Assembly: GCF_004146235.1 (NCBI RefSeq)
Contig: NZ_SELO01000012.1
Location: 1 to 64,000 of the forward strand
Origin: Tropicimonas sp. IMCC6043
Lineage (GTDB): Bacteria > Pseudomonadota > Alphaproteobacteria > Rhodobacterales > Rhodobacteraceae
Direction of reading: 5' to 3'
Length of the DNA stretch: 64,000 nucleotides
In this document: positions 1 to 64,000 of the stretch, one piece after another
Layout of the letters: each line of letters begins with the position of its first letter
Numbering within the stretch: position 1 is the stretch's first letter
The notes under the pieces: generated by a model
Told to the model about the DNA's origin: nothing
What the model saw: the letters and a program-made list of their open reading frames with translations, nothing else
Database searches by the model: none
Program-made: the position numbers and the translations under genes

Positions 1-58
1 TTTGCTATGGGAGAGACCGTTTCTTGACGGCGAAACCCGTCTGGGCAACCATATCAGG

Positions 59-78
59 GCATCCGGAATACCGGATGC
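59..78. repeat. Perfect 8-bp inverted repeat next to the IS truncation point
   Basis: GCATCCGG, a 4-base AATA loop and CCGGATGC form a perfect hairpin about 45 bases from the place where the IS3 transposase stops matching its family. The 124 bases left of that point hold no gene I can recognise. The hairpin could belong to whatever truncated the IS or be chance; its role is unknown. Confidence 0.4.
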
Positions 79-94
79 TCCAAGACCTGATGCT

Positions 95-682
95 TCAAGC
101 CGCCAAAGCTTCCCGACATAGGACGTTGTCGGATCTGATGTGATCCGGCACACCGCGCAGGATGAACAGATCAGACAGCACGTCGATGACGTCGGTCGAA
201 TTGAGCTTCCGGTCGATCCGGATCGCCAGACATTCCCGGGTGAACTCGTCAATGAGGTTCAGCATGCGGAACTTCCTTCCATCGTGCGTCCGGCTCTCGA
301 CGAAGTCGTAGGACCAGACATGGTTCGGACGCTCTGGGCGCAGACGGATGCAGGACCCGTCGTTGAGCCAGAGCCGACCTTTCTTCGGCTGCTTCTGCGG
401 GACCTTCAGCCCCTCCCGCCGCCAGATCCGCTCGACGCGCTTCACGTTCACAGCCCACCCGGCTTCCCGAAGCAGGGCGGTGATGCGCCGATAGCCGTAG
501 CGCCCATACTGGGACGCGAGCGCGATGATGTCCGCGGTCAACGCGTCCTCGTCGGGACGTCCGCGCGGCACCTTCCGCTGGGTCGAGCGGTGCTGGCCGA
601 GGACACGGCAGGCGAACCGCTCCGAGACGCGGAACTTCTGCCTGACATGATCGACGCAAGCACGGCGGCGGGCGGGGCTCAA
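95..682 (-). pseudogene. IS3-family transposase OrfB, C-terminally truncated
   Basis: This is the catalytic (DDE, rve-type integrase) subunit of an IS3 transposase. The N-terminal HTH_21-like part is present (YGYRRITALLR motif near residues 60-70), followed by the start of the RNase H-like fold with WSYDFVES carrying the first catalytic Asp (about residue 125). The frame continues to IRSDN, the second catalytic Asp, and is then replaced by nine unrelated residues and a stop, so the region with the last catalytic Glu is absent (roughly 80-90 residues short). The frame begins at a TTG overlapping the orfA stop, so translation would come from frameshifting or coupling. The product should be inactive. 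Confidence 0.85.
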
Positions 683-1022
683 AAGTTTCCCGAGGCCGCC
701 TCCCGCAAGATCAGTTTCTCGAGCGTCAGATCGGAGACAGCCTTGCGAAGCCGTTCATTCTCTTTCTCCAACTCCTTCAACCGCTTCACCTGGTCCGTCT
801 TCAGACCGCCGAACTCCTTGCGCCACCGGTAATAGGTGAACTGCGTCACGCCGATCGACCGAACTGCCTCGGCCACAGACCGTCCTTGCGACACCAAAAC
901 CTCGACCTGCCGGAGCTTCGCAACGATCTCCTCGGGCTTATGCTTCTTCTGGGGCATTCCTCTGTCCTCCAACTGGCTCGAAAGCCTACTTCAGGGAGGA
1001 CCACTTTTCAGGGGGCAGACCA
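125..1022 (-). mobile_element. Truncated IS3-family insertion sequence
   Basis: The element carries the two-frame orfA/orfB layout of IS3-family elements, read leftward. Its intact end lies near 1022: read on the minus strand it begins TGGTCTGCCCCCTGAAAAGT, a TG-starting terminus of the kind seen in this family. The other end is missing, because orfB stops resembling a transposase at about 125, inside the catalytic core. No second inverted repeat or target duplication can be seen in the window. The right end abuts an open reading frame tail (1023-1166), so the IS appears to have inserted into a gene. It should be unable to transpose by itself. Confidence 0.8.
679..957 (-). CDS. IS3-family transposase OrfA (HTH DNA-binding subunit)
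   Basis: A 92-residue protein with the HTH_Tnp_1 pattern: EEIVAKLRQVEVLVSQG, then the helix-turn-helix SVAEAVRSIGVTQFTYYRW (about residues 27-45), and a C-terminal leucine-zipper-like stretch (LKELEKENERLRKAVSDL) that mediates OrfA/OrfAB multimerisation in this family. I chose the ATG at 957, with GGAGG about ten bases upstream, over the TTG at 972. Its stop overlaps the first codon of orfB by the usual few bases, so an OrfAB fusion would need a frameshift. It looks intact, but its partner is truncated. Confidence 0.85.
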   Translation of the reverse strand: MPQKKHKPEEIVAKLRQVEVLVSQGRSVAEAVRSIGVTQFTYYRWRKEFGGLKTDQVKRLKELEKENERLRKAVSDLTLEKLILREAASGNF

Positions 1023-1166
1023 CTGGCACTGGGCAAGGGCAATGCCGTGTTCGTGCAGGCACTGGCTGACGTTCAAGGCGCCTTGGAGGCGCTAAAGGCG
1101 GCGGCGGCGGCAGGCGAACTAGACACTGCGATGGGCACGGCAGCGCTGAGGAAGAAGTCCAAGTAA
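1023..1166 (+). pseudogene. C-terminal tail of a gene cut by the IS
   Basis: Starting exactly at the IS end, one frame stays open for 47 codons to TAA at 1164-1166. It reads as a plausible protein tail: alanine-rich and helical (ALADVQGALEALKAAAAAG), ending in basic residues (LRKKSK). There is no start codon or ribosome site of its own. The gene family is not recognisable from this fragment. Lying between an IS and an integrase, it was probably a cargo or phage gene of the integrated element. Only the 3' part survives here; the 5' part may lie left of the window or be lost. Confidence 0.45.
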
Positions 1167-1201
1167 TAAGCTACGGCTGGCGCGGTCCTGTGCCGCGTCA
1201 G

Positions 1202-2617
1202 TCAGCCATTCAGAATCCGCAACAGCGTTTCGCCTCTAATCATCTCGTCCCGCTTCGCTGCGAGCGCCAGCATCGCAATTTCCTCAGTCACAACGTATCC
1301 GTCGCGCCCAATGCCAAGCGCGGCCAACAGCGCCGTTTCGTCCAGCTGGCCGCCGCGAAGCATGTTGAATGCTAGCTGCGCTACGCTTTGTCCTTCTTGT
1401 CGTGCAGCTTGCTTCGCGTTCCTACGCACCTGCCGCCCGCTGTGTAGGTCCGCGTTCAGCAGCGGGCTGTATTTGCTGTAGTGCTTGTCCAGCATCGCTG
1501 TGCTGTTCCCCATCTGCTTGCTCAGCACGTGCGCGCTGACGCCGCGCTTCAGATCCTGCGTCGCGTAGTAGTGACGCCAGCTGTAGAGCGTGCGCGTCTT
1601 GCCGTCCGCGCCCACCTTCAGCCCAAGCTCGTCCAGCAACGCGTTGAACGAGCGATTTAGGTTGAAGATCGTAGCGACCTCACCCAAGCGTGTAGTGAAC
1701 ACGTGCTCGTCGCTACGCGCTGCGAGAAGCTCGTCGAAGCTCTCTGAGCGTATGGCAGGGTTCAGCATGCGCTGCCTGTCCAAGTAGCCTTCCACGCGGT
1801 CGCGCGCCACTGCGGCTCTCTTCCGCGTTTTCCCGTCCACGTTGACGACAAGGTAGCGGTCGCCGTCCTGCTCGTGCCATTCGATGTTCCGCCAGCGTAG
1901 CCCCAGCGCTTCCGTTCCGTGCCGCACGCCTGTGTTGGCGAGGAACAGGACATAGTTGCGCAGCACCTCGCGCGTTGCTTGCGCCTTCGTGCTGCTCGTC
2001 TGCTCGTGCCACGTGCGCAGCGCCGTGTAGATCTTCTTGTATTCTGTGTTGCTGAAGCTGCCTCTGCTTTCGCTCTTCAGGCCCTTGTTGAGGAGGGTAG
2101 GGCGCAGCGATTTGGTGATCCAGCCGTGTAGCTCCGCCTCGTCAAGCACCCTGTTGAGCGCAGCGTTGTGGTTGTTGATGCCGCTCTGCGAAAACGGCTT
2201 CTTGTTCTGCTCCGTCCGCCACGCGTCGAACGCCTTCAGCGCTGCCAGGTCGATCTTCGCAATGTCTGTGCTGCCAAAGTAGGGAATGAGCCAGCGACGC
2301 AGTGCGGAGATGTAGTCCTTGTATGCTTGCTTTCCGCCGCTTTCGTTCAGCTCGTCCTGCATCCGCCGTATGGCATGGTCAGCGACATGCTTGAACTTGC
2401 GGGTTTGGGCTGGGAGCTGGTTTTTGATGCGGGCTTGGGTGTCGTAGTAGAGCTGTAGCGCGCGCTCTTTCGCTTCTTCGAAGTCGTCCGTCTTTGTGCT
2501 CTTCACCACGCGCTTGCCGTTGTCCAGTGTCAGCCGCGCATACCAGTTCTCGCTGCCATGCCGCTTATCGAGCTTGAGTTTCTTGTGCACACTTACGGTG
2601 CTCGTGCCGTAGCTCAT
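1202..2617 (-). CDS. Tyrosine-type site-specific integrase
   Basis: A 471-residue phage/island integrase. The N-terminal half holds the arm-binding and SAM-like core-binding domains (about residues 1-190); the C-terminal catalytic domain has the first Arg in NTGVRHGTEALGLRW (about residue 235), the second Arg in YSWRHYYATQ, and the nucleophile Tyr in DKHYSKY. Two usual active-site His positions are replaced: Tyr stands three before the second Arg, and Asn occupies the later position (MGNSTAML). Such variants occur in phage-type integrases, so activity is likely. It starts 165 bases from the tRNA-Cys 3' end and reads away from it, the usual layout for an element integrated in that tRNA. Upstream lies a TGTGCAC direct repeat. 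Confidence 0.92.
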   Translation of the reverse strand: MSYGTSTVSVHKKLKLDKRHGSENWYARLTLDNGKRVVKSTKTDDFEEAKERALQLYYDTQARIKNQLPAQTRKFKHVADHAIRRMQDELNESGGKQAYKDYISALRRWLIPYFGSTDIAKIDLAALKAFDAWRTEQNKKPFSQSGINNHNAALNRVLDEAELHGWITKSLRPTLLNKGLKSESRGSFSNTEYKKIYTALRTWHEQTSSTKAQATREVLRNYVLFLANTGVRHGTEALGLRWRNIEWHEQDGDRYLVVNVDGKTRKRAAVARDRVEGYLDRQRMLNPAIRSESFDELLAARSDEHVFTTRLGEVATIFNLNRSFNALLDELGLKVGADGKTRTLYSWRHYYATQDLKRGVSAHVLSKQMGNSTAMLDKHYSKYSPLLNADLHSGRQVRRNAKQAARQEGQSVAQLAFNMLRGGQLDETALLAALGIGRDGYVVTEEIAMLALAAKRDEMIRGETLLRILNG

Positions 2618-2700
2618 CGCGCCTAGTTCCTGCTAAGTGCCTGTTGCTGATCGCTATACCCAAAAGTTAGGCAGCAACGCGGCGCAAACTGCATGCGGAC

Positions 2701-2718
2701 TGTGCACGAATTGTGCAC
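2701..2718. repeat. TGTGCAC direct repeat upstream of the integrase
   Basis: Two copies of TGTGCAC are separated by GAAT, putting their centres 11 bases apart, about one helical turn. Each contains the palindrome GTGCAC. They lie between the integrase start and the tRNA-Cys attachment end, where integrase arm sites or an autoregulatory operator would be expected. Function is inferred from position only. Confidence 0.4.
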
Positions 2719-2781
2719 CAAACGCGAGGCGCAGGATCTAGCGCGGGGCGGAGTAAGTATCGCTAAATGTTGTGGAATTTT

Positions 2782-2800
2782 TGGAGGCGAGTGGGGGAAT
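2782..2800. other. Probable attachment (att) site in the tRNA-Cys 3' end
   Basis: The 3' end of tRNA-Cys (acceptor stem, discriminator and encoded CCA) faces the integrase gene. Phage and island integrases commonly recombine in such ends, restoring the tRNA with an identical segment carried by the element. The exact core cannot be fixed because the other junction is outside the window. A copy of the tRNA 3' segment should lie left of position 1. Confidence 0.45.
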
Positions 2801-2855
2801 CGAACCCCCGTGCACGGATTTGCAATCCGCTGCGTCACCACTCCGCCAACTCGCC
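2782..2855 (-). tRNA. tRNA-Cys: tRNA-Cys (anticodon GCA)
   Basis: Read on the minus strand, a 74-base cloverleaf begins GGCGAGT and ends ACTCGCC-T-CCA, so the acceptor stem pairs perfectly and the CCA is encoded. The anticodon loop is TTGCAAA with anticodon GCA for cysteine, and the T arm carries GGTTCGATTCC. It probably also serves as the integration target of the element on its 3' side. Confidence 0.95.
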
Positions 2856-2994
2856 AAGCCGTTGTGGTTGTTGCCGTCTAATGAAGGCCGGCGCAGAAGG
2901 CAAGTGGTTGCCGCGCGGCCGGCCGCAGATTTCGTCTCGGTTTTTGTCCCGCCCCCAATGGACTCGGCCTCACGACGGTGCCGCAGCGCGGCGC

Positions 2995-3023
2995 TTGACA
3001 AGCCCGGCCGGCCGCTCTAGGCA
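2995..3023 (+). promoter_or_regulatory. Candidate sigma-70 promoter for rpsD
   Basis: A perfect -35 TTGACA (2995-3000) is followed after 17 bases by a weak -10, TAGGCA (3018-3023). A strong -35 with a poor -10 is common in alphaproteobacteria. Transcription from here would give an rpsD leader of about 130 bases containing the three hairpins described separately. Confidence 0.45.
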
Positions 3024-3068
3024 GCGCCATCCGGGCCCTCGGGCCGCGGTAATCATTGGTGTTGGTGG

Positions 3069-3141
3069 CCCCCGCAAGGGGATGCCTGTCTCCCGCAAGC
3101 GGGAAAGGACAACGCCCTTCATAGGTGCCCGTTCGGGCGCC
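3069..3141 (+). promoter_or_regulatory. Hairpin-rich leader upstream of rpsD
   Basis: Three compact hairpins lie in a row before the ribosome-binding site. The first is CCCC-GCAA-GGGG (3070-3081) with a GNRA-type loop, the second TCCCG-CAAG-CGGGA (3091-3104), and the third GGTGCCC-GTTC-GGGCGCC (3124-3141), which ends 8 bases before AAGGAG. The word CCCGCAAG occurs in the first two. S4 represses its own operon in some bacteria by binding leader RNA, so a feedback element is possible here; no known S4 leader consensus is recognised. Confidence 0.45.
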
Positions 3142-3163
3142 GGCCTAACGAAGGAGATCAGCC

Positions 3164-3784
3164 GTGACCAAACGCACGTCTGCCAAATACAAGATCGACC
3201 GCCGCATGGGCGAAAACATTTGGGGCCGCCCCAAATCCCCCGTCAACCGCCGCGAATACGGCCCCGGCCAGCACGGCCAGCGCCGCAAGGGCAAGATGTC
3301 CGACTTCGGCCTGCAGCTGCGCGCCAAGCAGAAGCTGAAGGGCTATTACGGCGATCTGACCGAGAAACAGTTCCGCCGCATCTACGCCGAGGCCGAGCGC
3401 CGTCGGGGCGACACCGGCGAGCTTCTCATCGGCCTCCTGGAGCGCCGGCTCGACACTGTGATCTACCGCGCGAAATTTGTGCCGACGATCTTTGCCGCCC
3501 GCCAGTTCGTCAACCACGGCCATGTGCTTGTGAACGGCAGCCGCGTGAACATCCCGTCCTACCGGGTCAAGGAAGGCGATGTCATCGAAGTGCGCGACCG
3601 TTCCAAGCAACTCGCCGTGGTGCTCGAGGCGGTCCAACTGTCGGAGCGCGACGTGCCCGATTACATCGAGGCCGACCATTCCAAGATGACCGCGACCTTC
3701 GTGCGCACCCCGGGCCTCGGCGACGTGCCCTATGCCGTGCAGATGGAACCGAACCTCGTCATCGAATACTACGCCCAGAACTAA
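3164..3784 (+). CDS. rpsD: 30S ribosomal protein S4
   Basis: A primary 16S rRNA-binding protein that nucleates 30S assembly and contributes to decoding accuracy. The 206-residue length is standard. The N-terminal S4 domain runs to about residue 95 ([16 protein letters not shown], then [20 protein letters not shown]), and the RNA-binding S4 fold follows ([14 protein letters not shown], then [13 protein letters not shown]). The N-terminus has no cysteines, so this is the zinc-free form. The GTG start at 3164 has AAGGAG seven bases upstream. The gene is transcribed alone, between a candidate promoter with a structured leader and a strong terminator. Confidence 0.98.
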
Positions 3785-3794
3785 GGCGGATAGC

Positions 3795-3872
3795 GGCGGG
3801 GCGCGCTCTGCCGCGCCCCCGCAAGCCAGAAGGCCCGTCCCCGGGCGTCCTGCCACTTGGGGCGGGCCTTTT
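3795..3872 (+). terminator. Tandem hairpins / rho-independent terminator after rpsD
   Basis: A first G+C-rich hairpin (about 3795-3822, GCGGGGCGCG pairing with CGCGCCCCCGC) follows the stop. A second stem (3830-3870) pairs AAGGCCCG with CGGGCCTT, extended by CCCC/GGGG, and ends in a short T-run. The second is the likely terminator. Confidence 0.8.
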
Positions 3873-3965
3873 GTGTTCCGATCTGCTGCGACGACCGGAA
3901 TCGCTTTGCCTATTCCCGGGCTCGGGTTAGCCTGTTCGCATTATCCCTGATGCACAGGAAAAAAA

Positions 3966-4643
3966 ATGGCTTCGATATACGATTATGGACTGCTGTCCAA
4001 CGCGGTCTACGAAACAAACCCTTCCGTCCAGGGCTGGGCCTGCCGCGATTTCCACGATGGTCTCGGCGAGGGCCTTCAGGCGGGCGTGTTTACCAAGGGC
4101 GACGAAATCGTCGTCGCCTTCAAGGGCACCACGCCGACCCAGGTCAACGACGTGATCGCCGATCTCAAGCTCGGCGTCGGCATGAGCACGAGCTATTTCT
4201 CGGCGGCCGAGGAGTATGTCGCGCGCTATGCCAGCGAGGGCACGGTCGTCGCCACCGGCCACTCGCTCGGTGGCGCGATCGCCCAGGTGGTCGGCAACCG
4301 CCGACAGATTCCCTTCGTCACCTTCAACGCGCCCGGCGTGGCGATCTTCGCCTCGCGCAACCTCCACACCTCTACGGCCCACATGTCTGCGGTCCGCATC
4401 GCTGGCGGCCTGCTGGGCGCGCTGCGCCACCCGATGCAGACGGCGCGCGATGTCGCGGCGACCTTCTATGTCGTCAACGGCAACAACTACCGGCTCTCGG
4501 GCGACGTCGTCAGCCAGATCGGCCTGCATTACGGCGATGTCATCAACATCTCCGCCTCGGGCGACCCGCTGAGCCAGCATTCGATGGACACCGTGTTGGA
4601 GCGGTTGCAACACTTCAACTACGGCAACATCCGCTTCCCGTAG
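3966..4643 (+). CDS. Lipase class 3-like alpha/beta hydrolase
   Basis: A 225-residue protein with the nucleophile elbow [10 protein letters not shown] (Ser near residue 100) preceded by the strand [11 protein letters not shown], which supplies the oxyanion region in class 3 lipases. A later [14 protein letters not shown] segment and a C-terminal [11 protein letters not shown] could give the Asp and His of the triad. No signal peptide is visible, so secretion, if any, would need another route. The ATG at 3966 follows an A-rich stretch with only a weak ribosome site. It stands alone between rpsD and hisC. The substrate is unknown; phospholipid or ester hydrolysis is the family's usual activity. 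Confidence 0.75.
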
Positions 4644-4752
4644 GGCGGCCCGGTCCGCCGGAAGACTGAACGGGCAAAGAGCCGCCGGCATCGACAGGGC
4701 TTCTCGACAACGGCCGATCCTGACCCTAGAACCGCGGGGAACGGAGGCCGTC

Positions 4753-5838
4753 ATGACGAAGATCACTCCTCAACCCGGGATCATGGAGATCGCGCTCTAC
4801 GAGGCGGGTGAAGCCCGTGTCGAGGGCGTGCGCGATATCCTCAAGCTCAGCGCAAACGAGAACCCTTTTGGGCCGAGCCCGGACGCCAAGGAGGCGATCG
4901 CCGCGACCATCGGCCAGGTCCACCGCTATCCCAACACCGATCACGGGCCGCTCCGCCGGGCCATCGGCGAAATCCATGGGCTCGACCCCGAGCGGATCAT
5001 CTGCGGCGTGGGGTCCGACGAGATCATCACCTTTCTCTGCCAGGCCTTCGCCGGGCCCGGCGACGAGGTGCTGCACACCGAACACGGCTTCGCGATGTAT
5101 CCGATCTCGGCCCGTGCCGCCGGGGCGACGCCGGTCGTCGCGAAGGAGCGCGAGCGGGTGGCCGACGTCGATGCGCTGCTCGCCGCCTGTACCGAGCGGA
5201 CGAAGCTCGTCTTTCTCGCCAACCCGAACAACCCAACCGGCACGATGATCGGCGGCAACGAAATGACGCGGTTGGCCGATGGGCTGCCCGAGGGCGCGAT
5301 CCTCGTGATCGACGCCGCCTACGCGGAATTCGTGGGCGAATATGACGGCGGGGCCGGGCTGGCGACGACGCGCGACAACGTGGTGATGACCCGTACCTTC
5401 TCCAAGCTCTACGGGCTCGGCGGCCTCCGCATCGGCTGGGGCTATGGACCCAAGCCGATCATCGACGTGCTGAACCGCATTCGTGGCCCCTTCAACCTCT
5501 CCGAAATGCAGATGGCCGCCGCAGAGGCGGCGCTGCGCGACCGTTCCTGGGCGGAGCGCTGCATCACCGAGAACACCCGCCTGCGCGCCTGGCTCTCGCA
5601 TGAACTGGCCGCGCTCGGCATCCCTTCGGACACGAGCTGCGCCAACTTCATCCTCGCCCGCTTCGCCGATCGCGCGGAGGCCGAGGCGGTTGACCTGCAC
5701 TTGAAATCGCTCGGGGTCATCGTCCGCCGGGTGGCCGGCTACGGCCTGCCGCAATGCCTGCGCATCACCGTGGGCGACGAGGCCGGCTGCAAGCGCGTCG
5801 TCGACGGGATCCGGTCGTTCCAGGAGGGCCGCCCGTGA
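4753..5838 (+). CDS. hisC: Histidinol-phosphate aminotransferase
   Basis: A class I/II PLP aminotransferase of 361 residues. It converts imidazole-acetol phosphate and glutamate to histidinol phosphate in histidine synthesis and often also acts on aromatic keto acids. Visible motifs are [12 protein letters not shown] near residue 32, NPNNPTGTM near 158, and the PLP-binding Lys in [15 protein letters not shown] (about K218). The ATG at 4753 has GGAGG upstream. It overlaps the next gene, a prephenate dehydrogenase, by GTGA; this pairing fits a shared role in aromatic amino acid transamination. Confidence 0.95.
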
Positions 5839-6758
5839 GCCGGATTTACGACCGCGTCGCCTATATCGGCCTCGGGCTCATCGCCTCTTCGATGATCCAT
5901 GCCGGCCGCCGGGCCGGGCTCCAGGGCGAGATCGCCGGCACTGCCCGCTCCGCGGAAACCCGCGCCATCGCTTGCGAGGTCGGGCTTTGCGACATCGTCA
6001 CCGAGACTGCGGCAGACGCGGTTCGGGACGCCGATCTCGTGGTGTTGTGCGTGCCGGTGGGCGCGATGGGCAAGGTGGCGGAGGAGATCGGCCCGCATCT
6101 GATGCCGGGCGCGACGGTCACTGATGTCGGCTCGGTCAAGCGGGCGGTGATCGAGGCGGTCAAGCCGCATCTACCCGAGGGCGTGCATTTCATCCCCGGC
6201 CACCCGCTGGCGGGCACCGAGCATTCCGGGCCGCGCTCGGGCTTCGCCGAGCTCTTCGAGAACCGCTATACGCTCATCGTCCCCGACGGCGACGTCGATG
6301 CGGATGCCCTGGCGAAGCTCGAGGCGTTCTGGACCGGTATGGGTGCCAATGTAGAGGTGATGGACCCCGAGCATCACGATCTGGTGTTGATGGTAACCTC
6401 ACACGCGCCGCACCTCATCGCCTACACGATGGTCGGTGTCGCCGACGACCTGCGCCGGGTGACTGACAGCGAGGTCATCAAGTATTCCGCCGCGGGCTTC
6501 CGCGACTTCACCCGCATCGCCGCCTCCGATCCGACCATGTGGCGCGATGTCTTTCTCAACAACAAGGACGCGACCATGGAGATCCTCGGCCGCTTCATCG
6601 AAGAGCTGATGCGACTGCAACGTGCCATCCGCAAGGAGGATGGCGACCTTCTCTTCGACTACTTCACGCGCACACGCGCAATTCGACGCGGTATCATCGA
6701 GGCCGGTCAGGACACGTCCGCGCCGGACTTCGGTCGGGCCCACGGGGTGGCGGAATGA
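5835..6758 (+). CDS. tyrC: Prephenate/arogenate dehydrogenase family protein
   Basis: An NAD(P)-dependent oxidative decarboxylase of tyrosine synthesis (prephenate to 4-hydroxyphenylpyruvate, or arogenate to tyrosine), 307 residues. The Rossmann motif [12 protein letters not shown] lies at the N-terminus, with [13 protein letters not shown] and the active-site region [14 protein letters not shown] following. The C-terminal part is the all-helical dimerisation domain ([19 protein letters not shown]). I chose the GTG at 5835, which overlaps the hisC stop in GTGA; an upstream in-frame ATG would add 27 unrelated residues. Its own stop overlaps the next start in ATGA, so three genes are translationally coupled. 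Confidence 0.92.
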
Positions 6759-7723
6759 GACCGGTACTGCGCGCGCTGCTCTGCGCCGCGGCGCTTCTCG
6801 TCCCCGGCCTGTCCACGGCCGAGGCGCCCACATTTGGCCCGCGCCCGATGGCCCGACCCGGCGGCGTGCCGCTGCCGCCCGAAGCGGTCACGCGCGTGCA
6901 GGTCACCGGGGCCGGCGTCGTGGTCCGGATCGGCGCCGACATCCGGCCCAAGCCGCGCAGTGACTCCGATTCTGCACTCGAAGCCTCCGGCCATCCCGTG
7001 GTCGAGACGACGCGGCGGGCGTCGCGGATGGTGGTCGTCACCGCCATCCGGCCGAACCCGAGACCGGCGCATCCGCTGGCCGGCGCAGCCGTGATCCCGG
7101 CGAGCGCCCGTCCGGCCGAGGCCGCCAGCGCGCAACCGGAGGCCCGGCCGGAGGGCTTCATCAAGCTCATCTCCAAGCGCAGCGGCGGCTATTCGCGCAA
7201 CGGCTCGGTCTGCGGCGTCAATGCGATCAAGGGCACTGTGCTGAAGAGTTTCGGCAACCCCAGCAGCGGGTGCGGCGTCGCCAATCCGGTGAAGGTCACC
7301 TCGGTCGCCGGTGTCCGCCTGAGCACCCCCGCGACGATCGACTGCGATGCTGCAAGAGCGCTCAACACCTGGGTCGAGAAGGGCATCAAGCCCGCCTTCG
7401 GAGGCAAGGGCGGCGGGGTGAGCGAGCTGAAGGTCGCGGCGCATTACGCCTGCCGCAAGCGCAACAACCGCCCGTCCGGCAAACTTTCCGAACATGCCAA
7501 GGGCCATGCGGTCGACATCTCGGCGATCCGGCTGGCGAACGGAACCGAGGTCACCGTGCTCGACGGCTGGCGGTCCCGGAAATGGTCGGCCGTTATGCGC
7601 AGAGCCCATGGCAGCGCCTGCGGCCCCTTCGGCACCGTGCTCGGCCCCAATGCCGACGGCTATCACCGCGACCATTTCCACGTCGATGTCGCGAGCTACC
7701 GCAGCGGGCCTTATTGCCGCTGA
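6755..7723 (+). CDS. Extensin-like C-terminal family protein (secreted, putative peptidase fold)
   Basis: A 322-residue exported protein. Residues 1-23 form a signal peptide (hydrophobic ALLCAAALLVPGLS). A proline-rich, low-complexity linker reaches about residue 130, and the Extensin-like C domain follows. That domain has conserved cysteines and SEHAKGHAVDIS plus YHRDHFHVDV, which resemble the zinc ligands of the peptidoglycan-cleaving M15 family, so a cell-wall role is plausible but unproven. The ATG overlaps the tyrC stop (ATGA). Nothing obvious links it functionally to hisC or tyrC. Confidence 0.85.
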   Translation: MRPVLRALLCAAALLVPGLSTAEAPTFGPRPMARPGGVPLPPEAVTRVQVTGAGVVVRIGADIRPKPRSDSDSALEASGHPVVETTRRASRMVVVTAIRPNPRPAHPLAGAAVIPASARPAEAASAQPEARPEGFIKLISKRSGGYSRNGSVCGVNAIKGTVLKSFGNPSSGCGVANPVKVTSVAGVRLSTPATIDCDAARALNTWVEKGIKPAFGGKGGGVSELKVAAHYACRKRNNRPSGKLSEHAKGHAVDISAIRLANGTEVTVLDGWRSRKWSAVMRRAHGSACGPFGTVLGPNADGYHRDHFHVDVASYRSGPYCR

Positions 7724-7831
7724 GCGCACGCCGCATCACCATCGCGTGACGGCATCGACACAGGGCTTGGGCTGGCGACCGGAGGAAGCCACCTTGCGGG
7801 GGCGGTCGCCGTAGCCGCTTGAGAGGAGCCC

Positions 7832-9046
7832 ATGGAACGCATCACTTTCCCCGGCGCACAGGGTCATGCGCTCGCTGCCCGGCTCGACCGGCCCGAGGGG
7901 CCGCACCTGGCCACCGCCATCTTTGCCCACTGCTTCTCCTGTTCGAAGGATATCCACGCCGCGCGCCGGATCTCGGCGCGGCTTGCGGGGATGGGGATCG
8001 CCGTGCTGCGCTTCGATTTCACCGGGCTCGGCCATTCGGGGGGCGAGTTCGAGAACACGACCTTCACCACCAATGCCTGCGACCTGAAGGCCGCCGCCGA
8101 CTGGCTCGCGAGCCAGGGCATGCCGCCCGCGATGCTGATCGGCCACTCGCTCGGCGGGGCAGCCGCCCTGAAGGCCGCGGGCGGGATCGACAGCGTCCGC
8201 GCCGTGGTCACGCTCGGCGCGCCCTTCGACCCGGGCCATGTGACCCACGCGTTTAGAGATCTCCTGCCTGAGATCGAGGCAGAGGGCTCGGCCGAACTGC
8301 GCCTTGGCGCGATGCCGTTCCGGGTGGGCCAGGAATTTGTCGAGGAGGTGCTGGAGGCGGACCTGACCGACGCGATCAGGTCGCTTGGCAAGGCGCTGCT
8401 GGTGATGCATGCGCCGCGCGACGACGTGGTCTCGATCGACAATGCGACACGGATCTTCACCGCTGCGCGGCACCCCAAGAGCTTCGTCACGCTCGACGAT
8501 GCCGACCATCTCATCAGCCGCGCAGAGGATGCCGAATATGCGGCCGAGGTGATCGCCGCCTGGGCCGGCCGCTATCTCGACCTACGCCGGCCCGCGCCAC
8601 CGCCCGGCGCACCGGAAGGCATCGTGCGCTCCTCGGAGGCCGATCCCGACGGCTTCCTCCAGGATGTCTGCCTGGGGCCGCGCCATCACCTCCTTGCCGA
8701 CGAGCCCGCCGCCTATGGTGGCGCCGACCAGGGACCCTCTCCCTATGGCCTGCTCGCGGCTGCGCTGGCAGCCTGCACCTCGATGACGATCCGGATGTAT
8801 GCCCGCCGCAAGGGCTGGCCGCTCGAGCATGTCTCGGTCGATGTCTGCCACGAGAAGGTCCATGCGCAGGACAGCGACCTGACCGGGCCGAACAGGATCG
8901 ACCGGTTCCAGCGGACCGTCCACCTGACGGGCGATCTCGACGCCGCGCAGCGCGCCCGGCTGATGGAGATCGCCGATCGATGCCCGGTCCACCGGACGCT
9001 CGACGCCGGCGCAACGGTGGACACAAGGCTCGCGGCAGCGGACTGA
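7832..9046 (+). CDS. Bifunctional alpha/beta hydrolase / OsmC-family protein
   Basis: A 404-residue fusion. Residues 1-250 are an alpha/beta hydrolase with the nucleophile elbow GHSLGG (Ser106) and a C-terminal DADHLISR supplying the His. From about 260 on there is an OsmC/Ohr-type domain with its two redox cysteines in ALAACTSMTIRMYARRKG and ADRCPVHRTL. OsmC domains reduce organic hydroperoxides, so the hydrolase may release or act on peroxidised esters. The same fusion is known in other proteobacteria. The ATG follows GAGGAG. It is a single-gene unit between the extensin-like gene and a nucleoside hydrolase. Confidence 0.9.
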   Translation: MERITFPGAQGHALAARLDRPEGPHLATAIFAHCFSCSKDIHAARRISARLAGMGIAVLRFDFTGLGHSGGEFENTTFTTNACDLKAAADWLASQGMPPAMLIGHSLGGAAALKAAGGIDSVRAVVTLGAPFDPGHVTHAFRDLLPEIEAEGSAELRLGAMPFRVGQEFVEEVLEADLTDAIRSLGKALLVMHAPRDDVVSIDNATRIFTAARHPKSFVTLDDADHLISRAEDAEYAAEVIAAWAGRYLDLRRPAPPPGAPEGIVRSSEADPDGFLQDVCLGPRHHLLADEPAAYGGADQGPSPYGLLAAALAACTSMTIRMYARRKGWPLEHVSVDVCHEKVHAQDSDLTGPNRIDRFQRTVHLTGDLDAAQRARLMEIADRCPVHRTLDAGATVDTRLAAAD

Positions 9047-9119
9047 CGACACGGCACCCGATCTGGACAAGCCCGCCCTCTCTGGGCAATCTCGCGACCG
9101 ACCCGATCCGGAGACGCCA

Positions 9120-10061
9120 ATGACCCCCCGCAAGATCCTCATCGATACCGATCCCGGCCAGGACGATGCCGTGGCCATCCTTCTGGCGCTGGCCGCGCCC
9201 GAGGAGTTGGAAGTGCTGGCGATCACGGTGGTGGCCGGCAACGTGCCGCTGGAGAAGACCTCGCGCAATGCGCGGGTGATCTGCGAACTCGCCGGGCGGC
9301 GCGACGTGCCGGTTCACGAGGGCTGCGCGGCGCCCCTCGAGCGCCCCCTCGTTACTGCCGAACATGTCCATGGCAAATCCGGTCTCGACGGCCATGACCT
9401 GCCCGAACCGACCATGCCGGTGGCCGATCTCCACGCCGTCGAGGCGATCATCCACCATATCCGCCGCGAGCCCCGCGGCAGCGTCACGCTCTGTGCGCTC
9501 GGGCCGCTCACCAATGTCGCGAGCGCGCTTCTCAAGGCGCCCGAAATCGCCGAGCGGCTGGGGGGCATCGTGCTCATGGGCGGGGCTTATTTCGAGGTTG
9601 GCAATGTGACGCCAGCAGCCGAGTTCAACATCTATGTCGACCCGGAAGCCGCCAAGATCGTTCTGAAATCCGGCATCGAGATCACCATGATGCCGCTCGA
9701 CGTCACCCACAAGGCGCTGATCACGCGCGACTGGCTCGACGGCATCAGCACGCTCGACACGCCGGCGATCCGTGCCGTCTGCGGCTGGCTCGATTTCTAC
9801 GAACGGTTCGACATGGAGAAATATGGCGGCAAGGGCGGTCCGCTGCACGATCCCTGCGTGATCGCCTGGCTGCTCCGGCCGGAGCTGTTCTCGGGGCGCC
9901 ACGTCAATGTCGAGATCGAAACACAGAGCGAGTTGACCCGCGGCATGACGGTTGCCGATTGGTGGCGCGTGACCGACCGGGCGGCCAATGCAACCTTCAT
10001 CGGTGATCTCGACGCGGACGGTTTCTTCGACCTACTCACCGAACGCTTGGCCGCGCTGTGA
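9120..10061 (+). CDS. Inosine/uridine-preferring nucleoside hydrolase family
   Basis: Cleaves the N-glycosidic bond of ribonucleosides to free base and ribose for salvage. The 313-residue length is typical. The calcium and ribose-binding signature DTDPGQDDA is at residues 9-17, the LMGGAYFEVGNVTPAAEFNIYVDPEAA region in the middle, and LHDPCVIAWLL near residue 240 holds the last metal-binding Asp. Base preference cannot be told from the sequence. Its stop overlaps the GrpB-family start in GTGA, so the following two genes are probably co-translated. Confidence 0.92.
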   Translation: MTPRKILIDTDPGQDDAVAILLALAAPEELEVLAITVVAGNVPLEKTSRNARVICELAGRRDVPVHEGCAAPLERPLVTAEHVHGKSGLDGHDLPEPTMPVADLHAVEAIIHHIRREPRGSVTLCALGPLTNVASALLKAPEIAERLGGIVLMGGAYFEVGNVTPAAEFNIYVDPEAAKIVLKSGIEITMMPLDVTHKALITRDWLDGISTLDTPAIRAVCGWLDFYERFDMEKYGGKGGPLHDPCVIAWLLRPELFSGRHVNVEIETQSELTRGMTVADWWRVTDRAANATFIGDLDADGFFDLLTERLAAL

Positions 10062-10588
10062 AGATCGAGATCGAAGCCCACGATCCCGCTTGGGCGGACC
10101 TCGCCGCAAGCGAGATTGCGCGCTGGAACACTGCGCTCGGCGACGCTCTGGTTGAGGTGCATCATATCGGCTCGACAGCGGTACCGCATCTTTCGGCCAG
10201 GCCGGTGATCGACCTGATTCCGGTGATTGCGCCCGGCGTCGACCCCGACAGCCTGCGCGAACGGGTCCACGCCATGGGCTACGAGTGGCTGGGCGAGAAT
10301 GGCTTGCCACGCCGACGCTACTGCCGGCGCTCCTGCCCGACAACAGGCAAACGCCTGATGCAGGCGCATTGCTGGCCCGAGGGCGACAGCGAGATCGACC
10401 GCCATCTCGCCTTCCGCGACGCGCTCCGCGCCGACCCGATGCTGCTGGCTGCCTACGAGGCGCGCAAACGCCACTGTGCTTCGCTGCACCTGCGGGACCT
10501 GCCGGGCTACGGCCGTTGCAAGTCGCACTGGATCGACACGGTCGAAACGCGGGCGCTACGGGCGCGTGCGCAAGGGGGGCGAGGGTGA
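10058..10588 (+). CDS. GrpB family protein (UPF0157, nucleotidyltransferase-like fold)
   Basis: A 176-residue member of the GrpB/UPF0157 family. Diagnostic segments are the HHIGSTAVPHLSARPVIDLI stretch near residue 36 and the later RHLAFRDALRADP and EARKRHCASLH. The GST...D pattern resembles a nucleotidyltransferase palm, but no reaction is established; some relatives are fused to CoA-synthesis enzymes. It begins with GTG inside the stop of the nucleoside hydrolase and its stop overlaps the GTG of the following acetyltransferase, giving a tight three-gene unit. Confidence 0.85.
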   Translation: MKIEIEAHDPAWADLAASEIARWNTALGDALVEVHHIGSTAVPHLSARPVIDLIPVIAPGVDPDSLRERVHAMGYEWLGENGLPRRRYCRRSCPTTGKRLMQAHCWPEGDSEIDRHLAFRDALRADPMLLAAYEARKRHCASLHLRDLPGYGRCKSHWIDTVETRALRARAQGGRG

Positions 10589-11040
10589 AAACCAAGCTGC
10601 ACATGGCGGATACCGAGGATCTCGAGAGGCTCCTTGGTATGGTCGCGGCCTTTCATGCCGAGAGCGGCATCGAACAGGACGTCGAGACGCGCAGGGCGGC
10701 CCTCCTGCCGCTGCTCGAGGGCTCGCCGCTCGGAGTGATCTACATCCTCGGACCGCGCAACGCGCCGGTCGGGTATGTCGCCATCAGCTTCGGCTGGTCG
10801 ATCGGACATGGTGGAATCGACGGCTTCATCGACGAGTTCTGGATCCGTCCGGCGGTGCGCTCACGTGGCATGGGCAGCGAGGCGCTGGCGGCTCTCATCC
10901 GCGCGCTGAGGGATGCCGGCGTACGCGCGCTGCGTCTGGAGGCCGATCGCGGCAGCCCGGTCGGCCGGCTCTATGCGCGCCTGGGTTTCGAGCCGCGCGA
11001 GCGCGTCCTGCTGATGAGCGCTGACCTGACCGGACCCTGA
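10585..11040 (+). CDS. GNAT-family N-acetyltransferase
   Basis: A 151-residue acetyl-CoA-dependent transferase. Motif A is visible as IDEFWIRPAVRSRGMGSEAL (R/Q-x-x-G-x-G/A type), and motif B as SPVGRLYARLGFEPRERVLL. The GTG at 10585 overlaps the GrpB stop (GTGA); a longer frame upstream is only the shadow of GrpB. The substrate is unknown. Confidence 0.87.
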   Translation: MKTKLHMADTEDLERLLGMVAAFHAESGIEQDVETRRAALLPLLEGSPLGVIYILGPRNAPVGYVAISFGWSIGHGGIDGFIDEFWIRPAVRSRGMGSEALAALIRALRDAGVRALRLEADRGSPVGRLYARLGFEPRERVLLMSADLTGP

Positions 11041-11109
11041 GCGCCGCGGAGCCGTCAGACTTCGGGCCGGCGGACAGCCCACGATTTCCTTTACTGCCAG
11101 GACAGGCGC

Positions 11110-11886
11110 ATGCCCCCCATCCTCAACCGGCACCTCCCGCATCGGCCCTGGCGTCTGCCGCAGGCCCGGCGCCTGCCCGGCACGGCCCCGATCGGGATAG
11201 ACGACTGGCTCTGGCAACTCGACAGCTATCCCGCACAGATGGCCGAGCGCGAGCGGCTGCTCGCCGAGGATCCGGCGGCGGTGCTGGCGCTCTTGCCCGC
11301 TGCCGATGCCCCGGTCCGGGAGCTCTATGACCTTGTCCTCGGCCTGCTACAGCGCCGCCCCGGCTTTGCGCGTCAGGGCGACGTGATGCGATGCCCGGAT
11401 GGTCGGAGCGTCCATCTCGATCGCAGTGATCCGCTCCGCACACTCGGTCGGCTCGTGCAGGAGGATCTCTGCCTGCTGGTGAAGCCCGAAGGCGCGGCGG
11501 AGCATCTGCTGGCTGGCGCGGTGCTCTGCTTCCCGGCGAGCTGGACCCTTTCGGAGAAGCTTGGCCGCCCGATGGCCGCGATCCACGTCCCCGTCGATGT
11601 GTACGACGCGACCCTGGCAGCGCGGGTCCAGCGTTTGCTCGACAATATCCGGCCGGGCCAGCCGCTTGCCCGGAGCAACGCGCTCTTCTACGACGACCCG
11701 GCGCTCTTCCAGCCGCGCCCGGAGGACGACCCGCGCCCGGCCGGCGGACCCGATGCGCGCTTCTTCCGGTCGGAACGCCAGTGCCTGCTGCGCCTGCCCG
11801 AAAGCGGCGCGGTGGTGTTCTCGATCCACACGGTACTCCTGGATCGCGCCGGCCTCGAAGCGGCAGATCTCGCAGTGCTGCACTGA
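11110..11886 (+). CDS. DUF3445 / heme-dependent oxidative N-demethylase family protein
   Basis: A 258-residue protein of the DUF3445 family, recognised from LPHRPWRLPQARRLPG at the N-terminus, RLVQEDLCLL, and the central CFPASWTLSEKLGRPMAAIH, followed by ARSNALFYDD and the C-terminal SIHTVLLD. Family members are annotated as the alpha subunit of heme-dependent oxidative N-demethylases; the His in AAIHVPV is a candidate heme ligand. The neighbours are not the reductase-like genes expected for a demethylase complex, so a partner would have to be elsewhere. The reaction here is inferred only from family. Confidence 0.75.
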   Translation: MPPILNRHLPHRPWRLPQARRLPGTAPIGIDDWLWQLDSYPAQMAERERLLAEDPAAVLALLPAADAPVRELYDLVLGLLQRRPGFARQGDVMRCPDGRSVHLDRSDPLRTLGRLVQEDLCLLVKPEGAAEHLLAGAVLCFPASWTLSEKLGRPMAAIHVPVDVYDATLAARVQRLLDNIRPGQPLARSNALFYDDPALFQPRPEDDPRPAGGPDARFFRSERQCLLRLPESGAVVFSIHTVLLDRAGLEAADLAVLH

Positions 11887-11909
11887 AGGAGCGCGGTGCT
11901 GGGCGGAGC

Positions 11910-12758
11910 CTAGGCGGCGCTCGCCGTGGACAGGGCGCTTGGCTTCGGAACTGGCCTGCCGTCCTTTTCCAGCAGCACCAGGCACATTCCGCCATCTTCC
12001 TCCAGGCGGATCTGGAACCTCTCATCGTCGCAGGTTGCGAAGGCCATGCCGTTCCGGACCTGCTGACCGGTGGCCCGCAGATGCGAGACCAGCGCATAGA
12101 CGCGCGGTATGATCCAGCCAAGCTCGACCGGGGCCGGCGCGGTCCGCAGCGGCCGGCCGACGAGATCAACTGCGCCCTCGATCTCGAGCGAGAGCCAGGC
12201 CGGATCCTCATCCTCCTGCTGGAACGGACGGGGGTGCAGGAAGAGCGGCAGCGGGAACAGCATCGCGCCCATGGCGGCAAAGCGGCTGGCGGAGAGTATC
12301 TGGTTCGATTGCTCCCAATGGAGCGCCAATGCGTGGTTCGTGCGGGCGATTCGCGTCGCTGCCGCGTGGGCGACCATCAGCATCTGGTCGAACAGTTCCG
12401 GTGTGGTCGGCTCCACAGCCGCGCCCTTTTCCGCCGGAAGCGGCCCGGCGCCCACGGTCAGTGTCAGCGCCGCTCGATGGCGCGCAAAACACCCGTTAGG
12501 ATCATCGCCCAGAAAAGCGGCAAGACCGGTGCCGATATCCGACGGCAGCCGTTCTTCCGCGAGAGGCAGATCGCGCGCTGAGAGCCGCAGGTGCAGCCGC
12601 GCCGAACTCAACAGCGGCTCATGGCGCCAGCGACGCTCCCGGAGGCCGGAACAGGCAGGCCCGAGCTGGGCCTCAATACCGTCCCGAAGCGCGTCGAGAT
12701 CGAACTGCGCCGGGCGTGCGAGAAGGAGAGTTGCGGTTATCTCGGTGGGCAGGGGCAT
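11910..12758 (-). CDS. Uncharacterised protein convergent with the DUF3445 gene
   Basis: I do not recognise the family of this 282-residue protein. It is cytosolic by appearance: no signal peptide and no membrane segment beyond one mildly hydrophobic stretch (FAAMGAMLFPLPLFLHP, about residue 165). It begins like a two-fold ferredoxin-like protein (ITATLLLARPAQFDLDALRDG) and contains conserved-looking NHALALHWEQSNQILSASRF and GRPLRTAPAPVELGW. Codon use matches the neighbours and the frame is long, so it is likely real. Its 3' end faces the DUF3445 gene 24 bases away. Confidence 0.7.
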   Translation of the reverse strand: MPLPTEITATLLLARPAQFDLDALRDGIEAQLGPACSGLRERRWRHEPLLSSARLHLRLSARDLPLAEERLPSDIGTGLAAFLGDDPNGCFARHRAALTLTVGAGPLPAEKGAAVEPTTPELFDQMLMVAHAAATRIARTNHALALHWEQSNQILSASRFAAMGAMLFPLPLFLHPRPFQQEDEDPAWLSLEIEGAVDLVGRPLRTAPAPVELGWIIPRVYALVSHLRATGQQVRNGMAFATCDDERFQIRLEEDGGMCLVLLEKDGRPVPKPSALSTASAA

Positions 12759-12846
12759 GGGAAGACGCCTCTCGCGGGGAATGATTGGCCCCAGCCTCGC
12801 GTGCGATGGTGGGCAGAATGCGGCGTGGGTGTGGAAATGACGCGGC

Positions 12847-13050
12847 TCAGACGCTGCTGAGCAGCGGGCTGGTTTCGCTGTTCAACACCCCTTCGATCAA
12901 CCGAACCTTGCGCAGGACACGGTCGAAATCGCCTGGCGAGGGAGCTTGGAACTCAGCCACGAGATTCCAACGCCTGTCACGACGCAGGATCGAGACGAGT
13001 TCACGGTCGAGTGTGTCGAGGGACGGCCCGGTATCGACGCTGGTTTTCAT
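12847..13050 (-). CDS. Small Lrp/AsnC-like (RAM/ligand-binding domain) protein
   Basis: A 67-residue protein. Its second half, WNLVAEFQAPSPGDFDRVL followed by KVRLIEGVLNSETSPLLSS, follows the pattern of the C-terminal ligand-sensing RAM domain of Lrp/AsnC regulators (strand, helix, GV...TET...L strand). The first 20 residues (SLDTLDRELVSILRRD) resemble the start of an Lrp HTH, but no complete HTH fits. It could be a stand-alone effector-binding modulator or the remnant of an internally deleted regulator. It lies divergent to ocd with 148 bases between them. The ATG is preceded by only a weak ribosome site. Confidence 0.5.
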   Translation of the reverse strand: MKTSVDTGPSLDTLDRELVSILRRDRRWNLVAEFQAPSPGDFDRVLRKVRLIEGVLNSETSPLLSSV

Positions 13051-13105
13051 GGAGCGTCATCCCGCCAGAAAGTCTTGTCGATTCGCAGAGTGTCCTGCCA
13101 GATCC

Positions 13106-13120
13106 TGCAAGCATTTTGCA
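13106..13120. promoter_or_regulatory. Candidate operator between the Lrp-like gene and ocd
   Basis: TGCAA-N5-TTGCA is a perfect interrupted palindrome in the divergent intergenic region, 79 bases before the ocd start. Its A/T-rich centre is compatible with an Lrp/AsnC-family site. Ocd genes are often controlled by Lrp-type regulators, but no full regulator of this kind is in the window. Confidence 0.4.
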
Positions 13121-13198
13121 TTTTGTCGGGTGAAAGGAACACGTATCCTGTGCCGGCCCGACGGGCCTTCTCCCCGAACGATGTCACAGGAAGCGCGC

Positions 13199-14263
13199 AT
13201 GTCCTCCGAGTCCTCGCCGAAGCCGTCTCTCAACCTCGTTCCCTTCGTCTCCGTCGAGAACATGATGGAGACGATTCTGGATATCGGCATCGGCGAGATG
13301 CTCACCGGGATCGCGCGCTATATCGAGCAGGATTTCACCCGCTGGGAGAGCTTCGACAAGACACCGCGGGTGGCGGCGCACTCGACGCGTGGGGTGATCG
13401 AGTTGATGCCCACCTCGGACGGCGCGGAATACGCGTTCAAATACGTCAACGGTCACCCCAAGAACATGCGTGAGGGGCTTCAGACGGTCACCGCTTTCGG
13501 CGTTCTGGCGGATGTCGACACCGGTTACCCGCTGCTGATCTCTGAGATGACGCTGCTGACGGCGCTCAGGACGGCGGCAATGTCGGCGGTGGCAGCGAAA
13601 TACCTTGCCCCCGAGGGTGCCGAGACGATGGCGATCATCGGCAACGGCGCGCAGGCTGAATTCCAGGCACTTGCCTTCAGGACGCTGCTCGGGATCGACC
13701 GGCTCCGGCTCTACGACATCGACCCGGCGGCGACGGAGAAATGCGCGCGCAACCTGGCGGGGCAGGGGTTCGAGATCACCACCTGCGACAGCGCCGAGGC
13801 GGCGGTCGAGGGGGCGCAGATTCTCACCACGGTCACGGCCGACAAGCAATATGCCACGATCCTGACCGACAACATGGTGGGCAGCGGCGTGCATATCAAC
13901 GCGATCGGTGGCGACTGCCCGGGCAAGACGGAGTTGCACCGGGACATCCTCCTGCGCTCGGACATCTTTGTGGAATACCCGCCGCAGACCCGGATCGAGG
14001 GCGAGATCCAACAGCTTGCCGCCGACCACCCGGTGACCGAACTCTGGCAGGTCATCGCCGGGCAGGCCGAGGGGCGGCGCAACGCGCGTCAGGTGACGCT
14101 CTTCGATTCGGTCGGCTTCGCGATCGAGGATTTCTCGGCGCTGCGCTATCTGCGCGACCAACTCGCGCGCACCGGGCGATACGAGATGCTCGACATGATC
14201 GCCGACCCGGACGACCCGCGGGACCTCTTCGGGATGGTCCTGCGGGCCGAGGTGAAACGGTAG
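13199..14263 (+). CDS. ocd: Ornithine cyclodeaminase
   Basis: Converts L-ornithine to L-proline and ammonia, an NAD-dependent step of arginine/opine catabolism. The 354-residue length and the blocks VIELMPTSDGAEYAFKYVNG (near residue 65), HPKNMREGLQTVTAFGVLAD and the Rossmann motif MAIIGNGAQAEFQ agree closely with Agrobacterium-type Ocd, rather than the shorter mu-crystallin relatives. I chose the ATG at 13199, with AGGA eight bases upstream; an ATG at 13181 is possible. It ends before the glnA terminator, convergent with glnA. Confidence 0.92.
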   Translation: MSSESSPKPSLNLVPFVSVENMMETILDIGIGEMLTGIARYIEQDFTRWESFDKTPRVAAHSTRGVIELMPTSDGAEYAFKYVNGHPKNMREGLQTVTAFGVLADVDTGYPLLISEMTLLTALRTAAMSAVAAKYLAPEGAETMAIIGNGAQAEFQALAFRTLLGIDRLRLYDIDPAATEKCARNLAGQGFEITTCDSAEAAVEGAQILTTVTADKQYATILTDNMVGSGVHINAIGGDCPGKTELHRDILLRSDIFVEYPPQTRIEGEIQQLAADHPVTELWQVIAGQAEGRRNARQVTLFDSVGFAIEDFSALRYLRDQLARTGRYEMLDMIADPDDPRDLFGMVLRAEVKR

Positions 14264-14366
14264 GACCGCGCCGCGTATCGCGTGAATCTTCGGGATGTTT
14301 TCCCTTTTGCTGCGGTCCGCCGCGACGTGGCGATGTCTCCGCGCGCCGGACCGCCCCAAACGAAAG

Positions 14367-14388
14367 AAGGGCGCCCTGAGGCGCCCTT
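14367..14388 (-). terminator. Terminator of glnA
   Basis: A perfect 9-bp stem (AAGGGCGCC pairing with GGCGCCCTT, loop CTGA) lies 34 bases beyond the glnA stop. Read on the minus strand it continues into a T-rich tract (CTTTCGTTT), and it could also stop ocd transcripts weakly. Confidence 0.75.
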
Positions 14389-14421
14389 CGCTGTCACTGT
14401 CCCGCGTGGTCCTTTTCGGAC

Positions 14422-15828
14422 TCAGCAGCTGTAGTAGAGCTTGTATTCGATCGGGTGCGGCGTGTGCTCGTAGGCGTAGATCTCTTCCCACTTGAGGTCC
14501 ATGTAGCCCTCGATCTGGCTCGCAGTGAAGACGTCGCCAGCCAGCAGGAAGTCGTGATCGGCCTCCAGGCACTCCATCGCTTCGCGCAGGGATGCGCAGA
14601 CCGTCGGGATGCCGGCCAGCTCTTCCGGCGGCAGGTCGTAGAGGTCCTTGTCCATGGCTTCGCCCGGGTGGATCTTGTTCTTGATCCCGTCGAGGCCGGC
14701 CATCAGCAGGGCCGCGAAGCAGAGATAGGGGTTCGAGGACGGGTCCGGGAAACGGGCCTCGACACGCTTGGCCTTCGGGCTTTCCGCCCACGGGATCCGG
14801 ACGCAGCCGGAGCGGTTGGACGCCGAATAGGCCCGCAGCACCGGCGCCTCGAAGCCCGGGATGAGGCGCTTGTAGGAGTTGGTGGACGGGTTGGTGAAGG
14901 CGTTCAGCGTCTTGGCGTGCTTCAGGATGCCGCCGATGTAGTAGAGCGCCTCGTCACTCAGGTCGGCATACTTGTCACCGGCGAAGAGCGGTTTGCCGTC
15001 CTTCCAGATCGACATGTTCACATGCATGCCGGTCCCATTGTCGCCGGCGATCGGCTTGGGCATAAAGGTGGCCGACTTGCCATAGGCATGGGCGACATTC
15101 TGCACAACGTATTTGTATTTCTGCAGCTCGTCCGCCTGCTTGGTGACGGTGCCGAAGATCAGGCCCAGTTCGTGCTGGCAGGACGCGACCTCGTGGTGGT
15201 GCTTGTCGACCTTCATGCCCATGCGCTTCATGGTCGAAAGCATCTCGGAGCGCAAATCCTGGGCGTCGTCGGTGGGGTTGACCGGGAAGTAGCCGCCCTT
15301 GACGCCGGGCCGATGGCCCATGTTGCCCATTTCGTATTCGGTGTCGGTGTTCCAGGCAGCGTCGATGGCGTCGACCGCGTAGGAAACCTTGTTCATCCCG
15401 ACCTGGAAGCGGACGTCGTCGAACAGGAAGAATTCGGCCTCCGGCCCCATGTAGGCGGCATCGCCGATGCCCGACGATTTCAGATAGGCTTCGGATTTCT
15501 CCGCGGTGCCGCGCGGGTCGCGGTCATAGGGTTCGCCCGTGTCGGGCTCGACCACCGAGCAATGCACGGCCAGCGTCTTCTCGGCATAGAACGGGTCCAT
15601 GTAGGCCGAGTCGGAATCCGGCATGAGCTTCATGTCGGACTGGTCGATCGACTTCCAGCCGGCGATCGAGGAGCCGTCGAACATGAACCCCTCCTCGAAG
15701 AAGTCCTCGTCGACCTCGTCGGACATGACCGTGACATGCTGCAGCTTGCCGCGCGGGTCCGTGAAGCGGACATCGACATAGGCGACGTCTTCGTCCTTGA
15801 TCTTCTTGACAACGTCTTCTGTGCTCAT
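14422..15828 (-). CDS. glnA: Glutamine synthetase, type I
   Basis: Forms glutamine from glutamate, ammonia and ATP; a dodecameric cytosolic enzyme. The 468-residue length is standard. The beta-grasp N-domain is followed by [11 protein letters not shown], the catalytic PEAEFFLFD and [10 protein letters not shown], and [14 protein letters not shown]. The adenylylation Tyr is in [11 protein letters not shown], so activity should be covalently controlled. It lies 56 bases downstream of glnB on the same strand, the usual alphaproteobacterial glnBA operon, and PII regulates its adenylylation through GlnE. Confidence 0.98.
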
Positions 15829-15884
15829 GGTGACCTGAGTCCCTCTCTGTCAAAAACGGGTGGTGGTGTGTTCGGGCTCACGGA

Positions 15885-16256
<372 letters not shown>

Positions 16257-16359
16257 TCAATGCTCAGACCATCAACGCCGGAGCGGAACAATTCAAGAGG
16301 GAGAGCAGTGACGGGGCGGCGCCGCCTTTCTCGAGGCGGTGATCGAAAAACAGGCTAAA

Positions 16360-16376
16360 TGCCCACTTGATGGGCA
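16360..16376. promoter_or_regulatory. Palindrome upstream of glnB, possible NtrC-type site
   Basis: TGCCCA-CTTGA-TGGGCA is a perfect 6-bp inverted repeat with a 5-base spacer, 137 bases before glnB and 27 before nnr. The 17-bp layout is that of enterobacterial NtrC sites (TGCAC-N7-GTGCA), and glnBA operons are classic NtrC targets, but the base match is only partial. No confident promoter was placed around it. Confidence 0.4.
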
Positions 16377-16402
16377 ATATGTGAAGAAATGAGGCGGCAT
16401 CC

Positions 16403-18022
16403 ATGACCGAACTTCTGACATCTGCCCAAATGCGCGCCATCGAGCAGGCGGCGTTCGACAGCGGGCGGACGAGCGGGCTGGAATTGATGGAGCGCGCGGG
16501 CGAGGGAGTCGTCGCGGCGATTCTCGATCGCTTTCCCGAACTGGCCACCGGGGCGCTTGGCGCCGCGGTGCTCTGCGGGCCGGGCAACAACGGCGGCGAT
16601 GGATTCGTCATTGCCCGGCTGCTGCGGGAGCGCGGCTGGCAGGTGACCTGCTTTCTCTATGGCGACCCGGCACGGCTGCCGGACGACGCGCGGGTGAACC
16701 ATGACCGCTGGGCCGAGATCGGCCCGGTCGCGTCCTTCGCTGACTGGCGGTTCCCGTTGCGCTGGAGCCCGTCCGGTCGCGCCGTCGATCTGCCGGACCT
16801 AGTCGTCGACGCGCTCTTCGGCACCGGGCTGACCCGGCCGCTCGCCCCGGAACTCGACACGGCGCTGCGGGAGCTCGAAAGCTGCCTGCCGGAGGGCACG
16901 GTTCGGCGGGTCGCGGTCGACGCGCCCTCCGGGCTCTGCATGGATTCGGGCCGCCCGATCGACCCTGATCATGACGGCGAACTGCCCTCGCACCAGGATT
17001 TGACGGTCTCCTTCCACCGGCTGAAGCGTGGCCATGTGCTGGCCGACGGGCCGGAATGGTGCGGCGAGGTGCGGGTGGCCGATATCGGGCTCGACCAGCC
17101 CGGACTGCGGGCCACGCGGGAGGTGCTGCGCGAGGAACTGTCGGACCTGGCGATGCTCGCCGCTCCAGACGCCCTGCTGCTTCGCAAGGGCGGCGAGGAT
17201 TTTCCGCGCGGGCACAAATACGACTACGGCCATGCGCTCGTGCTCTGCGGCGGCCCAGGCCATACAGGCGCGGCGCGGCTGGCCGCGCGCGCGGCGCTGC
17301 GTGTCGGTGCCGGTCTGGTGACGCTCGCGGCTCCGGGCTCGGCGATGGCCGAATGCGCGGCGCATCTGACATCGGTAATGCTCCGCCGCTGCAATGGCGC
17401 CTCCGAGCTCGGCGTTATTCTCGGCGACGAGCGGCTCAATGCGCTCTGTCTCGGCCCCGGCCTCGGTGTCGGCGCCGCGACCTGCGACATGGTAATGACC
17501 GCGCTCGGCAGTCGCCGCCGCTGCGTGCTCGACGCTGACGCCCTGACCTCCTTCGCCGACCAGCCGGCGCGACTCTTCGCGCATCTGCATTCGAAGGTGA
17601 TCCTGACCCCGCATGCCGGCGAATTCGCCAGGCTCTTTCCGGATATCGCGCAACGGCTCGCGGCCGTTCCTGAGCACGGCCCGGCCTTCTCCAAGGTCGA
17701 GGCGACGCAGGAGGCAGCGGCGCGCGCCGGCTGCGTCCTGCTCTTCAAGGGGCAGGATAGCGTCATAGCGGAGCCCGGCGGGCGCGCGGTGGTGCATTCG
17801 GCAAGCTACGAGCGCAGCGCGCCGTGGCTGGCAACGGCGGGGTCGGGCGATGTGCTTGCCGGGCTCGTTTGCGGGTTGCTGGCGCGGGGAGCCTGGCCGG
17901 TGAGCGCGGCGCAGACCGCCACCTGGCTGCATGTGGAAGCCGCGCGCCGCTTCGGGCCGGGAATGATTGCGGAGGATCTTCCGGAGGAGATTCCCGCGGT
18001 CCTGAAGGGGCTCGGGTTGTAA
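16403..18022 (+). CDS. nnr: Bifunctional NAD(P)H-hydrate epimerase / ADP-dependent dehydratase
   Basis: A metabolite-repair enzyme that epimerises and dehydrates damaged NAD(P)H hydrates. The 539-residue protein is the standard two-domain fusion: YjeF-N epimerase (residues 1-215, with GPGNNGGDGFVIARLL at about 52) and a ribokinase-like dehydratase (225-539, with HKYDYGHALVLCGGPGHTGA, LTPHAGEFARLFP and GSGDVLAGLVCGLLARG). The ATG at 16403 is preceded by GAGG. It is divergent from glnB. A tail-to-tail mazG follows. Confidence 0.95.
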   Translation: MTELLTSAQMRAIEQAAFDSGRTSGLELMERAGEGVVAAILDRFPELATGALGAAVLCGPGNNGGDGFVIARLLRERGWQVTCFLYGDPARLPDDARVNHDRWAEIGPVASFADWRFPLRWSPSGRAVDLPDLVVDALFGTGLTRPLAPELDTALRELESCLPEGTVRRVAVDAPSGLCMDSGRPIDPDHDGELPSHQDLTVSFHRLKRGHVLADGPEWCGEVRVADIGLDQPGLRATREVLREELSDLAMLAAPDALLLRKGGEDFPRGHKYDYGHALVLCGGPGHTGAARLAARAALRVGAGLVTLAAPGSAMAECAAHLTSVMLRRCNGASELGVILGDERLNALCLGPGLGVGAATCDMVMTALGSRRRCVLDADALTSFADQPARLFAHLHSKVILTPHAGEFARLFPDIAQRLAAVPEHGPAFSKVEATQEAAARAGCVLLFKGQDSVIAEPGGRAVVHSASYERSAPWLATAGSGDVLAGLVCGLLARGAWPVSAAQTATWLHVEAARRFGPGMIAEDLPEEIPAVLKGLGL

Positions 18023-18104
18023 ACCTATCGCGACATCTTGCGCTTGCGGCGTGTTCCCTGTTCGGGAAATAGGGCTGTGATGGCTCGGACTCAACGCGCG
18101 CGGA

Positions 18105-18917
18105 TCAACGCGACTCCTGCCGTTTGGCCTCGTTCCAGAGCGCGTCCATCTCCTCCAGCGTCGCTTCGGCGGGGGCGCGGCCTTCGGACCGGAGCGCGTC
18201 CTCGACAGCGTTGAAACGACGGGTGAACTTCTCGTTGGTGCGGCGCAGCGCCTGTTCAGGGTCGACCCCGAGATGGCGGGCGAGGTTGGCCAGCACGAAG
18301 AGCATGTCGCCCATCTCGTCCTCGACCGCGTCGTGGTCGCCGGAGGCCGCGGCGCGGGCGAGTTCCTCGGCCTCTTCGCGGAGCTTGTCGATCACGTCGG
18401 TGCTGTGCGACCAGTCGAAGCCGACGCGCGCGGCGCGCTTCTGAAGCTTCAGCGCCCGCAGCAGCGCCGGCAGGCCGAGCGCCACCCCGTCGAGCACCCG
18501 CGCCTCACCCTTGGCCGCGCGTTCCGCCGCCTTGACCTTCTCCCAGTCGCGGGTCTGCTGCTCGGCCGACTTGTCGCGGCTCTCGGCGCCGAAGACATGC
18601 GGGTGGCGGGCGACCATCTTGTCGCCGATCGTCCGGGCGATCCGGTCGAAGGTGAAGCGGCCCTCCTCGGAGCCCATCTGGGCGAAATAGACCACCTGCA
18701 GCAGCAGGTCGCCCAACTCGCCTTCTAGCTCGCCCCATGCCTGTCGGTCGATAGCGTCCGCAACCTCGTAGGCTTCCTCGATCGTGTAGGGTGCGATGGT
18801 CTCCCAGCTCTGCTCGATATCCCAGGGGCAGCCGGTCTCCGGATCCCGCAGCCGCGCCATGATCTCGAGCAGGCGGTCCATACCGCCAGCCGGGTCGTGG
18901 ATCAGAGATTTGGACAT
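18105..18917 (-). CDS. mazG: Nucleoside triphosphate pyrophosphohydrolase MazG
   Basis: Hydrolyses (d)NTPs to monophosphates and pyrophosphate, cleaning nucleotide pools. The 270-residue length is that of the two-domain MazG. The first domain has CPWDIEQSWETIAPYTIEEAYEV and the EEAYE/ExxD metal motif; GELEGELGDLLLQVVYFAQ follows; the second copy holds REEAEELARAA and VEDEMGDMLFVLANLARHL. It is single-gene, divergent from the M20 amidohydrolase with 57 bases between starts. Confidence 0.95.
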   Translation of the reverse strand: MSKSLIHDPAGGMDRLLEIMARLRDPETGCPWDIEQSWETIAPYTIEEAYEVADAIDRQAWGELEGELGDLLLQVVYFAQMGSEEGRFTFDRIARTIGDKMVARHPHVFGAESRDKSAEQQTRDWEKVKAAERAAKGEARVLDGVALGLPALLRALKLQKRAARVGFDWSHSTDVIDKLREEAEELARAAASGDHDAVEDEMGDMLFVLANLARHLGVDPEQALRRTNEKFTRRFNAVEDALRSEGRAPAEATLEEMDALWNEAKRQESR

Positions 18918-18974
18918 GGGCTTCGCTCCCGGCCTGTTCTACTGTCGCGCCGAATTAGGGTGTTTCGGGGAGGC

Positions 18975-20144
18975 ATGTCCATGCCGGTTCTCAATCGTGT
19001 CGCCGAGTTCGCCGAGGACATGCAGACCTGGCGGCGCTGGATGCATCGCAACCCCGAACTCGGTTTCGAGCTGCCCAAGACCGCGGCATTCGTTGCCGAA
19101 CGGCTGCGCGAGATCGGCGTCGACGAGTTGCATGAGGGGATCGCCGGCACGGGCATGGTGGCGCTCGTCCGTGGACAACGTGACGGGCCTGCGATCGGGC
19201 TTCGGGCCGACATGGATGCGCTGCCGATCCGCGAGGAAACCGGCGCGGCCCATGCCAGCGAGACAGACGGGCGGATGCATGCCTGCGGCCATGACGGGCA
19301 CACGGCGATGTTGCTCGGCGCGGCGAAATATCTCGTCGAAACGCGGCGCTTCGCCGGCACGGCGGTGCTGATCTTCCAGCCGGCCGAGGAGCTTGGCGGC
19401 GGCGGGCAGGTGATGTGCCGCGAAGGCATCATGGAACGATTCGGAATCGAGCAGGTCTATGCGCTCCACTGCTCGCCGGACCATGAGGCCGGGGTGTTTG
19501 CCACGCGGGCCGGGCCGATCATGGCGGCGGTTGACGATTTCGAGATCCGGATCCGCGGGGTCGGTGGTCATGCGGCCTGGCCCGACCGCTGCGCCGACCC
19601 GGTCGCCGCGGCGGTGCAGCTGGCCTCGGCACTCGACACGGTACTGGCGCGCAACGTGAACGCCTTCGACAACGTGGTGCTCTCGGTGACCCGGATCGAG
19701 GCCGGCAGCACGAGCAACGTGATCCCCGCCGAGGGGCTCCTGGCCGGCACGGTGCGCAGCTTCTCGAAGCAGGCTCAGGCGCTGGTGAAACGACGGATCG
19801 GCGAGATCTGCGACGGGATCGCGGCGGCGATGGCAGTCGAGATCGTGCTGGATTACCACGAGGAATATCCCGTGACCGTGAACCATCCTGCCGAGACCGC
19901 CTTTGCCGTCGAGGTGGCGCGCGAGGTCGCGGGCGCGACCAACGTGACGTCCGAGCATCCGCCCGAGATGGGCGCGGAGGACTTCTCCTTCATGCTCGAG
20001 GCGCGGCCGGGGGCGTATCTGTTCCTGGGGCAGGGGCTCGGGCCGCGCTGTCACCACCCGGCATTCGATTTCAACGATGCGGTTGCGCCTCTCGGCGCAA
20101 GCTTCTTCGCGCGGCTGGTGGAGCGGGCATTGCCCTTGCCGTAA
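18975..20144 (+). CDS. M20-family amidohydrolase (hippurate hydrolase-like)
   Basis: A 389-residue binuclear metal hydrolase of the M20D group, which cleaves N-acyl amino acids such as hippurate or indole-acetyl conjugates. Metal-binding motifs are RADMDALPI, HACGHDGHTAMLLGAAKYL (near residue 100), QPAEELGGGGQ (catalytic Glu pair) and GAEDFSFML near the C-terminus. The dimerisation lid lies between about residues 180 and 290. The start at 18975 has GGGGAGG directly upstream; an in-frame ATG 26 codons earlier lies within the mazG leader and was not used. The exact substrate is unknown. Confidence 0.88.
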   Translation: MSMPVLNRVAEFAEDMQTWRRWMHRNPELGFELPKTAAFVAERLREIGVDELHEGIAGTGMVALVRGQRDGPAIGLRADMDALPIREETGAAHASETDGRMHACGHDGHTAMLLGAAKYLVETRRFAGTAVLIFQPAEELGGGGQVMCREGIMERFGIEQVYALHCSPDHEAGVFATRAGPIMAAVDDFEIRIRGVGGHAAWPDRCADPVAAAVQLASALDTVLARNVNAFDNVVLSVTRIEAGSTSNVIPAEGLLAGTVRSFSKQAQALVKRRIGEICDGIAAAMAVEIVLDYHEEYPVTVNHPAETAFAVEVAREVAGATNVTSEHPPEMGAEDFSFMLEARPGAYLFLGQGLGPRCHHPAFDFNDAVAPLGASFFARLVERALPLP

Positions 20145-20174
20145 GCGGGGACGTTTCGGTCCGCCGGGACCGGA

Positions 20175-20885
20175 TCACTCCGCCGCTTCGGCCGGATCGG
20201 TCGGAGACGATCCGTCCCCGTCCGGCGAGGTGCCGGAGTCGCCTTCGCTTGCGGATTTGCGGGACCGCCGACGCCGGGGCGCCTTCTCGGCCGAGTCATC
20301 CTCTGCGCTGGGTTCGGACTTGGGCTTGCGGCTGCGCGGTTTGCGCGCACGCGGAGCGTCCTCGGGCTTTTCCGCCGGATCGGCGGCCGGCTCCGCATCG
20401 GCGCGCGGCGGGGTGCTGTCGACCAGAAGGTCGGGCTGCGGATCGCCTTGCGGGTCATCGTCGATCAGGTCGGGCTGGCTGTCCCGCGGCGTCACCGTCT
20501 GGAACGCTTCGGGCTCGGAGTTCTGCCGCTGCTGCGGCTGGCCGCCATTGTAGCCGTTCCCGTTGCCCGGCCCGTCGTTGCGGTCGCGCTGGCGGTCGCG
20601 TTGCTGCTGCTGGTCCTGCTGCTCGCGCCGCGCCTCCTGTTCGCGCTGGGCCTCGCCCAGCATCCGGGTGTAATGCTCGGCGTGCTGCTGGAAGTTCTCA
20701 GCCGCGACGCGGTCGTTCCCGAGCGAGGCGTCGCGCGCAAGCTGAACGTATTTCTCGATGATCTGCTGCGGAGTGCCACGTACTTTGCCCTCCGGACCGG
20801 AGGAGTCGAAGACCCGATTGACAATGTTGCCCATCGAGCGCTGACGGTTCGACTTCGAACGCGAACGTGACTTGGATGATCTCAT
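20175..20885 (-). CDS. DUF4167 domain-containing protein
   Basis: A 236-residue protein with a basic N-terminus (RSSKSRSRSKSNRQR), then the conserved DUF4167 block NIVNRVFDSSGPEGKVRGTP and IEKYVQLARDASLGNDRVAAENFQQHAEHYTRML (to about residue 83), and a long disordered tail: a Gln/Arg/Asn-rich stretch, then alternating acidic and Arg/Lys-rich motifs. Basic clusters suggest RNA or ribosome binding, but no function is known. I chose the ATG at 20885, where conservation begins, with AAGGCGGA upstream. It lies downstream of prfA-prmC on the same strand, a constant order in this lineage, hinting at a translation-related role. Confidence 0.85.
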   Translation of the reverse strand: MRSSKSRSRSKSNRQRSMGNIVNRVFDSSGPEGKVRGTPQQIIEKYVQLARDASLGNDRVAAENFQQHAEHYTRMLGEAQREQEARREQQDQQQQRDRQRDRNDGPGNGNGYNGGQPQQRQNSEPEAFQTVTPRDSQPDLIDDDPQGDPQPDLLVDSTPPRADAEPAADPAEKPEDAPRARKPRSRKPKSEPSAEDDSAEKAPRRRRSRKSASEGDSGTSPDGDGSSPTDPAEAAE

Positions 20886-21117
20886 TTTCTTGTACTGTCC
20901 GCCTTGTTGCGGTTTCGGGACCTGCGCACCACTGCGGAACTTCAATCTCCGCCGGCGGGTCCAATCATTTGTGACTGTCTGCGCGAGGGGCCGAATGGCC
21001 ATGCACACCGCGCAACACCTGCTTTGCATGGGCCGCGCGTCGTGGCAAGCCCAAAAATCCGGGTTTTCGGCAGCAAGTTGCCGTTCCGGTACGACATTCC
21101 GCGCATTCCGGCGCGGA

Positions 21118-21942
21118 TCAGGCTGCTTTCGGCCGGGCGGAGACCACCCGGTCACGTCCATCCATGTCGGTATGGATTCGGATGGCGTCAAGTCCGGCGG
21201 CGCGAAAAAGCGCGGCGACGCCCTCCGACTGGCCGGGGCCGACTTCGACCATCACGCAGCCGCCGGGGACGAGATGGGACGGCGCACCGGCCGCGATGCG
21301 GCGGTAACAGGCAAGGCCGTCGCCCTCGTCGGTCAGCGCCATGCGCGGCTCCCAGTCGCGCGTCTCGGGGGCGAGGCCGGCGATGTCCGCCGCCGGGATG
21401 TAGGGTGGATTGGAGAGGATCAGGTCGAAACGACCGGTGACCGCGTCGAACCAGTCGGACAGAGCGAAGTCGGCGGCGATCCTGAGCTTGCGTGCATTCT
21501 CGCGCGCAATGTCGAGAGCCGCGGGCGAGAGGTCGGTGGCCAGCCCGGTGGCGCCGGGGCGTTCGGCAAGCAGCGTAAGCGCGATGCAGCCGCTTCCGGT
21601 GCCAAGGTCCAGAAGGCGCGCGAAAGGCTCTTCCAGGGCGGCGGCGATGAGGGTCTCGGTTTCGGGACGGGGGTCGAGCACGTCCGGGGTGACCCGGAAG
21701 GTCCGGCCCCAGAAGAGCCGCGTGCCGGTGATCTGGGAAACCGGCTGGCGCGCCTCGCGCGCAATCAGCGCCGCCTCCAGAGCGGCTTCGGCGTCGAATG
21801 CGTCCCGCAGATGCAGTGTGAGCCGGTCCGGCGCGAGCCCGGCGGCATACGCGAGCAGGCGTCGGGCGTCGCGTTCCGGCGTCTCGATATCGGCGGCACG
21901 CAGCCGCTCGACGGACGCCGCGAGCGCCTCGGCGTAGGTCAC
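21118..21942 (-). CDS. prmC: Release factor glutamine N5-methyltransferase
   Basis: Methylates the Gln of the GGQ motif in release factors, using SAM. The 274-residue protein has an N-terminal helical substrate-binding domain, the SAM motif [20 protein letters not shown], and the catalytic NPPY in [14 protein letters not shown]. Its start overlaps the prfA stop (ATGA), so the enzyme and its substrate RF1 are made from one transcript. Confidence 0.97.
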
Positions 21943-22994
21943 GCTCCGAACTCGGCCAGCTTGCGCGCCTGGTCGTCGGCGACGAGCGCGTCGATCACCT
22001 CGCCCAGGTCGCCCTGCATGACCTGATCGAGCTTGTAGAGCGTGAGGTTGATGCGGTGGTCGGTCATCCGGCCCTGCGGGAAATTGTAGGTCCGGATACG
22101 CTCGGAGCGGTCGCCGGAGCCGACCTGGGCCTTGCGGTCGGCGGCACGGGCGTCGTCGGCGGCCTGCCGCTCCCGGTCGTAGAGCCGGGCGCGCAGCACC
22201 TGCATCGCGATCTCGCGGTTGCGGTGCTGGGATTTTTCCGAGGAGGTGACGACGATTCCCGTCGGCAGGTGGGTGATGCGGACCGCGGAATCGGTGGTGT
22301 TGACATGCTGGCCGCCGGCGCCCGAGGCTCGCATCGTGTCGATGCGCAGATCCGTGGCAGGAATGTCGATATCGACCTCCTCGGCCTCCGGCAGCACCGC
22401 CACGGTCGCGGCGGAGGTGTGGATGCGGCCGCCGGACTCGGTTTCCGGGACGCGCTGCACGCGGTGGACGCCGGATTCGTATTTCAGCCGCGCGAAGACA
22501 CCTTCGCCCTGAACATGGGCGATCGCCTCCTTGATACCGCCGAGCTCGGTCTCCTGCGCCGCGACCAGTTCGAAGCGCCAGCCTTGCGCCTCGGCGAAGC
22601 GCTGATACATCCGCAGAAGGTCACCCGCGAAGAGCGCGGCTTCCTCGCCGCCGGTGCCCGGGCGGATCTCGATCATCGCCGGGCGGGCGTCGGCCGCATC
22701 CTTCGGCAGCAGCGCTAGTTGCAATGCCGCCTCGTGCTCCGGCACGCGGGCATGGAGGGCTGTCAGCTCCTCCTCGGCCAGCGCCCGCATCTCCGGGTCT
22801 GCCAGCATCGCCTCGGCCTCGGCGATACCTGCCCGACATTGCCGCCAGGCTGCGATTTCGGCCACCACCGGCTTCAGCTCGGAATATTCCCTGGCGAGCC
22901 GGGAGATTTCGCCCGCCTGCACGCCGTCGGCCATCTTCGCCTCGAGAAACTCGAAACGCTCGACGATCTCGTTCAATCTGTCCTCGGGAACCAT
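21939..22994 (-). CDS. prfA: Peptide chain release factor 1
   Basis: Recognises UAA and UAG and triggers peptide release. The 351-residue length is normal. Visible motifs are [18 protein letters not shown], the tripeptide anticodon region [20 protein letters not shown], and [18 protein letters not shown] with the catalytic GGQ. I chose the ATG at 22994 ([14 protein letters not shown]); the frame extends 89 codons further upstream but that part is unrelated. Co-transcribed with prmC. Confidence 0.97.
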
Positions 22995-23134
22995 GCCGGG
23001 CTGGGTGCCGCAAAGCCGGGCCCTGGTCAAGAGGGACGGAGTGCAGGGGCGTCCGAAACGTAAGACTGCGCTGATCGGTCTGCTCGCCGTCGCGGCGCAG
23101 GTCGCGGCCGACCGACAGGACGGGCGGACGACGC

Positions 23135-23917
23135 TCAGCGATGCTTCCGGGCGTGATCGGCCAGGATCGGCTCGACGCGCTTGAGCGCGGCGAGTATCCG
23201 CGCGCGGATCGTCTTCTCGCCCGGCGCCGGAGCGAATGGCCCGGTCATATGAGCCGCGCACAGCGTCTTCGTCTCCGCATTCGCCTCGGCGAGTTCCATT
23301 GCCCAGGCGCGGAACTCCTCCGCCGCTCCGGCACGCGGCTCGAGCACGTGCCGGAGCGTCGGGTGGAAGGCGACCCGCGGGCGCATCCCGAACGCGCGCA
23401 GCAGTGCGGGCGGGCGAATGAACATTAGCGTGTCGTCGACATGGAGCGTTCGGGAGGCACGGTGCAGCGCCTGCACCGAGGCGAAATGCAACCGGTCGTT
23501 TTCGGGAATGAACACGGTGCCGCGCGGCACGAAGAAGTCGAGATCCTCAGCGAAGAGCGCCTGCGTTTCGGGATCCTCGGTCACCCCATCCTGCCAGGGC
23601 AGATGCGGGAGTTTTTCGAGGTGCCGGCGGGTGCCGTAGAGTTTCGCAGCCGGAAAATCGCGATGCATCGCCTCGCAGTGAAGCGTGTGGAACGGGTGCA
23701 GGTTGAGGATCGCCTCGATGGCCGCGCCGCCGTCGGTCAGCGCGTGGACGGCGCGCTTCTGTGCATCTGTAAGGGTCCAGCTGTCGAGCAGGAGGAAGCC
23801 CCCGCCGGCCCGCCGCACAAGCGAGGCCTGGGTGCCGACATCGACGAGTCCGAACGCGCGGAACGTGCCGCGAATGTTCCAGAAGCCGTCGCCGGTTTGC
23901 AGAATGTCGGTACTCAT
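23135..23917 (-). CDS. Putative metallo-beta-lactamase-fold protein with altered metal motif
   Basis: A 260-residue cytosolic protein that starts like a lactamase-fold hydrolase ([23 protein letters not shown], then [12 protein letters not shown] and [16 protein letters not shown]). Where classical members carry HxHxDH, this one has HPFHTLHCE, so metal binding is uncertain. A later HVDDTLMF and AAHMTGPF could supply remaining ligands. The substrate is unknown. It lies downstream of the DUF2125 gene on the same strand. Confidence 0.55.
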
Positions 23918-23966
23918 GGTCCATCCCCTCCTGGGCTTGAGTGTAGGGCGGCGTCGCTGCCCGTCG

Positions 23967-24977
23967 TCACGGCAGACGCAGCCGCGGCGCGCGCCCGAGC
24001 GGCACCGGGCCGAGCGACATCCGCCCCTCGCGAAGCGTCAGCGGGATGTCGAGCGTGTCCTTCCGCCCGGCCAGCCCGCTGAGCAGGGTGAAGGCCGAGT
24101 CGATCGTGTCGATGAAACTGTCCGGAATCGCGCCGGATTGCCGAGCAAGGTCCAGCATCTCCCGCCAGTTGGTCGATTTGACCATGACTTCGCCGCTCGC
24201 CGCGCCCTCCGCGTCGACACTCAGGGATCCGGCCAGCCGAAGCTCCAGCGCGCCCCACCGAACCGCGATCTCCCGGATGCGGATCTCGCGCGGCTGCGGC
24301 CGTGCCTCCTCAAGCGCTCTCCGATCCCAGGGGCGGTCGAAGGAAATCGCGAGATCGGCTTTCAGCGTCTCGACCTCGCCGGGCAGGATGCCGGCATCGG
24401 CCAGTTGCTCCAGCGCCGGCGACCGCGGTTTGAGGCCGATGATCTCGAGGCCGATATCTCGCATCGCGTCCGCGCCCGCCGCAGGGCGGGTGGCGAGGCG
24501 AAACTCGCCGACGCGGCTGGTCCAGCCGGAATCCGAGGCAAGCGCGATGTCCTTGAAAACGAGGGTCGCAGCTTCGACCTCCCGCGCCGGACCGGGCCGG
24601 AAGGTCACGCTCCCCTTCAGATCCGCGCCGCTGATCGCGATCCTCTGTTGCGGCGTCGCCAGCTCCATCTCGTCCGGCCAGACCAGCACGAGGTGGTTTG
24701 GCTCGTAGTTCAGGCCGAGGATCTGGAAGAACGGCATTGTCAGGACCCAGCCGCCGGCCGGGTTGGCCAACACCAACCCGGAGATCGTGCGGTCGATGCG
24801 CGTAGGGAAGCCGGCGACGGAAATCCTGTCCCATTCCGCCAGCCAGCCCGCGTCGCGACGCGCCTCCATCCAGCTTTCGAGCCCGGTCTGCGCCCGCCAG
24901 GCGCCCCAGCCCCACCAGGCGCTCCAGCCGACCGCGAACAGCGCCACGAGCCACAAAAGGCGGATCGGTCTCAGCAT
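23967..24977 (-). CDS. DUF2125 domain-containing membrane-anchored protein
   Basis: A 336-residue protein of the DUF2125 family. One N-terminal membrane helix (LLWLVALFAVGWSAWWGWGAW, quoted to about residue 28) anchors a periplasmic beta-rich domain beginning WMEARRDAGW and containing GFPTRIDRTISGLVLANP. Function is unknown; the fold is thought to resemble AsmA/YdgA-like lipid-handling domains. I preferred the ATG at 24977, with AGGGG upstream, to a GTG seven codons earlier. It is divergent from the ChaC gene. Confidence 0.82.
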   Translation of the reverse strand: MLRPIRLLWLVALFAVGWSAWWGWGAWRAQTGLESWMEARRDAGWLAEWDRISVAGFPTRIDRTISGLVLANPAGGWVLTMPFFQILGLNYEPNHLVLVWPDEMELATPQQRIAISGADLKGSVTFRPGPAREVEAATLVFKDIALASDSGWTSRVGEFRLATRPAAGADAMRDIGLEIIGLKPRSPALEQLADAGILPGEVETLKADLAISFDRPWDRRALEEARPQPREIRIREIAVRWGALELRLAGSLSVDAEGAASGEVMVKSTNWREMLDLARQSGAIPDSFIDTIDSAFTLLSGLAGRKDTLDIPLTLREGRMSLGPVPLGRAPRLRLP

Positions 24978-25045
24978 GCTTTGAACGGCCCCTTTCACAT
25001 CGTGCCGATTTGCGGTTTACCTGTGCGGCGCGCGAGGGACCAGAG

Positions 25046-25612
25046 ATGCTACAGGAAATCGATACCGACCAGCCGCTGTGGGTTTTCGGCTATGGCAGCC
25101 TGATCTGGCATCCGGGCTTTCCGGTCGAGGAGCAGGCAGTGGCGCGGCTTACCGGCTATCACAGGGCCTTCTGCATGTCCTCCATCCACCACCGTGGCAC
25201 CGTCGAGGACCCGGGGCTCGTGCTCGCGCTCGACCGCGCCGAGGGGGCGAGCTGCGATGGCCTGGCCTTCCGCGTGATGCGCGGGGCGGAGGCCGAGACC
25301 CTCGACGCCCTGCGTGCCCGAGAGCTGGTGTCTTCGGCCTATGTCGAGGAGCTGGTGCGCCTGCACTTGCGGGACGGGCGCAGTGTCATCGCGCTCGCCT
25401 ATGTCATTGAGCCCTCGCATGTGCAGTATTGCGGCGGCATGGCGCTGGAGGAACAGGCGCAGATCATCGCCCGCGCAGTCGGCGGGCGCGGACCGAACAC
25501 CGAGTATCTCTTCAACACAACCGAGCATCTCGCCGAACTTGGCCTGCACGACGCGGATCTCGAATGGCTCTCGGAACGGGTGCGCGCGCTGACAGGCGGT
25601 CCTGCGGGCTGA
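25046..25612 (+). CDS. ChaC-like gamma-glutamylcyclotransferase
   Basis: A 188-residue glutathione-specific gamma-glutamylcyclotransferase, which degrades glutathione to 5-oxoproline and Cys-Gly. The substrate-binding motif VFGYGSLIWHPGF is at about residue 10, followed by HRGTVEDPGLVLALD, and HVQYCGGMALEEQAQIIARA and GPNTEYLFNTTEHL in the C-terminal half. I chose the ATG at 25046, which precedes the conserved start. It is the first rightward gene after a divergent DUF2125 gene; a motor-like gene pair follows 139 bases later. Confidence 0.88.
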   Translation: MLQEIDTDQPLWVFGYGSLIWHPGFPVEEQAVARLTGYHRAFCMSSIHHRGTVEDPGLVLALDRAEGASCDGLAFRVMRGAEAETLDALRARELVSSAYVEELVRLHLRDGRSVIALAYVIEPSHVQYCGGMALEEQAQIIARAVGGRGPNTEYLFNTTEHLAELGLHDADLEWLSERVRALTGGPAG

Positions 25613-25751
25613 AGCGGAATCCGCAGCGCATTTTGCGTGTCTGCTACAGCCCGACTCACTTTGAAGCGAGTTGAAGATGGCGCATTGGCTTTCGACCGAG
25701 GCGCAACTAACGTGCGCCCGAGTTCAACGATGCGCGGAACGCAGCCGAGAC

Positions 25752-27188
25752 ATGAGCGACAGGCCAGCCCCGACCCAGTTTTCCCAGCCGGTGCGCCAGA
25801 TAACCCAGATGTTCATCGTCTGCGCCCTGTTCGCCGCGGGTAGCTGGGTCATCTTTCCATCCGTGAAGCCGGTCTTCTGGTCCAACCTCTGGCTGAACGG
25901 CACGATCGCGCTGGTCTTTGTCATAGGCATTCTGGCCTGCTTTGCGCAGGTGGCGCAGCTCTCGGCCTCCGTGCGATGGATCGAGGCCTTCGCCCGCGAT
26001 CACGAGTCCGCCGCCTCTTCGCCGACACCGCGGCTTCTGGCGCCGCTCGCGGCGCTGCTGCGCTCGCGCGGGGTAAACCGGCAGATCTCCTCGACCTCGG
26101 CTACATCGATCCTCGACTCGGTTGCGACCCGAATCGAGGAAGGCCGCGATATCACGCGATACTTGGTCAACCTTCTGATTTTCCTTGGGCTTCTTGGAAC
26201 CTTCTACGGTCTCGCCACGACCGTGCCGGCGGTGGTCGAGACCATCCGCTCGCTGGCTCCCAAGGAGGGCGAGACCGGTGTGCAGGTCTTCGAGAAGCTG
26301 ATGGGCGGGCTCGAGGCGCAGCTCGGCGGCATGGGTACGGCCTTCGGGTCCTCGCTGCTCGGCCTCGCCGGCTCGCTGGTCGTGGGGCTTCTGGAGCTCT
26401 TTGCCTCTCGCGGCCAGAACCGCTTCTATCGCGAGCTTGAGGAATGGCTCTCGTCGATCACGCGGCTCGGCTTTGCGGGGGGCGACACCGAGATGAGCGG
26501 CGAGGCGGGCGCGCTTGTCGCCGTGCTCGACCACATGGCCGAGCAGATGGAAGCGATGCGCGGATCGCAGCACGCATCCGATGCCAGCCGGTCGATGGTC
26601 GACGACAAGCTGACCGAGGTCGCCGTGGCAGTGACCGCGCTCACCCGCACTCTTCAGCACGGCGACCGCGTGACCGATGTGCTCGAGCGCATCGCCGAGG
26701 GACAGGAGCGCCTCGGCGAGGGGCAGGACAGGATCGAGGGCTGGCAGAAGCGCTTCTCGGAGGGGCAGGACCGCCTTGCCGCGGCGCAGGCACGGGTCGC
26801 TGACGGGCAGGACCGGCTTGCCGAGGTCGAGGGTCGGATTGCCGAGGGCCAGGAGCGGGTCGTCGAAGGGCAGGAGCGAATGCTCGAAGGCCAGGCGCGG
26901 ATGCACGAGACGCAGCAGCAGATCCTGCGCCGGTCTTTCGAGGCTTCCCGGGCCGAGGGTGAGATGTCCGAGACCGGGGGCGATGCGGAATCGCGGATGC
27001 GGCTGCGCTCGATCGACGTTCAGCTCCTGCGCATCCTCGAGGAAATGGCCGCGGGCCGGCAGGAGGCCGTGGCCGACCTGCGCGCAGACCTCGCCACGCT
27101 GATCCGCGAGCTGCGCCGGTCGCGGCGGCATGCCGGGCAGGACGAGTCCGGACTGGCGATCGGCCCGGACGGCCGGCCGGAGAGCTGA
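25752..27188 (+). CDS. MotA/ExbB-like proton-channel protein with a heptad-repeat tail
   Basis: A 478-residue inner-membrane protein related to MotA/TolQ/ExbB stator subunits. Four membrane segments are seen at about residues 20-37, 49-67, 137-162 (LLIFLGLLGTFYGLATTVPA) and 194-216 (TAFGSSLLGLAGSLVVGLLE), the last two carrying the Thr/Gly pattern of the ion-channel helices. The cytoplasmic C-terminal part has eleven heptads (residues 313-389) and a further helix. It is followed four bases later by an OmpA-like coiled-coil protein, so the two probably form a stator complex. The start at 25752 gives the conserved N-terminus; upstream codons of the frame look non-coding. The pair occurs in related bacteria, but its role is not established. 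Confidence 0.85.
   Translation: MSDRPAPTQFSQPVRQITQMFIVCALFAAGSWVIFPSVKPVFWSNLWLNGTIALVFVIGILACFAQVAQLSASVRWIEAFARDHESAASSPTPRLLAPLAALLRSRGVNRQISSTSATSILDSVATRIEEGRDITRYLVNLLIFLGLLGTFYGLATTVPAVVETIRSLAPKEGETGVQVFEKLMGGLEAQLGGMGTAFGSSLLGLAGSLVVGLLELFASRGQNRFYRELEEWLSSITRLGFAGGDTEMSGEAGALVAVLDHMAEQMEAMRGSQHASDASRSMVDDKLTEVAVAVTALTRTLQHGDRVTDVLERIAEGQERLGEGQDRIEGWQKRFSEGQDRLAAAQARVADGQDRLAEVEGRIAEGQERVVEGQERMLEGQARMHETQQQILRRSFEASRAEGEMSETGGDAESRMRLRSIDVQLLRILEEMAAGRQEAVADLRADLATLIRELRRSRRHAGQDESGLAIGPDGRPES
26688..26918 (+). repeat. Eleven tandem 21-bp (heptad) repeats inside the MotA/ExbB-like gene
   Basis: Residues 313-389 of the protein consist of eleven consecutive seven-residue units of the form R-(I/L/V/M/F)-x-E-G-Q-(E/D). 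Clear examples are RIAEGQE, RLGEGQD, RVADGQD and RMLEGQA. The regular spacing suggests a coiled coil with one hydrophobic and one Gln position per turn, and a region that could vary in copy number by slippage. Confidence 0.85.
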
Positions 27189-27192
27189 GCGC

Positions 27193-29580
27193 ATGGCCCT
27201 TTCGCGCAGGCGTGGCGACAGGTTCTCGGCCTCGATCTGGCCCGGTTTCGTCGACGCGATGACGGCGCTCCTGCTGGTGCTGATGTTCGTACTTTCGATC
27301 TTCATGATCGTGCAGTTCATGTTGCGCGAGACGATCACCGGACAGGAAAGCGAACTCGACCTGCTGCACCGGGAGATCTCGCAACTGGCCAATGCGCTCG
27401 GGCTGGAGCAGTCGCGCTCGTCGGATCTCGAACGCCAGGTGGACACGCTCGACACGACGTTAGCGGCCGTGCGCGACGAGGCGAGCGAGCAGGCCGACCT
27501 GATCGCAGCGCTGACCGCGCAGGTGAGCCAGCAGGAGGATGCGCTTGCCGCGGCGGCGGGTCAGATTTCCGATTTCGAGTCCCAGGTGGCGCGGTTGCTG
27601 CTGGAACGGGACCAGGCGCGCAACGAGGCGTCGGATCTCGAAGAGCGTCGGAGCGCGCTGGAGGAGGAGCGCGACGCGCTGAGCGAGGCACGCGATGCGC
27701 TGGCCAGCGAACGCGCGGCGCTGGAGACGGCGCTGGCGTCGGCCCGCAGCGAGATGGACAACCAGGCCGAGCAAGCGCGGCTCGCCGCGGCGAAGCGGGA
27801 GGCGCTGGAGGCGCTGGTGGCCGATCTGCGGGCCCGCAGTGCTGAAACCGACGCGGCGCTGGCGGCGCAGCAGGCGGCAGCCGATGATCTGCGCGGCAAG
27901 CTCGACGAAGAAGAGGCAGCGCGGCTCGCCGAGGTAGCCGCGGCGCAGGCGCTGCGCGAGAAGCTGAAGGGGGCCGAGGACGAACTGACGGCGATGACGC
28001 TGGCGCTCGAGGCGCAGCGCAAGAAAGCCGAGGAGACCTTGACGATGCTGGCAGCGGCGCAGTCGGCCGAGGCGGCGCTCGACGAAAAGCTCGCGGCGGC
28101 CCTGCTCGAGCGGCTGTCGCTCGAGGAAGACCTGGCGGCGGAGAGCGCAGCGAAGGAGTCCGGCGCGGCGGCGCTGGCCGAGGCGCGCGCGGAGGCGGCG
28201 CGCCTGCGTGAGGCGCTGGCATCGGCCGAGGCCGAGCGGGCCCGGCTTGCCGCGTCGCTCGAGGATGCGCGCAGCGGTCAGTCCGAGGGGGCGGCGGCGC
28301 TCGGCGCGGCACGGGACGAGATCGCGCGTCTGACCTCGGCGGTCGAGGGGTTGGAGGCCAGGAACGCCTCGCTTTCGGTGGATCTGGCACGGGCCGAAGA
28401 AGGCGGCGCGGCGAATGTCGCGGCGCTGGCCGAAGCGCGCGCGCGGGCCGAGAGCCTCGGGGCCGAGCTCGAGGCGGAGCGCGCGACGGTGACGCGTCTG
28501 GTCACCGAACGCGACGCGGCGCTCTCCCAGGGCGAGGATGTGGGCCAGCGGCTGGCCGAGGCCGAGCGGACGATCGAAACGCTCTCGGGCGATCTGGCCG
28601 ATCTGCGCTCCGAAGTGGCGCGGCTCGAGGCCGAGAACCAGAGCCTGCGCGCGGAGACCGGGGACGCGGAGGACATCCGCCGCAAGCTCGCCGCCGCCCT
28701 GGCGGCGCGGGTGGCGGCCGAGCAGGAGGCCGCGAAGCAGCTGAGCGAAGCCGAGCAGCGCGCAGCGTTGCTGGCGGCGGCGCAGACGGAGCTGTCGCAG
28801 AAACAGGCGGAATCGGCCGAGAGCCAGCGGCGGATGGCGCTGCTGAACGAGAATATCTCCTCGCTCCGGAGCCAGCTTGCCTCGCTCGAGGAGCTTCTGG
28901 ACGCAGCGGAGGCGCGGGACGCGCAATCCGATGTCGAGATCCAGTCGCTGGGATCGCGCCTCAACACCGCGCTGGCGCAGGTCGCGGCCGAGGAGAAGCG
29001 GCGGGCCAAGGCAGAGGCGGCGCGGGCCGAGGCGGAGGCCGAGCGGGCCCGGCTCGAGGAGGCCGAGCGCATCCGGCTCGAGGCAGAGAAGACGCGGCTC
29101 GAGGCGGAGGCGAAGGACCTGAAGAACTACCGGTCGGAATTCTTCGGCCGGCTTCGGGAGATCCTCGGCGGGCGCGAAGGCGTGCGGATCGAGGGCGACC
29201 GCTTCGTGTTCTCCTCTGAGGTTTTGTTCGAGCCCGGTTCGGCCGAGATCTCCGAGGGTGGGCGCACACAGATCGCCCGCGTCGCCAATACGCTGAAAGA
29301 GATCTCGCAGGAAATTCCGCCCGAGATCGACTGGGTAATCCGTGTCGATGGCCACACCGATGACCAGCCCCTTTCGGGTTTCGGGGAATATGCCGACAAC
29401 TGGGAGCTGAGCCAGGCCCGCGCCCTCTCGGTCGTGCGGTTCATGACTGAAGTGCTCGGCTTCCCGCCCGACCGGCTGGCGGCCAACGGATTCGGCGAGT
29501 TCCAACCGGTCAGCCGCGAGGATACCGACGAGGCGAGAGCGCGGAACCGGCGGATCGAGCTGAAACTCACCGAGCGCTGA
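27193..29580 (+). CDS. OmpA/MotB-like peptidoglycan-binding protein with a giant coiled coil
   Basis: A 795-residue protein with three parts. An N-terminal membrane helix at about 17-41 carries Asp21 in WPGFVDAMTALLLVLMFVL, at the position of the proton-binding Asp of MotB. An almost continuous coiled coil rich in Ala, Glu, Arg and Leu spans about residues 45-645. The C-terminal OmpA domain (about 650-795) has VLFEPGSAEISEGG, VDGHTDDQPL, NWELSQARALSVVRF and ARNRRIELKL, the peptidoglycan-binding signature. The start at 27193 is four bases after the MotA/ExbB-like stop, so both are probably made together. MotB and TolR have far shorter linkers. The job of the complex is unknown; cell-wall attachment is very likely. 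Confidence 0.88.
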   Translation: MALSRRRGDRFSASIWPGFVDAMTALLLVLMFVLSIFMIVQFMLRETITGQESELDLLHREISQLANALGLEQSRSSDLERQVDTLDTTLAAVRDEASEQADLIAALTAQVSQQEDALAAAAGQISDFESQVARLLLERDQARNEASDLEERRSALEEERDALSEARDALASERAALETALASARSEMDNQAEQARLAAAKREALEALVADLRARSAETDAALAAQQAAADDLRGKLDEEEAARLAEVAAAQALREKLKGAEDELTAMTLALEAQRKKAEETLTMLAAAQSAEAALDEKLAAALLERLSLEEDLAAESAAKESGAAALAEARAEAARLREALASAEAERARLAASLEDARSGQSEGAAALGAARDEIARLTSAVEGLEARNASLSVDLARAEEGGAANVAALAEARARAESLGAELEAERATVTRLVTERDAALSQGEDVGQRLAEAERTIETLSGDLADLRSEVARLEAENQSLRAETGDAEDIRRKLAAALAARVAAEQEAAKQLSEAEQRAALLAAAQTELSQKQAESAESQRRMALLNENISSLRSQLASLEELLDAAEARDAQSDVEIQSLGSRLNTALAQVAAEEKRRAKAEAARAEAEAERARLEEAERIRLEAEKTRLEAEAKDLKNYRSEFFGRLREILGGREGVRIEGDRFVFSSEVLFEPGSAEISEGGRTQIARVANTLKEISQEIPPEIDWVIRVDGHTDDQPLSGFGEYADNWELSQARALSVVRFMTEVLGFPPDRLAANGFGEFQPVSREDTDEARARNRRIELKLTER

Positions 29581-29583
29581 GGG

Positions 29584-30567
29584 TCAGGGCAGGACGACGA
29601 AGCTCTCGCGTCGGTCGAGGACGGCCACCCCGCGCCGCAGCTCGACACGGGCGCTGTAGCGGCCAGGCGCGAAACCGGTTTCGGGCGCACGCTTGCCCCA
29701 GGCGCGGTAGAAGCGCGGGCGATCTTCCTCGAGCCGCAACCGCTGGCTGCCGAGCGAGCCGGAGGGCCCCTCCAGAGTAAGCCGGATCTCGTCGCCCTGC
29801 CGGCCGCCAAAGGCGAATCCCCACACAACGAGAGCAGGGACGTGAGCCCCCGGATTGAACTCAGGCAGTCCCTGCTTCACGACGGCGTAGTCCGGGACAT
29901 GGTCGGCGATCCCGACGCCGAGCAGCCCGGCCGGTCGATAGGGCATCGCCTGCTGCCAGAGTCCGCGTCCGCTGTCCCGACCGCATCCCCGCGAGGAATC
30001 CGGGCGAAACGGGTCGACCGCCGCGCTGCCCCGGCGGAGCGCGAAATGCAAGTGCGGGAAGGAGGCCGCTCCACTCATGCCGATCAGGCCGAGAGTTTCG
30101 CCGGCCTCGACCATCTGCCCCTTGCGCACCCGGATCGACCCCGCGCGCAGGTGGCAATACTGGCTGCGCCATCCCTGACCGTGGTCGATCGTGACGCCGT
30201 TGCCGCATTCCCGGCCGGTGACGTCCGGGGCCGTGGGCAGGCTCGTGTCGATATCGGGCATGCCGTCGCGCAGGCCGCGCACCCGTCCGGGCGCGGCGGC
30301 GCGCACGCGGACGCCCGCGGCCATCTGCGCCTCGGTCGCGAGGGCGAAATCGGTTCCGGTGTGGCCCTCGCTGGAGAGCGTGCCGCAGGCATGATCCTCC
30401 ACCCCTGGGCCGGGCCGGCGGTCGACATTCTGGAGGATGTGGCAGTCCTGCCCGAGCCGGCATTCGACGGGTTGTATCAGCCGGGGCGGTTCGGCAGGCG
30501 CCTGACCGGAGAAGGCCAGAAAGAGAAGGGGCGCCAGAAGGCGCCCCGTTTTTCGAGAGACCGTCAA
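29584..30567 (-). CDS. M23-family (LytM-like) metallopeptidase, secreted
   Basis: A 327-residue exported protein related to peptidoglycan endopeptidases. Residues 1-25 form a signal peptide (RLLAPLLFLAFSGQAPA). The M23 domain has GHTGTDFALAT for the first His/Asp ligands and SFPHLHFALRRG for the HLH motif, so it may be catalytic. I chose the TTG at 30567 because it gives a clean signal peptide; it lies five bases after the clpA stop and lacks a strong ribosome site, so coupling to clpA is probable. Its 3' end lies tail-to-tail with the OmpA-like gene. Confidence 0.8.
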   Translation of the reverse strand: MTVSRKTGRLLAPLLFLAFSGQAPAEPPRLIQPVECRLGQDCHILQNVDRRPGPGVEDHACGTLSSEGHTGTDFALATEAQMAAGVRVRAAAPGRVRGLRDGMPDIDTSLPTAPDVTGRECGNGVTIDHGQGWRSQYCHLRAGSIRVRKGQMVEAGETLGLIGMSGAASFPHLHFALRRGSAAVDPFRPDSSRGCGRDSGRGLWQQAMPYRPAGLLGVGIADHVPDYAVVKQGLPEFNPGAHVPALVVWGFAFGGRQGDEIRLTLEGPSGSLGSQRLRLEEDRPRFYRAWGKRAPETGFAPGRYSARVELRRGVAVLDRRESFVVLP

Positions 30568-30571
30568 GCGA

Positions 30572-32905
<2,334 letters not shown>

Positions 32906-32978
32906 GGTTCGTGCTCCTTGTCCTGCGGGGCCTGCGGCGGGAGCGCCCGACGTCGAGACTGGCCCGTCTTGCTTAAAG

Positions 32979-33027
32979 TTTGGTGGGTGTGCGCGCGGCT
33001 TCAAGTGTTTTTTTTGGCAGTACTGCC
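32979..33027 (-). promoter_or_regulatory. Heat-shock-like promoter candidate and palindrome upstream of clpA
   Basis: Read on the minus strand, CTTGAAG (33005-32999) is followed after 11 bases by CCCACCAAA (32987-32979). This resembles the RpoH pattern CTTGAA-N11-16-CCCCAT and lies 74 bases before the clpA start. Just upstream of it is a perfect 12-bp palindrome GGCAGTACTGCC (33016-33027) next to an A-tract. The palindrome is not a terminator, since no T-run follows it in either direction; an operator is possible. Confidence 0.4.
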
Positions 33028-33139
33028 CCGCCGATGCAGGAATGCACAAAAAGTGATCGCCTTTCGGGGGGCGAAGGGCGGGGAGAAGCCAGGGCCGGAA
33101 AACCCGCAGATCGTTCGGTGGGCGCGGACTCGTGCGGGA

Positions 33140-33901
33140 TCAGAACGAGTCCTTGCGCCGCCGGATCTCGGCAAATACCTCGGCATCCGGGGCGGCTGCC
33201 ATCCCGACCGCCGCCTTCACGTCCGGCGCTGTGGCACGCAGGAAGGGGTTGGTGGCCTTTTCCAGTGACAGCGCCGAGGGCACCGTCGGCTCGCCGGCGG
33301 CGCGTGCCCGCGCCACATCTTTGATCCGGGCGCGCAGCGCGGCGTTGTCGGGATCGACCGTGACTGCGAAGCGGCCATTTGCGGCCGTGTATTCGTGGCC
33401 CGAATAGACCAGCGTGTCTTCGGGAAGCGCGGCGAGCTTGGTGAGCGAGGCCCACATTGTCTCCGCGTCGCCCTCGAACAGCCGGCCGCAACCGAGCGCC
33501 ATCAGGCTGTCGGCGGTGAAGGCCGCGCCGGGGAAGACGAAGGCGATGTGGCCCATCGTGTGGCCGGAAACGTCGAGGACCTGTCCCTCGACACCGCCGA
33601 CCGCCACGGTGTCACCCTCCGCCACCGCACGGTCGAGCTTCGGAAGGCGGTGGGCGTCGGCGGCGGCGCCGGTGACCTTCGCGCCGGTTTCCGCCCGGAG
33701 TTCCTCGACACCGTCGACATGGTCGTAGTGGTGATGGGTGATCAGGATGTCGCTGAGCGTCCAGCCGCGATCCGCGAGCGCGTCGCGGATCGGTGCGGCA
33801 TCGGGAACGTCCACCACAGCCGTGGCGCTACTTTCGGCATCATGCAGCAGATAGGCGTAATTGTCGGACAGACAGGGGAGGGTGACGATTTCCAGCGACA
33901 T
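33140..33901 (-). CDS. gloB: Hydroxyacylglutathione hydrolase (glyoxalase II)
   Basis: Hydrolyses S-lactoylglutathione to lactate and glutathione, the last step of methylglyoxal detoxification. The 253-residue length is standard. The metal motif [10 protein letters not shown] is near residue 50, and [30 protein letters not shown]-like (here [16 protein letters not shown]) and VYSGHEYT are in order. The ATG at 33901 has AAGGAA upstream; the further frame is a shadow. It is divergent from a methyltransferase gene. The substrate can come from methylglyoxal synthase, also encoded in this window. Confidence 0.96.
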
Positions 33902-33967
33902 GACATTTCCTTTTGCCCGAGACCCGGTATGGTTTGCCCAAGGTGGCAAGGGAGCCTTCCGCGCGCA

Positions 33968-34723
33968 ATGCATCTCGATGTGCTGGAGCTGAGAAACTTC
34001 TACTACAGGACCAAGCTGGGCCGGGTAGCGCAGCGGGTGATCCGCGACCGGATGGTGGAATTCTGGCCACCGGAGGAGGCGCGCGGGCGAACGGTGGCGG
34101 GATTCGGCTTCCCGGTGCCGCTGCTCCGGCCGTATCTCGGCCATGCCCGCCGGGTCATCGCACTGATGCCGGGGCCGCAGGGAGTCATGCCCTGGCCCTC
34201 CGGCCAGCCGAATATCTCAGTCCTCTGCGAGGAAATGCTCTGGCCGCTCGACACCGGTTCGGTCGACCTCTTGGTGCTGCTCCACGGGCTCGACACCTCG
34301 GGCCACCCTACCGAGGTGCTGTCCGAATGCCTCCGCGTGCTCGGTCCGGGCGGCAAGGCGCTCTTCATCGTTCCCAACCGGTCCGGCCTCTGGGCGCGAC
34401 GCGACGCGACGCCGTTCGGCTACGGCCGTCCCTATTCTTCCGGCCAGCTCGAATCACAGCTCCTGATGCATGGCTTCCAGCCGGAGCGCCACACCGCCGC
34501 TCTGTTCGGTCCGCCCTCGGAAAAGCGCTTCTGGCTGCGCTCCTCGGGCGTGTGGGAGCGCTTTGGGCGGCAGGCCTTCACGTCGCTCGCCGGCGGCGTC
34601 TTTCTCGCCGAGGCGACCAAGCTTGCGCAGACACCGGGCGGCTCGGCGGTCAAGGACATGGTCCGAGACCCGCTGCGCGTTCTCGATGCCGTGAACGCGC
34701 CCTCCGGTCCGGAGCCAGCGTGA
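33968..34723 (+). CDS. Class I SAM-dependent methyltransferase
   Basis: A 251-residue methyltransferase-11-like protein. The SAM-binding region begins [24 protein letters not shown] (about residues 40-63) but lacks the usual GxGxG. The [14 protein letters not shown]-type motif (here [16 protein letters not shown]) and [19 protein letters not shown] are clear. The ATG at 33968 has a moderate ribosome site. It is divergent from gloB; the substrate is unknown. Confidence 0.82.
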
Positions 34724-35149
34724 TTCCCGTCGGTTATCGAAGGAGGGGTGATTCTGTCGCGCCCCTGCCTGCGGCCGGTAGACCGGGCCGGACGCGGCCC
34801 GCGGCGTCCCGCCCAGGCCGGTCTGCGTGATTCCCGCGATAAGCTGACGCTAGGTAATGTCGCAGGTGCAATGCGGCGGCGCAGCATTGCATTGTATGCA
34901 GTTGCACACAGAAATTATCTTCTTTGGGCGCTAACGTTCGCTTCAGCCCTATGAATATGAGAGCAAGCAGTAGATTTCTCCGGTTTGCGCCCGTATTTTG
35001 GAGCGATATCGGGCCTTCCAAGAGAGTTGCGGGGGTCTGACGGGTCTGTTACACGGCTCTTCGATTTGAGGGGGGAACGCAGTTTTCCGCCCGGGACACC
35101 TTGCGTCCGGGGGCACTCGCCCGGATGCGACAAAGCAAGAGGGATGGAC
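34724..35149. other. Gene-free region upstream of the ATP synthase operon
   Basis: About 425 bases with no convincing coding frame. Its middle (about 34880-34980) is noticeably richer in A+T than the flanks, as expected for a strong promoter region. A possible -35/-10 pair is TTGTAT (34892-34897) and TTATCT (34915-34920), but it is weak. The atp promoter must lie here or shortly upstream; I cannot place it firmly. Confidence 0.4.
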
Positions 35150-35709
35150 GTGGCAGAGACGGCTTCGATTTCCTCCACCATTGCCAAACGCTACGCGCTG
35201 GCGATGTTCGAACTGGCCAGGGACGAGGGCAAATTCGCCGCGCTCGAGGCCGACACCGACACGCTGTTGGCGGCGCTCGAATCCTCCGACGACTTCAAGG
35301 CGATGATCGCCTCGCCGGTCTATTCCCGCGACGAGCAGGCCGCTGCCATCACCGCGTTGGCGGACGCGATGTCGCTCGACGGCACGACGAAGAACGCGCT
35401 GGCGCTGATGGCCTCCAAGCGTCGTCTTTTCGTGCTGCCGCAGCTGCTGGCCGCGCTGCGCGCGATGATCGCCGAAGAAAAGGGCGAAATCGCCGCCGAA
35501 ATCACCTCCGCCGCCACGCTGAGCGACGCGCAGGCCGCGGCACTCACCGAGATGTTGAAATCCCGTTTCGGCAAGGAAATCAAGCTGAACACCACCGTCG
35601 ATGAGAGACTCATCGGCGGACTAATTGTCCAGGTGGGCTCGAAGATGATCGACACGTCGGTCCGCGCGCGTCTCGCCAGTCTCCAGAATGCTATGAAAGA
35701 GGTCGGGTA

Positions 35710-35710
<1 letters not shown>
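35150..35710 (+). CDS. atpH: ATP synthase F1 subunit delta
   Basis: The stator-stalk subunit that links F1 to the F0 b subunits. Residues begin [20 protein letters not shown], typical for the family, and the C-terminal signature region is [26 protein letters not shown] chose the GTG at 35150, which has AGAGGGA at proper spacing and gives the usual 186 residues; an ATG two codons earlier has the ribosome site too close. Its stop overlaps the atpA start (TAATG). First gene of the F1 operon. Confidence 0.94.
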
Positions 35711-37248
<1,538 letters not shown>

Positions 37249-37262
37249 GCGAGGAGTGGTAG

Positions 37263-38147
37263 ATGCCCAGCCTTAAGGACCTCAAAAACCGGATCGACAG
37301 CGTCAAGTCGACGCGAAAGATCACGAAGGCCATGCAGATGGTGGCCGCCGCGAAACTGCGGCGGGCGCAGGACGCGGCCGAGAACGCGCGGCCCTATGCC
37401 GAGCGCATGGAGGCCGTGATGAGCGGCCTCGCCGCTTCGGTCGGCGACAGCGACAACGCGCCCCGGCTGATCGCCGGGACGGGCAGCGACCAGGTGCAGA
37501 TGCTGGTCGTGATGACCTCGGAACGCGGCCTTTGCGGTGGCTTCAACTCCTCGATCGTGAAGGCGGCGCGGCTGAAGATCCAGGAACTGCAGGCCGCCGG
37601 CAAGACGGTGAAGATCATCACCATCGGCAAGAAGGGCCGCGAGCAGCTCAAGCGGGACTATGCCAACCTCTTCGTCGCCCATATCGACATGAGCGACGTC
37701 AAGAAGGTCGGCTATGACGATGCCGCGGGGATCGCCCAGTCGCTGATGGATCGTTTCGCAGATGGCGAATTCGACGTCTGCACGATCTTCTTCAACCGTT
37801 TCGTTTCGGTGATCAGCCAGGAACCGACGGTCAAGCAGATCATCCCGGCGGTGTTCGATGCCCCCGACGCGGAGGCGGAAGCCAGCGCCGCGGCGCCCTA
37901 CGATTACGAACCGAGCGAGGAGGGTGTGTTGGCCGACCTGCTGCCGCGCAGCATCTCGACCCAGATCTTCACCGCCTTCCTCGAGAACGCGGCCTCCGAA
38001 GAGGGCGCGCGGATGACCGCGATGGACAACGCCACGCGCAACGCGGGCGAGATGATCGAAAAGCTGACCATCGAGTTCAACCGCTCGCGTCAGGCGGCGA
38101 TCACCAACGAGCTCATCGAAATCATTTCGGGCGCCGAGGCTCTATGA
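37263..38147 (+). CDS. atpG: ATP synthase F1 subunit gamma
   Basis: The central rotor shaft, 294 residues. The N-terminal helix [20 protein letters not shown] and [13 protein letters not shown], the middle [14 protein letters not shown], and the C-terminal helix [20 protein letters not shown] with [19 protein letters not shown] are all standard. The stop codon overlaps the ATG of the inserted glycosyltransferase-like gene (ATGA), while atpD follows 1.1 kb later instead of immediately. Confidence 0.98.
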
Positions 38148-39187
38148 AAATGGCTCGCCCCCCATATAATGTCGTTGTTGCGCATCCGACTATCTCAGCG
38201 GCCGGAAACTGGATCGACGATTTCGTCGAAGACAGCAGCTTCACGTTTAAAAAGGTGGAGCCGTTTAAAGCGACTTCATCTCTCTTCCGTCGTTGGATAG
38301 GCCGGCTGGGAATGGGGTGGCGTGCGTATCATAACAGTCCGGACGTAGTGGTTGCCAATTTCCCGCATCTTGCATTGAGTGTGGCGTTTTGGAAGATGGT
38401 AATGTTCCGGCGCACGAAAATTGTAGCTTGGTCCTATAACATACCACCTTTGGATAGCCGCATTAAGAGATTTGTGATCGCATTTCTCTCGAGGCGAATT
38501 GACTTGATGGTGCCCCATTCGCGCGTTGAAACTGAGATTTATTCGAGTTTCTACGGTATACCACGGCACAAATTGGTTTTTGTTCCGTTTCAAAGAGGGC
38601 GGCTTCCCGAAGCAGAACCTTTCGAACCGGTCGAGAAACCTTATTTGATTGCCATGGGTTCGATGTCGCGAGACTATCGTACTCTTGCGGACGCAATGCG
38701 GGGAAGTGATTTGAAGCTTCTTCTGATCGCGGATCAGCATGCACTTAAAGGCGTCAGATTGCCGCCGAACGTGGGGCTTCGAAACGGTATATCGTACGTC
38801 GAGTGCTGTGCTCTGACCAAAAGTGCAGAGGCAATGGTTTTGCCTATCGCGTCGAAAAACACGGCATCTGGACACATCACATTATTGACGGCGATGATGC
38901 TTGGTGTTCCGGTCATCGCAACAAGATGTGACAGCATAGCCGACTATGTCACGGACGGGGATACGGCGTTGACGGTTCCGCCCGAAGATCCTGTAGCGCT
39001 TCGTGACGCCATGGAAAGAGTTGCTGAAGATCCCGAGTTGCGTGCCGGTCTTGCGCAACGCGCCCATAGCGCATGGAAAACTCGATACTCGGATGAGGCG
39101 GCAGGACGCAACCTCGCAAAGGTTCTGCATCTTGCGCTGAATGGTTCGGGTGAGGCGCTGGCGGACTTTGTTCCAGAGGGTTACTGA
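38144..39187 (+). CDS. Glycosyltransferase-like (GT4 fold) protein inside the atp operon
   Basis: A 347-residue protein with a GT-B layout. The N-terminal half has a Rossmann-like domain ([14 protein letters not shown] and [15 protein letters not shown]), and the C-terminal half holds [20 protein letters not shown] and the donor-binding segment [19 protein letters not shown] with DSIADYV after it. In typical GT4 enzymes a Glu of the EX7E motif occupies the Thr249 position of that segment, so catalysis may be altered. No membrane helix is seen. The ATG lies in the atpG stop (ATGA); an ATG two codons later is an alternative. Base composition is clearly poorer in G+C (45-55% in lines counted by eye, against over 60% around), suggesting acquisition. 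Donor and acceptor are unknown. Confidence 0.8.
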
Positions 39188-40663
<1,476 letters not shown>

Positions 40664-40672
40664 GGAGGGCCT

Positions 40673-41071
40673 ATGGCCAACACGATGCAGTTCGACCTGG
40701 TTAGCCCGGAGAAGCGGCTCGCGTCGCTCGAGGCCACCCAGGTCCAGATTCCGGCCGCCGAGGGCGACATGACGGCGATGCCGGACCACGCGCCCGTCAT
40801 CACCACATTGCGTCCGGGCCTTGTCAAGGTCACCGGCGCTGACGGGAGCGAGACCAGCTTTGCCGTCACCGGCGGTTTCGTCGAGATCAATGCCGAGGCA
40901 ACGTCGGTGCTCGCCGAACACGCCGCCGCCGGCGATGCTGACAGCCGGGCGGCGCTGGAGGGTTTCCTCGAGGATGCCCGCAAGCGCGCGACCGAGGCGG
41001 AGGGCGACCACAAGGACGTTGTGGAGAAATTCGTCGCGGATCTCGAGCAGCTCCTCGAGGACATGGTCTGA
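40673..41071 (+). CDS. atpC: ATP synthase F1 subunit epsilon
   Basis: The rotor and inhibitory subunit, 132 residues. The N-terminal beta-sandwich has [20 protein letters not shown] and [19 protein letters not shown]. The C-terminal half is a short acidic helix pair ([20 protein letters not shown]). Good GGAGG site. Last gene of the operon. F0 genes are not in the window, consistent with the split F1/F0 arrangement of this lineage. Confidence 0.95.
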
Positions 41072-41097
41072 GCCGGTCCACCCGAGCCGAAACATTG

Positions 41098-41129
41098 AAA
41101 ACCCCGCGCCGGTCCGACGCGGGGTTTTT
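41098..41129 (+). terminator. Rho-independent terminator of the atp operon
   Basis: AAAACCCCGCG pairs with CGCGGGGTTTT around a nine-base loop, ending in five Ts, 27 bases after the atpC stop. The stem's A and T ends make it usable from both strands. Confidence 0.92.
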
Positions 41130-41226
41130 CGTCAGCGGGCTGCCTTTGTGCAGTTGATCTCCGCGCGACGCTGCACGGAGACATTCTTGAGGAAGGCAAG
41201 TCCGTCGGAGTTCGGAGCTAGACTGG

Positions 41227-41451
41227 CTACGACCAATTGGCTTCATGTTGCAGGGCATCCGCCGGATGGAACCCGCACCAGTAGCAGATGGTCGCCAATG
41301 CAAATGCACGCCGGTCCCGTCCGAAGCGGACTTCTGAATATATGTCACGCGCCTCGTCGGTCGGGCGCGGCTGTGATGGTGCCGGACCGAGGCGCGCAAT
41401 GAGCTCAGCAAGTTCTGCCTGAATGTTCCGTATCATTCCTTGGTTCTTCAA
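41227..41451 (-). CDS. Doubtful small hypothetical protein
   Basis: A 74-codon frame whose first in-frame start is TTG at 41451, preceded by GGAAAAG; an ATG at 41436 has the purine tract too close. The product would be cytosolic, with IRNIQAELAELIARLG at the N-terminus and FALATICYWCGFHPADALQH near the end. No family is recognised. Codon use is not strongly biased, so it may be spurious. Confidence 0.3.
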   Translation of the reverse strand: MKNQGMIRNIQAELAELIARLGPAPSQPRPTDEARDIYSEVRFGRDRRAFALATICYWCGFHPADALQHEANWS

Positions 41452-41474
41452 ATCTTTTCCGTTCTTGGTTCGAA

Positions 41475-41496
41475 GGCACGGAATCGGTTCCGTGCC
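41475..41496. repeat. Perfect 9-bp hairpin with a TCGG loop
   Basis: GGCACGGAA pairs exactly with TTCCGTGCC around TCGG. No T-run follows on either strand, so it is not an ordinary terminator. It could be part of a small RNA or an operator for an unseen gene. Confidence 0.5.
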
Positions 41497-41578
41497 GGTA
41501 CTTCAGTTTCATGATTAGGTTGGGCTGGTATCCATCAGATCCGCCGGAAATCGATCCGGGTCGGGGATCGTGGATGTT

Positions 41579-41611
41579 CGGGCCCGCCGGCACCTCGGCC
41601 GGCGTGGCCCG
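41579..41611. repeat. Second G+C-rich hairpin in the same gap
   Basis: CGGGCC-C-GCCGG pairs with CCGGC-GT-GGCCCG, a long imperfect stem about 80 bases after the previous hairpin. It also lacks a T-run. Together the two suggest a structured transcript rather than neutral spacer. Confidence 0.4.
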
Positions 41612-41735
41612 TCATTCGTCACCGTCTGAATCGCGAGCCGCACGTGAATGACACGCTGGACGCAAATACATTGGCGGCGGGGCGCCCTGCTGCAGTACTC
41701 CGAAAACCCGTTCTCGAAGGAGCAGCTTATGCGGA

Positions 41736-41756
41736 ACGGCGCCTGAAAAGCGCCGT
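41736..41756 (-). terminator. Terminator-like hairpin after the cold-shock gene
   Basis: ACGGCGC and GCGCCGT pair around a seven-base loop, eight bases beyond the cold-shock stop codon. The T-run after it on the minus strand is poor (TTCC), so termination may be inefficient. Confidence 0.4.
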
Positions 41757-41763
41757 CGGCAGA

Positions 41764-41970
41764 TCAGGCGAGAGCGAGATTCGCTGCGGATTCCCGGCCA
41801 TCGCGGCCAGATTCCACGTCGAACGTGACCTTTTGGCCGTCTTCGAGGCCGGTCAGTCCCGCGCGCTCTACGGCGCTGATGTGAACGAATACGTCGCGTT
41901 TTCCGCCTTCGGGCTCGATAAAGCCAAAGCCTTTGGTCGAGTTAAACCATTTCACGGTGCCATTAGCCAT
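41764..41970 (-). CDS. cspA: Cold-shock domain protein
   Basis: A 68-residue single-domain RNA/ssDNA-binding protein of the CspA family, acting as an RNA chaperone. RNP1 is KGFGFIEPE and RNP2 VFVHISAV; the N-terminus [16 protein letters not shown] is canonical. I chose the ATG at 41970, preceded by AGGAG at nine bases; the frame extends six codons further. The paralogue's temperature response cannot be told. A hairpin lies in its 5' leader. Confidence 0.96.
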
Positions 41971-41993
41971 CGTGTCGTCTCCTAACATAGATG

Positions 41994-42014
41994 TTGCCCG
42001 CGTACATGCGGCAA
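41994..42014 (-). promoter_or_regulatory. Hairpin in the leader of the cold-shock gene
   Basis: On the minus strand TTGCC and GGCAA, with partial pairing inside, form a small hairpin 24 bases before the ATG, close to the ribosome site. Leaders of csp genes often control translation by temperature, but this one shows no recognised cold-box. Confidence 0.35.
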
Positions 42015-42381
42015 CCCGGCTCAGTCAGATCAAGTCGATACTGAAGCCGTGTTAGGGAGCCAGTGGTCAAAGAGATAACGTCGCCTCAAAACTATGGGGC
42101 CTTTCAGTCGCCGGCACAAGGGCTGCTTTCAACAAGATTGAAAGATGGTGTCCGTGTCGTTGAAGTCGCTCGCTTCTCTGGACCGGGAATGCCTCCACCA
42201 CACTACCTCCGGTGCGAGACAAGCGCGCATCCGACTTCTCCGCAAGCCCGGTCATTGACGGCGCTGCACGCCGCAACGGCACTATTTCATTACGATTCAC
42301 AACCGATGTCAGCCTGCTACGCAGCGGTGCGGGTTTGCTGTCTTCGGAAGTCGGCGCGAGACCGCCCGTGTCAGAGGTCGC
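42015..42381. other. Gene-free region between the cold-shock gene and the hexitol cluster
   Basis: About 370 bases with no coding frame that I trust; frames open on both strands look random in composition. It must contain the cold-shock promoter and the end of the leftward transaldolase-kinase transcript. No terminator with a T-run was seen. Confidence 0.5.
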
Positions 42382-43056
42382 CTACGCAGGTCCTTTTGCC
42401 ATCCCGGCGGCTTCCTCGAACTCGTCAGCCGCCGCAACCGTGTTCCGATCGTTCAGCAGGTCGCGGGCAATGCCCGGTGCAATGGTGAAGCAGTCCTGGC
42501 CCTGCCGCGCGAGCAGAGCCATCTGCCGCGTATCGCGGAGCGACGCGACGAGGATGCGCGTCTTGCCGCCCGCGAGTTCGCCGATGGCGCGCATCTGCTC
42601 CAGCGCGTCATAGGCCGGCAGTCCCATTTCCAGCATCCGGCCAAAATAGGGTGCGATGTACTCCGCGCCGAGAGCCGAGGCGACGAACATCTGTTTTGCG
42701 CTGTAGCAGGCGGTCATCAGGATCGGTCCGCCGAGGGTCTTGATGCCGGGCATCGCCCGGATGGCAGGCTCGGTAAGCGGGACCTTGATGACGACGCGTA
42801 GCCCGGCCCGCCGGCCTTGCTCATAGCGTTCGCCGGCCCAGTCGGCGAAGCCCTCGACAGGTCCGACCACCTGACAATGCAGCTCCTTCGCGCCGAGATC
42901 CGTGGCCTGTCGCATCAGCGCCGGCCAGTCGATTTCCGGATAGGCGAGTCCGGCCCTGTGGGCGAGGAGCGGGTTGGTCGTGATGCCGTGGAAGAGGCCG
43001 GTCGGCATGAGTTCCTTCCACTCCCGGACGTCCGCGGTGTCGAGATAGAGATCCAT
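42382..43056 (-). CDS. Transaldolase-like / fructose-6-phosphate aldolase family protein
   Basis: A 224-residue single-domain TIM-barrel aldolase of the FSA/TalC type. The N-terminus DLYLDTADVREWKEL, the TTNPLL motif at about 26-31 and the Schiff-base Lys91 in VVIKVPLT are present, and AYSAKQ-type (here CYSAKQMFVAS) and YIAPYFGRM follow. FSA-type members cleave fructose 6-phosphate or related sugars; others are true transaldolases. It is the last gene of the leftward sugar operon, 15 bases after a PfkB kinase. It might process a phosphorylated hexose made by the cluster; the substrate is inferred. Confidence 0.82.
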   Translation of the reverse strand: MDLYLDTADVREWKELMPTGLFHGITTNPLLAHRAGLAYPEIDWPALMRQATDLGAKELHCQVVGPVEGFADWAGERYEQGRRAGLRVVIKVPLTEPAIRAMPGIKTLGGPILMTACYSAKQMFVASALGAEYIAPYFGRMLEMGLPAYDALEQMRAIGELAGGKTRILVASLRDTRQMALLARQGQDCFTIAPGIARDLLNDRNTVAAADEFEEAAGMAKGPA

Positions 43057-43071
43057 GATGGGGAGAGCCTT

Positions 43072-44016
43072 TCATTGCAGCGCAGCGTCGAGTTCGGCGC
43101 GGCTGGGCGGATTGCATCCGGCCCGGCCGCAATTTATCGCGGCGGCGGTGGACGCACAATGCAACAGCGCGGTCAACTGGTCGCGGGTCAGCCTTTCGAG
43201 CGCCGCGGGGCCGAGCGCGTCCTGCGCGGCGAGGCCGGCGAGAAGCGTTGCGGTGAAGGTGTCGCCGGCGCCGACGGTGTCGACCAGGTCACTGACCGGC
43301 GTCGCCGGCAGATCGAGCCGCATCTCTCCCATCAGGGCGGTGCACCCCACATCCCCCCGGGTCAGAACGATCAGCCGGGCCGACGTTTGCCCACGAAGCG
43401 TCGCCAGCGCGTCCTCCTGCGCGGACTCGGGGAAAAGCGCCGCGAGATCCTCGTCGCTGAGCTTGACGAGATGAGAAGTTGTCAGCATCCGCCGGATGCG
43501 CGCCCTGTAGCCATCCACATCGGAGATCACGGACAGCCGCACGTTCGGATCGAGTGAGACCAGCCGTCCGGCCGCGAAGCTCTCCGCGCAGATTTCCTCC
43601 CAGGCCGTCGCATCTGCACCGTCGGTCAGGGTCAGCGAGCCCGTGTGAAGCGCCTTGGCGCCCGCGGGAAGGCGCGCGCGGAGGAACGCCGTAGACACCA
43701 TCCGCTCCGCCGTTCCGCTGCGCTCGAAACTGTAGCTCGGATGCCCGTGGCTCACGGTGACGCGCGCCATTGTGGTCGGCTCGGGCCTCCGCCCGCCTGT
43801 GAGAACGACACCCGAGGCCTCGAGCTTATCGGCCAGCATGTCTCCCCAGGTGTCGGTCGAGATCGGCGAGACGTAATGCACGTCGACGCCCTGTCGTCCG
43901 AGCGCCATGGCCACGTTGAAGGGCGAGCCGCCGGGATGGGCCGTGGCCTTGCCGTCCTGTGTCACGTAGTCGATCAGGTTTTCGCCGCCGACGGCAAGGA
44001 AACTCTCGATACTCAT
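43072..44016 (-). CDS. PfkB-family carbohydrate kinase (fructokinase-like)
   Basis: A 314-residue ribokinase-fold sugar kinase. The N-terminal GGSPFNVAMALGRQGVDV (sugar-binding) and the C-terminal DTVGAGDTFTATLLAGLAA (anion hole and catalytic Asp) are clear. In this setting fructose is the likely substrate, since the sorbitol and mannitol dehydrogenases nearby make fructose, but PfkB specificity cannot be read directly. It lies 81 bases after gatZ on the same strand. Confidence 0.85.
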   Translation of the reverse strand: MSIESFLAVGGENLIDYVTQDGKATAHPGGSPFNVAMALGRQGVDVHYVSPISTDTWGDMLADKLEASGVVLTGGRRPEPTTMARVTVSHGHPSYSFERSGTAERMVSTAFLRARLPAGAKALHTGSLTLTDGADATAWEEICAESFAAGRLVSLDPNVRLSVISDVDGYRARIRRMLTTSHLVKLSDEDLAALFPESAQEDALATLRGQTSARLIVLTRGDVGCTALMGEMRLDLPATPVSDLVDTVGAGDTFTATLLAGLAAQDALGPAALERLTRDQLTALLHCASTAAAINCGRAGCNPPSRAELDAALQ

Positions 44017-44097
44017 GTTGCCTCACGAACAATTCGCCGTATGACCTCCGGCGTCGCGGATCCGGGTGTGACGCCCATCTGCGCGTCTCGCGGTCCG

Positions 44098-45360
44098 TCA
44101 ATCCACGCCGTGCTGTGTCGTGCAGGCGCGCTCGTAAATCCGGAGCACTTCCTGCACGGCGTTCACAAGGATCTGCTCCGCGTCGCCACCGGTCGGGGCC
44201 GCCGGAACGTACTGGTGGAGAACCGGATCGGGAATCTCACGCCCGGACAGCCGTTCCATCAGATCGCGCAGGGCGGCCTGCGCCTGCGGGCGCGGCCAGT
44301 AGTAGCGGATCCGGTCGGAATAGCTGAAATGGCGTTGCAGCCACAGATCCGTTTCCGTGCCGTCGTAGTATTTTGACCAGTGCCCGGGCGCGGCGCGCAT
44401 GACCTCGTCCATTGCCGTCATCAGCCCGCCCCTGGGCAGCGTCCCGTCGAGGACATCCGCCACAGCATCGAGCCCGTAGAGCGCTTCGCGCAGGGCGAAA
44501 GTCAGCCAAGGGCCGACCTTGAGGATCGCGAACCCGTCCCGGACCAGTGCGGAGAGCCCATCGCGCGTCTGGTAGTCGGTCGAATGGGCCTCGAAGACGA
44601 GGCCCGGCATCCCGCGGAGGCATGCCGAGAGGGCCTCCGCCGCCTTCGGCACGTAGTGGATCACGTCGGTATGACCAAACTCGACACCGGGCTGGACGAC
44701 AAGCGCAATGACGCGAGCAAAGGCGTCCTGCAACCCGGCCGCGTCAAAGGCGGCGCGGTGAACCTCGTAGGTCTGCGCGGCGGCGTCGGGCGTGGTGACG
44801 GCGAGCTCGTCGAGCTCCTCGAGTGCTCCGCCCGGCACCGGGACCTCGGTGCCGATGACATAGACCGGATCGACCGCGCCGCGATGCGCCTCGGCCCGGG
44901 CGGCCAGGCGGGCGGCGCGGTCAGCCGTCTCCGCGTCAGGCAGTGCGACGGGTTCGCCCGCGCAACCCATGGAGCAGTCGAGATGGAGCTTGGTGAAGCC
45001 CGCCGCGGCGAAGGCGGCGATCATGACCTCTGCCTTCTCCATCGCTTCATCGGCCGGCAGGTCCTTCCAGGGGTTGGGTCCGAGATGGTCGCCGCCGAAG
45101 ATGATGCGTTCCCGCGCCAGGCCGACCTTGTCTGCGATGCCCTCGACGAAGGTGCGGAAATCCTCCGGCGTCATTCCGGTATAGCCGCCGTCCTGGTTGA
45201 CCTGGTTGCATGTCGCCTCAATCAGCGCAAGTCGGCCGGTCTCACAGGCGAGCCGCAGCGCGGCCTCGATGACGAGGGGATGCGCCGAGCAGACCGAAGT
45301 GATGCCGACCGGCCGGCCGGCATGAAAGGCGGCGGGAATGTCGAGGAGCGGGTGGGTCAT
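44098..45360 (-). CDS. gatZ: GatZ/KbaZ family protein (tagatose-bisphosphate aldolase subunit or tagatose-6-phosphate epimerase)
   Basis: A 420-residue protein with the family blocks GITSVCSAHPLVIEAAL, EATCNQVNQDGGYTGMTP and IIFGGDHLGPNPW, then LHLDCSMGCAGEPV and VFEAHSTDYQ. In enterobacteria GatZ/KbaZ supports the class II aldolase GatY/KbaY. No such partner is in the cluster. In Agrobacterium a GatZ without GatY was shown to act as a D-tagatose-6-phosphate 4-epimerase, giving fructose 6-phosphate, and the adjoining tagatose-kinase-like gene fits that scheme. Its ATG overlaps the kinase stop (ATGA). Confidence 0.88.
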   Translation of the reverse strand: MTHPLLDIPAAFHAGRPVGITSVCSAHPLVIEAALRLACETGRLALIEATCNQVNQDGGYTGMTPEDFRTFVEGIADKVGLARERIIFGGDHLGPNPWKDLPADEAMEKAEVMIAAFAAAGFTKLHLDCSMGCAGEPVALPDAETADRAARLAARAEAHRGAVDPVYVIGTEVPVPGGALEELDELAVTTPDAAAQTYEVHRAAFDAAGLQDAFARVIALVVQPGVEFGHTDVIHYVPKAAEALSACLRGMPGLVFEAHSTDYQTRDGLSALVRDGFAILKVGPWLTFALREALYGLDAVADVLDGTLPRGGLMTAMDEVMRAAPGHWSKYYDGTETDLWLQRHFSYSDRIRYYWPRPQAQAALRDLMERLSGREIPDPVLHQYVPAAPTGGDAEQILVNAVQEVLRIYERACTTQHGVD

Positions 45361-46307
45361 GAAGTTCGCCTTTCCTGGCCTGCCACGAACGCGCGGAGTG
45401 CGTCGAGCGGCGTGGTGCCCTCCATCGGTCCGCGACGGGTCACCGCGAGCGCGCCTGCGGCGGCGGACAGCGGCAGCGCTTCGTCCAATCCGGCGCCTTG
45501 CAGCCAGAGCGCCGTGAAAGCGCCACCGAAACAGTCGCCGGCCCCGGTGGGATCGACTTCCTCGACCGTGAAGGCCGGAAAGAACGTGCTGCCGGCCGAA
45601 TCATGGTGCCGAACGCCCTCGGCGCCGAGCTTGTGCACGACGGTCCCGATGCCGAGCCCGAGCAACTCGGCGACCGCGGCCTCCGCTTCGCCGGCCTCGG
45701 TGAGCAGGAACAATTCCTCGCCGGAGGGCAGGAAGAGATCCGTCATGCGCAGGATCTCCGCCATCGCGGCGCGCATGCCTGGCGCGTCGAGGATCTCCTT
45801 TCGCAGGTTCGGGTCGAAGGAGATCGAGCCGCCGCGCGCCTTGACATCACGGGCCGCGCGAAGATTGAGGGCCACGAAGTCCGGGCTTGAAAGCGACGAG
45901 CCCATGACGTGCAGATGACCGGCAGCGTCGAGAACTTTCCGCGCGGCCTCGGTGTCCGGAAGCACGCCGCAGGCGCTGTGACGGATGTTGAAGATGAAAT
46001 CCCGCGATCCGTCGGCGCGGTAGCGCACGAAGGCGCTGCCGGTCGGTCGGTCCGGGTCGATTCCGATGCCCGATATGTCGACACCGTCCACGGCGAGCCG
46101 GTCGAGGTTCAGCCGACCGAAATCGTCGTCACCGACGGTCGAGATGACGGTACTGGGCTGTCCCATCCTGGCGACCTGGTCCGCGAAGATTGCCGGTGCG
46201 CCCGAAGGGTAGGGGCCCGTCAGAGCGATGGGCCCGCGAAATCCCTCGCCGATCGTGTCGGCCATGATCTCGACGAGGACTTCCCCGATGACGGCGATTG
46301 GTTTCAT
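45357..46307 (-). CDS. PfkB-family kinase, probable tagatose kinase
   Basis: A 316-residue ribokinase-fold kinase. The N-terminus IAVIGEVLVEIMADTIGEGF, the middle SGAPAIFADQVARMGQP, and the catalytic DPTGAGDCFGGAFTALWL are visible. Coupling by overlap to gatZ and the polyol context suggest it phosphorylates D-tagatose at C6; KDG or another ketose are alternatives. The ATG at 46307 with GGAGG upstream was chosen; the frame extends 34 codons further. It starts the leftward operon, divergent from the LacI gene. Confidence 0.82.
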   Translation of the reverse strand: MKPIAVIGEVLVEIMADTIGEGFRGPIALTGPYPSGAPAIFADQVARMGQPSTVISTVGDDDFGRLNLDRLAVDGVDISGIGIDPDRPTGSAFVRYRADGSRDFIFNIRHSACGVLPDTEAARKVLDAAGHLHVMGSSLSSPDFVALNLRAARDVKARGGSISFDPNLRKEILDAPGMRAAMAEILRMTDLFLPSGEELFLLTEAGEAEAAVAELLGLGIGTVVHKLGAEGVRHHDSAGSTFFPAFTVEEVDPTGAGDCFGGAFTALWLQGAGLDEALPLSAAAGALAVTRRGPMEGTTPLDALRAFVAGQERRTS

Positions 46308-46395
46308 TGCATCCTCCGCTGCCGGCGTCCCGCCGGCCCCGCGACCCGGTACATCCGGAGCGGTGAAACCCGATGCGGGCGGGAGCAACAACTTC

Positions 46396-46457
46396 TTGAC
46401 GGTTGGCACTCCGCGACCTTACTGTCAATAAAAAAATATCTCGCGTAAAGTTTTTAC
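46396..46457 (+). promoter_or_regulatory. lacI promoter candidate and operator-like repeat
   Basis: TTGACG (46396-46401) and a weak -10 near 46419-46425 (TTACTG/TACTGT) form a possible promoter in the divergent region. Downstream of it, GTAAA-GTT-TTTAC (46445-46457) is a perfect interrupted repeat using the same half-sites as the repeat before the ABC operon. Binding there would repress lacI itself and perhaps the divergent kinase operon. Confidence 0.45.
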
Positions 46458-46526
46458 TTGGTGCGGTAGACCTTCTACGGCCACCAACCACCAAGGGCCG
46501 CGGGAAAAGATCACGGGTGGAGAAAG

Positions 46527-47552
46527 ATGTCCGGGCGCAAAATCAGGACGATGGAAGAATTCGCCGAAGCGATTGGCATCTCGCGCCCAACCGTCTCCAA
46601 ATATTTCAATGATCCGGAGAGTGTACGCAAGACGACTCGCGCCAAGATCGAGAGCGCGCTGAAGGAGCACCAGTACCAGCCGAACATTTTCGCAATCAAC
46701 CAGAATCGCAAGCTGACCAAATGCATAGGGATCCTCGTGCCATATCTCGCGGACCCGTTCTTCGCCGAGATGGTCCGGTTGATGGAGAGACGCTGCATCG
46801 ACGCGGGATTCTGGCCGATTCTGTTCAGCGCGCATGGCGAACAGGAGCTCGAGAACAAGGCTCTTGCGACCTTGCTGTCGCTGCGGCCGACCGGAGCGCT
46901 GCTCGCTCCGCTGGGGAGGGCCTCGGATCTCGAGGTGATCGAGCGCTTCACCCGTGACGTGCCGACCGTGATCTTCGACAGCAACGTGCCGCTCGGCGAA
47001 GCCTTTGTCGGATCGAACAATTTTCAGAGCATCCCGATGATGGTAGACTATCTCTGCCGGACCGGAGAGCCGCCCTGCTTCTTCGAGATGCCTCCAGTCA
47101 ACCCGAATGCGAACAAGCGGCGTGACGCCTATATCATGGCCATGGAAAAGCTCGGCCACGATCCGAAAGTGATTCGGGTCGAGGGGAGAGGCTGGGACTT
47201 CGAGCAGATCGGCCTCGATGAGGGCGGACGTCTTCTTGACGAGCGGACGCTGCCATCCGACACGATCCTCTGCAGCAATGACCGGCTTGCCATCGGCTTC
47301 ATCGCCGCGGCCTTCGAGCGGGGATTGCGCGTTGGTCACGGGCAGGGATGCGCGCTGCGCGTGGCCGGCCACGACGACCATCCCTGGTCGCGCTTCACGA
47401 CGCCGCCATTGACCACGGTCTCGCAGGATTACACGTCCATCGTCAGAAAGAGCGTGGCGACCCTGTTCGACCTCGTGGAAGGCGGCAAGCGCGGCGGAGA
47501 GCGTCCGGAGATCCTTTTCGACGGGAAGCTGATCCTGCGCTCGTCAGCGTAA
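46527..47552 (+). CDS. LacI-family transcriptional regulator
   Basis: A 341-residue regulator. The helix-turn-helix TMEEFAEAIGISRPTVSKYF is at about residues 8-27, with the hinge helix ending KEHQYQPN. The periplasmic-binding-like effector domain begins CIGILVPYLADPFFAEMV. It stands between the leftward kinase operon and the rightward ABC operon and is most likely their sugar-responsive repressor. The inducer is probably a hexitol or ketose. TTTAC/GTAAA repeats lie upstream and downstream of the gene. Confidence 0.92.
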   Translation: MSGRKIRTMEEFAEAIGISRPTVSKYFNDPESVRKTTRAKIESALKEHQYQPNIFAINQNRKLTKCIGILVPYLADPFFAEMVRLMERRCIDAGFWPILFSAHGEQELENKALATLLSLRPTGALLAPLGRASDLEVIERFTRDVPTVIFDSNVPLGEAFVGSNNFQSIPMMVDYLCRTGEPPCFFEMPPVNPNANKRRDAYIMAMEKLGHDPKVIRVEGRGWDFEQIGLDEGGRLLDERTLPSDTILCSNDRLAIGFIAAAFERGLRVGHGQGCALRVAGHDDHPWSRFTTPPLTTVSQDYTSIVRKSVATLFDLVEGGKRGGERPEILFDGKLILRSSA

Positions 47553-47572
47553 AGATTTCGCCGCGCCGCAGC

Positions 47573-47628
47573 AAAAATTTACGTGAGTAAAATTTTTGGT
47601 TGACTCCTCGTTGGTGCGGGTCTTAGCT
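47573..47628 (+). promoter_or_regulatory. Promoter and operator-like repeat of the polyol ABC operon
   Basis: TTTAC-GTGA-GTAAA (47578-47591) is a perfect repeat inside a longer near-palindrome of A/T tracts (47573-47597). Two bases further, TTGACT (47600-47605) is a good -35, and TTAGCT (47623-47628) a weak -10 at 17 bases. The layout suits control by the LacI protein next door. Confidence 0.5.
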
Positions 47629-47668
47629 AACAACACTGCTTTACGCAGACCTATGGGAGGAAAATCGA

Positions 47669-48991
47669 ATGAACTTGAGAGGCGCACTCTGCGCAGCCAC
47701 TGCACTTGTGTCGGTCGCGGCCACCGCTGCGATGTCGGAAGAAATCACCATCGCAACGGTGAACAACGCCGACATGATCGTCATGCAGAAACTTGCTCCG
47801 CAATGGGAAGAAGCGACGGGTAATACGATCAACTGGGTCGTGCTCGAAGAGAACGTCCTGCGTCAGCGGACGACCCAGGATATCGCAACGAACGGCGGTT
47901 CGTTCGACATCATCTTCATCGGCGCCTACGAGGCTCCGATCTGGGGCGCCAATGGATGGCTGACTCCTCTGGACGACTTCGCCGATGATGCGGACTACGA
48001 TCTCGAGGACATCTTCCAGCTGGTGCGGAACGGCCTGTCCGCGGATGGTCACCTCTACGCCGTGCCGCTCTACTCGGAAACGTCGTTCACTTTCTATCGG
48101 ACGGACCTCTTCGAGAAGGCCGGCATCGAGGCGCCGACCGAGCAGATCCTGTACGATCCCGACTTCATGGAGATGGCTGCCAAGCTGCACGATCCGGAGA
48201 ATGGCATCTACGGCACCTGCCAGCGCGGCAAGGCCGGCTGGGGTGAAAACATGGCCTTCATCGGCCCGCTCGCCAACGCCTTCGGCGCCCGCTGGTTCGA
48301 TATGGACTGGCAACCGCAGCTCGACAGCCCCGAGTGGAATGCCGCGATCACCTACTATGTCGACCTGATGACCAACTATGGCCCGCCGGGTGCGACCGCG
48401 AACGGCCATAATGAGAACCGCGCCCTGTTCAAGGACGGCAAGTGCGCAACCTGGGTGGACGCGACCTCGGCAGCCAACGACGTGCGCAACCCGAACACCT
48501 CGAGCGTTGCCGACGTAACGGACTTCTTCAAGGCGCCGATGCAGGTGACCTCGAACGGCACCGGCTGGTTCTGGTCCTGGGCTCTCGCCATTCCGGCGAG
48601 TTCTCAGAAGATCGACGTCGCGAAGGACTTCCTGAAGTGGGGCACCTCGAAGGAATACTTCGAGATGGTCGGCGAGACCGAAGGCTGGGTCGCCGTTCCG
48701 AGCGGAACCCGCGCGTCGGTTCATGACGATCCGAGACTCCTTGAAGCCGCGCCCTTCGCCGCGACGATCAAGGAAGCGATCCTCTCGGTCGACCCGGCGA
48801 ACCCGACCAAGGATCCGGTTCCCTATACCGGCGTCCAGTTCGTTGCGATCCCCGAATTCCAGGGCATCGGCAACTATGTCGGTCAGCAAATCGCCGCGGC
48901 ACTCGCAGGCCAGTCGAGCGTCGAGGATGCACTGGCCAACAGCCAGCAATTCGCGGTCCGCGAAATGACCAAGGCCGGTTACATCAAGTAA
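47669..48991 (+). CDS. smoE: Polyol ABC transporter, substrate-binding protein
   Basis: A 440-residue periplasmic protein. Residues 1-22 form a signal peptide (GALCAAATALVSVAATAAM-like). The mature part begins EEITIATVNNADMIVMQKL and has the family pattern SFDIIFIGAYEAPIWG and YAVPLYSETSFTFYRTDLFE, as in sorbitol/mannitol-binding proteins. It should capture hexitols for SmoFGK. A GGGAGG site precedes the ATG. A hairpin follows the gene. Confidence 0.9.
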   Translation: MNLRGALCAATALVSVAATAAMSEEITIATVNNADMIVMQKLAPQWEEATGNTINWVVLEENVLRQRTTQDIATNGGSFDIIFIGAYEAPIWGANGWLTPLDDFADDADYDLEDIFQLVRNGLSADGHLYAVPLYSETSFTFYRTDLFEKAGIEAPTEQILYDPDFMEMAAKLHDPENGIYGTCQRGKAGWGENMAFIGPLANAFGARWFDMDWQPQLDSPEWNAAITYYVDLMTNYGPPGATANGHNENRALFKDGKCATWVDATSAANDVRNPNTSSVADVTDFFKAPMQVTSNGTGWFWSWALAIPASSQKIDVAKDFLKWGTSKEYFEMVGETEGWVAVPSGTRASVHDDPRLLEAAPFAATIKEAILSVDPANPTKDPVPYTGVQFVAIPEFQGIGNYVGQQIAAALAGQSSVEDALANSQQFAVREMTKAGYIK

Positions 48992-49003
48992 CCTCCTCCC
49001 AGG

Positions 49004-49034
49004 GCGGGCCGGTCCGAAAGGGTCGGCCCGCTTT
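49004..49034 (+). terminator. Hairpin between the binding protein and the permease gene
   Basis: GCGGGCCG pairs with CGGCCCGC (loop of 12 bases) and is followed by TTTG, thirteen bases after the stop. A partial terminator or RNA-stabilising stem at this place is common in ABC operons and would make binding protein exceed permease. Confidence 0.6.
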
Positions 49035-49131
49035 GTCAGACGCCACGTTTTTACTGTAGCTCGGCATCGAAGACTGTGCCCTCCGGCCCCTTGCCTTCAA
49101 TGCTGCGCTCAAGGCTCTCCGGGAGATACCA

Positions 49132-50004
49132 ATGGCAACCAAGGCTTCCCGCACCGCCGCCAGGATGATGATCTCGCCCTCCGTGATCCTTCTGCTCGGT
49201 TGGATGATCATTCCGCTTTCGATGACGATCTATTTTTCGTTCTTGCGGTACAATCTGATCACGCCGACAGGGAATCCCTTCGTGGGATGGGAAAACTACT
49301 ACTGGTTCGTGACCGATCCGAGCTTCAAGGCGGCGATGATCAACACGCTGCTCCTGGTCGGAGGCATCCTGCTGATCACGGTTATCGGAGGTATCCTGCT
49401 CTCGCTGCTTCTGGACCGGCCGATGTTCGGCCAAGGCGTCATCCGCATCATGGTGATCGCACCTTTCTTCGTGATGCCGACCGTGTCGGCGCTCGTCTGG
49501 AAGAACATGTTCATGAATCCCGTCAACGGGATCTTCGGGCAGATGGCCACCGGGATGGGGTTCGAGCCGGTCGACTTCTTCGGGCAAATCCCGCTTCTTT
49601 CGATCATCTTCATCGCCAGCTGGCAATGGTTGCCATTCGCGACGCTGATCCTGTTCACCGCGATGCAGTCGCTCGATCAGGAACAGCTCGAAGCCGCCGA
49701 GATGGACGGTGCAAGCTGGTCGAGCCGGTTCTGGTTCATCATCCTGCCGCATCTGGCGCGCGCGATCACCGTCGTTATCCTGATCGAGACGATCTTTCTG
49801 CTCTCGGTCTTCGCCGAAATCCTGGTCACCACCAATGGCGGGCCGGGCACGGCGACAACGAACCTGACCTACCTCATCTATGTCTCGTCGCTGCTTCAGT
49901 TCGACGTGGGCATGGGAAGCGCCGGTGGCGTCATCGCCATCATCCTCGCCAACATCGTCGCCATCTTCCTGATGCGGATGATCGGCAAGAACCTCGACGC
50001 ATAG
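49132..50004 (+). CDS. smoF: Polyol ABC transporter permease (first)
   Basis: A 290-residue inner-membrane permease with about six helices (SVILLLGWMIIPLSMTIYF, LLLVGGILLITVIGGILLS and others). The EAA loop, which docks on the ATPase, is EQLEAAEMDGASWSSRFWFI. It pairs with the next permease and the ATPase to import the hexitol. It follows a 140-base gap with a hairpin, so its expression may be lower than that of the binding protein. Confidence 0.92.
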   Translation: MATKASRTAARMMISPSVILLLGWMIIPLSMTIYFSFLRYNLITPTGNPFVGWENYYWFVTDPSFKAAMINTLLLVGGILLITVIGGILLSLLLDRPMFGQGVIRIMVIAPFFVMPTVSALVWKNMFMNPVNGIFGQMATGMGFEPVDFFGQIPLLSIIFIASWQWLPFATLILFTAMQSLDQEQLEAAEMDGASWSSRFWFIILPHLARAITVVILIETIFLLSVFAEILVTTNGGPGTATTNLTYLIYVSSLLQFDVGMGSAGGVIAIILANIVAIFLMRMIGKNLDA

Positions 50005-50017
50005 GGAGGAGAGATCC

Positions 50018-50851
50018 ATGGCACGCGCAGTTCCGCACAAGACCAAGGTCTTCAACACGGCCGTTGCAGGAACAATCGGCTTCCTGATGTTCTTTCCGAT
50101 CCTCTGGATCCTCATCCTGTCCTTCAAGACGGAAGAAGACGCGATCCGGGCGCCGTTTCAGGTTCTGTTCAGCTCCGGCTGGACGATGGACAGCTTCGCC
50201 ACGGTCCAGGAGCGGTCGGACTACTTCAAGCACTTCATGAACTCGGTCACGATCTCCCTCGGCTCCACCTTCCTGGGTCTGCTGATCGCCATCCCGGCCG
50301 CCTGGGCGATGGCCTTCGTGCCCGCCAAGCACACGAAGGACGTGCTGATGTGGATGCTGTCGACCAAGATGCTGCCGCCGGTGGGCGTCCTGGTGCCGAT
50401 CTACCTGATCTTCCGGGATCTGGGATTGCTCGATACCCGTGTCGGACTGGTGTTCGTGCTGATGATGATGAACCTGCCGATCATCATCTGGATGCTCTAC
50501 ACCTATTTCCGGGAGATCCCCGGGGAAATCCTCGAGGCGGCACGAATGGACGGGGCGAGCCTGCGCGAGGAAGTCCTCTACGTGCTAACCCCGATGGCAG
50601 TGCCGGGCATTGCCTCGACGGTGCTGCTCAACATCATCCTGTCGTGGAACGAAGCCTTCTGGACGCTGAACCTGACAGCGGCCAAGGCGGCGCCGCTCAC
50701 GGCGTTCATCGCCAGCTATTCGAGCCCTGAAGGCCTGTTCTACGCCAAACTGAGTGCGGCCTCGATAATGGCCATCGCACCGATCCTGATCATGGGCTGG
50801 TTCAGCCAGAAACAACTGGTCCGCGGCCTGACCTTCGGCGCCGTCAAGTAA
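50018..50851 (+). CDS. smoG: Polyol ABC transporter permease (second)
   Basis: A 277-residue permease of the MalG type with six predicted helices, beginning TVFN-like (here [20 protein letters not shown]) and holding the EAA loop [20 protein letters not shown]. It lies thirteen bases after smoF with a GGAGGAG site. The C-terminal [17 protein letters not shown] is typical of the family. Confidence 0.92.
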
Positions 50852-50862
50852 GGGGAAGACCA

Positions 50863-51864
50863 ATGGGACAAATCACTCTGAACAAGGTTCGCAAGTGCTT
50901 TGGAGAGGTCGAGGTCATTCCTCCGCTCGATCTCGAGATCAACGACGGCGAATTCGTGGTCTTCGTCGGCCCGTCGGGCTGCGGCAAGTCCACCCTGCTG
51001 CGGCTGATCGCCGGGCTCGAGGATGTCAGCGACGGAGAGATCCGGATCGACGGGGCGGAGGCGACCGACGTGCCGCCGGCCAAGCGCGGGCTCGCGATGG
51101 TCTTCCAGTCCTACGCGCTCTACCCGCATATGTCGGTGCGCAAGAACATCGCCTTCCCGCTCCGCATGGCCGGGCTCGACAAGGCCGCGCAGGACAAGAA
51201 GGTCGAGGAGGCGGCACGGGTTCTGAACCTCACTGACTACCTCGAGCGGAAGCCGGGCCAGCTCTCCGGCGGCCAGCGCCAGCGGGTCGCCATCGGTCGG
51301 GCAATCGTGCGGGAACCCGCGGCCTTCCTCTTCGACGAGCCGCTCTCGAACCTCGATGCCGCGCTGCGCGTGGGTATGCGGCTGGAGATCTCGGAACTGC
51401 ACAAGCGCCTCGCGACGACGATGATCTACGTCACCCACGACCAGGTCGAGGCGATGACCATGGCCGACAAGATCGTTGTGCTTCGGGCCGGCAATATCGA
51501 GCAGGTGGGCTCGCCATTGGAGCTCTACCGCAATCCGCGCAACCTCTTCGTTGCCGGCTTCATCGGCTCGCCGAAGATGAATTTCGTCAACGGCCAGGAA
51601 GCAGCGAAGCACGATGCGCACACCATCGGAATCCGTCCCGAACATACGCAGGTTTCCACCGAAGGCGGAGACTGGCCCGGTGTCGTCGGCGTCTCCGAGC
51701 ATCTGGGCTCTGACACCTTCTTCCATGTGACTTGCGAAGGATTTGCCGACCCGCTCACGGTGCGCGCCGGCGGCGAGGTCGATCTCCACTACGGTGACAA
51801 GGTGTTTCTGACACCGGACGCGGCGCATCTGCACCGCTTTGACAAGGAAGGACTACGGTTATGA
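50863..51864 (+). CDS. smoK: Polyol ABC transporter ATP-binding protein
   Basis: A 333-residue MalK/UgpC-type ATPase. Walker A is [13 protein letters not shown] (about 36-48), the signature [14 protein letters not shown], Walker [14 protein letters not shown], and the switch His in [14 protein letters not shown]. The C-terminal TOBE domain (about 240-333) could bind regulators. Its stop overlaps the ATG of smoS (ATGA). Confidence 0.95.
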
Positions 51865-52634
51865 CGAAACGGCTCGACGGCAAGGTTGCCCTCGTTACCG
51901 GCGGCGCGCGCGGAATAGGCGCGGCGATTTGCGCGGCCTTTGTGGCCGAGGGCGCAAAGGTGGCGGTGGCGGATCTCCTTGCCAAGGATGCCGAAGAGAC
52001 CGCCGCTGCGCTCGGAGAGAGCGCGATGGCGGTTGCAATGGACGTGACGGATCTCGACTCCATCGCCGCGGGTGTCGCCAAGGTCGAGGAGGCCTTCGGC
52101 GGAATCGACATCCTCGTCAACAATGCCGGCGTGTTTACCATGTCGACCATAGAGGAAATCACGCACGCGTCCTATCGCCAGCAATATGACGTCAATGTCG
52201 GCGGCACGATCTTTACCGCGCAAGCGGTGGTCCCGGGGATGAAGAAGCGCGGCGGCGGTTGCATCATCAACTTCTCCTCCCAGGCTGGCCGCCGGGGCGA
52301 GGCCAATGTGCTGCTCTATTGCTCGACCAAGGCAGCGGTGATTTCGATCACGCAATCGATGGCGCTTGAACTCGCGAAGGACGGCATTCGTGTGAATGCC
52401 ATTGCGCCGGGCGTGATCGACACGCCGATGTGGGACGTTGTCGACGGGCTCTTCGCGAAATACGAGAACCGCCCGAAAGGCGAGAAGAAGCGCCTCGTCG
52501 GCGAGGCCGTGCCGCTTGGCTACATGGGCAGCCCGGAAGAGATCGCCGCCCCGTGCGTGTTCCTCGCCTCCGAGGACGCACGCTACGTGACAGCGCAGAC
52601 GCTCAATGTCGACGGTGGCAACTGGATGAGTTGA
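51861..52634 (+). CDS. smoS: Sorbitol dehydrogenase-like SDR
   Basis: A 257-residue short-chain dehydrogenase closely resembling R. sphaeroides SmoS, which oxidises sorbitol to fructose and also galactitol to tagatose. Motifs are [11 protein letters not shown] near the N-terminus, [24 protein letters not shown] with catalytic Ser and Tyr (Y-x-x-x-K completed by STKAAV), and the C-terminal [13 protein letters not shown], which is nearly identical to SmoS. The reaction with galactitol would feed the kinase/GatZ branch. Confidence 0.9.
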
Positions 52635-52645
52635 GGAACCCTGCA

Positions 52646-53425
52646 ATGGACCTTGGGCTGACGGGCAAGCTCGCGATCGTTACTGGTGCCAGCAAGGGGA
52701 TAGGGCTCGGCATCGCCCGGGCCTTCGCGCGGGAGGGCGCCGATGTCGTCCTCACCGCCCGAACGGCCGATGCCGTCGAGGCGGCGGCCGCAGAGATTGC
52801 CGCCGAATACGGCGTCAATACCCGTGCGGTCGCTTCCGATGTGTCGACGCCCGAGGGGTGCCAGGCAGTGATCGACGCCGCCGCCGAGATGGGCGGAGCG
52901 GACGTCTTTGTCTCAAATGCCGGGACCGGGTCCAACGAGACGATCGCCGAGGCGCCGGATGCCAAGTGGCAGAGCTATTGGGACCTCCATGTGATGGCCG
53001 CGGTTCGCCTGAGCCGCGGCCTCGCAGACCAGATGGACGCAAAGGGCGGCGGCGCGATGCTGATGAACGCTTCGATCTGTGCGGTCCAGCCGCTCTGGTA
53101 CGAGCCGATCTACAACACGACCAAGGCGGCGCTGCTGATGTTCGGAAAGTGCCTCTCGACTGAGATGATCAAGCGAAACATCCGCGTCAACACCGTCAAT
53201 CCCGGCCTGATCCGCACGCCCGACTGGGAGAACACCGCCCGCGAACTGCGCGGCGACGACTGGGAGGGATACCTCCAGGAGGTCGCCGACGAGAATGCCG
53301 ACATCCGACGCTTCGGCACGGTCGGGGAACTCGCGGATTTCTGCGTCTTCCTCTGCTCGCCCCGCGCATCCTACAGCGTCGGCTCCGCCTATCATGTCGA
53401 TGGCGGAATGCTGAAAACCACCTGA
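52646..53425 (+). CDS. Short-chain dehydrogenase/reductase
   Basis: A 259-residue SDR. The cofactor motif TGASKGIGLGIA is at about residue 13, SNAGTGSNETI in the middle, and the catalytic Ser in MNASICAVQPLWYEPIYNTTKAA with Tyr-x-x-x-Lys. The N-terminal region favours NAD(P). A second polyol or sugar-acid substrate is likely from the operon context, but nothing fixes it. The start at 52646 follows AGGA. Confidence 0.85.
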   Translation: MDLGLTGKLAIVTGASKGIGLGIARAFAREGADVVLTARTADAVEAAAAEIAAEYGVNTRAVASDVSTPEGCQAVIDAAAEMGGADVFVSNAGTGSNETIAEAPDAKWQSYWDLHVMAAVRLSRGLADQMDAKGGGAMLMNASICAVQPLWYEPIYNTTKAALLMFGKCLSTEMIKRNIRVNTVNPGLIRTPDWENTARELRGDDWEGYLQEVADENADIRRFGTVGELADFCVFLCSPRASYSVGSAYHVDGGMLKTT

Positions 53426-53437
53426 AAGAAGATACAA

Positions 53438-54910
53438 ATGGTCATCAAGCTGTCGAACGCCACCCTGCAGGACCTGCCGGAAAACGTGGTCCGCCCAACC
53501 TATGACCGCTCGAAGCTCACGCCCGGCATTGTGCATATCGGGCTCGGTAATTTCCATCGGGCGCACCAGTCGTGGTATCTTCACCGGCTGATGCAGCAAG
53601 GGCTGGCGCTGGACTGGGCCATCATCGGCGCCGGTGTCCGCTCCTACGACGCGGCCATGCGGGAGAAGCTGCTCGCGCAGGATTGCCTGACCACGCTGAT
53701 CGAACTCGATCCGGCCGGAACCTCGGCCGAAGTCGTTGGCTCGATGATCGACTATGTGCCGATCGAGGAGGGCAACGGCCCGCTGATCGACCGCATGTCC
53801 CAGCCCGATATCCGCATCGTCGCGCTGACGGTGACCGAGGGCGGCTACTATATCGACCCGGTGACCAACAGCGTCGACACCAACCACCCCGACATCCGGC
53901 ACGACGCCGCCAACCCCGACACGCCCCGCACGGCCTTCGGTGCCATGGTCGCCGCGCTGAAGCGCCGGCGCGATACCGGCATCGCGCCGTTCACTGGCCA
54001 GTGCTGCGACAACCTGATGGGCAATGGCAATATCCTGCGCCAGACGGTCGTGTCCCTCGCACGGCTCTCCGACCCGGACCTGGCGGACTGGATCGACGCC
54101 TCCTGCACCTTCCCGAACGCAATGGTGGATTGCATCGTGCCGGCCACCGGTGCGCGCGAGAGGGGGTTCGTTGCCGAGTTCGGCATCGAGGATGCCGCGC
54201 CGGTCACGCATGAGAACTTCCGCCAATGGGTGATCGAGGACAATTTCTGCAATGGCCGTCCCGACTGGGACAAGGCCGGTGCGACCTTCTCCGATGACGT
54301 CCATTCCTACGAGACGATGAAGATCCGCATCCTGAACGCGGGTCACCAGGTCATTTCGGATCCGGGCGAGATCCTGTCGGTCGAGACCATCTCCGGCTGC
54401 ATGGAGCATCCGCTGATCGGCCCGTTCTTCCGCAAGGTCGAGGCCGAGGAGATCGCCCCTTATGTCGAGCCCGTTCCGGGCATGACGCCTGAGGCCTATG
54501 TCGAACTGATCGATCGCCGCTTTTCCAACCCGTCCATCGTGGACACTTCGCGTCGCGTCGCCTTCGACGGCTCATCGCGCCACACCGGCTTCGTCCTGCC
54601 GATCCTGCGCGATGCGCTCGCCGCGGGAGGGCCTGTCGCCGGTCTGGCGCTGGTCGAGGCGCTCTGGGCGCGGATGTGCACCGGCACGCGCGAGGACGGC
54701 AGCACGATCGAACCGAACGATCCCTTCTGGGACGATCTCAAGGCCGTTGCGCTCGAGGCCCGGGACACGCCGCGCGCCTGGCTCGCGATGCGGCAGACCT
54801 ATGGCGATCTCGCCGACGAACCGCGCTTTGCCGACGCGTTCGAGTCCTGGCTGCGGATCATCTACAGCGATGGAACCGAAGCGGCCCTGCGCGCCTATCT
54901 CGCCGGCTGA
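53438..54910 (+). CDS. mtlK: Mannitol 2-dehydrogenase family protein
   Basis: A 490-residue long-chain polyol dehydrogenase that oxidises D-mannitol (often also arabinitol or sorbitol) to fructose. The Rossmann part has IVHIGLGNFHRAHQSWYLHR (about 31-50). The catalytic residues Lys295, Asn300 and His303 in MKIRILNAGH fall at the same numbers as in the Pseudomonas fluorescens enzyme. Close to smoS in an operon, as in R. sphaeroides, where MtlK and SmoS sit in one polyol operon. Confidence 0.93.
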   Translation: MVIKLSNATLQDLPENVVRPTYDRSKLTPGIVHIGLGNFHRAHQSWYLHRLMQQGLALDWAIIGAGVRSYDAAMREKLLAQDCLTTLIELDPAGTSAEVVGSMIDYVPIEEGNGPLIDRMSQPDIRIVALTVTEGGYYIDPVTNSVDTNHPDIRHDAANPDTPRTAFGAMVAALKRRRDTGIAPFTGQCCDNLMGNGNILRQTVVSLARLSDPDLADWIDASCTFPNAMVDCIVPATGARERGFVAEFGIEDAAPVTHENFRQWVIEDNFCNGRPDWDKAGATFSDDVHSYETMKIRILNAGHQVISDPGEILSVETISGCMEHPLIGPFFRKVEAEEIAPYVEPVPGMTPEAYVELIDRRFSNPSIVDTSRRVAFDGSSRHTGFVLPILRDALAAGGPVAGLALVEALWARMCTGTREDGSTIEPNDPFWDDLKAVALEARDTPRAWLAMRQTYGDLADEPRFADAFESWLRIIYSDGTEAALRAYLAG

Positions 54911-54921
54911 AAGGAACTGAA

Positions 54922-55914
54922 ATGGAAGCTGTCTATTTCCCGGCACGCAATGAGGCCACGTCTGGCGAGTTGCCCGACCCGGTCCCCGGCGCGGGCGAGG
55001 TTCTCATCCGGGTTCGGGCGAGCGGCATCTGCCACACCGATTTCGAGGTCAAGAAGGGCAATTACGGCACCGGAACCTATCCGCTCGTGCCCGGGCACGA
55101 ATATGCCGGCGAGGTGATCGAGACGGGGCCTGAGGTGACCGGCTTCACCGTGGGCGACCGTGTCGTGGTCGATCCCAACCTCGAATGCGGGACCTGCAAG
55201 GCCTGCCGGCGAGGCTGGGCGCATCTCTGCGAAACGCTGGGGGCCTATGGCGTGACGACGAATGGCGGCTTCGCGGAACTAAGCGTCCTGCGCGCCGACC
55301 GGCTGCACAAGATCGGTGACATGCCCTTCGAGATGGCCGCGCTGGCCGAACCGTTGGGATGCATTCTCAATGGGCTGAGGCCGCTCAAGGGCCGGCTCAT
55401 CGAACGCGCCGCGGTCTTCGGAGCAGGGCCGATCGGGCTCCTCATGGGGATGGCGCTGAAGGCGCGCGGCATCGCCGAGGTCAACATGGTCGATCTCGAC
55501 GAATCCCGCCTCGAACTGGCCGAGATGCAGGGTCTGACCGGCGTTCCCGTCGGGAGCGAGTCTCTCGAACGCCTGGCGCTGAGTTGCGATCTGGCAGCGG
55601 ATGCGACCGGCGTCCCCGCGGTGGTGCAATCGCTCACCGGGTATGTCGCCAATGGCGGCGCGGCGCTGGTCTTTGGCGTCTGCCCTCCGGATGCGCGCGT
55701 CGAGTTTTCGCCTTTCGAGATCTTCCGGCGCGAGCTGACGGTGTTCGGAACCCATTCGCTGAATCACAACATTCCCGAGGCGCTCGCCGTAATCTCCGAT
55801 ATCGGCCCGTCGATCGAAAAGGTCGTCACGCACCGGCTGGACCTGGCCGGGATTGCAGAGATCATGGCAAGCCATCCCCCCGCAGGCAGCATGAAGGTGC
55901 AATACCAGTCCTGA
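54922..55914 (+). CDS. Zinc-dependent alcohol/polyol dehydrogenase (MDR)
   Basis: A 330-residue medium-chain dehydrogenase. Catalytic zinc ligands lie in SGICHTDFE and GHEYAGEV; four cysteines in ECGTCKACRRGWAHLC bind structural zinc. AAVFGAGPIGLLMGMALKARG is the cofactor-binding motif. Xylitol, arabinitol or sorbitol dehydrogenase activity is likely from the setting; substrate unresolved. Eleven bases after mtlK, last gene of the rightward operon. Confidence 0.88.
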   Translation: MEAVYFPARNEATSGELPDPVPGAGEVLIRVRASGICHTDFEVKKGNYGTGTYPLVPGHEYAGEVIETGPEVTGFTVGDRVVVDPNLECGTCKACRRGWAHLCETLGAYGVTTNGGFAELSVLRADRLHKIGDMPFEMAALAEPLGCILNGLRPLKGRLIERAAVFGAGPIGLLMGMALKARGIAEVNMVDLDESRLELAEMQGLTGVPVGSESLERLALSCDLAADATGVPAVVQSLTGYVANGGAALVFGVCPPDARVEFSPFEIFRRELTVFGTHSLNHNIPEALAVISDIGPSIEKVVTHRLDLAGIAEIMASHPPAGSMKVQYQS

Positions 55915-55955
55915 CGCTATCGGGCACTGGTTCGCAGGCCGCCATGGGTCCCGGC

Positions 55956-55973
55956 TTGCGCTGGCTTGCGCAA
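55956..55973. repeat. Small hairpin after the polyol operon
   Basis: TTGCGC and GCGCAA pair perfectly around six bases, 41 bases after the last dehydrogenase. There is no T-run, so it is at best a weak transcript end. Confidence 0.3.
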
Positions 55974-56034
55974 ACGCGTGGTTGAAGCGTAGGAGGGCCG
56001 CGAGGATGTCGCGAGATCAGATGAGGAACGCCCG

Positions 56035-56466
56035 ATGACACGTATGGCTGCACGGAAGCGTATCGCGCTGGTGGCGCATGACGCGATGAAACCGGCGATG
56101 GTCGCCTGGGCGAAGCGCAACCGCGACGTGCTGTCCGCGCATGAACTCGTCGGCACCGGAACGACGGGCGGCTTCGTGGCCGAAGGCGCGGCGCTCGAGG
56201 TGCGGCGGCTCAAGAGTGGACCGCTCGGCGGCGACCAGCAACTCGGCGCGATGATCGCCGATGGCCAGCTCGATATCCTGATCTTTTTCACCGACCCGCT
56301 GACCGCGATGCCGCATGACGTGGATGTCAAGGCACTGACCCGGATCGCCACGCTCGAACAGGTCGTCATGGCCTGCAACGCGGCCACGGCGGATTTCGTC
56401 ATCGCCTCGTCTCTCTTCGAGCATCCCTATTCGCCGGAAGCCGAAGAAGCGGCCAACGCCCGCTGA
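56035..56466 (+). CDS. mgsA: Methylglyoxal synthase
   Basis: Converts dihydroxyacetone phosphate to methylglyoxal and phosphate, a bypass that relieves sugar-phosphate stress. The 143-residue protein has the family blocks [21 protein letters not shown]-like (here [15 protein letters not shown]) with Asp67, and [20 protein letters not shown] with His94; these match the catalytic Asp71 and His98 of the E. coli enzyme. Another ATG nine bases later is possible. Sitting after the hexitol operon, it might vent excess triose phosphate, with gloB elsewhere in the window for removal. Confidence 0.93.
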
Positions 56467-56473
56467 ACCAGGC

Positions 56474-57727
56474 TCAGCGGATCGACCGCCCCTTGAAGAT
56501 CGCATCCGCGCCGAAACGTTCGCGGATCGCATCCGTCGCCCGCTCCGCCGCCGCGCGCGCACGGCCCTGCGGGTCGAGCAAATCGCCGCCCGGATCGTCC
56601 GGGCGCGCGGGCACCAGCTCCGAGATACCGACACCCAGCAGGCGAAACGGTCCGGCCCCGACCGCCTGCTCCAGCATCCGTGCGGCCTCCGAAAAGATGC
56701 GGTCGGCGAGCTGTGTCGGCTCCTCGAGCGCATGCCGGCGCGTCAGGATCCTGTGATCGGCCCGCTTGAGCTTGAGCGTGACAACCCGTCCCGCCAGCCG
56801 TTTCGCCTTGGCCCTGTCTGACACCTTCTCGCTCATCCGCCAGGCCAGGCCCCGAAGCGCCTCCAGCGCGCCGATATCTGTCGCGAAGGTGGTCTCGTTG
56901 GAGATCGATTTCGGTACCTCCGTCCGGGCGACGCGCCGTCTGTCCTGTCCGCGCGCGAGATGCCAGAGCCGGTCGCCCTGTCGGCCGAAGCGGTCCTGGA
57001 GCGCCGCGCGGTCCCAGCGGCGGAGATCGGCGAAGCTGCGAATCCCGGCGCGGGAGAGCTGCGACTGCGTCACCGCGCCGACGCCCCAGATCAGCGAGAC
57101 CTGCTTGTCGGAGAGGAAATCCAGCGTCTCAGCCTGCCCGATGACGGAAAATCCCCGCGGTTTTTCGAGATCGCTCGCCACCTTGGCGAGAAACTTGCAA
57201 TGGCTGAGCCCGATCGAGCCCGAGACGCCGATCTCGACCTCCATGCGCCGGACGAGCCGCGCCAGCATGACGGCGGGCGGCGCGTGGTGGAGCCGCGCCG
57301 TGCCGGTCATGTCGAGGAATGCCTCGTCGAGCGAGAGCGGCTCGACCGCCGGTGTCAGTTCCTCCATCATGTCGCGGATCTGCCGCGACACCCGCGCATA
57401 GATGTCGTGCCGCGGCTTCACCCAGATTGCCTCAGGGCAGAGCTTCCTTGCCTGGAAGGCCGGCATCGCCGAGCGCACGCCATAGAGCCGCGCGATATAG
57501 CAGCAGGTCGAGACCACGCCCCGCTGACCGCCGCCGACGATCACCGGCTTGTCGGCCAGCTCCGGTTCCATCGCCTTGTGAACCGAGGCGAAAAAGGCGT
57601 CGCAATCCATATGGGCAATCGAGAGATCGAAGAGTTCGGGATGCGCGAGCACCCGCGGGCTGCCGCAGGCCGGACAGCGGCGGCCGGTGTCGAAGGTTAC
57701 GAGGCAGTCTCGGCAAAGCGATGGCAT
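56474..57727 (-). CDS. dinB: DNA polymerase IV (DinB) with N-terminal zinc-ribbon-like extension
   Basis: A 417-residue Y-family translesion polymerase. The catalytic carboxylates lie in IAHMDCDAFFASV and LSLDEAFLDMTG; YGVRSAMPAFQARKLCP and the little-finger region LKRADHRILTRRHA are typical. Before the polymerase starts (about residue 36) there are Cys5, Cys8, Cys18 and Cys21 in a C-x2-C-x9-C-x2-C pattern suited to one zinc. No LexA box was found upstream. Convergent with mgsA. Confidence 0.93.
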   Translation of the reverse strand: MPSLCRDCLVTFDTGRRCPACGSPRVLAHPELFDLSIAHMDCDAFFASVHKAMEPELADKPVIVGGGQRGVVSTCCYIARLYGVRSAMPAFQARKLCPEAIWVKPRHDIYARVSRQIRDMMEELTPAVEPLSLDEAFLDMTGTARLHHAPPAVMLARLVRRMEVEIGVSGSIGLSHCKFLAKVASDLEKPRGFSVIGQAETLDFLSDKQVSLIWGVGAVTQSQLSRAGIRSFADLRRWDRAALQDRFGRQGDRLWHLARGQDRRRVARTEVPKSISNETTFATDIGALEALRGLAWRMSEKVSDRAKAKRLAGRVVTLKLKRADHRILTRRHALEEPTQLADRIFSEAARMLEQAVGAGPFRLLGVGISELVPARPDDPGGDLLDPQGRARAAAERATDAIRERFGADAIFKGRSIR

Positions 57728-57827
57728 GGCCGAAGACTACCGCGTCGCGGCCGCCGCCGCGAGAGGAACCGCGCGATCGGGCAGTGCCTCGGTGTAGCCG
57801 GGGGCGGACGGCCCCTCGGTCCTGTCC

Positions 57828-59144
57828 TCACACCTTGTCGCGCAGCGAATACCAGAGCATCGCCAGCACCAGCAGCGGCGTGCGAAACCGCGGCCCGCCC
57901 GGAAAGCGCGGTATCGGAACCGAGGCCATGGCATCGAAACGCTCGGCCTGACCTGCCAGCGTCTCGGCGGCGATCTGACCCGCGAGCGTGGCCATCGCCA
58001 GACCGTGGCCCGAATAGCCGGAGAAGCTCAGGATGTTGCCGGCAAGCCGGTCGAAATGCGGCATCCGGTTCATGGTAATCGCCAGAGTGCCGCCCCAGGC
58101 GTAGTCGAGCGAGACATCGCGAAGCTGCGGAAAGACCTCCAGCATCGGCCGCCGGACCTTGGCGCGGATATCGGCGGGGAAGCGGTAGCCATAGCTCTCG
58201 CCACCGCCGAAGAGCAGCCGGTGATCCTCGGAAAAACGGTAGTAATTGACCACGAACTTGCTGTCGCCCACCGCATAGTCGCCGCGGATGATGTCGGCCT
58301 GCCGTTCGGGCGAAAGTGGCTCTGTGGCGACGATGAAATTGTTGATCGGCATGACGCGCGCCGCCACCTGGCCGTCCAGACCGCCGAGATAGCCGTTACA
58401 GGCGAGGATAACGTGATCAGCGGTGATCTCGGCCGAAGCTGTCTTCAACCGCGCAGGCGCGCCCTTGGTGATCTCGACGACCTTGGATCCCTCGTGGAGA
58501 CGCGCCCCCGCCGCGACCGCCAGCCGGGCCAGACCCAGCGCGAAGCGCAGCGGGTCGAGATGGCCGGCGTTTTCGTCGAGGAAACCGCCGTGATAGGCGT
58601 CCGAGCCGATGATCGCGCGGATCTCGTCCCGGTCGATGAAGCGGATCGGATCATAGGCGTAGCGCTCGCGCAGGTGGTCGACATAGGCGCGCGTCTCCGG
58701 CACGAAACGCGCCTTGTGGTCGGCGTGGATCAGGCCGGGGTGGAAGGTGCAGTCCTCCATTTCAGGCCGGGCAGTGAGGTCCCGGACGAGATCGACCGAC
58801 TGAAGCGAGATTTCCCAGAGCCGCCGCGCGGCCGCCTCGCCGAACTTCGCCTCGAGCGTCTCCTGGTCGACCCGTTGCCCCGGCCAGACCTGACCGCCGT
58901 TGCGCCCGGAAGCGCCGAAGCCCACGCGCTGCGCTTCGAGCAGCACCACGTCATAGCCGCGTTCGGCGAGGTGCAGCGCGGCCGAGAGCCCGGTATAGCC
59001 GCCGCCGACGATGCAGACATCGGCGCGCAGCGTGCCTTCGGCCGGGGCGAAGGGGGGCAGCGGTCGCGCCGCGCTCGCGTAATAGGAGCCGGGATACTCC
59101 CCGGGTGTGTCGTTGACGGTGAGCAGATCGAGGGACTGGGACAC
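57828..59144 (-). CDS. puuB: FAD-dependent gamma-glutamylputrescine oxidase-like protein
   Basis: A 438-residue DAO-family flavoprotein. The N-terminal FAD motif ADVCIVGGGYTGLSAALHLA (about 41-60) and GFGASGRNGGQVWPGQR are characteristic of PuuB. A C-terminal FSGYSGHGLAMATLAGQIAAE is also typical. It should oxidise gamma-glutamylputrescine to the aldehyde. It belongs with the synthetase-like and aminotransferase genes further right, though a BNR gene on the other strand separates it from them. Confidence 0.85.
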   Translation of the reverse strand: MSQSLDLLTVNDTPGEYPGSYYASAARPLPPFAPAEGTLRADVCIVGGGYTGLSAALHLAERGYDVVLLEAQRVGFGASGRNGGQVWPGQRVDQETLEAKFGEAAARRLWEISLQSVDLVRDLTARPEMEDCTFHPGLIHADHKARFVPETRAYVDHLRERYAYDPIRFIDRDEIRAIIGSDAYHGGFLDENAGHLDPLRFALGLARLAVAAGARLHEGSKVVEITKGAPARLKTASAEITADHVILACNGYLGGLDGQVAARVMPINNFIVATEPLSPERQADIIRGDYAVGDSKFVVNYYRFSEDHRLLFGGGESYGYRFPADIRAKVRRPMLEVFPQLRDVSLDYAWGGTLAITMNRMPHFDRLAGNILSFSGYSGHGLAMATLAGQIAAETLAGQAERFDAMASVPIPRFPGGPRFRTPLLVLAMLWYSLRDKV

Positions 59145-59243
59145 GGGTCAGGCCTGTTTTCGAAAGGGGAGGGGCGGAGAGATCGGACTCGGTCGGGGCG
59201 ATGCTCTCATGCTACTTTGCGCCGACGGTGCGGAGGAAACGCC

Positions 59244-60407
59244 ATGACCATCACCTTGCTTGTCGGAACCACGAAGGGGGCTTTCCTGCTCGACGCAGGC
59301 GCGGATCGCCAGGGTTGGATGATCCGCGGTCCGTTCTGCGACGGATGGGGCATCAACCACATGATCGGCGACCCCGAGAGTGGCACGATCTGGGCCGCGG
59401 GCGGCGGTCAGTGGCCGGGGGCCGGCGTCTGGCGCTCGACCGATCACGGCGAGAGCTGGCAGGTCAGCCAGTTCGCCAATGGTGCGGCCAATGACTGGAT
59501 TGCCGCCAATGCCGAGCTGGCGGAGGAATGGGGCATGGAGGTTGCGCCGGCGGCGCCCTTCGATGGCACGGTCGACGCGCTCTGGTCGCTCGGCCGCGCC
59601 AACGGCCGGCTTTACGCGGGAGCCAAGCCTGCCGCGTTCTTCGCCAGCGACGATGGCGGCGTCACCTGGGAACTGCTGCCGGCGCTCGGGGAGATTCCGG
59701 GTCGCGAGAGCTGGGAGCCCGGTGCGGCCGGCCTTACGCTGCACACCATCCTGCCGGATCCGGAGGACGCGAGACGGATCTGGATCGGGATCTCCGCGGC
59801 CGGCGTCTTCGCGACCGAGGATGGCGGCGAGAACTGGGACCTGCGTGTCCGGCTTGCCAACGAGCCCGCCTCGGGCGACCACCCGCCGCATCCGGGCCAC
59901 GAGCGCGAGACCGCATCGGGAACGATCGGCCTCTGTGTTCACAACATGGTCAAGGCACCGGGCGACGGCGAACTGCTCTACCAGCAGAACCATCATGGCG
60001 TCTTTCGCAGCGTCGATGGCGGGCGAAGCTGGCGCGACATCACTGCCGGCCTGCCGTCGGATTTCGGATTTCCCATCGCCGTGCATCCGCGCGACCCCGA
60101 CGTGATCTGGACCTTGCCGCTCAATGGCGACAGCAAGGGCCGTTTCCCGCCCGACGCCTCCGCGGCGGTCTGGCGATCGCGCGACGGTGGCCAGAGTTGG
60201 GAGAAGTGCCAGAACGGGCTTCCGGTGAAGGACTGCTACTTCACCGTGCTCCGGCAAGCGATGGCGACCGACAGCGGCACGCCGGCGGGGGTCTATTTCG
60301 GCAGCAACAGCGGCAGCATCTTTGCCAGTCTCGACGAGGGCGAGAGCTGGCAGGCCATCGCCCAGCACCTGCCGACGGTGCTGAGCGTGGAGGTGCTGGA
60401 ACGATAG
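59244..60407 (+). CDS. BNR/Asp-box beta-propeller protein
   Basis: A 387-residue protein with repeated Asp-box motifs, for example SDDGGVTWELL, TEDGGENWDL, SVDGGRSWRD, SRDGGQSWEK and SLDEGESWQA. Such repeats form a sialidase-like propeller, but catalytic Arg/Tyr/Glu residues of sialidases are not evident. No signal peptide is seen. Function unknown; similar genes are annotated as exo-sialidase-like without proof. The start at 59244 has GGAGG; a very long upstream extension of this frame is antisense to puuB and was rejected. Confidence 0.75.
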   Translation: MTITLLVGTTKGAFLLDAGADRQGWMIRGPFCDGWGINHMIGDPESGTIWAAGGGQWPGAGVWRSTDHGESWQVSQFANGAANDWIAANAELAEEWGMEVAPAAPFDGTVDALWSLGRANGRLYAGAKPAAFFASDDGGVTWELLPALGEIPGRESWEPGAAGLTLHTILPDPEDARRIWIGISAAGVFATEDGGENWDLRVRLANEPASGDHPPHPGHERETASGTIGLCVHNMVKAPGDGELLYQQNHHGVFRSVDGGRSWRDITAGLPSDFGFPIAVHPRDPDVIWTLPLNGDSKGRFPPDASAAVWRSRDGGQSWEKCQNGLPVKDCYFTVLRQAMATDSGTPAGVYFGSNSGSIFASLDEGESWQAIAQHLPTVLSVEVLER

Positions 60408-60437
60408 GAGGGTCGTGGCAGGCACGGGAGGCGTCCC

Positions 60438-61829
60438 CTACCTGTAGATTCCCTCGTCCTTGATCTGCGCCAGCGACAGGTCGAACACCTTCACCGCGCG
60501 CTCGATCATCAGATCGACATCGGATTTCGTCAGGACGAGCGGGGGCGCGACGATCATCCGGTCGCCGACATGGCGCATGACGAGACCGTTGGCAAAGGCG
60601 TGGCCGCGGGCGATCAGGCCCACCGTCCCCTTGGGCGCCTCGAAGGGCGCGCGGGCGGACTTGTCCGGCGTCATCGCGACCGAGGCCATGAAGCCCCGGA
60701 TCGTCGCCTCGCCGATCAGCGGATGATCGGCCAGCGCCTGCCATTTCTCGGCGAGATAGGGGCCGGTCACCTCGGCCACGTTCTCGACGAGCTTCTCCTC
60801 TTCGAGGATGCGCAGGTTCTCCAGCGCCACGGCGCAAGACACCGGATGTCCGGAATAGGTATAGCCGTGGTTGAACTCGCCGGCCTCCGCGACGACCTGC
60901 GCGACATCGTCACTGACGATCGAGGCGCCGATGGCGGCATAGCCCGACGACAGCCCCTTGGCGACGGTCATGATGTCCGGCCGGATGTCGTAGCTCTGGG
61001 AGCCGAACATCTTCCCGGTCCGCCCGAAGCCGCAGATCACCTCATCGGCGATCAGAAGGATCTCGTGCGCGTCACAGATCGCCTGGATCTCCGGCCAGTA
61101 GCTCTCGGGCGGAATGATCACGCCACCCGCGCCCTGGATCGGCTCGGCGATGAAGGCGGCGACATTGTCCTCTCCGAGCTCGGCGATCTTCGCCTCGAGC
61201 TCACGTGCTCGTGCGATGCCGAAGTCCTTCGGGCTCATCTCGCCGCCCTCCGACCACCAGTCCGGCTGGTTGATATGGTGGATGCCGGGGATCGGCAGGC
61301 CGCCCTGCGCATGCATGCCGCTCATCCCGCCGAGGCTCGCGCCAGCCATGGTGGAGCCGTGATAGGCGTTCTTGCGCGAGATGATCGCCGTCTTCGTCGG
61401 CTTGCCCATCGCCGCCCAGTAATGGCGCACGAGGCGGACATTGGTGTCATTCGCATCTGACCCGCCAAGCGCGTAGAAGACGTGGTTCAGGTTACCCGGC
61501 GCGATCTCCGCCAGCTTCTGAGCAAGCGCGATCGCGGGTACGTGGGAGGTCTGGAAGAAGGTATTGTAATAGGGCAGCTCGCGCATCTGCCGCGCGGCCG
61601 CCTCGGCGATGCTGTCCCGTCCGTAACCGACGTTGACACACCACAGCCCGGCCATGGCGTCGAGGATCCTGTTGCCGTTGGTGTCGGTGAGCCAGACGCC
61701 CCTGGCCGATTTTATGATCCGCGGGCCGATCTCGGCCAGCGCCGCACCGTTGGTAAAGGGGTGCATGTGATGCGCCGAGTCGATCGCCTGCAGCGCCTCG
61801 GTGGGCGGGTGGTTGGTCAGCATGTTCAT
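60438..61829 (-). CDS. spuC: Class III aminotransferase, probable putrescine-pyruvate aminotransferase
   Basis: A 463-residue PLP enzyme. Motifs include HHMHPFTNGA at the N-terminus, YYNTFFQTSHVPAIALAQKL, YALGGSDANDTNVRLVRHYW, and the PLP Lys in MTVAKGLSSGYAAIG. The pattern is that of SpuC-type polyamine:pyruvate transaminases, but omega-amino acid substrates cannot be excluded. It is 15 bases from the synthetase-like gene on the same strand, which supports a polyamine role. Confidence 0.85.
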   Translation of the reverse strand: MNMLTNHPPTEALQAIDSAHHMHPFTNGAALAEIGPRIIKSARGVWLTDTNGNRILDAMAGLWCVNVGYGRDSIAEAAARQMRELPYYNTFFQTSHVPAIALAQKLAEIAPGNLNHVFYALGGSDANDTNVRLVRHYWAAMGKPTKTAIISRKNAYHGSTMAGASLGGMSGMHAQGGLPIPGIHHINQPDWWSEGGEMSPKDFGIARARELEAKIAELGEDNVAAFIAEPIQGAGGVIIPPESYWPEIQAICDAHEILLIADEVICGFGRTGKMFGSQSYDIRPDIMTVAKGLSSGYAAIGASIVSDDVAQVVAEAGEFNHGYTYSGHPVSCAVALENLRILEEEKLVENVAEVTGPYLAEKWQALADHPLIGEATIRGFMASVAMTPDKSARAPFEAPKGTVGLIARGHAFANGLVMRHVGDRMIVAPPLVLTKSDVDLMIERAVKVFDLSLAQIKDEGIYR

Positions 61830-61844
61830 GAGGTGTCCTTTCCG

Positions 61845-63215
61845 TCAGGCGTTCAGCAGCAGGTGCTGTCGTTCCCAGGGGGAAATTTCGCGTTTGTATT
61901 CATCGTGTTCGGCGTGCTTGATGTCCGAGTAGAGCTGGCAGAACTCGGGGCTCAGCACCTCCCGGACCTCGTGGTCCTCGTCGAAGAGCTCCAGCGCATA
62001 GCCGAGATCCTCCGGCAGGCGCGTGTCGCACTCGTAGACCTCGTGCTCGGCGATCGGTCGCGGCTCGACCCGGTTGACCAAGCCGAGATAGCCGCAGGCG
62101 AGGCTGGCGGCGATCGCGAGATAGGGGTTGGAATCGATTCCGATCACCCGGTTTTCGACCCGCCGTGCGGCCGGCTTCGAATTGGGAATCCGAAGGCCGG
62201 TGGTGCGGTTGTCCTGGCCCCATTCGAGATTCGTCGGCGCGCTCATGCCTTCCGCGTTAAAGCGGCGGAAGGAGTTCACATAGGGCGCGAGCAGCGGCAC
62301 GACCGACATCAGGTATCTCTGGCTGCCGCCGATGAAATGGTGGAACGCGTCGGAGGGGCTGCCGTCGGGGTTGGAGAAGATATTCGCGCCCGCGCGATCC
62401 ACCACCGACTGGTGGATATGCATCGCCGAGCCCGGCTCGTCGCGCATCGGCTTGGCCATGAAGGTGGCAAAGACGCCGTTCTTGAGTGCCGCCTCGCGGA
62501 CCGAACGCTTGAAATAGAATACCTGGTCGGCTTGTTTCAGCGGGTCGCCGTGCAGCAGGTTGATCTCGATCTGGCCGGCACCGCCTTCCTGGATCACTGT
62601 GTCGATCTCGAGCCCCTGCGCCTCGGCATAGTCGTAGATCGTGTCGATCACCTCGCCATATTCGTCCACCGCGACCATCGAATAGGCCTGTCGGCTGGCG
62701 CCCTTGCGGCCGGTGCGGCCGAGCGGCGGCTCGATCGGTTCGTTGGGGTCGGTATTGGGCTTGGTGAGATAGAACTCGAGCTCCGGGGCGACCACCGGCT
62801 GCCAGCCTTTTTCGGCGTAGAGGCCGAGCACGCGCTTGAGGACATTGCGCGGCGCGATCGGCAGCGGCGCGCCCTCGCGGGTTTCCAGGTCGCAGATCAC
62901 CTGAAGCGTCGCGTCTTCGGCCCAGGGGGCCGCAACGGCGGTAGACATGTCGGGCCGGAGGACAATGTCGCGCTCGAGCCACTGGTCCTCGATATCCATG
63001 TCGACATATTCGCCGGAGATCGTCTGGTAGAAGAGCGAGATCGGCAGGAAGAATCTCTCGTCGGGGCTGAACTTGTGGCTGGGCATCGCCTTGCCGCGCG
63101 ACATGCCGACGATGTCGGGGATGATCGCCTCGACCTCCTCGAGCCGGCGCTCGCCGAGATACTCGGTGAACGCTTCGGGCAGATGCGCGATCCAGCTCTT
63201 GCGGTTGCGCGACAT
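61845..63215 (-). CDS. Glutamine synthetase-family protein, probable gamma-glutamylputrescine synthetase
   Basis: A 456-residue GS-fold ligase, distinct from glnA and with no adenylylation Tyr context. The N-terminus RNRKSWIAHLPEAFTEYLGE, the metal-binding VAPELEFYLTKP, and MRDEPGSAMHIHQSVVDR and SKPAARRVENRVIGID are seen. The PuuA/GlnT group ligates glutamate to putrescine, and neighbours (PuuB-like oxidase, aminotransferase, GntR) match. I chose the ATG at 63215 with GAGGG upstream; the frame extends 25 codons further. Confidence 0.85.
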   Translation of the reverse strand: MSRNRKSWIAHLPEAFTEYLGERRLEEVEAIIPDIVGMSRGKAMPSHKFSPDERFFLPISLFYQTISGEYVDMDIEDQWLERDIVLRPDMSTAVAAPWAEDATLQVICDLETREGAPLPIAPRNVLKRVLGLYAEKGWQPVVAPELEFYLTKPNTDPNEPIEPPLGRTGRKGASRQAYSMVAVDEYGEVIDTIYDYAEAQGLEIDTVIQEGGAGQIEINLLHGDPLKQADQVFYFKRSVREAALKNGVFATFMAKPMRDEPGSAMHIHQSVVDRAGANIFSNPDGSPSDAFHHFIGGSQRYLMSVVPLLAPYVNSFRRFNAEGMSAPTNLEWGQDNRTTGLRIPNSKPAARRVENRVIGIDSNPYLAIAASLACGYLGLVNRVEPRPIAEHEVYECDTRLPEDLGYALELFDEDHEVREVLSPEFCQLYSDIKHAEHDEYKREISPWERQHLLLNA

Positions 63216-63303
63216 GGAGAAACCCTCGTTGAATGCGGACGCAGCAGGGCGGGGCATGGCCCGTTCCGCTGTCCCTCGATTTATGATCAAATTATGGGAA
63301 GTG

Positions 63304-63987
63304 TCAATCAGCGCCGTCGCCGGTGACGGATTCCGGCGCCTCGAGCATCGACAGGCGAATCTGTTCGAGGCCCTGGAGGATGTCGCGTTCGATGGCTGCC
63401 TGAACTTTAGGCGGATTGCCTGTGGCGAGGGCGTCGAGGGTCGCGCCGTGCTGATCGGGAAGATTCGATGTGCCGTAACGTCCGCAGACGATCCGGAGTG
63501 ACGGGCCGACCCGGAGCCAAAGGCCGAGAACGAGGCGCTCCAGCACCTCCGCCTCGGCGCGGGCGTAGAGGTGGAAGTGGAAGCGGAAATTCTGCTCGAG
63601 ATAGAGCCGGATATTGCCTTTTTCGATCGCCGAATCGATCCGGCGGTCGATTTCCCGCAGCTCGGAAATCAGCGTCGCATCAGCCCGTTCCGCGGCCCTG
63701 CGGGCCAGTTCCGGCTCCACCGCCTGGCGAGAAAAGGAAATTTGTTCCAACTGGTTAGGCGAAAGCACCGGGACGGTGATCCGGCGGTTGCCGAGCGCCT
63801 CGAGCGCGCCCTCGGCGGTGAGCCGCCGGATCGCTTCGCGCACGGGCGTCATGCCTGCGCCGAGATGATCGCGCAGCCCCATGATCGTCACGGCCTGGCC
63901 CGGTTCGACCTCGCCGAAGAGGATCATGTCGCGCAGTCGGCGATAGATCGCTTCGTGCTCCGGTGTCTTTGCCTCTTGCCTGTGCAA
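63304..63987 (-). CDS. GntR-family (FadR subfamily) transcriptional regulator, start may lie beyond the window
   Basis: A 227-residue regulator. The winged HTH is IYRRLRDMILFGEVEPGQAV, then MTPVREAIRRLTAEGALEAL, and a C-terminal FCD effector domain follows (ARRAAERADATLISELREID, FRFHFHLYARAE). It is divergent from nothing in view and reads leftward toward the polyamine genes, so it likely controls them. The first in-frame start visible is TTG at 63987, and the frame stays open to the window's end, so the true start may be outside. Confidence 0.85.
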   Translation of the reverse strand: MHRQEAKTPEHEAIYRRLRDMILFGEVEPGQAVTIMGLRDHLGAGMTPVREAIRRLTAEGALEALGNRRITVPVLSPNQLEQISFSRQAVEPELARRAAERADATLISELREIDRRIDSAIEKGNIRLYLEQNFRFHFHLYARAEAEVLERLVLGLWLRVGPSLRIVCGRYGTSNLPDQHGATLDALATGNPPKVQAAIERDILQGLEQIRLSMLEAPESVTGDGAD

Positions 63988-64000
63988 CGGCCTTGCCCTT

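Follow-up and report, generated by a model that had tools for sequence, protein, structure and literature searches.

In the atp operon of Rhodopseudomonas (Rhodobacter) blastica, described in 1984, an unidentified reading frame reportedly separates the gamma gene from the beta gene. It would thus be an additional gene of the same family (Rhodobacteraceae) at the F1 junction described here; it is not known to be connected with a glycosyltransferase or with the end of atpG, and the two are likened by position alone. A search of the literature, in which few subscription journals were covered, gave no title or abstract opening that describes a gene lying between atpG and atpD in Rhodobacteraceae, or repeated use of that site, and the portions available of PMC4057687 and PMC10715153 have no bearing on a gene between atpG and atpD. 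The protein itself has a described homologue, WP_317377940.1, encoded beside xrtD on a plasmid of Palleronia sp. LCG004 and homologous over its full length (36.7% identity over 93% length). That gene lies among flippase, exosortase, sulfotransferase and glycosyltransferase genes, whereas the gene reported here stands alone within an F1 operon.

We analysed a window of 64,000 bases (bases 1-64000 of a 117,409-base contig) from Tropicimonas sp. IMCC6043, in which a glycosyltransferase gene separates atpG from atpD (Table 1). On balance, and by a modest degree, the sequence comparisons below lead us to favour the view that this gene is a horizontally moved cassette, which would occupy a recurrent cargo site, be translated off atpG, and have a likely role in surface polysaccharide.

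Table 1. Features of the atp locus, in positions of the 64,000-base window.
Feature	Position	Strand	Remark
atpH (ATP-synthase)	start about 35144		from ORF translation
atpA (F1 alpha)	35710..37248	+	14-nt atpA-atpG gap, counterpart of the control junction
atpG (F1 gamma)	37263..38147	+	ends SGAEAL-stop
Candidate Shine-Dalgarno GAGG	38136..38139	+	within last atpG codons; comparison of 152 atpG tails
Last two atpG codons and stop, GCT CTA TGA	38139..38147	+	proposed left junction of insert
GT4-like glycosyltransferase gene	38144..39187	+	347 aa, ATG start, GC 52.0%
57-nt spacer 5' of atpD	39188..39244	+	with GGAAGGAAG at 39231-39239
atpD (F1 beta)	39245..40663	+	starts MPKGRVTQV
Proposed right crossover region, head of atpD	39249..39271	+	23 nt identical to genome G567
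atpC (F1 epsilon)	40673..41071	+	

The locus and its counterpart in the genus

The first-pass annotation of this DNA had placed a GT4-like gene of lower G+C between atpG and atpD, starting inside the atpG stop codon, and each of these points was borne out. The ORF listing has atpH, atpA and atpC in their usual order around the gene, which lies on the + strand like atpG and atpD and overlaps the atpG stop by 4 nt (ATGA: ...GAGGCTCTATGAAAATGG). Two glycosyltransferase models match the C-terminal half of the protein above their Pfam gathering scores, PF13692 (E-value = 3.8e-13, 50.4 bits, cut-off 27) and PF00534 (E-value = 3.2e-12, 46.7 bits, cut-off 26.4), and the possibility of an additional ATP-synthase subunit was dropped on this ground. 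The N-terminal GT4 models match weakly, each below its cut-off (PF13579, E-value = 7e-4; PF13439, E-value = 0.012). A single-sequence AlphaFold2 model exhibits a mean pLDDT of 37.7. A chimeric assembly was also considered and is unlikely, since the atpG and glycosyltransferase frames are both intact at their join, well inside the 117-kb contig. A scan of 38000-39320 yielded promoter-like and terminator-like sites at no more than the chance level, and the spacer upstream of atpD has, by eye, no clear likeness to the atpG-atpD spacer of relatives.

The composition of the gene is at odds with that of its neighbours. Its GC and GC3 are 0.520 and 0.532, against 0.637/0.881 for atpG and 0.648/0.863 for atpD, and atpA, atpG, atpD and atpC together span 63.5-66.9% GC and 86-88% GC3. 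Both values lie 4.4 standard deviations below the mean of 41 other ORFs of the 64-kb window (at least 200 aa, retained by a codon-position filter, mean GC 66%), a few of which are probably antisense shadows such as that at 35320-37143 on the minus strand. Among the 42 ORFs so compared the gene ranks lowest in GC and in GC3.

In all eight other genomes of the genus that were examined the atpG-atpD junction is empty (about 20 nt), and a close copy of the glycosyltransferase is found in none of them, the best genus-mate match having an E-value of 1.7e-13. The gene was therefore most probably gained, in support of the acquisition that had been suggested from composition and position, and the same comparison of spacing shows that it is not general at this place in relatives and hence no long-established, regular member of the operon. 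The end of atpG also differs, reading GCT CTA TGA in the window and GCG CTC TGA in the eight genus-mates. The glycosyltransferase gene begins (AAATGGCTCGC) somewhat like atpD of a genus-mate (AAATGGCTAGC), but over a short stretch only; this was set aside, ATGGCT being a common start. Separately, three of the nine genus genomes exhibit a second, divergent AtpG-like gene of 26-27% identity (G000:C92:11570-12385, locus L040; G151:C58, L041; G152:C37, L042) with an ATPase-subunit-like match upstream; it is probably part of an alternative ATPase operon.

Relatives of the glycosyltransferase

The glycosyltransferase family itself is ordinary, and the subfamily is rare. Eight of 394 Rhodobacteraceae genomes, the window's included, have a match at an E-value of 1e-15 or better. 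In this search and in those of the phylum, class and order at most five candidates per genome were scored, so that weaker copies could be missed. The best other match in the family (E-value = 6.3e-66) is in G567, the sole genome of its genus (g375) among those examined, and it too lies between atpG and atpD, in the same orientation, with the same length of 347 aa and 38-40% identity. Unlike the window copy, the G567 gene is host-like in composition (GC 67.6%, GC3 83.0%; its atpG, 64.6% and 87.3%). It begins 8 nt beyond the atpG stop and so does not overlap it, and its spacer differs from that of the window.

The affinity of the two atp-linked copies is not close. In tblastn with the window protein G567 scores 211 bits, and the Palleronia plasmid copy, which is not atp-linked, scores 204 bits. 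A sister grouping of the two atp-linked copies had support values of 82/90 with 14 rows and 70/71 with 17 rows, and was not recovered with eight rows. Given the low identity, the close Palleronia score and this weak grouping, two separate insertions of related genes are possible.

Wider searches located few further relatives. A phylum-wide sample of 398 genomes exhibited no match at an E-value of 1e-20 except the window; a class-wide sample (385 genomes, 3-row profile) added one at 1e-30 (G1096), and an order-wide sample (390 genomes) four at 1e-45. For all five, the flanking sequence of about 1.5 kb is free of atpA, atpG and atpD matches. Back-translated patterns, which reach close relatives only, gave one weak match in GTDB contigs. 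No relative was found with such patterns in viral contigs, nor in phage records, and a phage origin is accordingly without support here.

The E-x7-E motif is characteristic of many GT4 enzymes. By eye, its second glutamate is missing in the window protein and also in the G567, Palleronia, G1240 and G1227 relatives; the Rhizobium copy retains it, and several other GT4 rows read E...G...LEAM. As the motif is incomplete, we label the protein GT4-like rather than a canonical GT4 enzyme.

The three nearest relatives outside an atp operon are all in polysaccharide clusters: the Palleronia plasmid copy is next to xrtD, a flippase and other glycosyltransferases, the G1227 copy has an exosortase, a flippase and a GT4 gene as neighbours, and the G1240 copy lies among glycosyltransferases, sulfotransferases and an acyltransferase. 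Judged by this company, the protein would most likely act as a sugar transferase in the assembly of surface polysaccharide. No recognisable polysaccharide cluster surrounds the Vitreoscilla relative (flanked by a response regulator on one side and by TonB and cobalamin genes on the other) or the Rhizobium rhododendri plasmid relative. The latter has a GC of 46% and lies near reverse-transcriptase and transposase genes, a hint of mobility. On the same plasmid sequence (L212), two tandem ORFs of equal length with identical first 30 residues (938-2758 and 2970-4790) are about 1 and 3 kb from the low-GC glycosyltransferase relative, with a DDE transposase on its other side; the one that was scanned matches reverse transcriptase. 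The glycosyltransferase gene of the window is in the atp operon and not in an exosortase/polysaccharide cluster. The window genome has an exosortase elsewhere (contig C107); in the G567 genome no exosortase was found.

The atpG-atpD junction across the Rhodobacteraceae

The junction was surveyed with the AtpG end joined to the AtpD start as query, in 169 Rhodobacteraceae genomes with nearly one per genus. It could be read in 144 of them (the window, one genus-mate and 142 others), and was also read in nine genus members. The 25 left out comprise ten without a match, nine with the place not among the matches listed, two with atpD at a contig end, three with a single partial match spanning the junction, and one low-completeness genome with a stop-free run. 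In genome G147 (completeness 73%) the AtpG end and the AtpD start share one stop-free stretch of 582 nt (C383:494-1075), fused-looking and possibly an error.

In 132 of the 142 loci from other genera the gap between atpG and atpD is 85 nt or less, 60 of the loci having been picked with both genes matched in one piece and being empty by construction. The expectation that F1 operons of this lineage are usually uninterrupted thus stands. Ten of the 142 nevertheless carry extra DNA at this site (137, 210, 279, 286, 333, 391, 462, 486, 501 and 593 nt). Among the 80 loci in which both gaps were measured, a comparison of these two F1 junctions only, the atpG-atpD junction is enlarged in ten and the atpA-atpG junction in none, its largest gap being 40 nt. 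In a tree of atpG (91 rows) the genomes with insertions are scattered, with 11 changes for 11 rows; the starred branches force at least four changes, in a bootstrap that had not settled. G567 came from a later search and is included in the comparisons of the atpD head and the atpG tail only. On the best reading of these data, F1 operons of Rhodobacteraceae have a recurrent cargo site between atpG and atpD, a wider finding than the gene itself.

The window gene could instead be tolerated baggage, a one-off illegitimate insertion of a stray gene at a gene boundary, retained for no other reason than its lack of polar damage, with the position of the G567 copy a coincidence. Its foreign composition and its confinement to one species of the genus are what such an event would leave, and the distance between the atp-linked copies, their weak grouping and the nearly as close plasmid copy agree with it. 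Nevertheless, the best match among 394 genomes of the family, in so rare a subfamily, is at the identical junction, both atp-linked copies keep a full-length frame, and extra DNA recurs at atpG-atpD and not at atpA-atpG. As the junction recurs and a homologue occupies it in a second genus, a one-off accident looks less likely, and we judge this account rather improbable.

An ancient resident, present in the ancestral junction, lost in most lineages and kept in two, is an explanation to which we give little credence. The g375 homologue at the same place is host-like in composition, and the differing tail codons and spacers of the two carriers would fit long separate histories. Such a history nevertheless needs loss in all eight genus-mates and in all 142 other loci, where even the largest gap is too small for the gene, and the window copy, being low in both GC and GC3, is hard to reconcile with a long stay among genes of 66% mean GC.

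The contents of the enlarged junctions are varied. Measured from the end of the atpG stop, the start of the insert ORF is 0-4 nt away in eight loci and at +26 and +31 in the other two, figures biased by the fact that ORFs close to the atpG stop were sought; for locus L087 the second-longest ORF (85 aa) was used because the longest runs into atpD. L088 and L096 have at most 31 and 40 aa, maybe not genes, and were outside the Pfam scan. Of the eight ORFs scanned, three are DUF6232-like, of which one passes the cut-off and two fall below it, and a fourth is DUF2939. Two more resemble each other by eye and have a coiled-coil look, with a weak DUF1664 match in one, and the last two are without a match. 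The DUF6232-like proteins are at the junction in L091, L100 and L125, genera apart on the atpG tree, L091 alone passing the cut-off. The proteins of L086 and L108 (84 and 70 aa), likewise from genera apart on that tree, are alike by eye and start M-[TA]-EKD-[PA]-SDLAVMTFEMLK.

This variety bears on the proposal of regulatory coupling, according to which tying envelope building to energy status was the selected advantage of having a polysaccharide glycosyltransferase under the ATP-synthase promoter. The shared orientation, the ATGA overlap, the lack of promoter or terminator sites beyond chance and the presence of a gene of this kind at this position in two genera would all suit it. Unrelated ORFs (DUF6232, DUF2939 and others) at the same junction elsewhere argue for a permissive site rather than a link specific to function, and we hold such selection to be quite unlikely.

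Flanking codons and route of entry

The C-terminal residues of AtpG are SGAEAL in 88 of 91 loci and AGAEAL in the other three. Within this tail the codons GAG GC spell GAGG, and a preceding GCG makes it GGAGG, a few bases 5' of the atpG stop. The window GAGG is 4 nt before the glycosyltransferase ATG and 10 nt before a second in-frame ATG at 38150; a start overlapping the atpG stop with a GAGG upstream is, in sequence, the arrangement of a translationally coupled pair.

The tails of 12 insertion genomes, G567 included, were compared with those of 140 empty genomes by Fisher tests, which ignore kinship. GGAGG is present in 5/12 insertion and 0/140 empty genomes (p = 1.3e-6), and any GAGG in 12/12 and 92/140 (p = 0.010); seven of the 12, the window among them, have GAGG rather than GGAGG. 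The last leucine codon is CTC in 1/12 against 114/140 (p = 4.9e-7), and TTG in 5/12 against 0/140. Where the tail alanine codon is GCG in empty genomes, it is followed by GAA in 26 of 26 cases, whereas inside atpA, atpG and atpD of 80 usable empty genomes GCG-GAG before G is chosen in 8 of 36 (p = 0.016). Part of the avoidance of GGAGG may be general, since GCG-GAG is somewhat rare inside atp genes too (p = 0.09). Neighbours on the atpG tree differ as expected: L086 and L100 have GGAGG and L102 lacks it, and the same contrast separates L108 from L104, L096 from L117 or L133, and L087 from L107.

It looks as if empty operons avoid a strong ribosome-binding site at the end of atpG, and some occupied operons appear to have one. 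The inserts may equally have brought the last atpG codons along; the GCT CTA of the window, against GCG CTC in genus-mates, fits adaptation of the tail and imported codons alike. For the recurrence and for this codon signature, the insertion set of 12 genomes is small.

At the other end, GGCAGA occurs at the atpD head in two of 149 readable loci (three of 152 did not fit the search pattern), and these are the window and G567, the two glycosyltransferase carriers. Where these two read AGA, the eight genus-mates read AAA or AAG. The 23 nt around it, identical in the window and G567, are for the most part conserved across the family anyway. We propose that the match may be the trace expected from a crossover within the first atpD codons; it is only six bases long, was spotted after the fact and could be chance.

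Under the favoured reading of a mobile cassette, the gene would have reached this species recently from a lower-GC donor. The likeliest mode of entry would be homologous recombination in which atpG and the first atpD codons served as arms. In Rhodobacterales, gene transfer agents carry DNA pieces of about 4 kb, which are taken into the recipient genome by homologous recombination. Such agents would suit a 1-kb cassette with atpG and atpD arms and are proposed as a route only, ordinary transformation or conjugation being expected to leave the same trace. GTA_TIM, which from its Pfam name we take to be a gene-transfer-agent marker, is present in nine of nine genus genomes. The genus-mates G150 and G155 have seven and five GTA_TIM matches, exceeding one gene-transfer-agent cluster; the extra matches are perhaps related prophages.

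Once in place, a gene with its start at the atpG stop would be translated, on the atp transcript, by ribosomes finishing atpG, the last codons of which would supply a Shine-Dalgarno-like GAGG or GGAGG just 5' of the stop; atpD would retain its own ribosome-binding site downstream of the insert. The product would then transfer a sugar in surface-polysaccharide assembly.

More generally, we tentatively suggest, giving it something just short of an even chance, that Rhodobacteraceae have a natural docking site for cargo genes at the 3' end of atpG. Unrelated genes would be repeatedly captured there into the expression of an essential operon and could pass between genera by recombination of the conserved flanks, and GGAGG would be avoided when the site is empty and adoptable when it is occupied. 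This idea is directly testable by silent changes in atpG. Recurrence together with a codon signature at the atpG-atpD junction is surprising, and offers a concrete example, one that can be counted, of the way in which foreign genes may come into a highly conserved operon and leave it unbroken; the marks of entry would be the use of one junction and not its neighbour, start codons at the stop of the preceding gene, and a codon-level trace within that gene. It cautions, too, that a surface-sugar gene may be housed in an essential operon to which it is unrelated.
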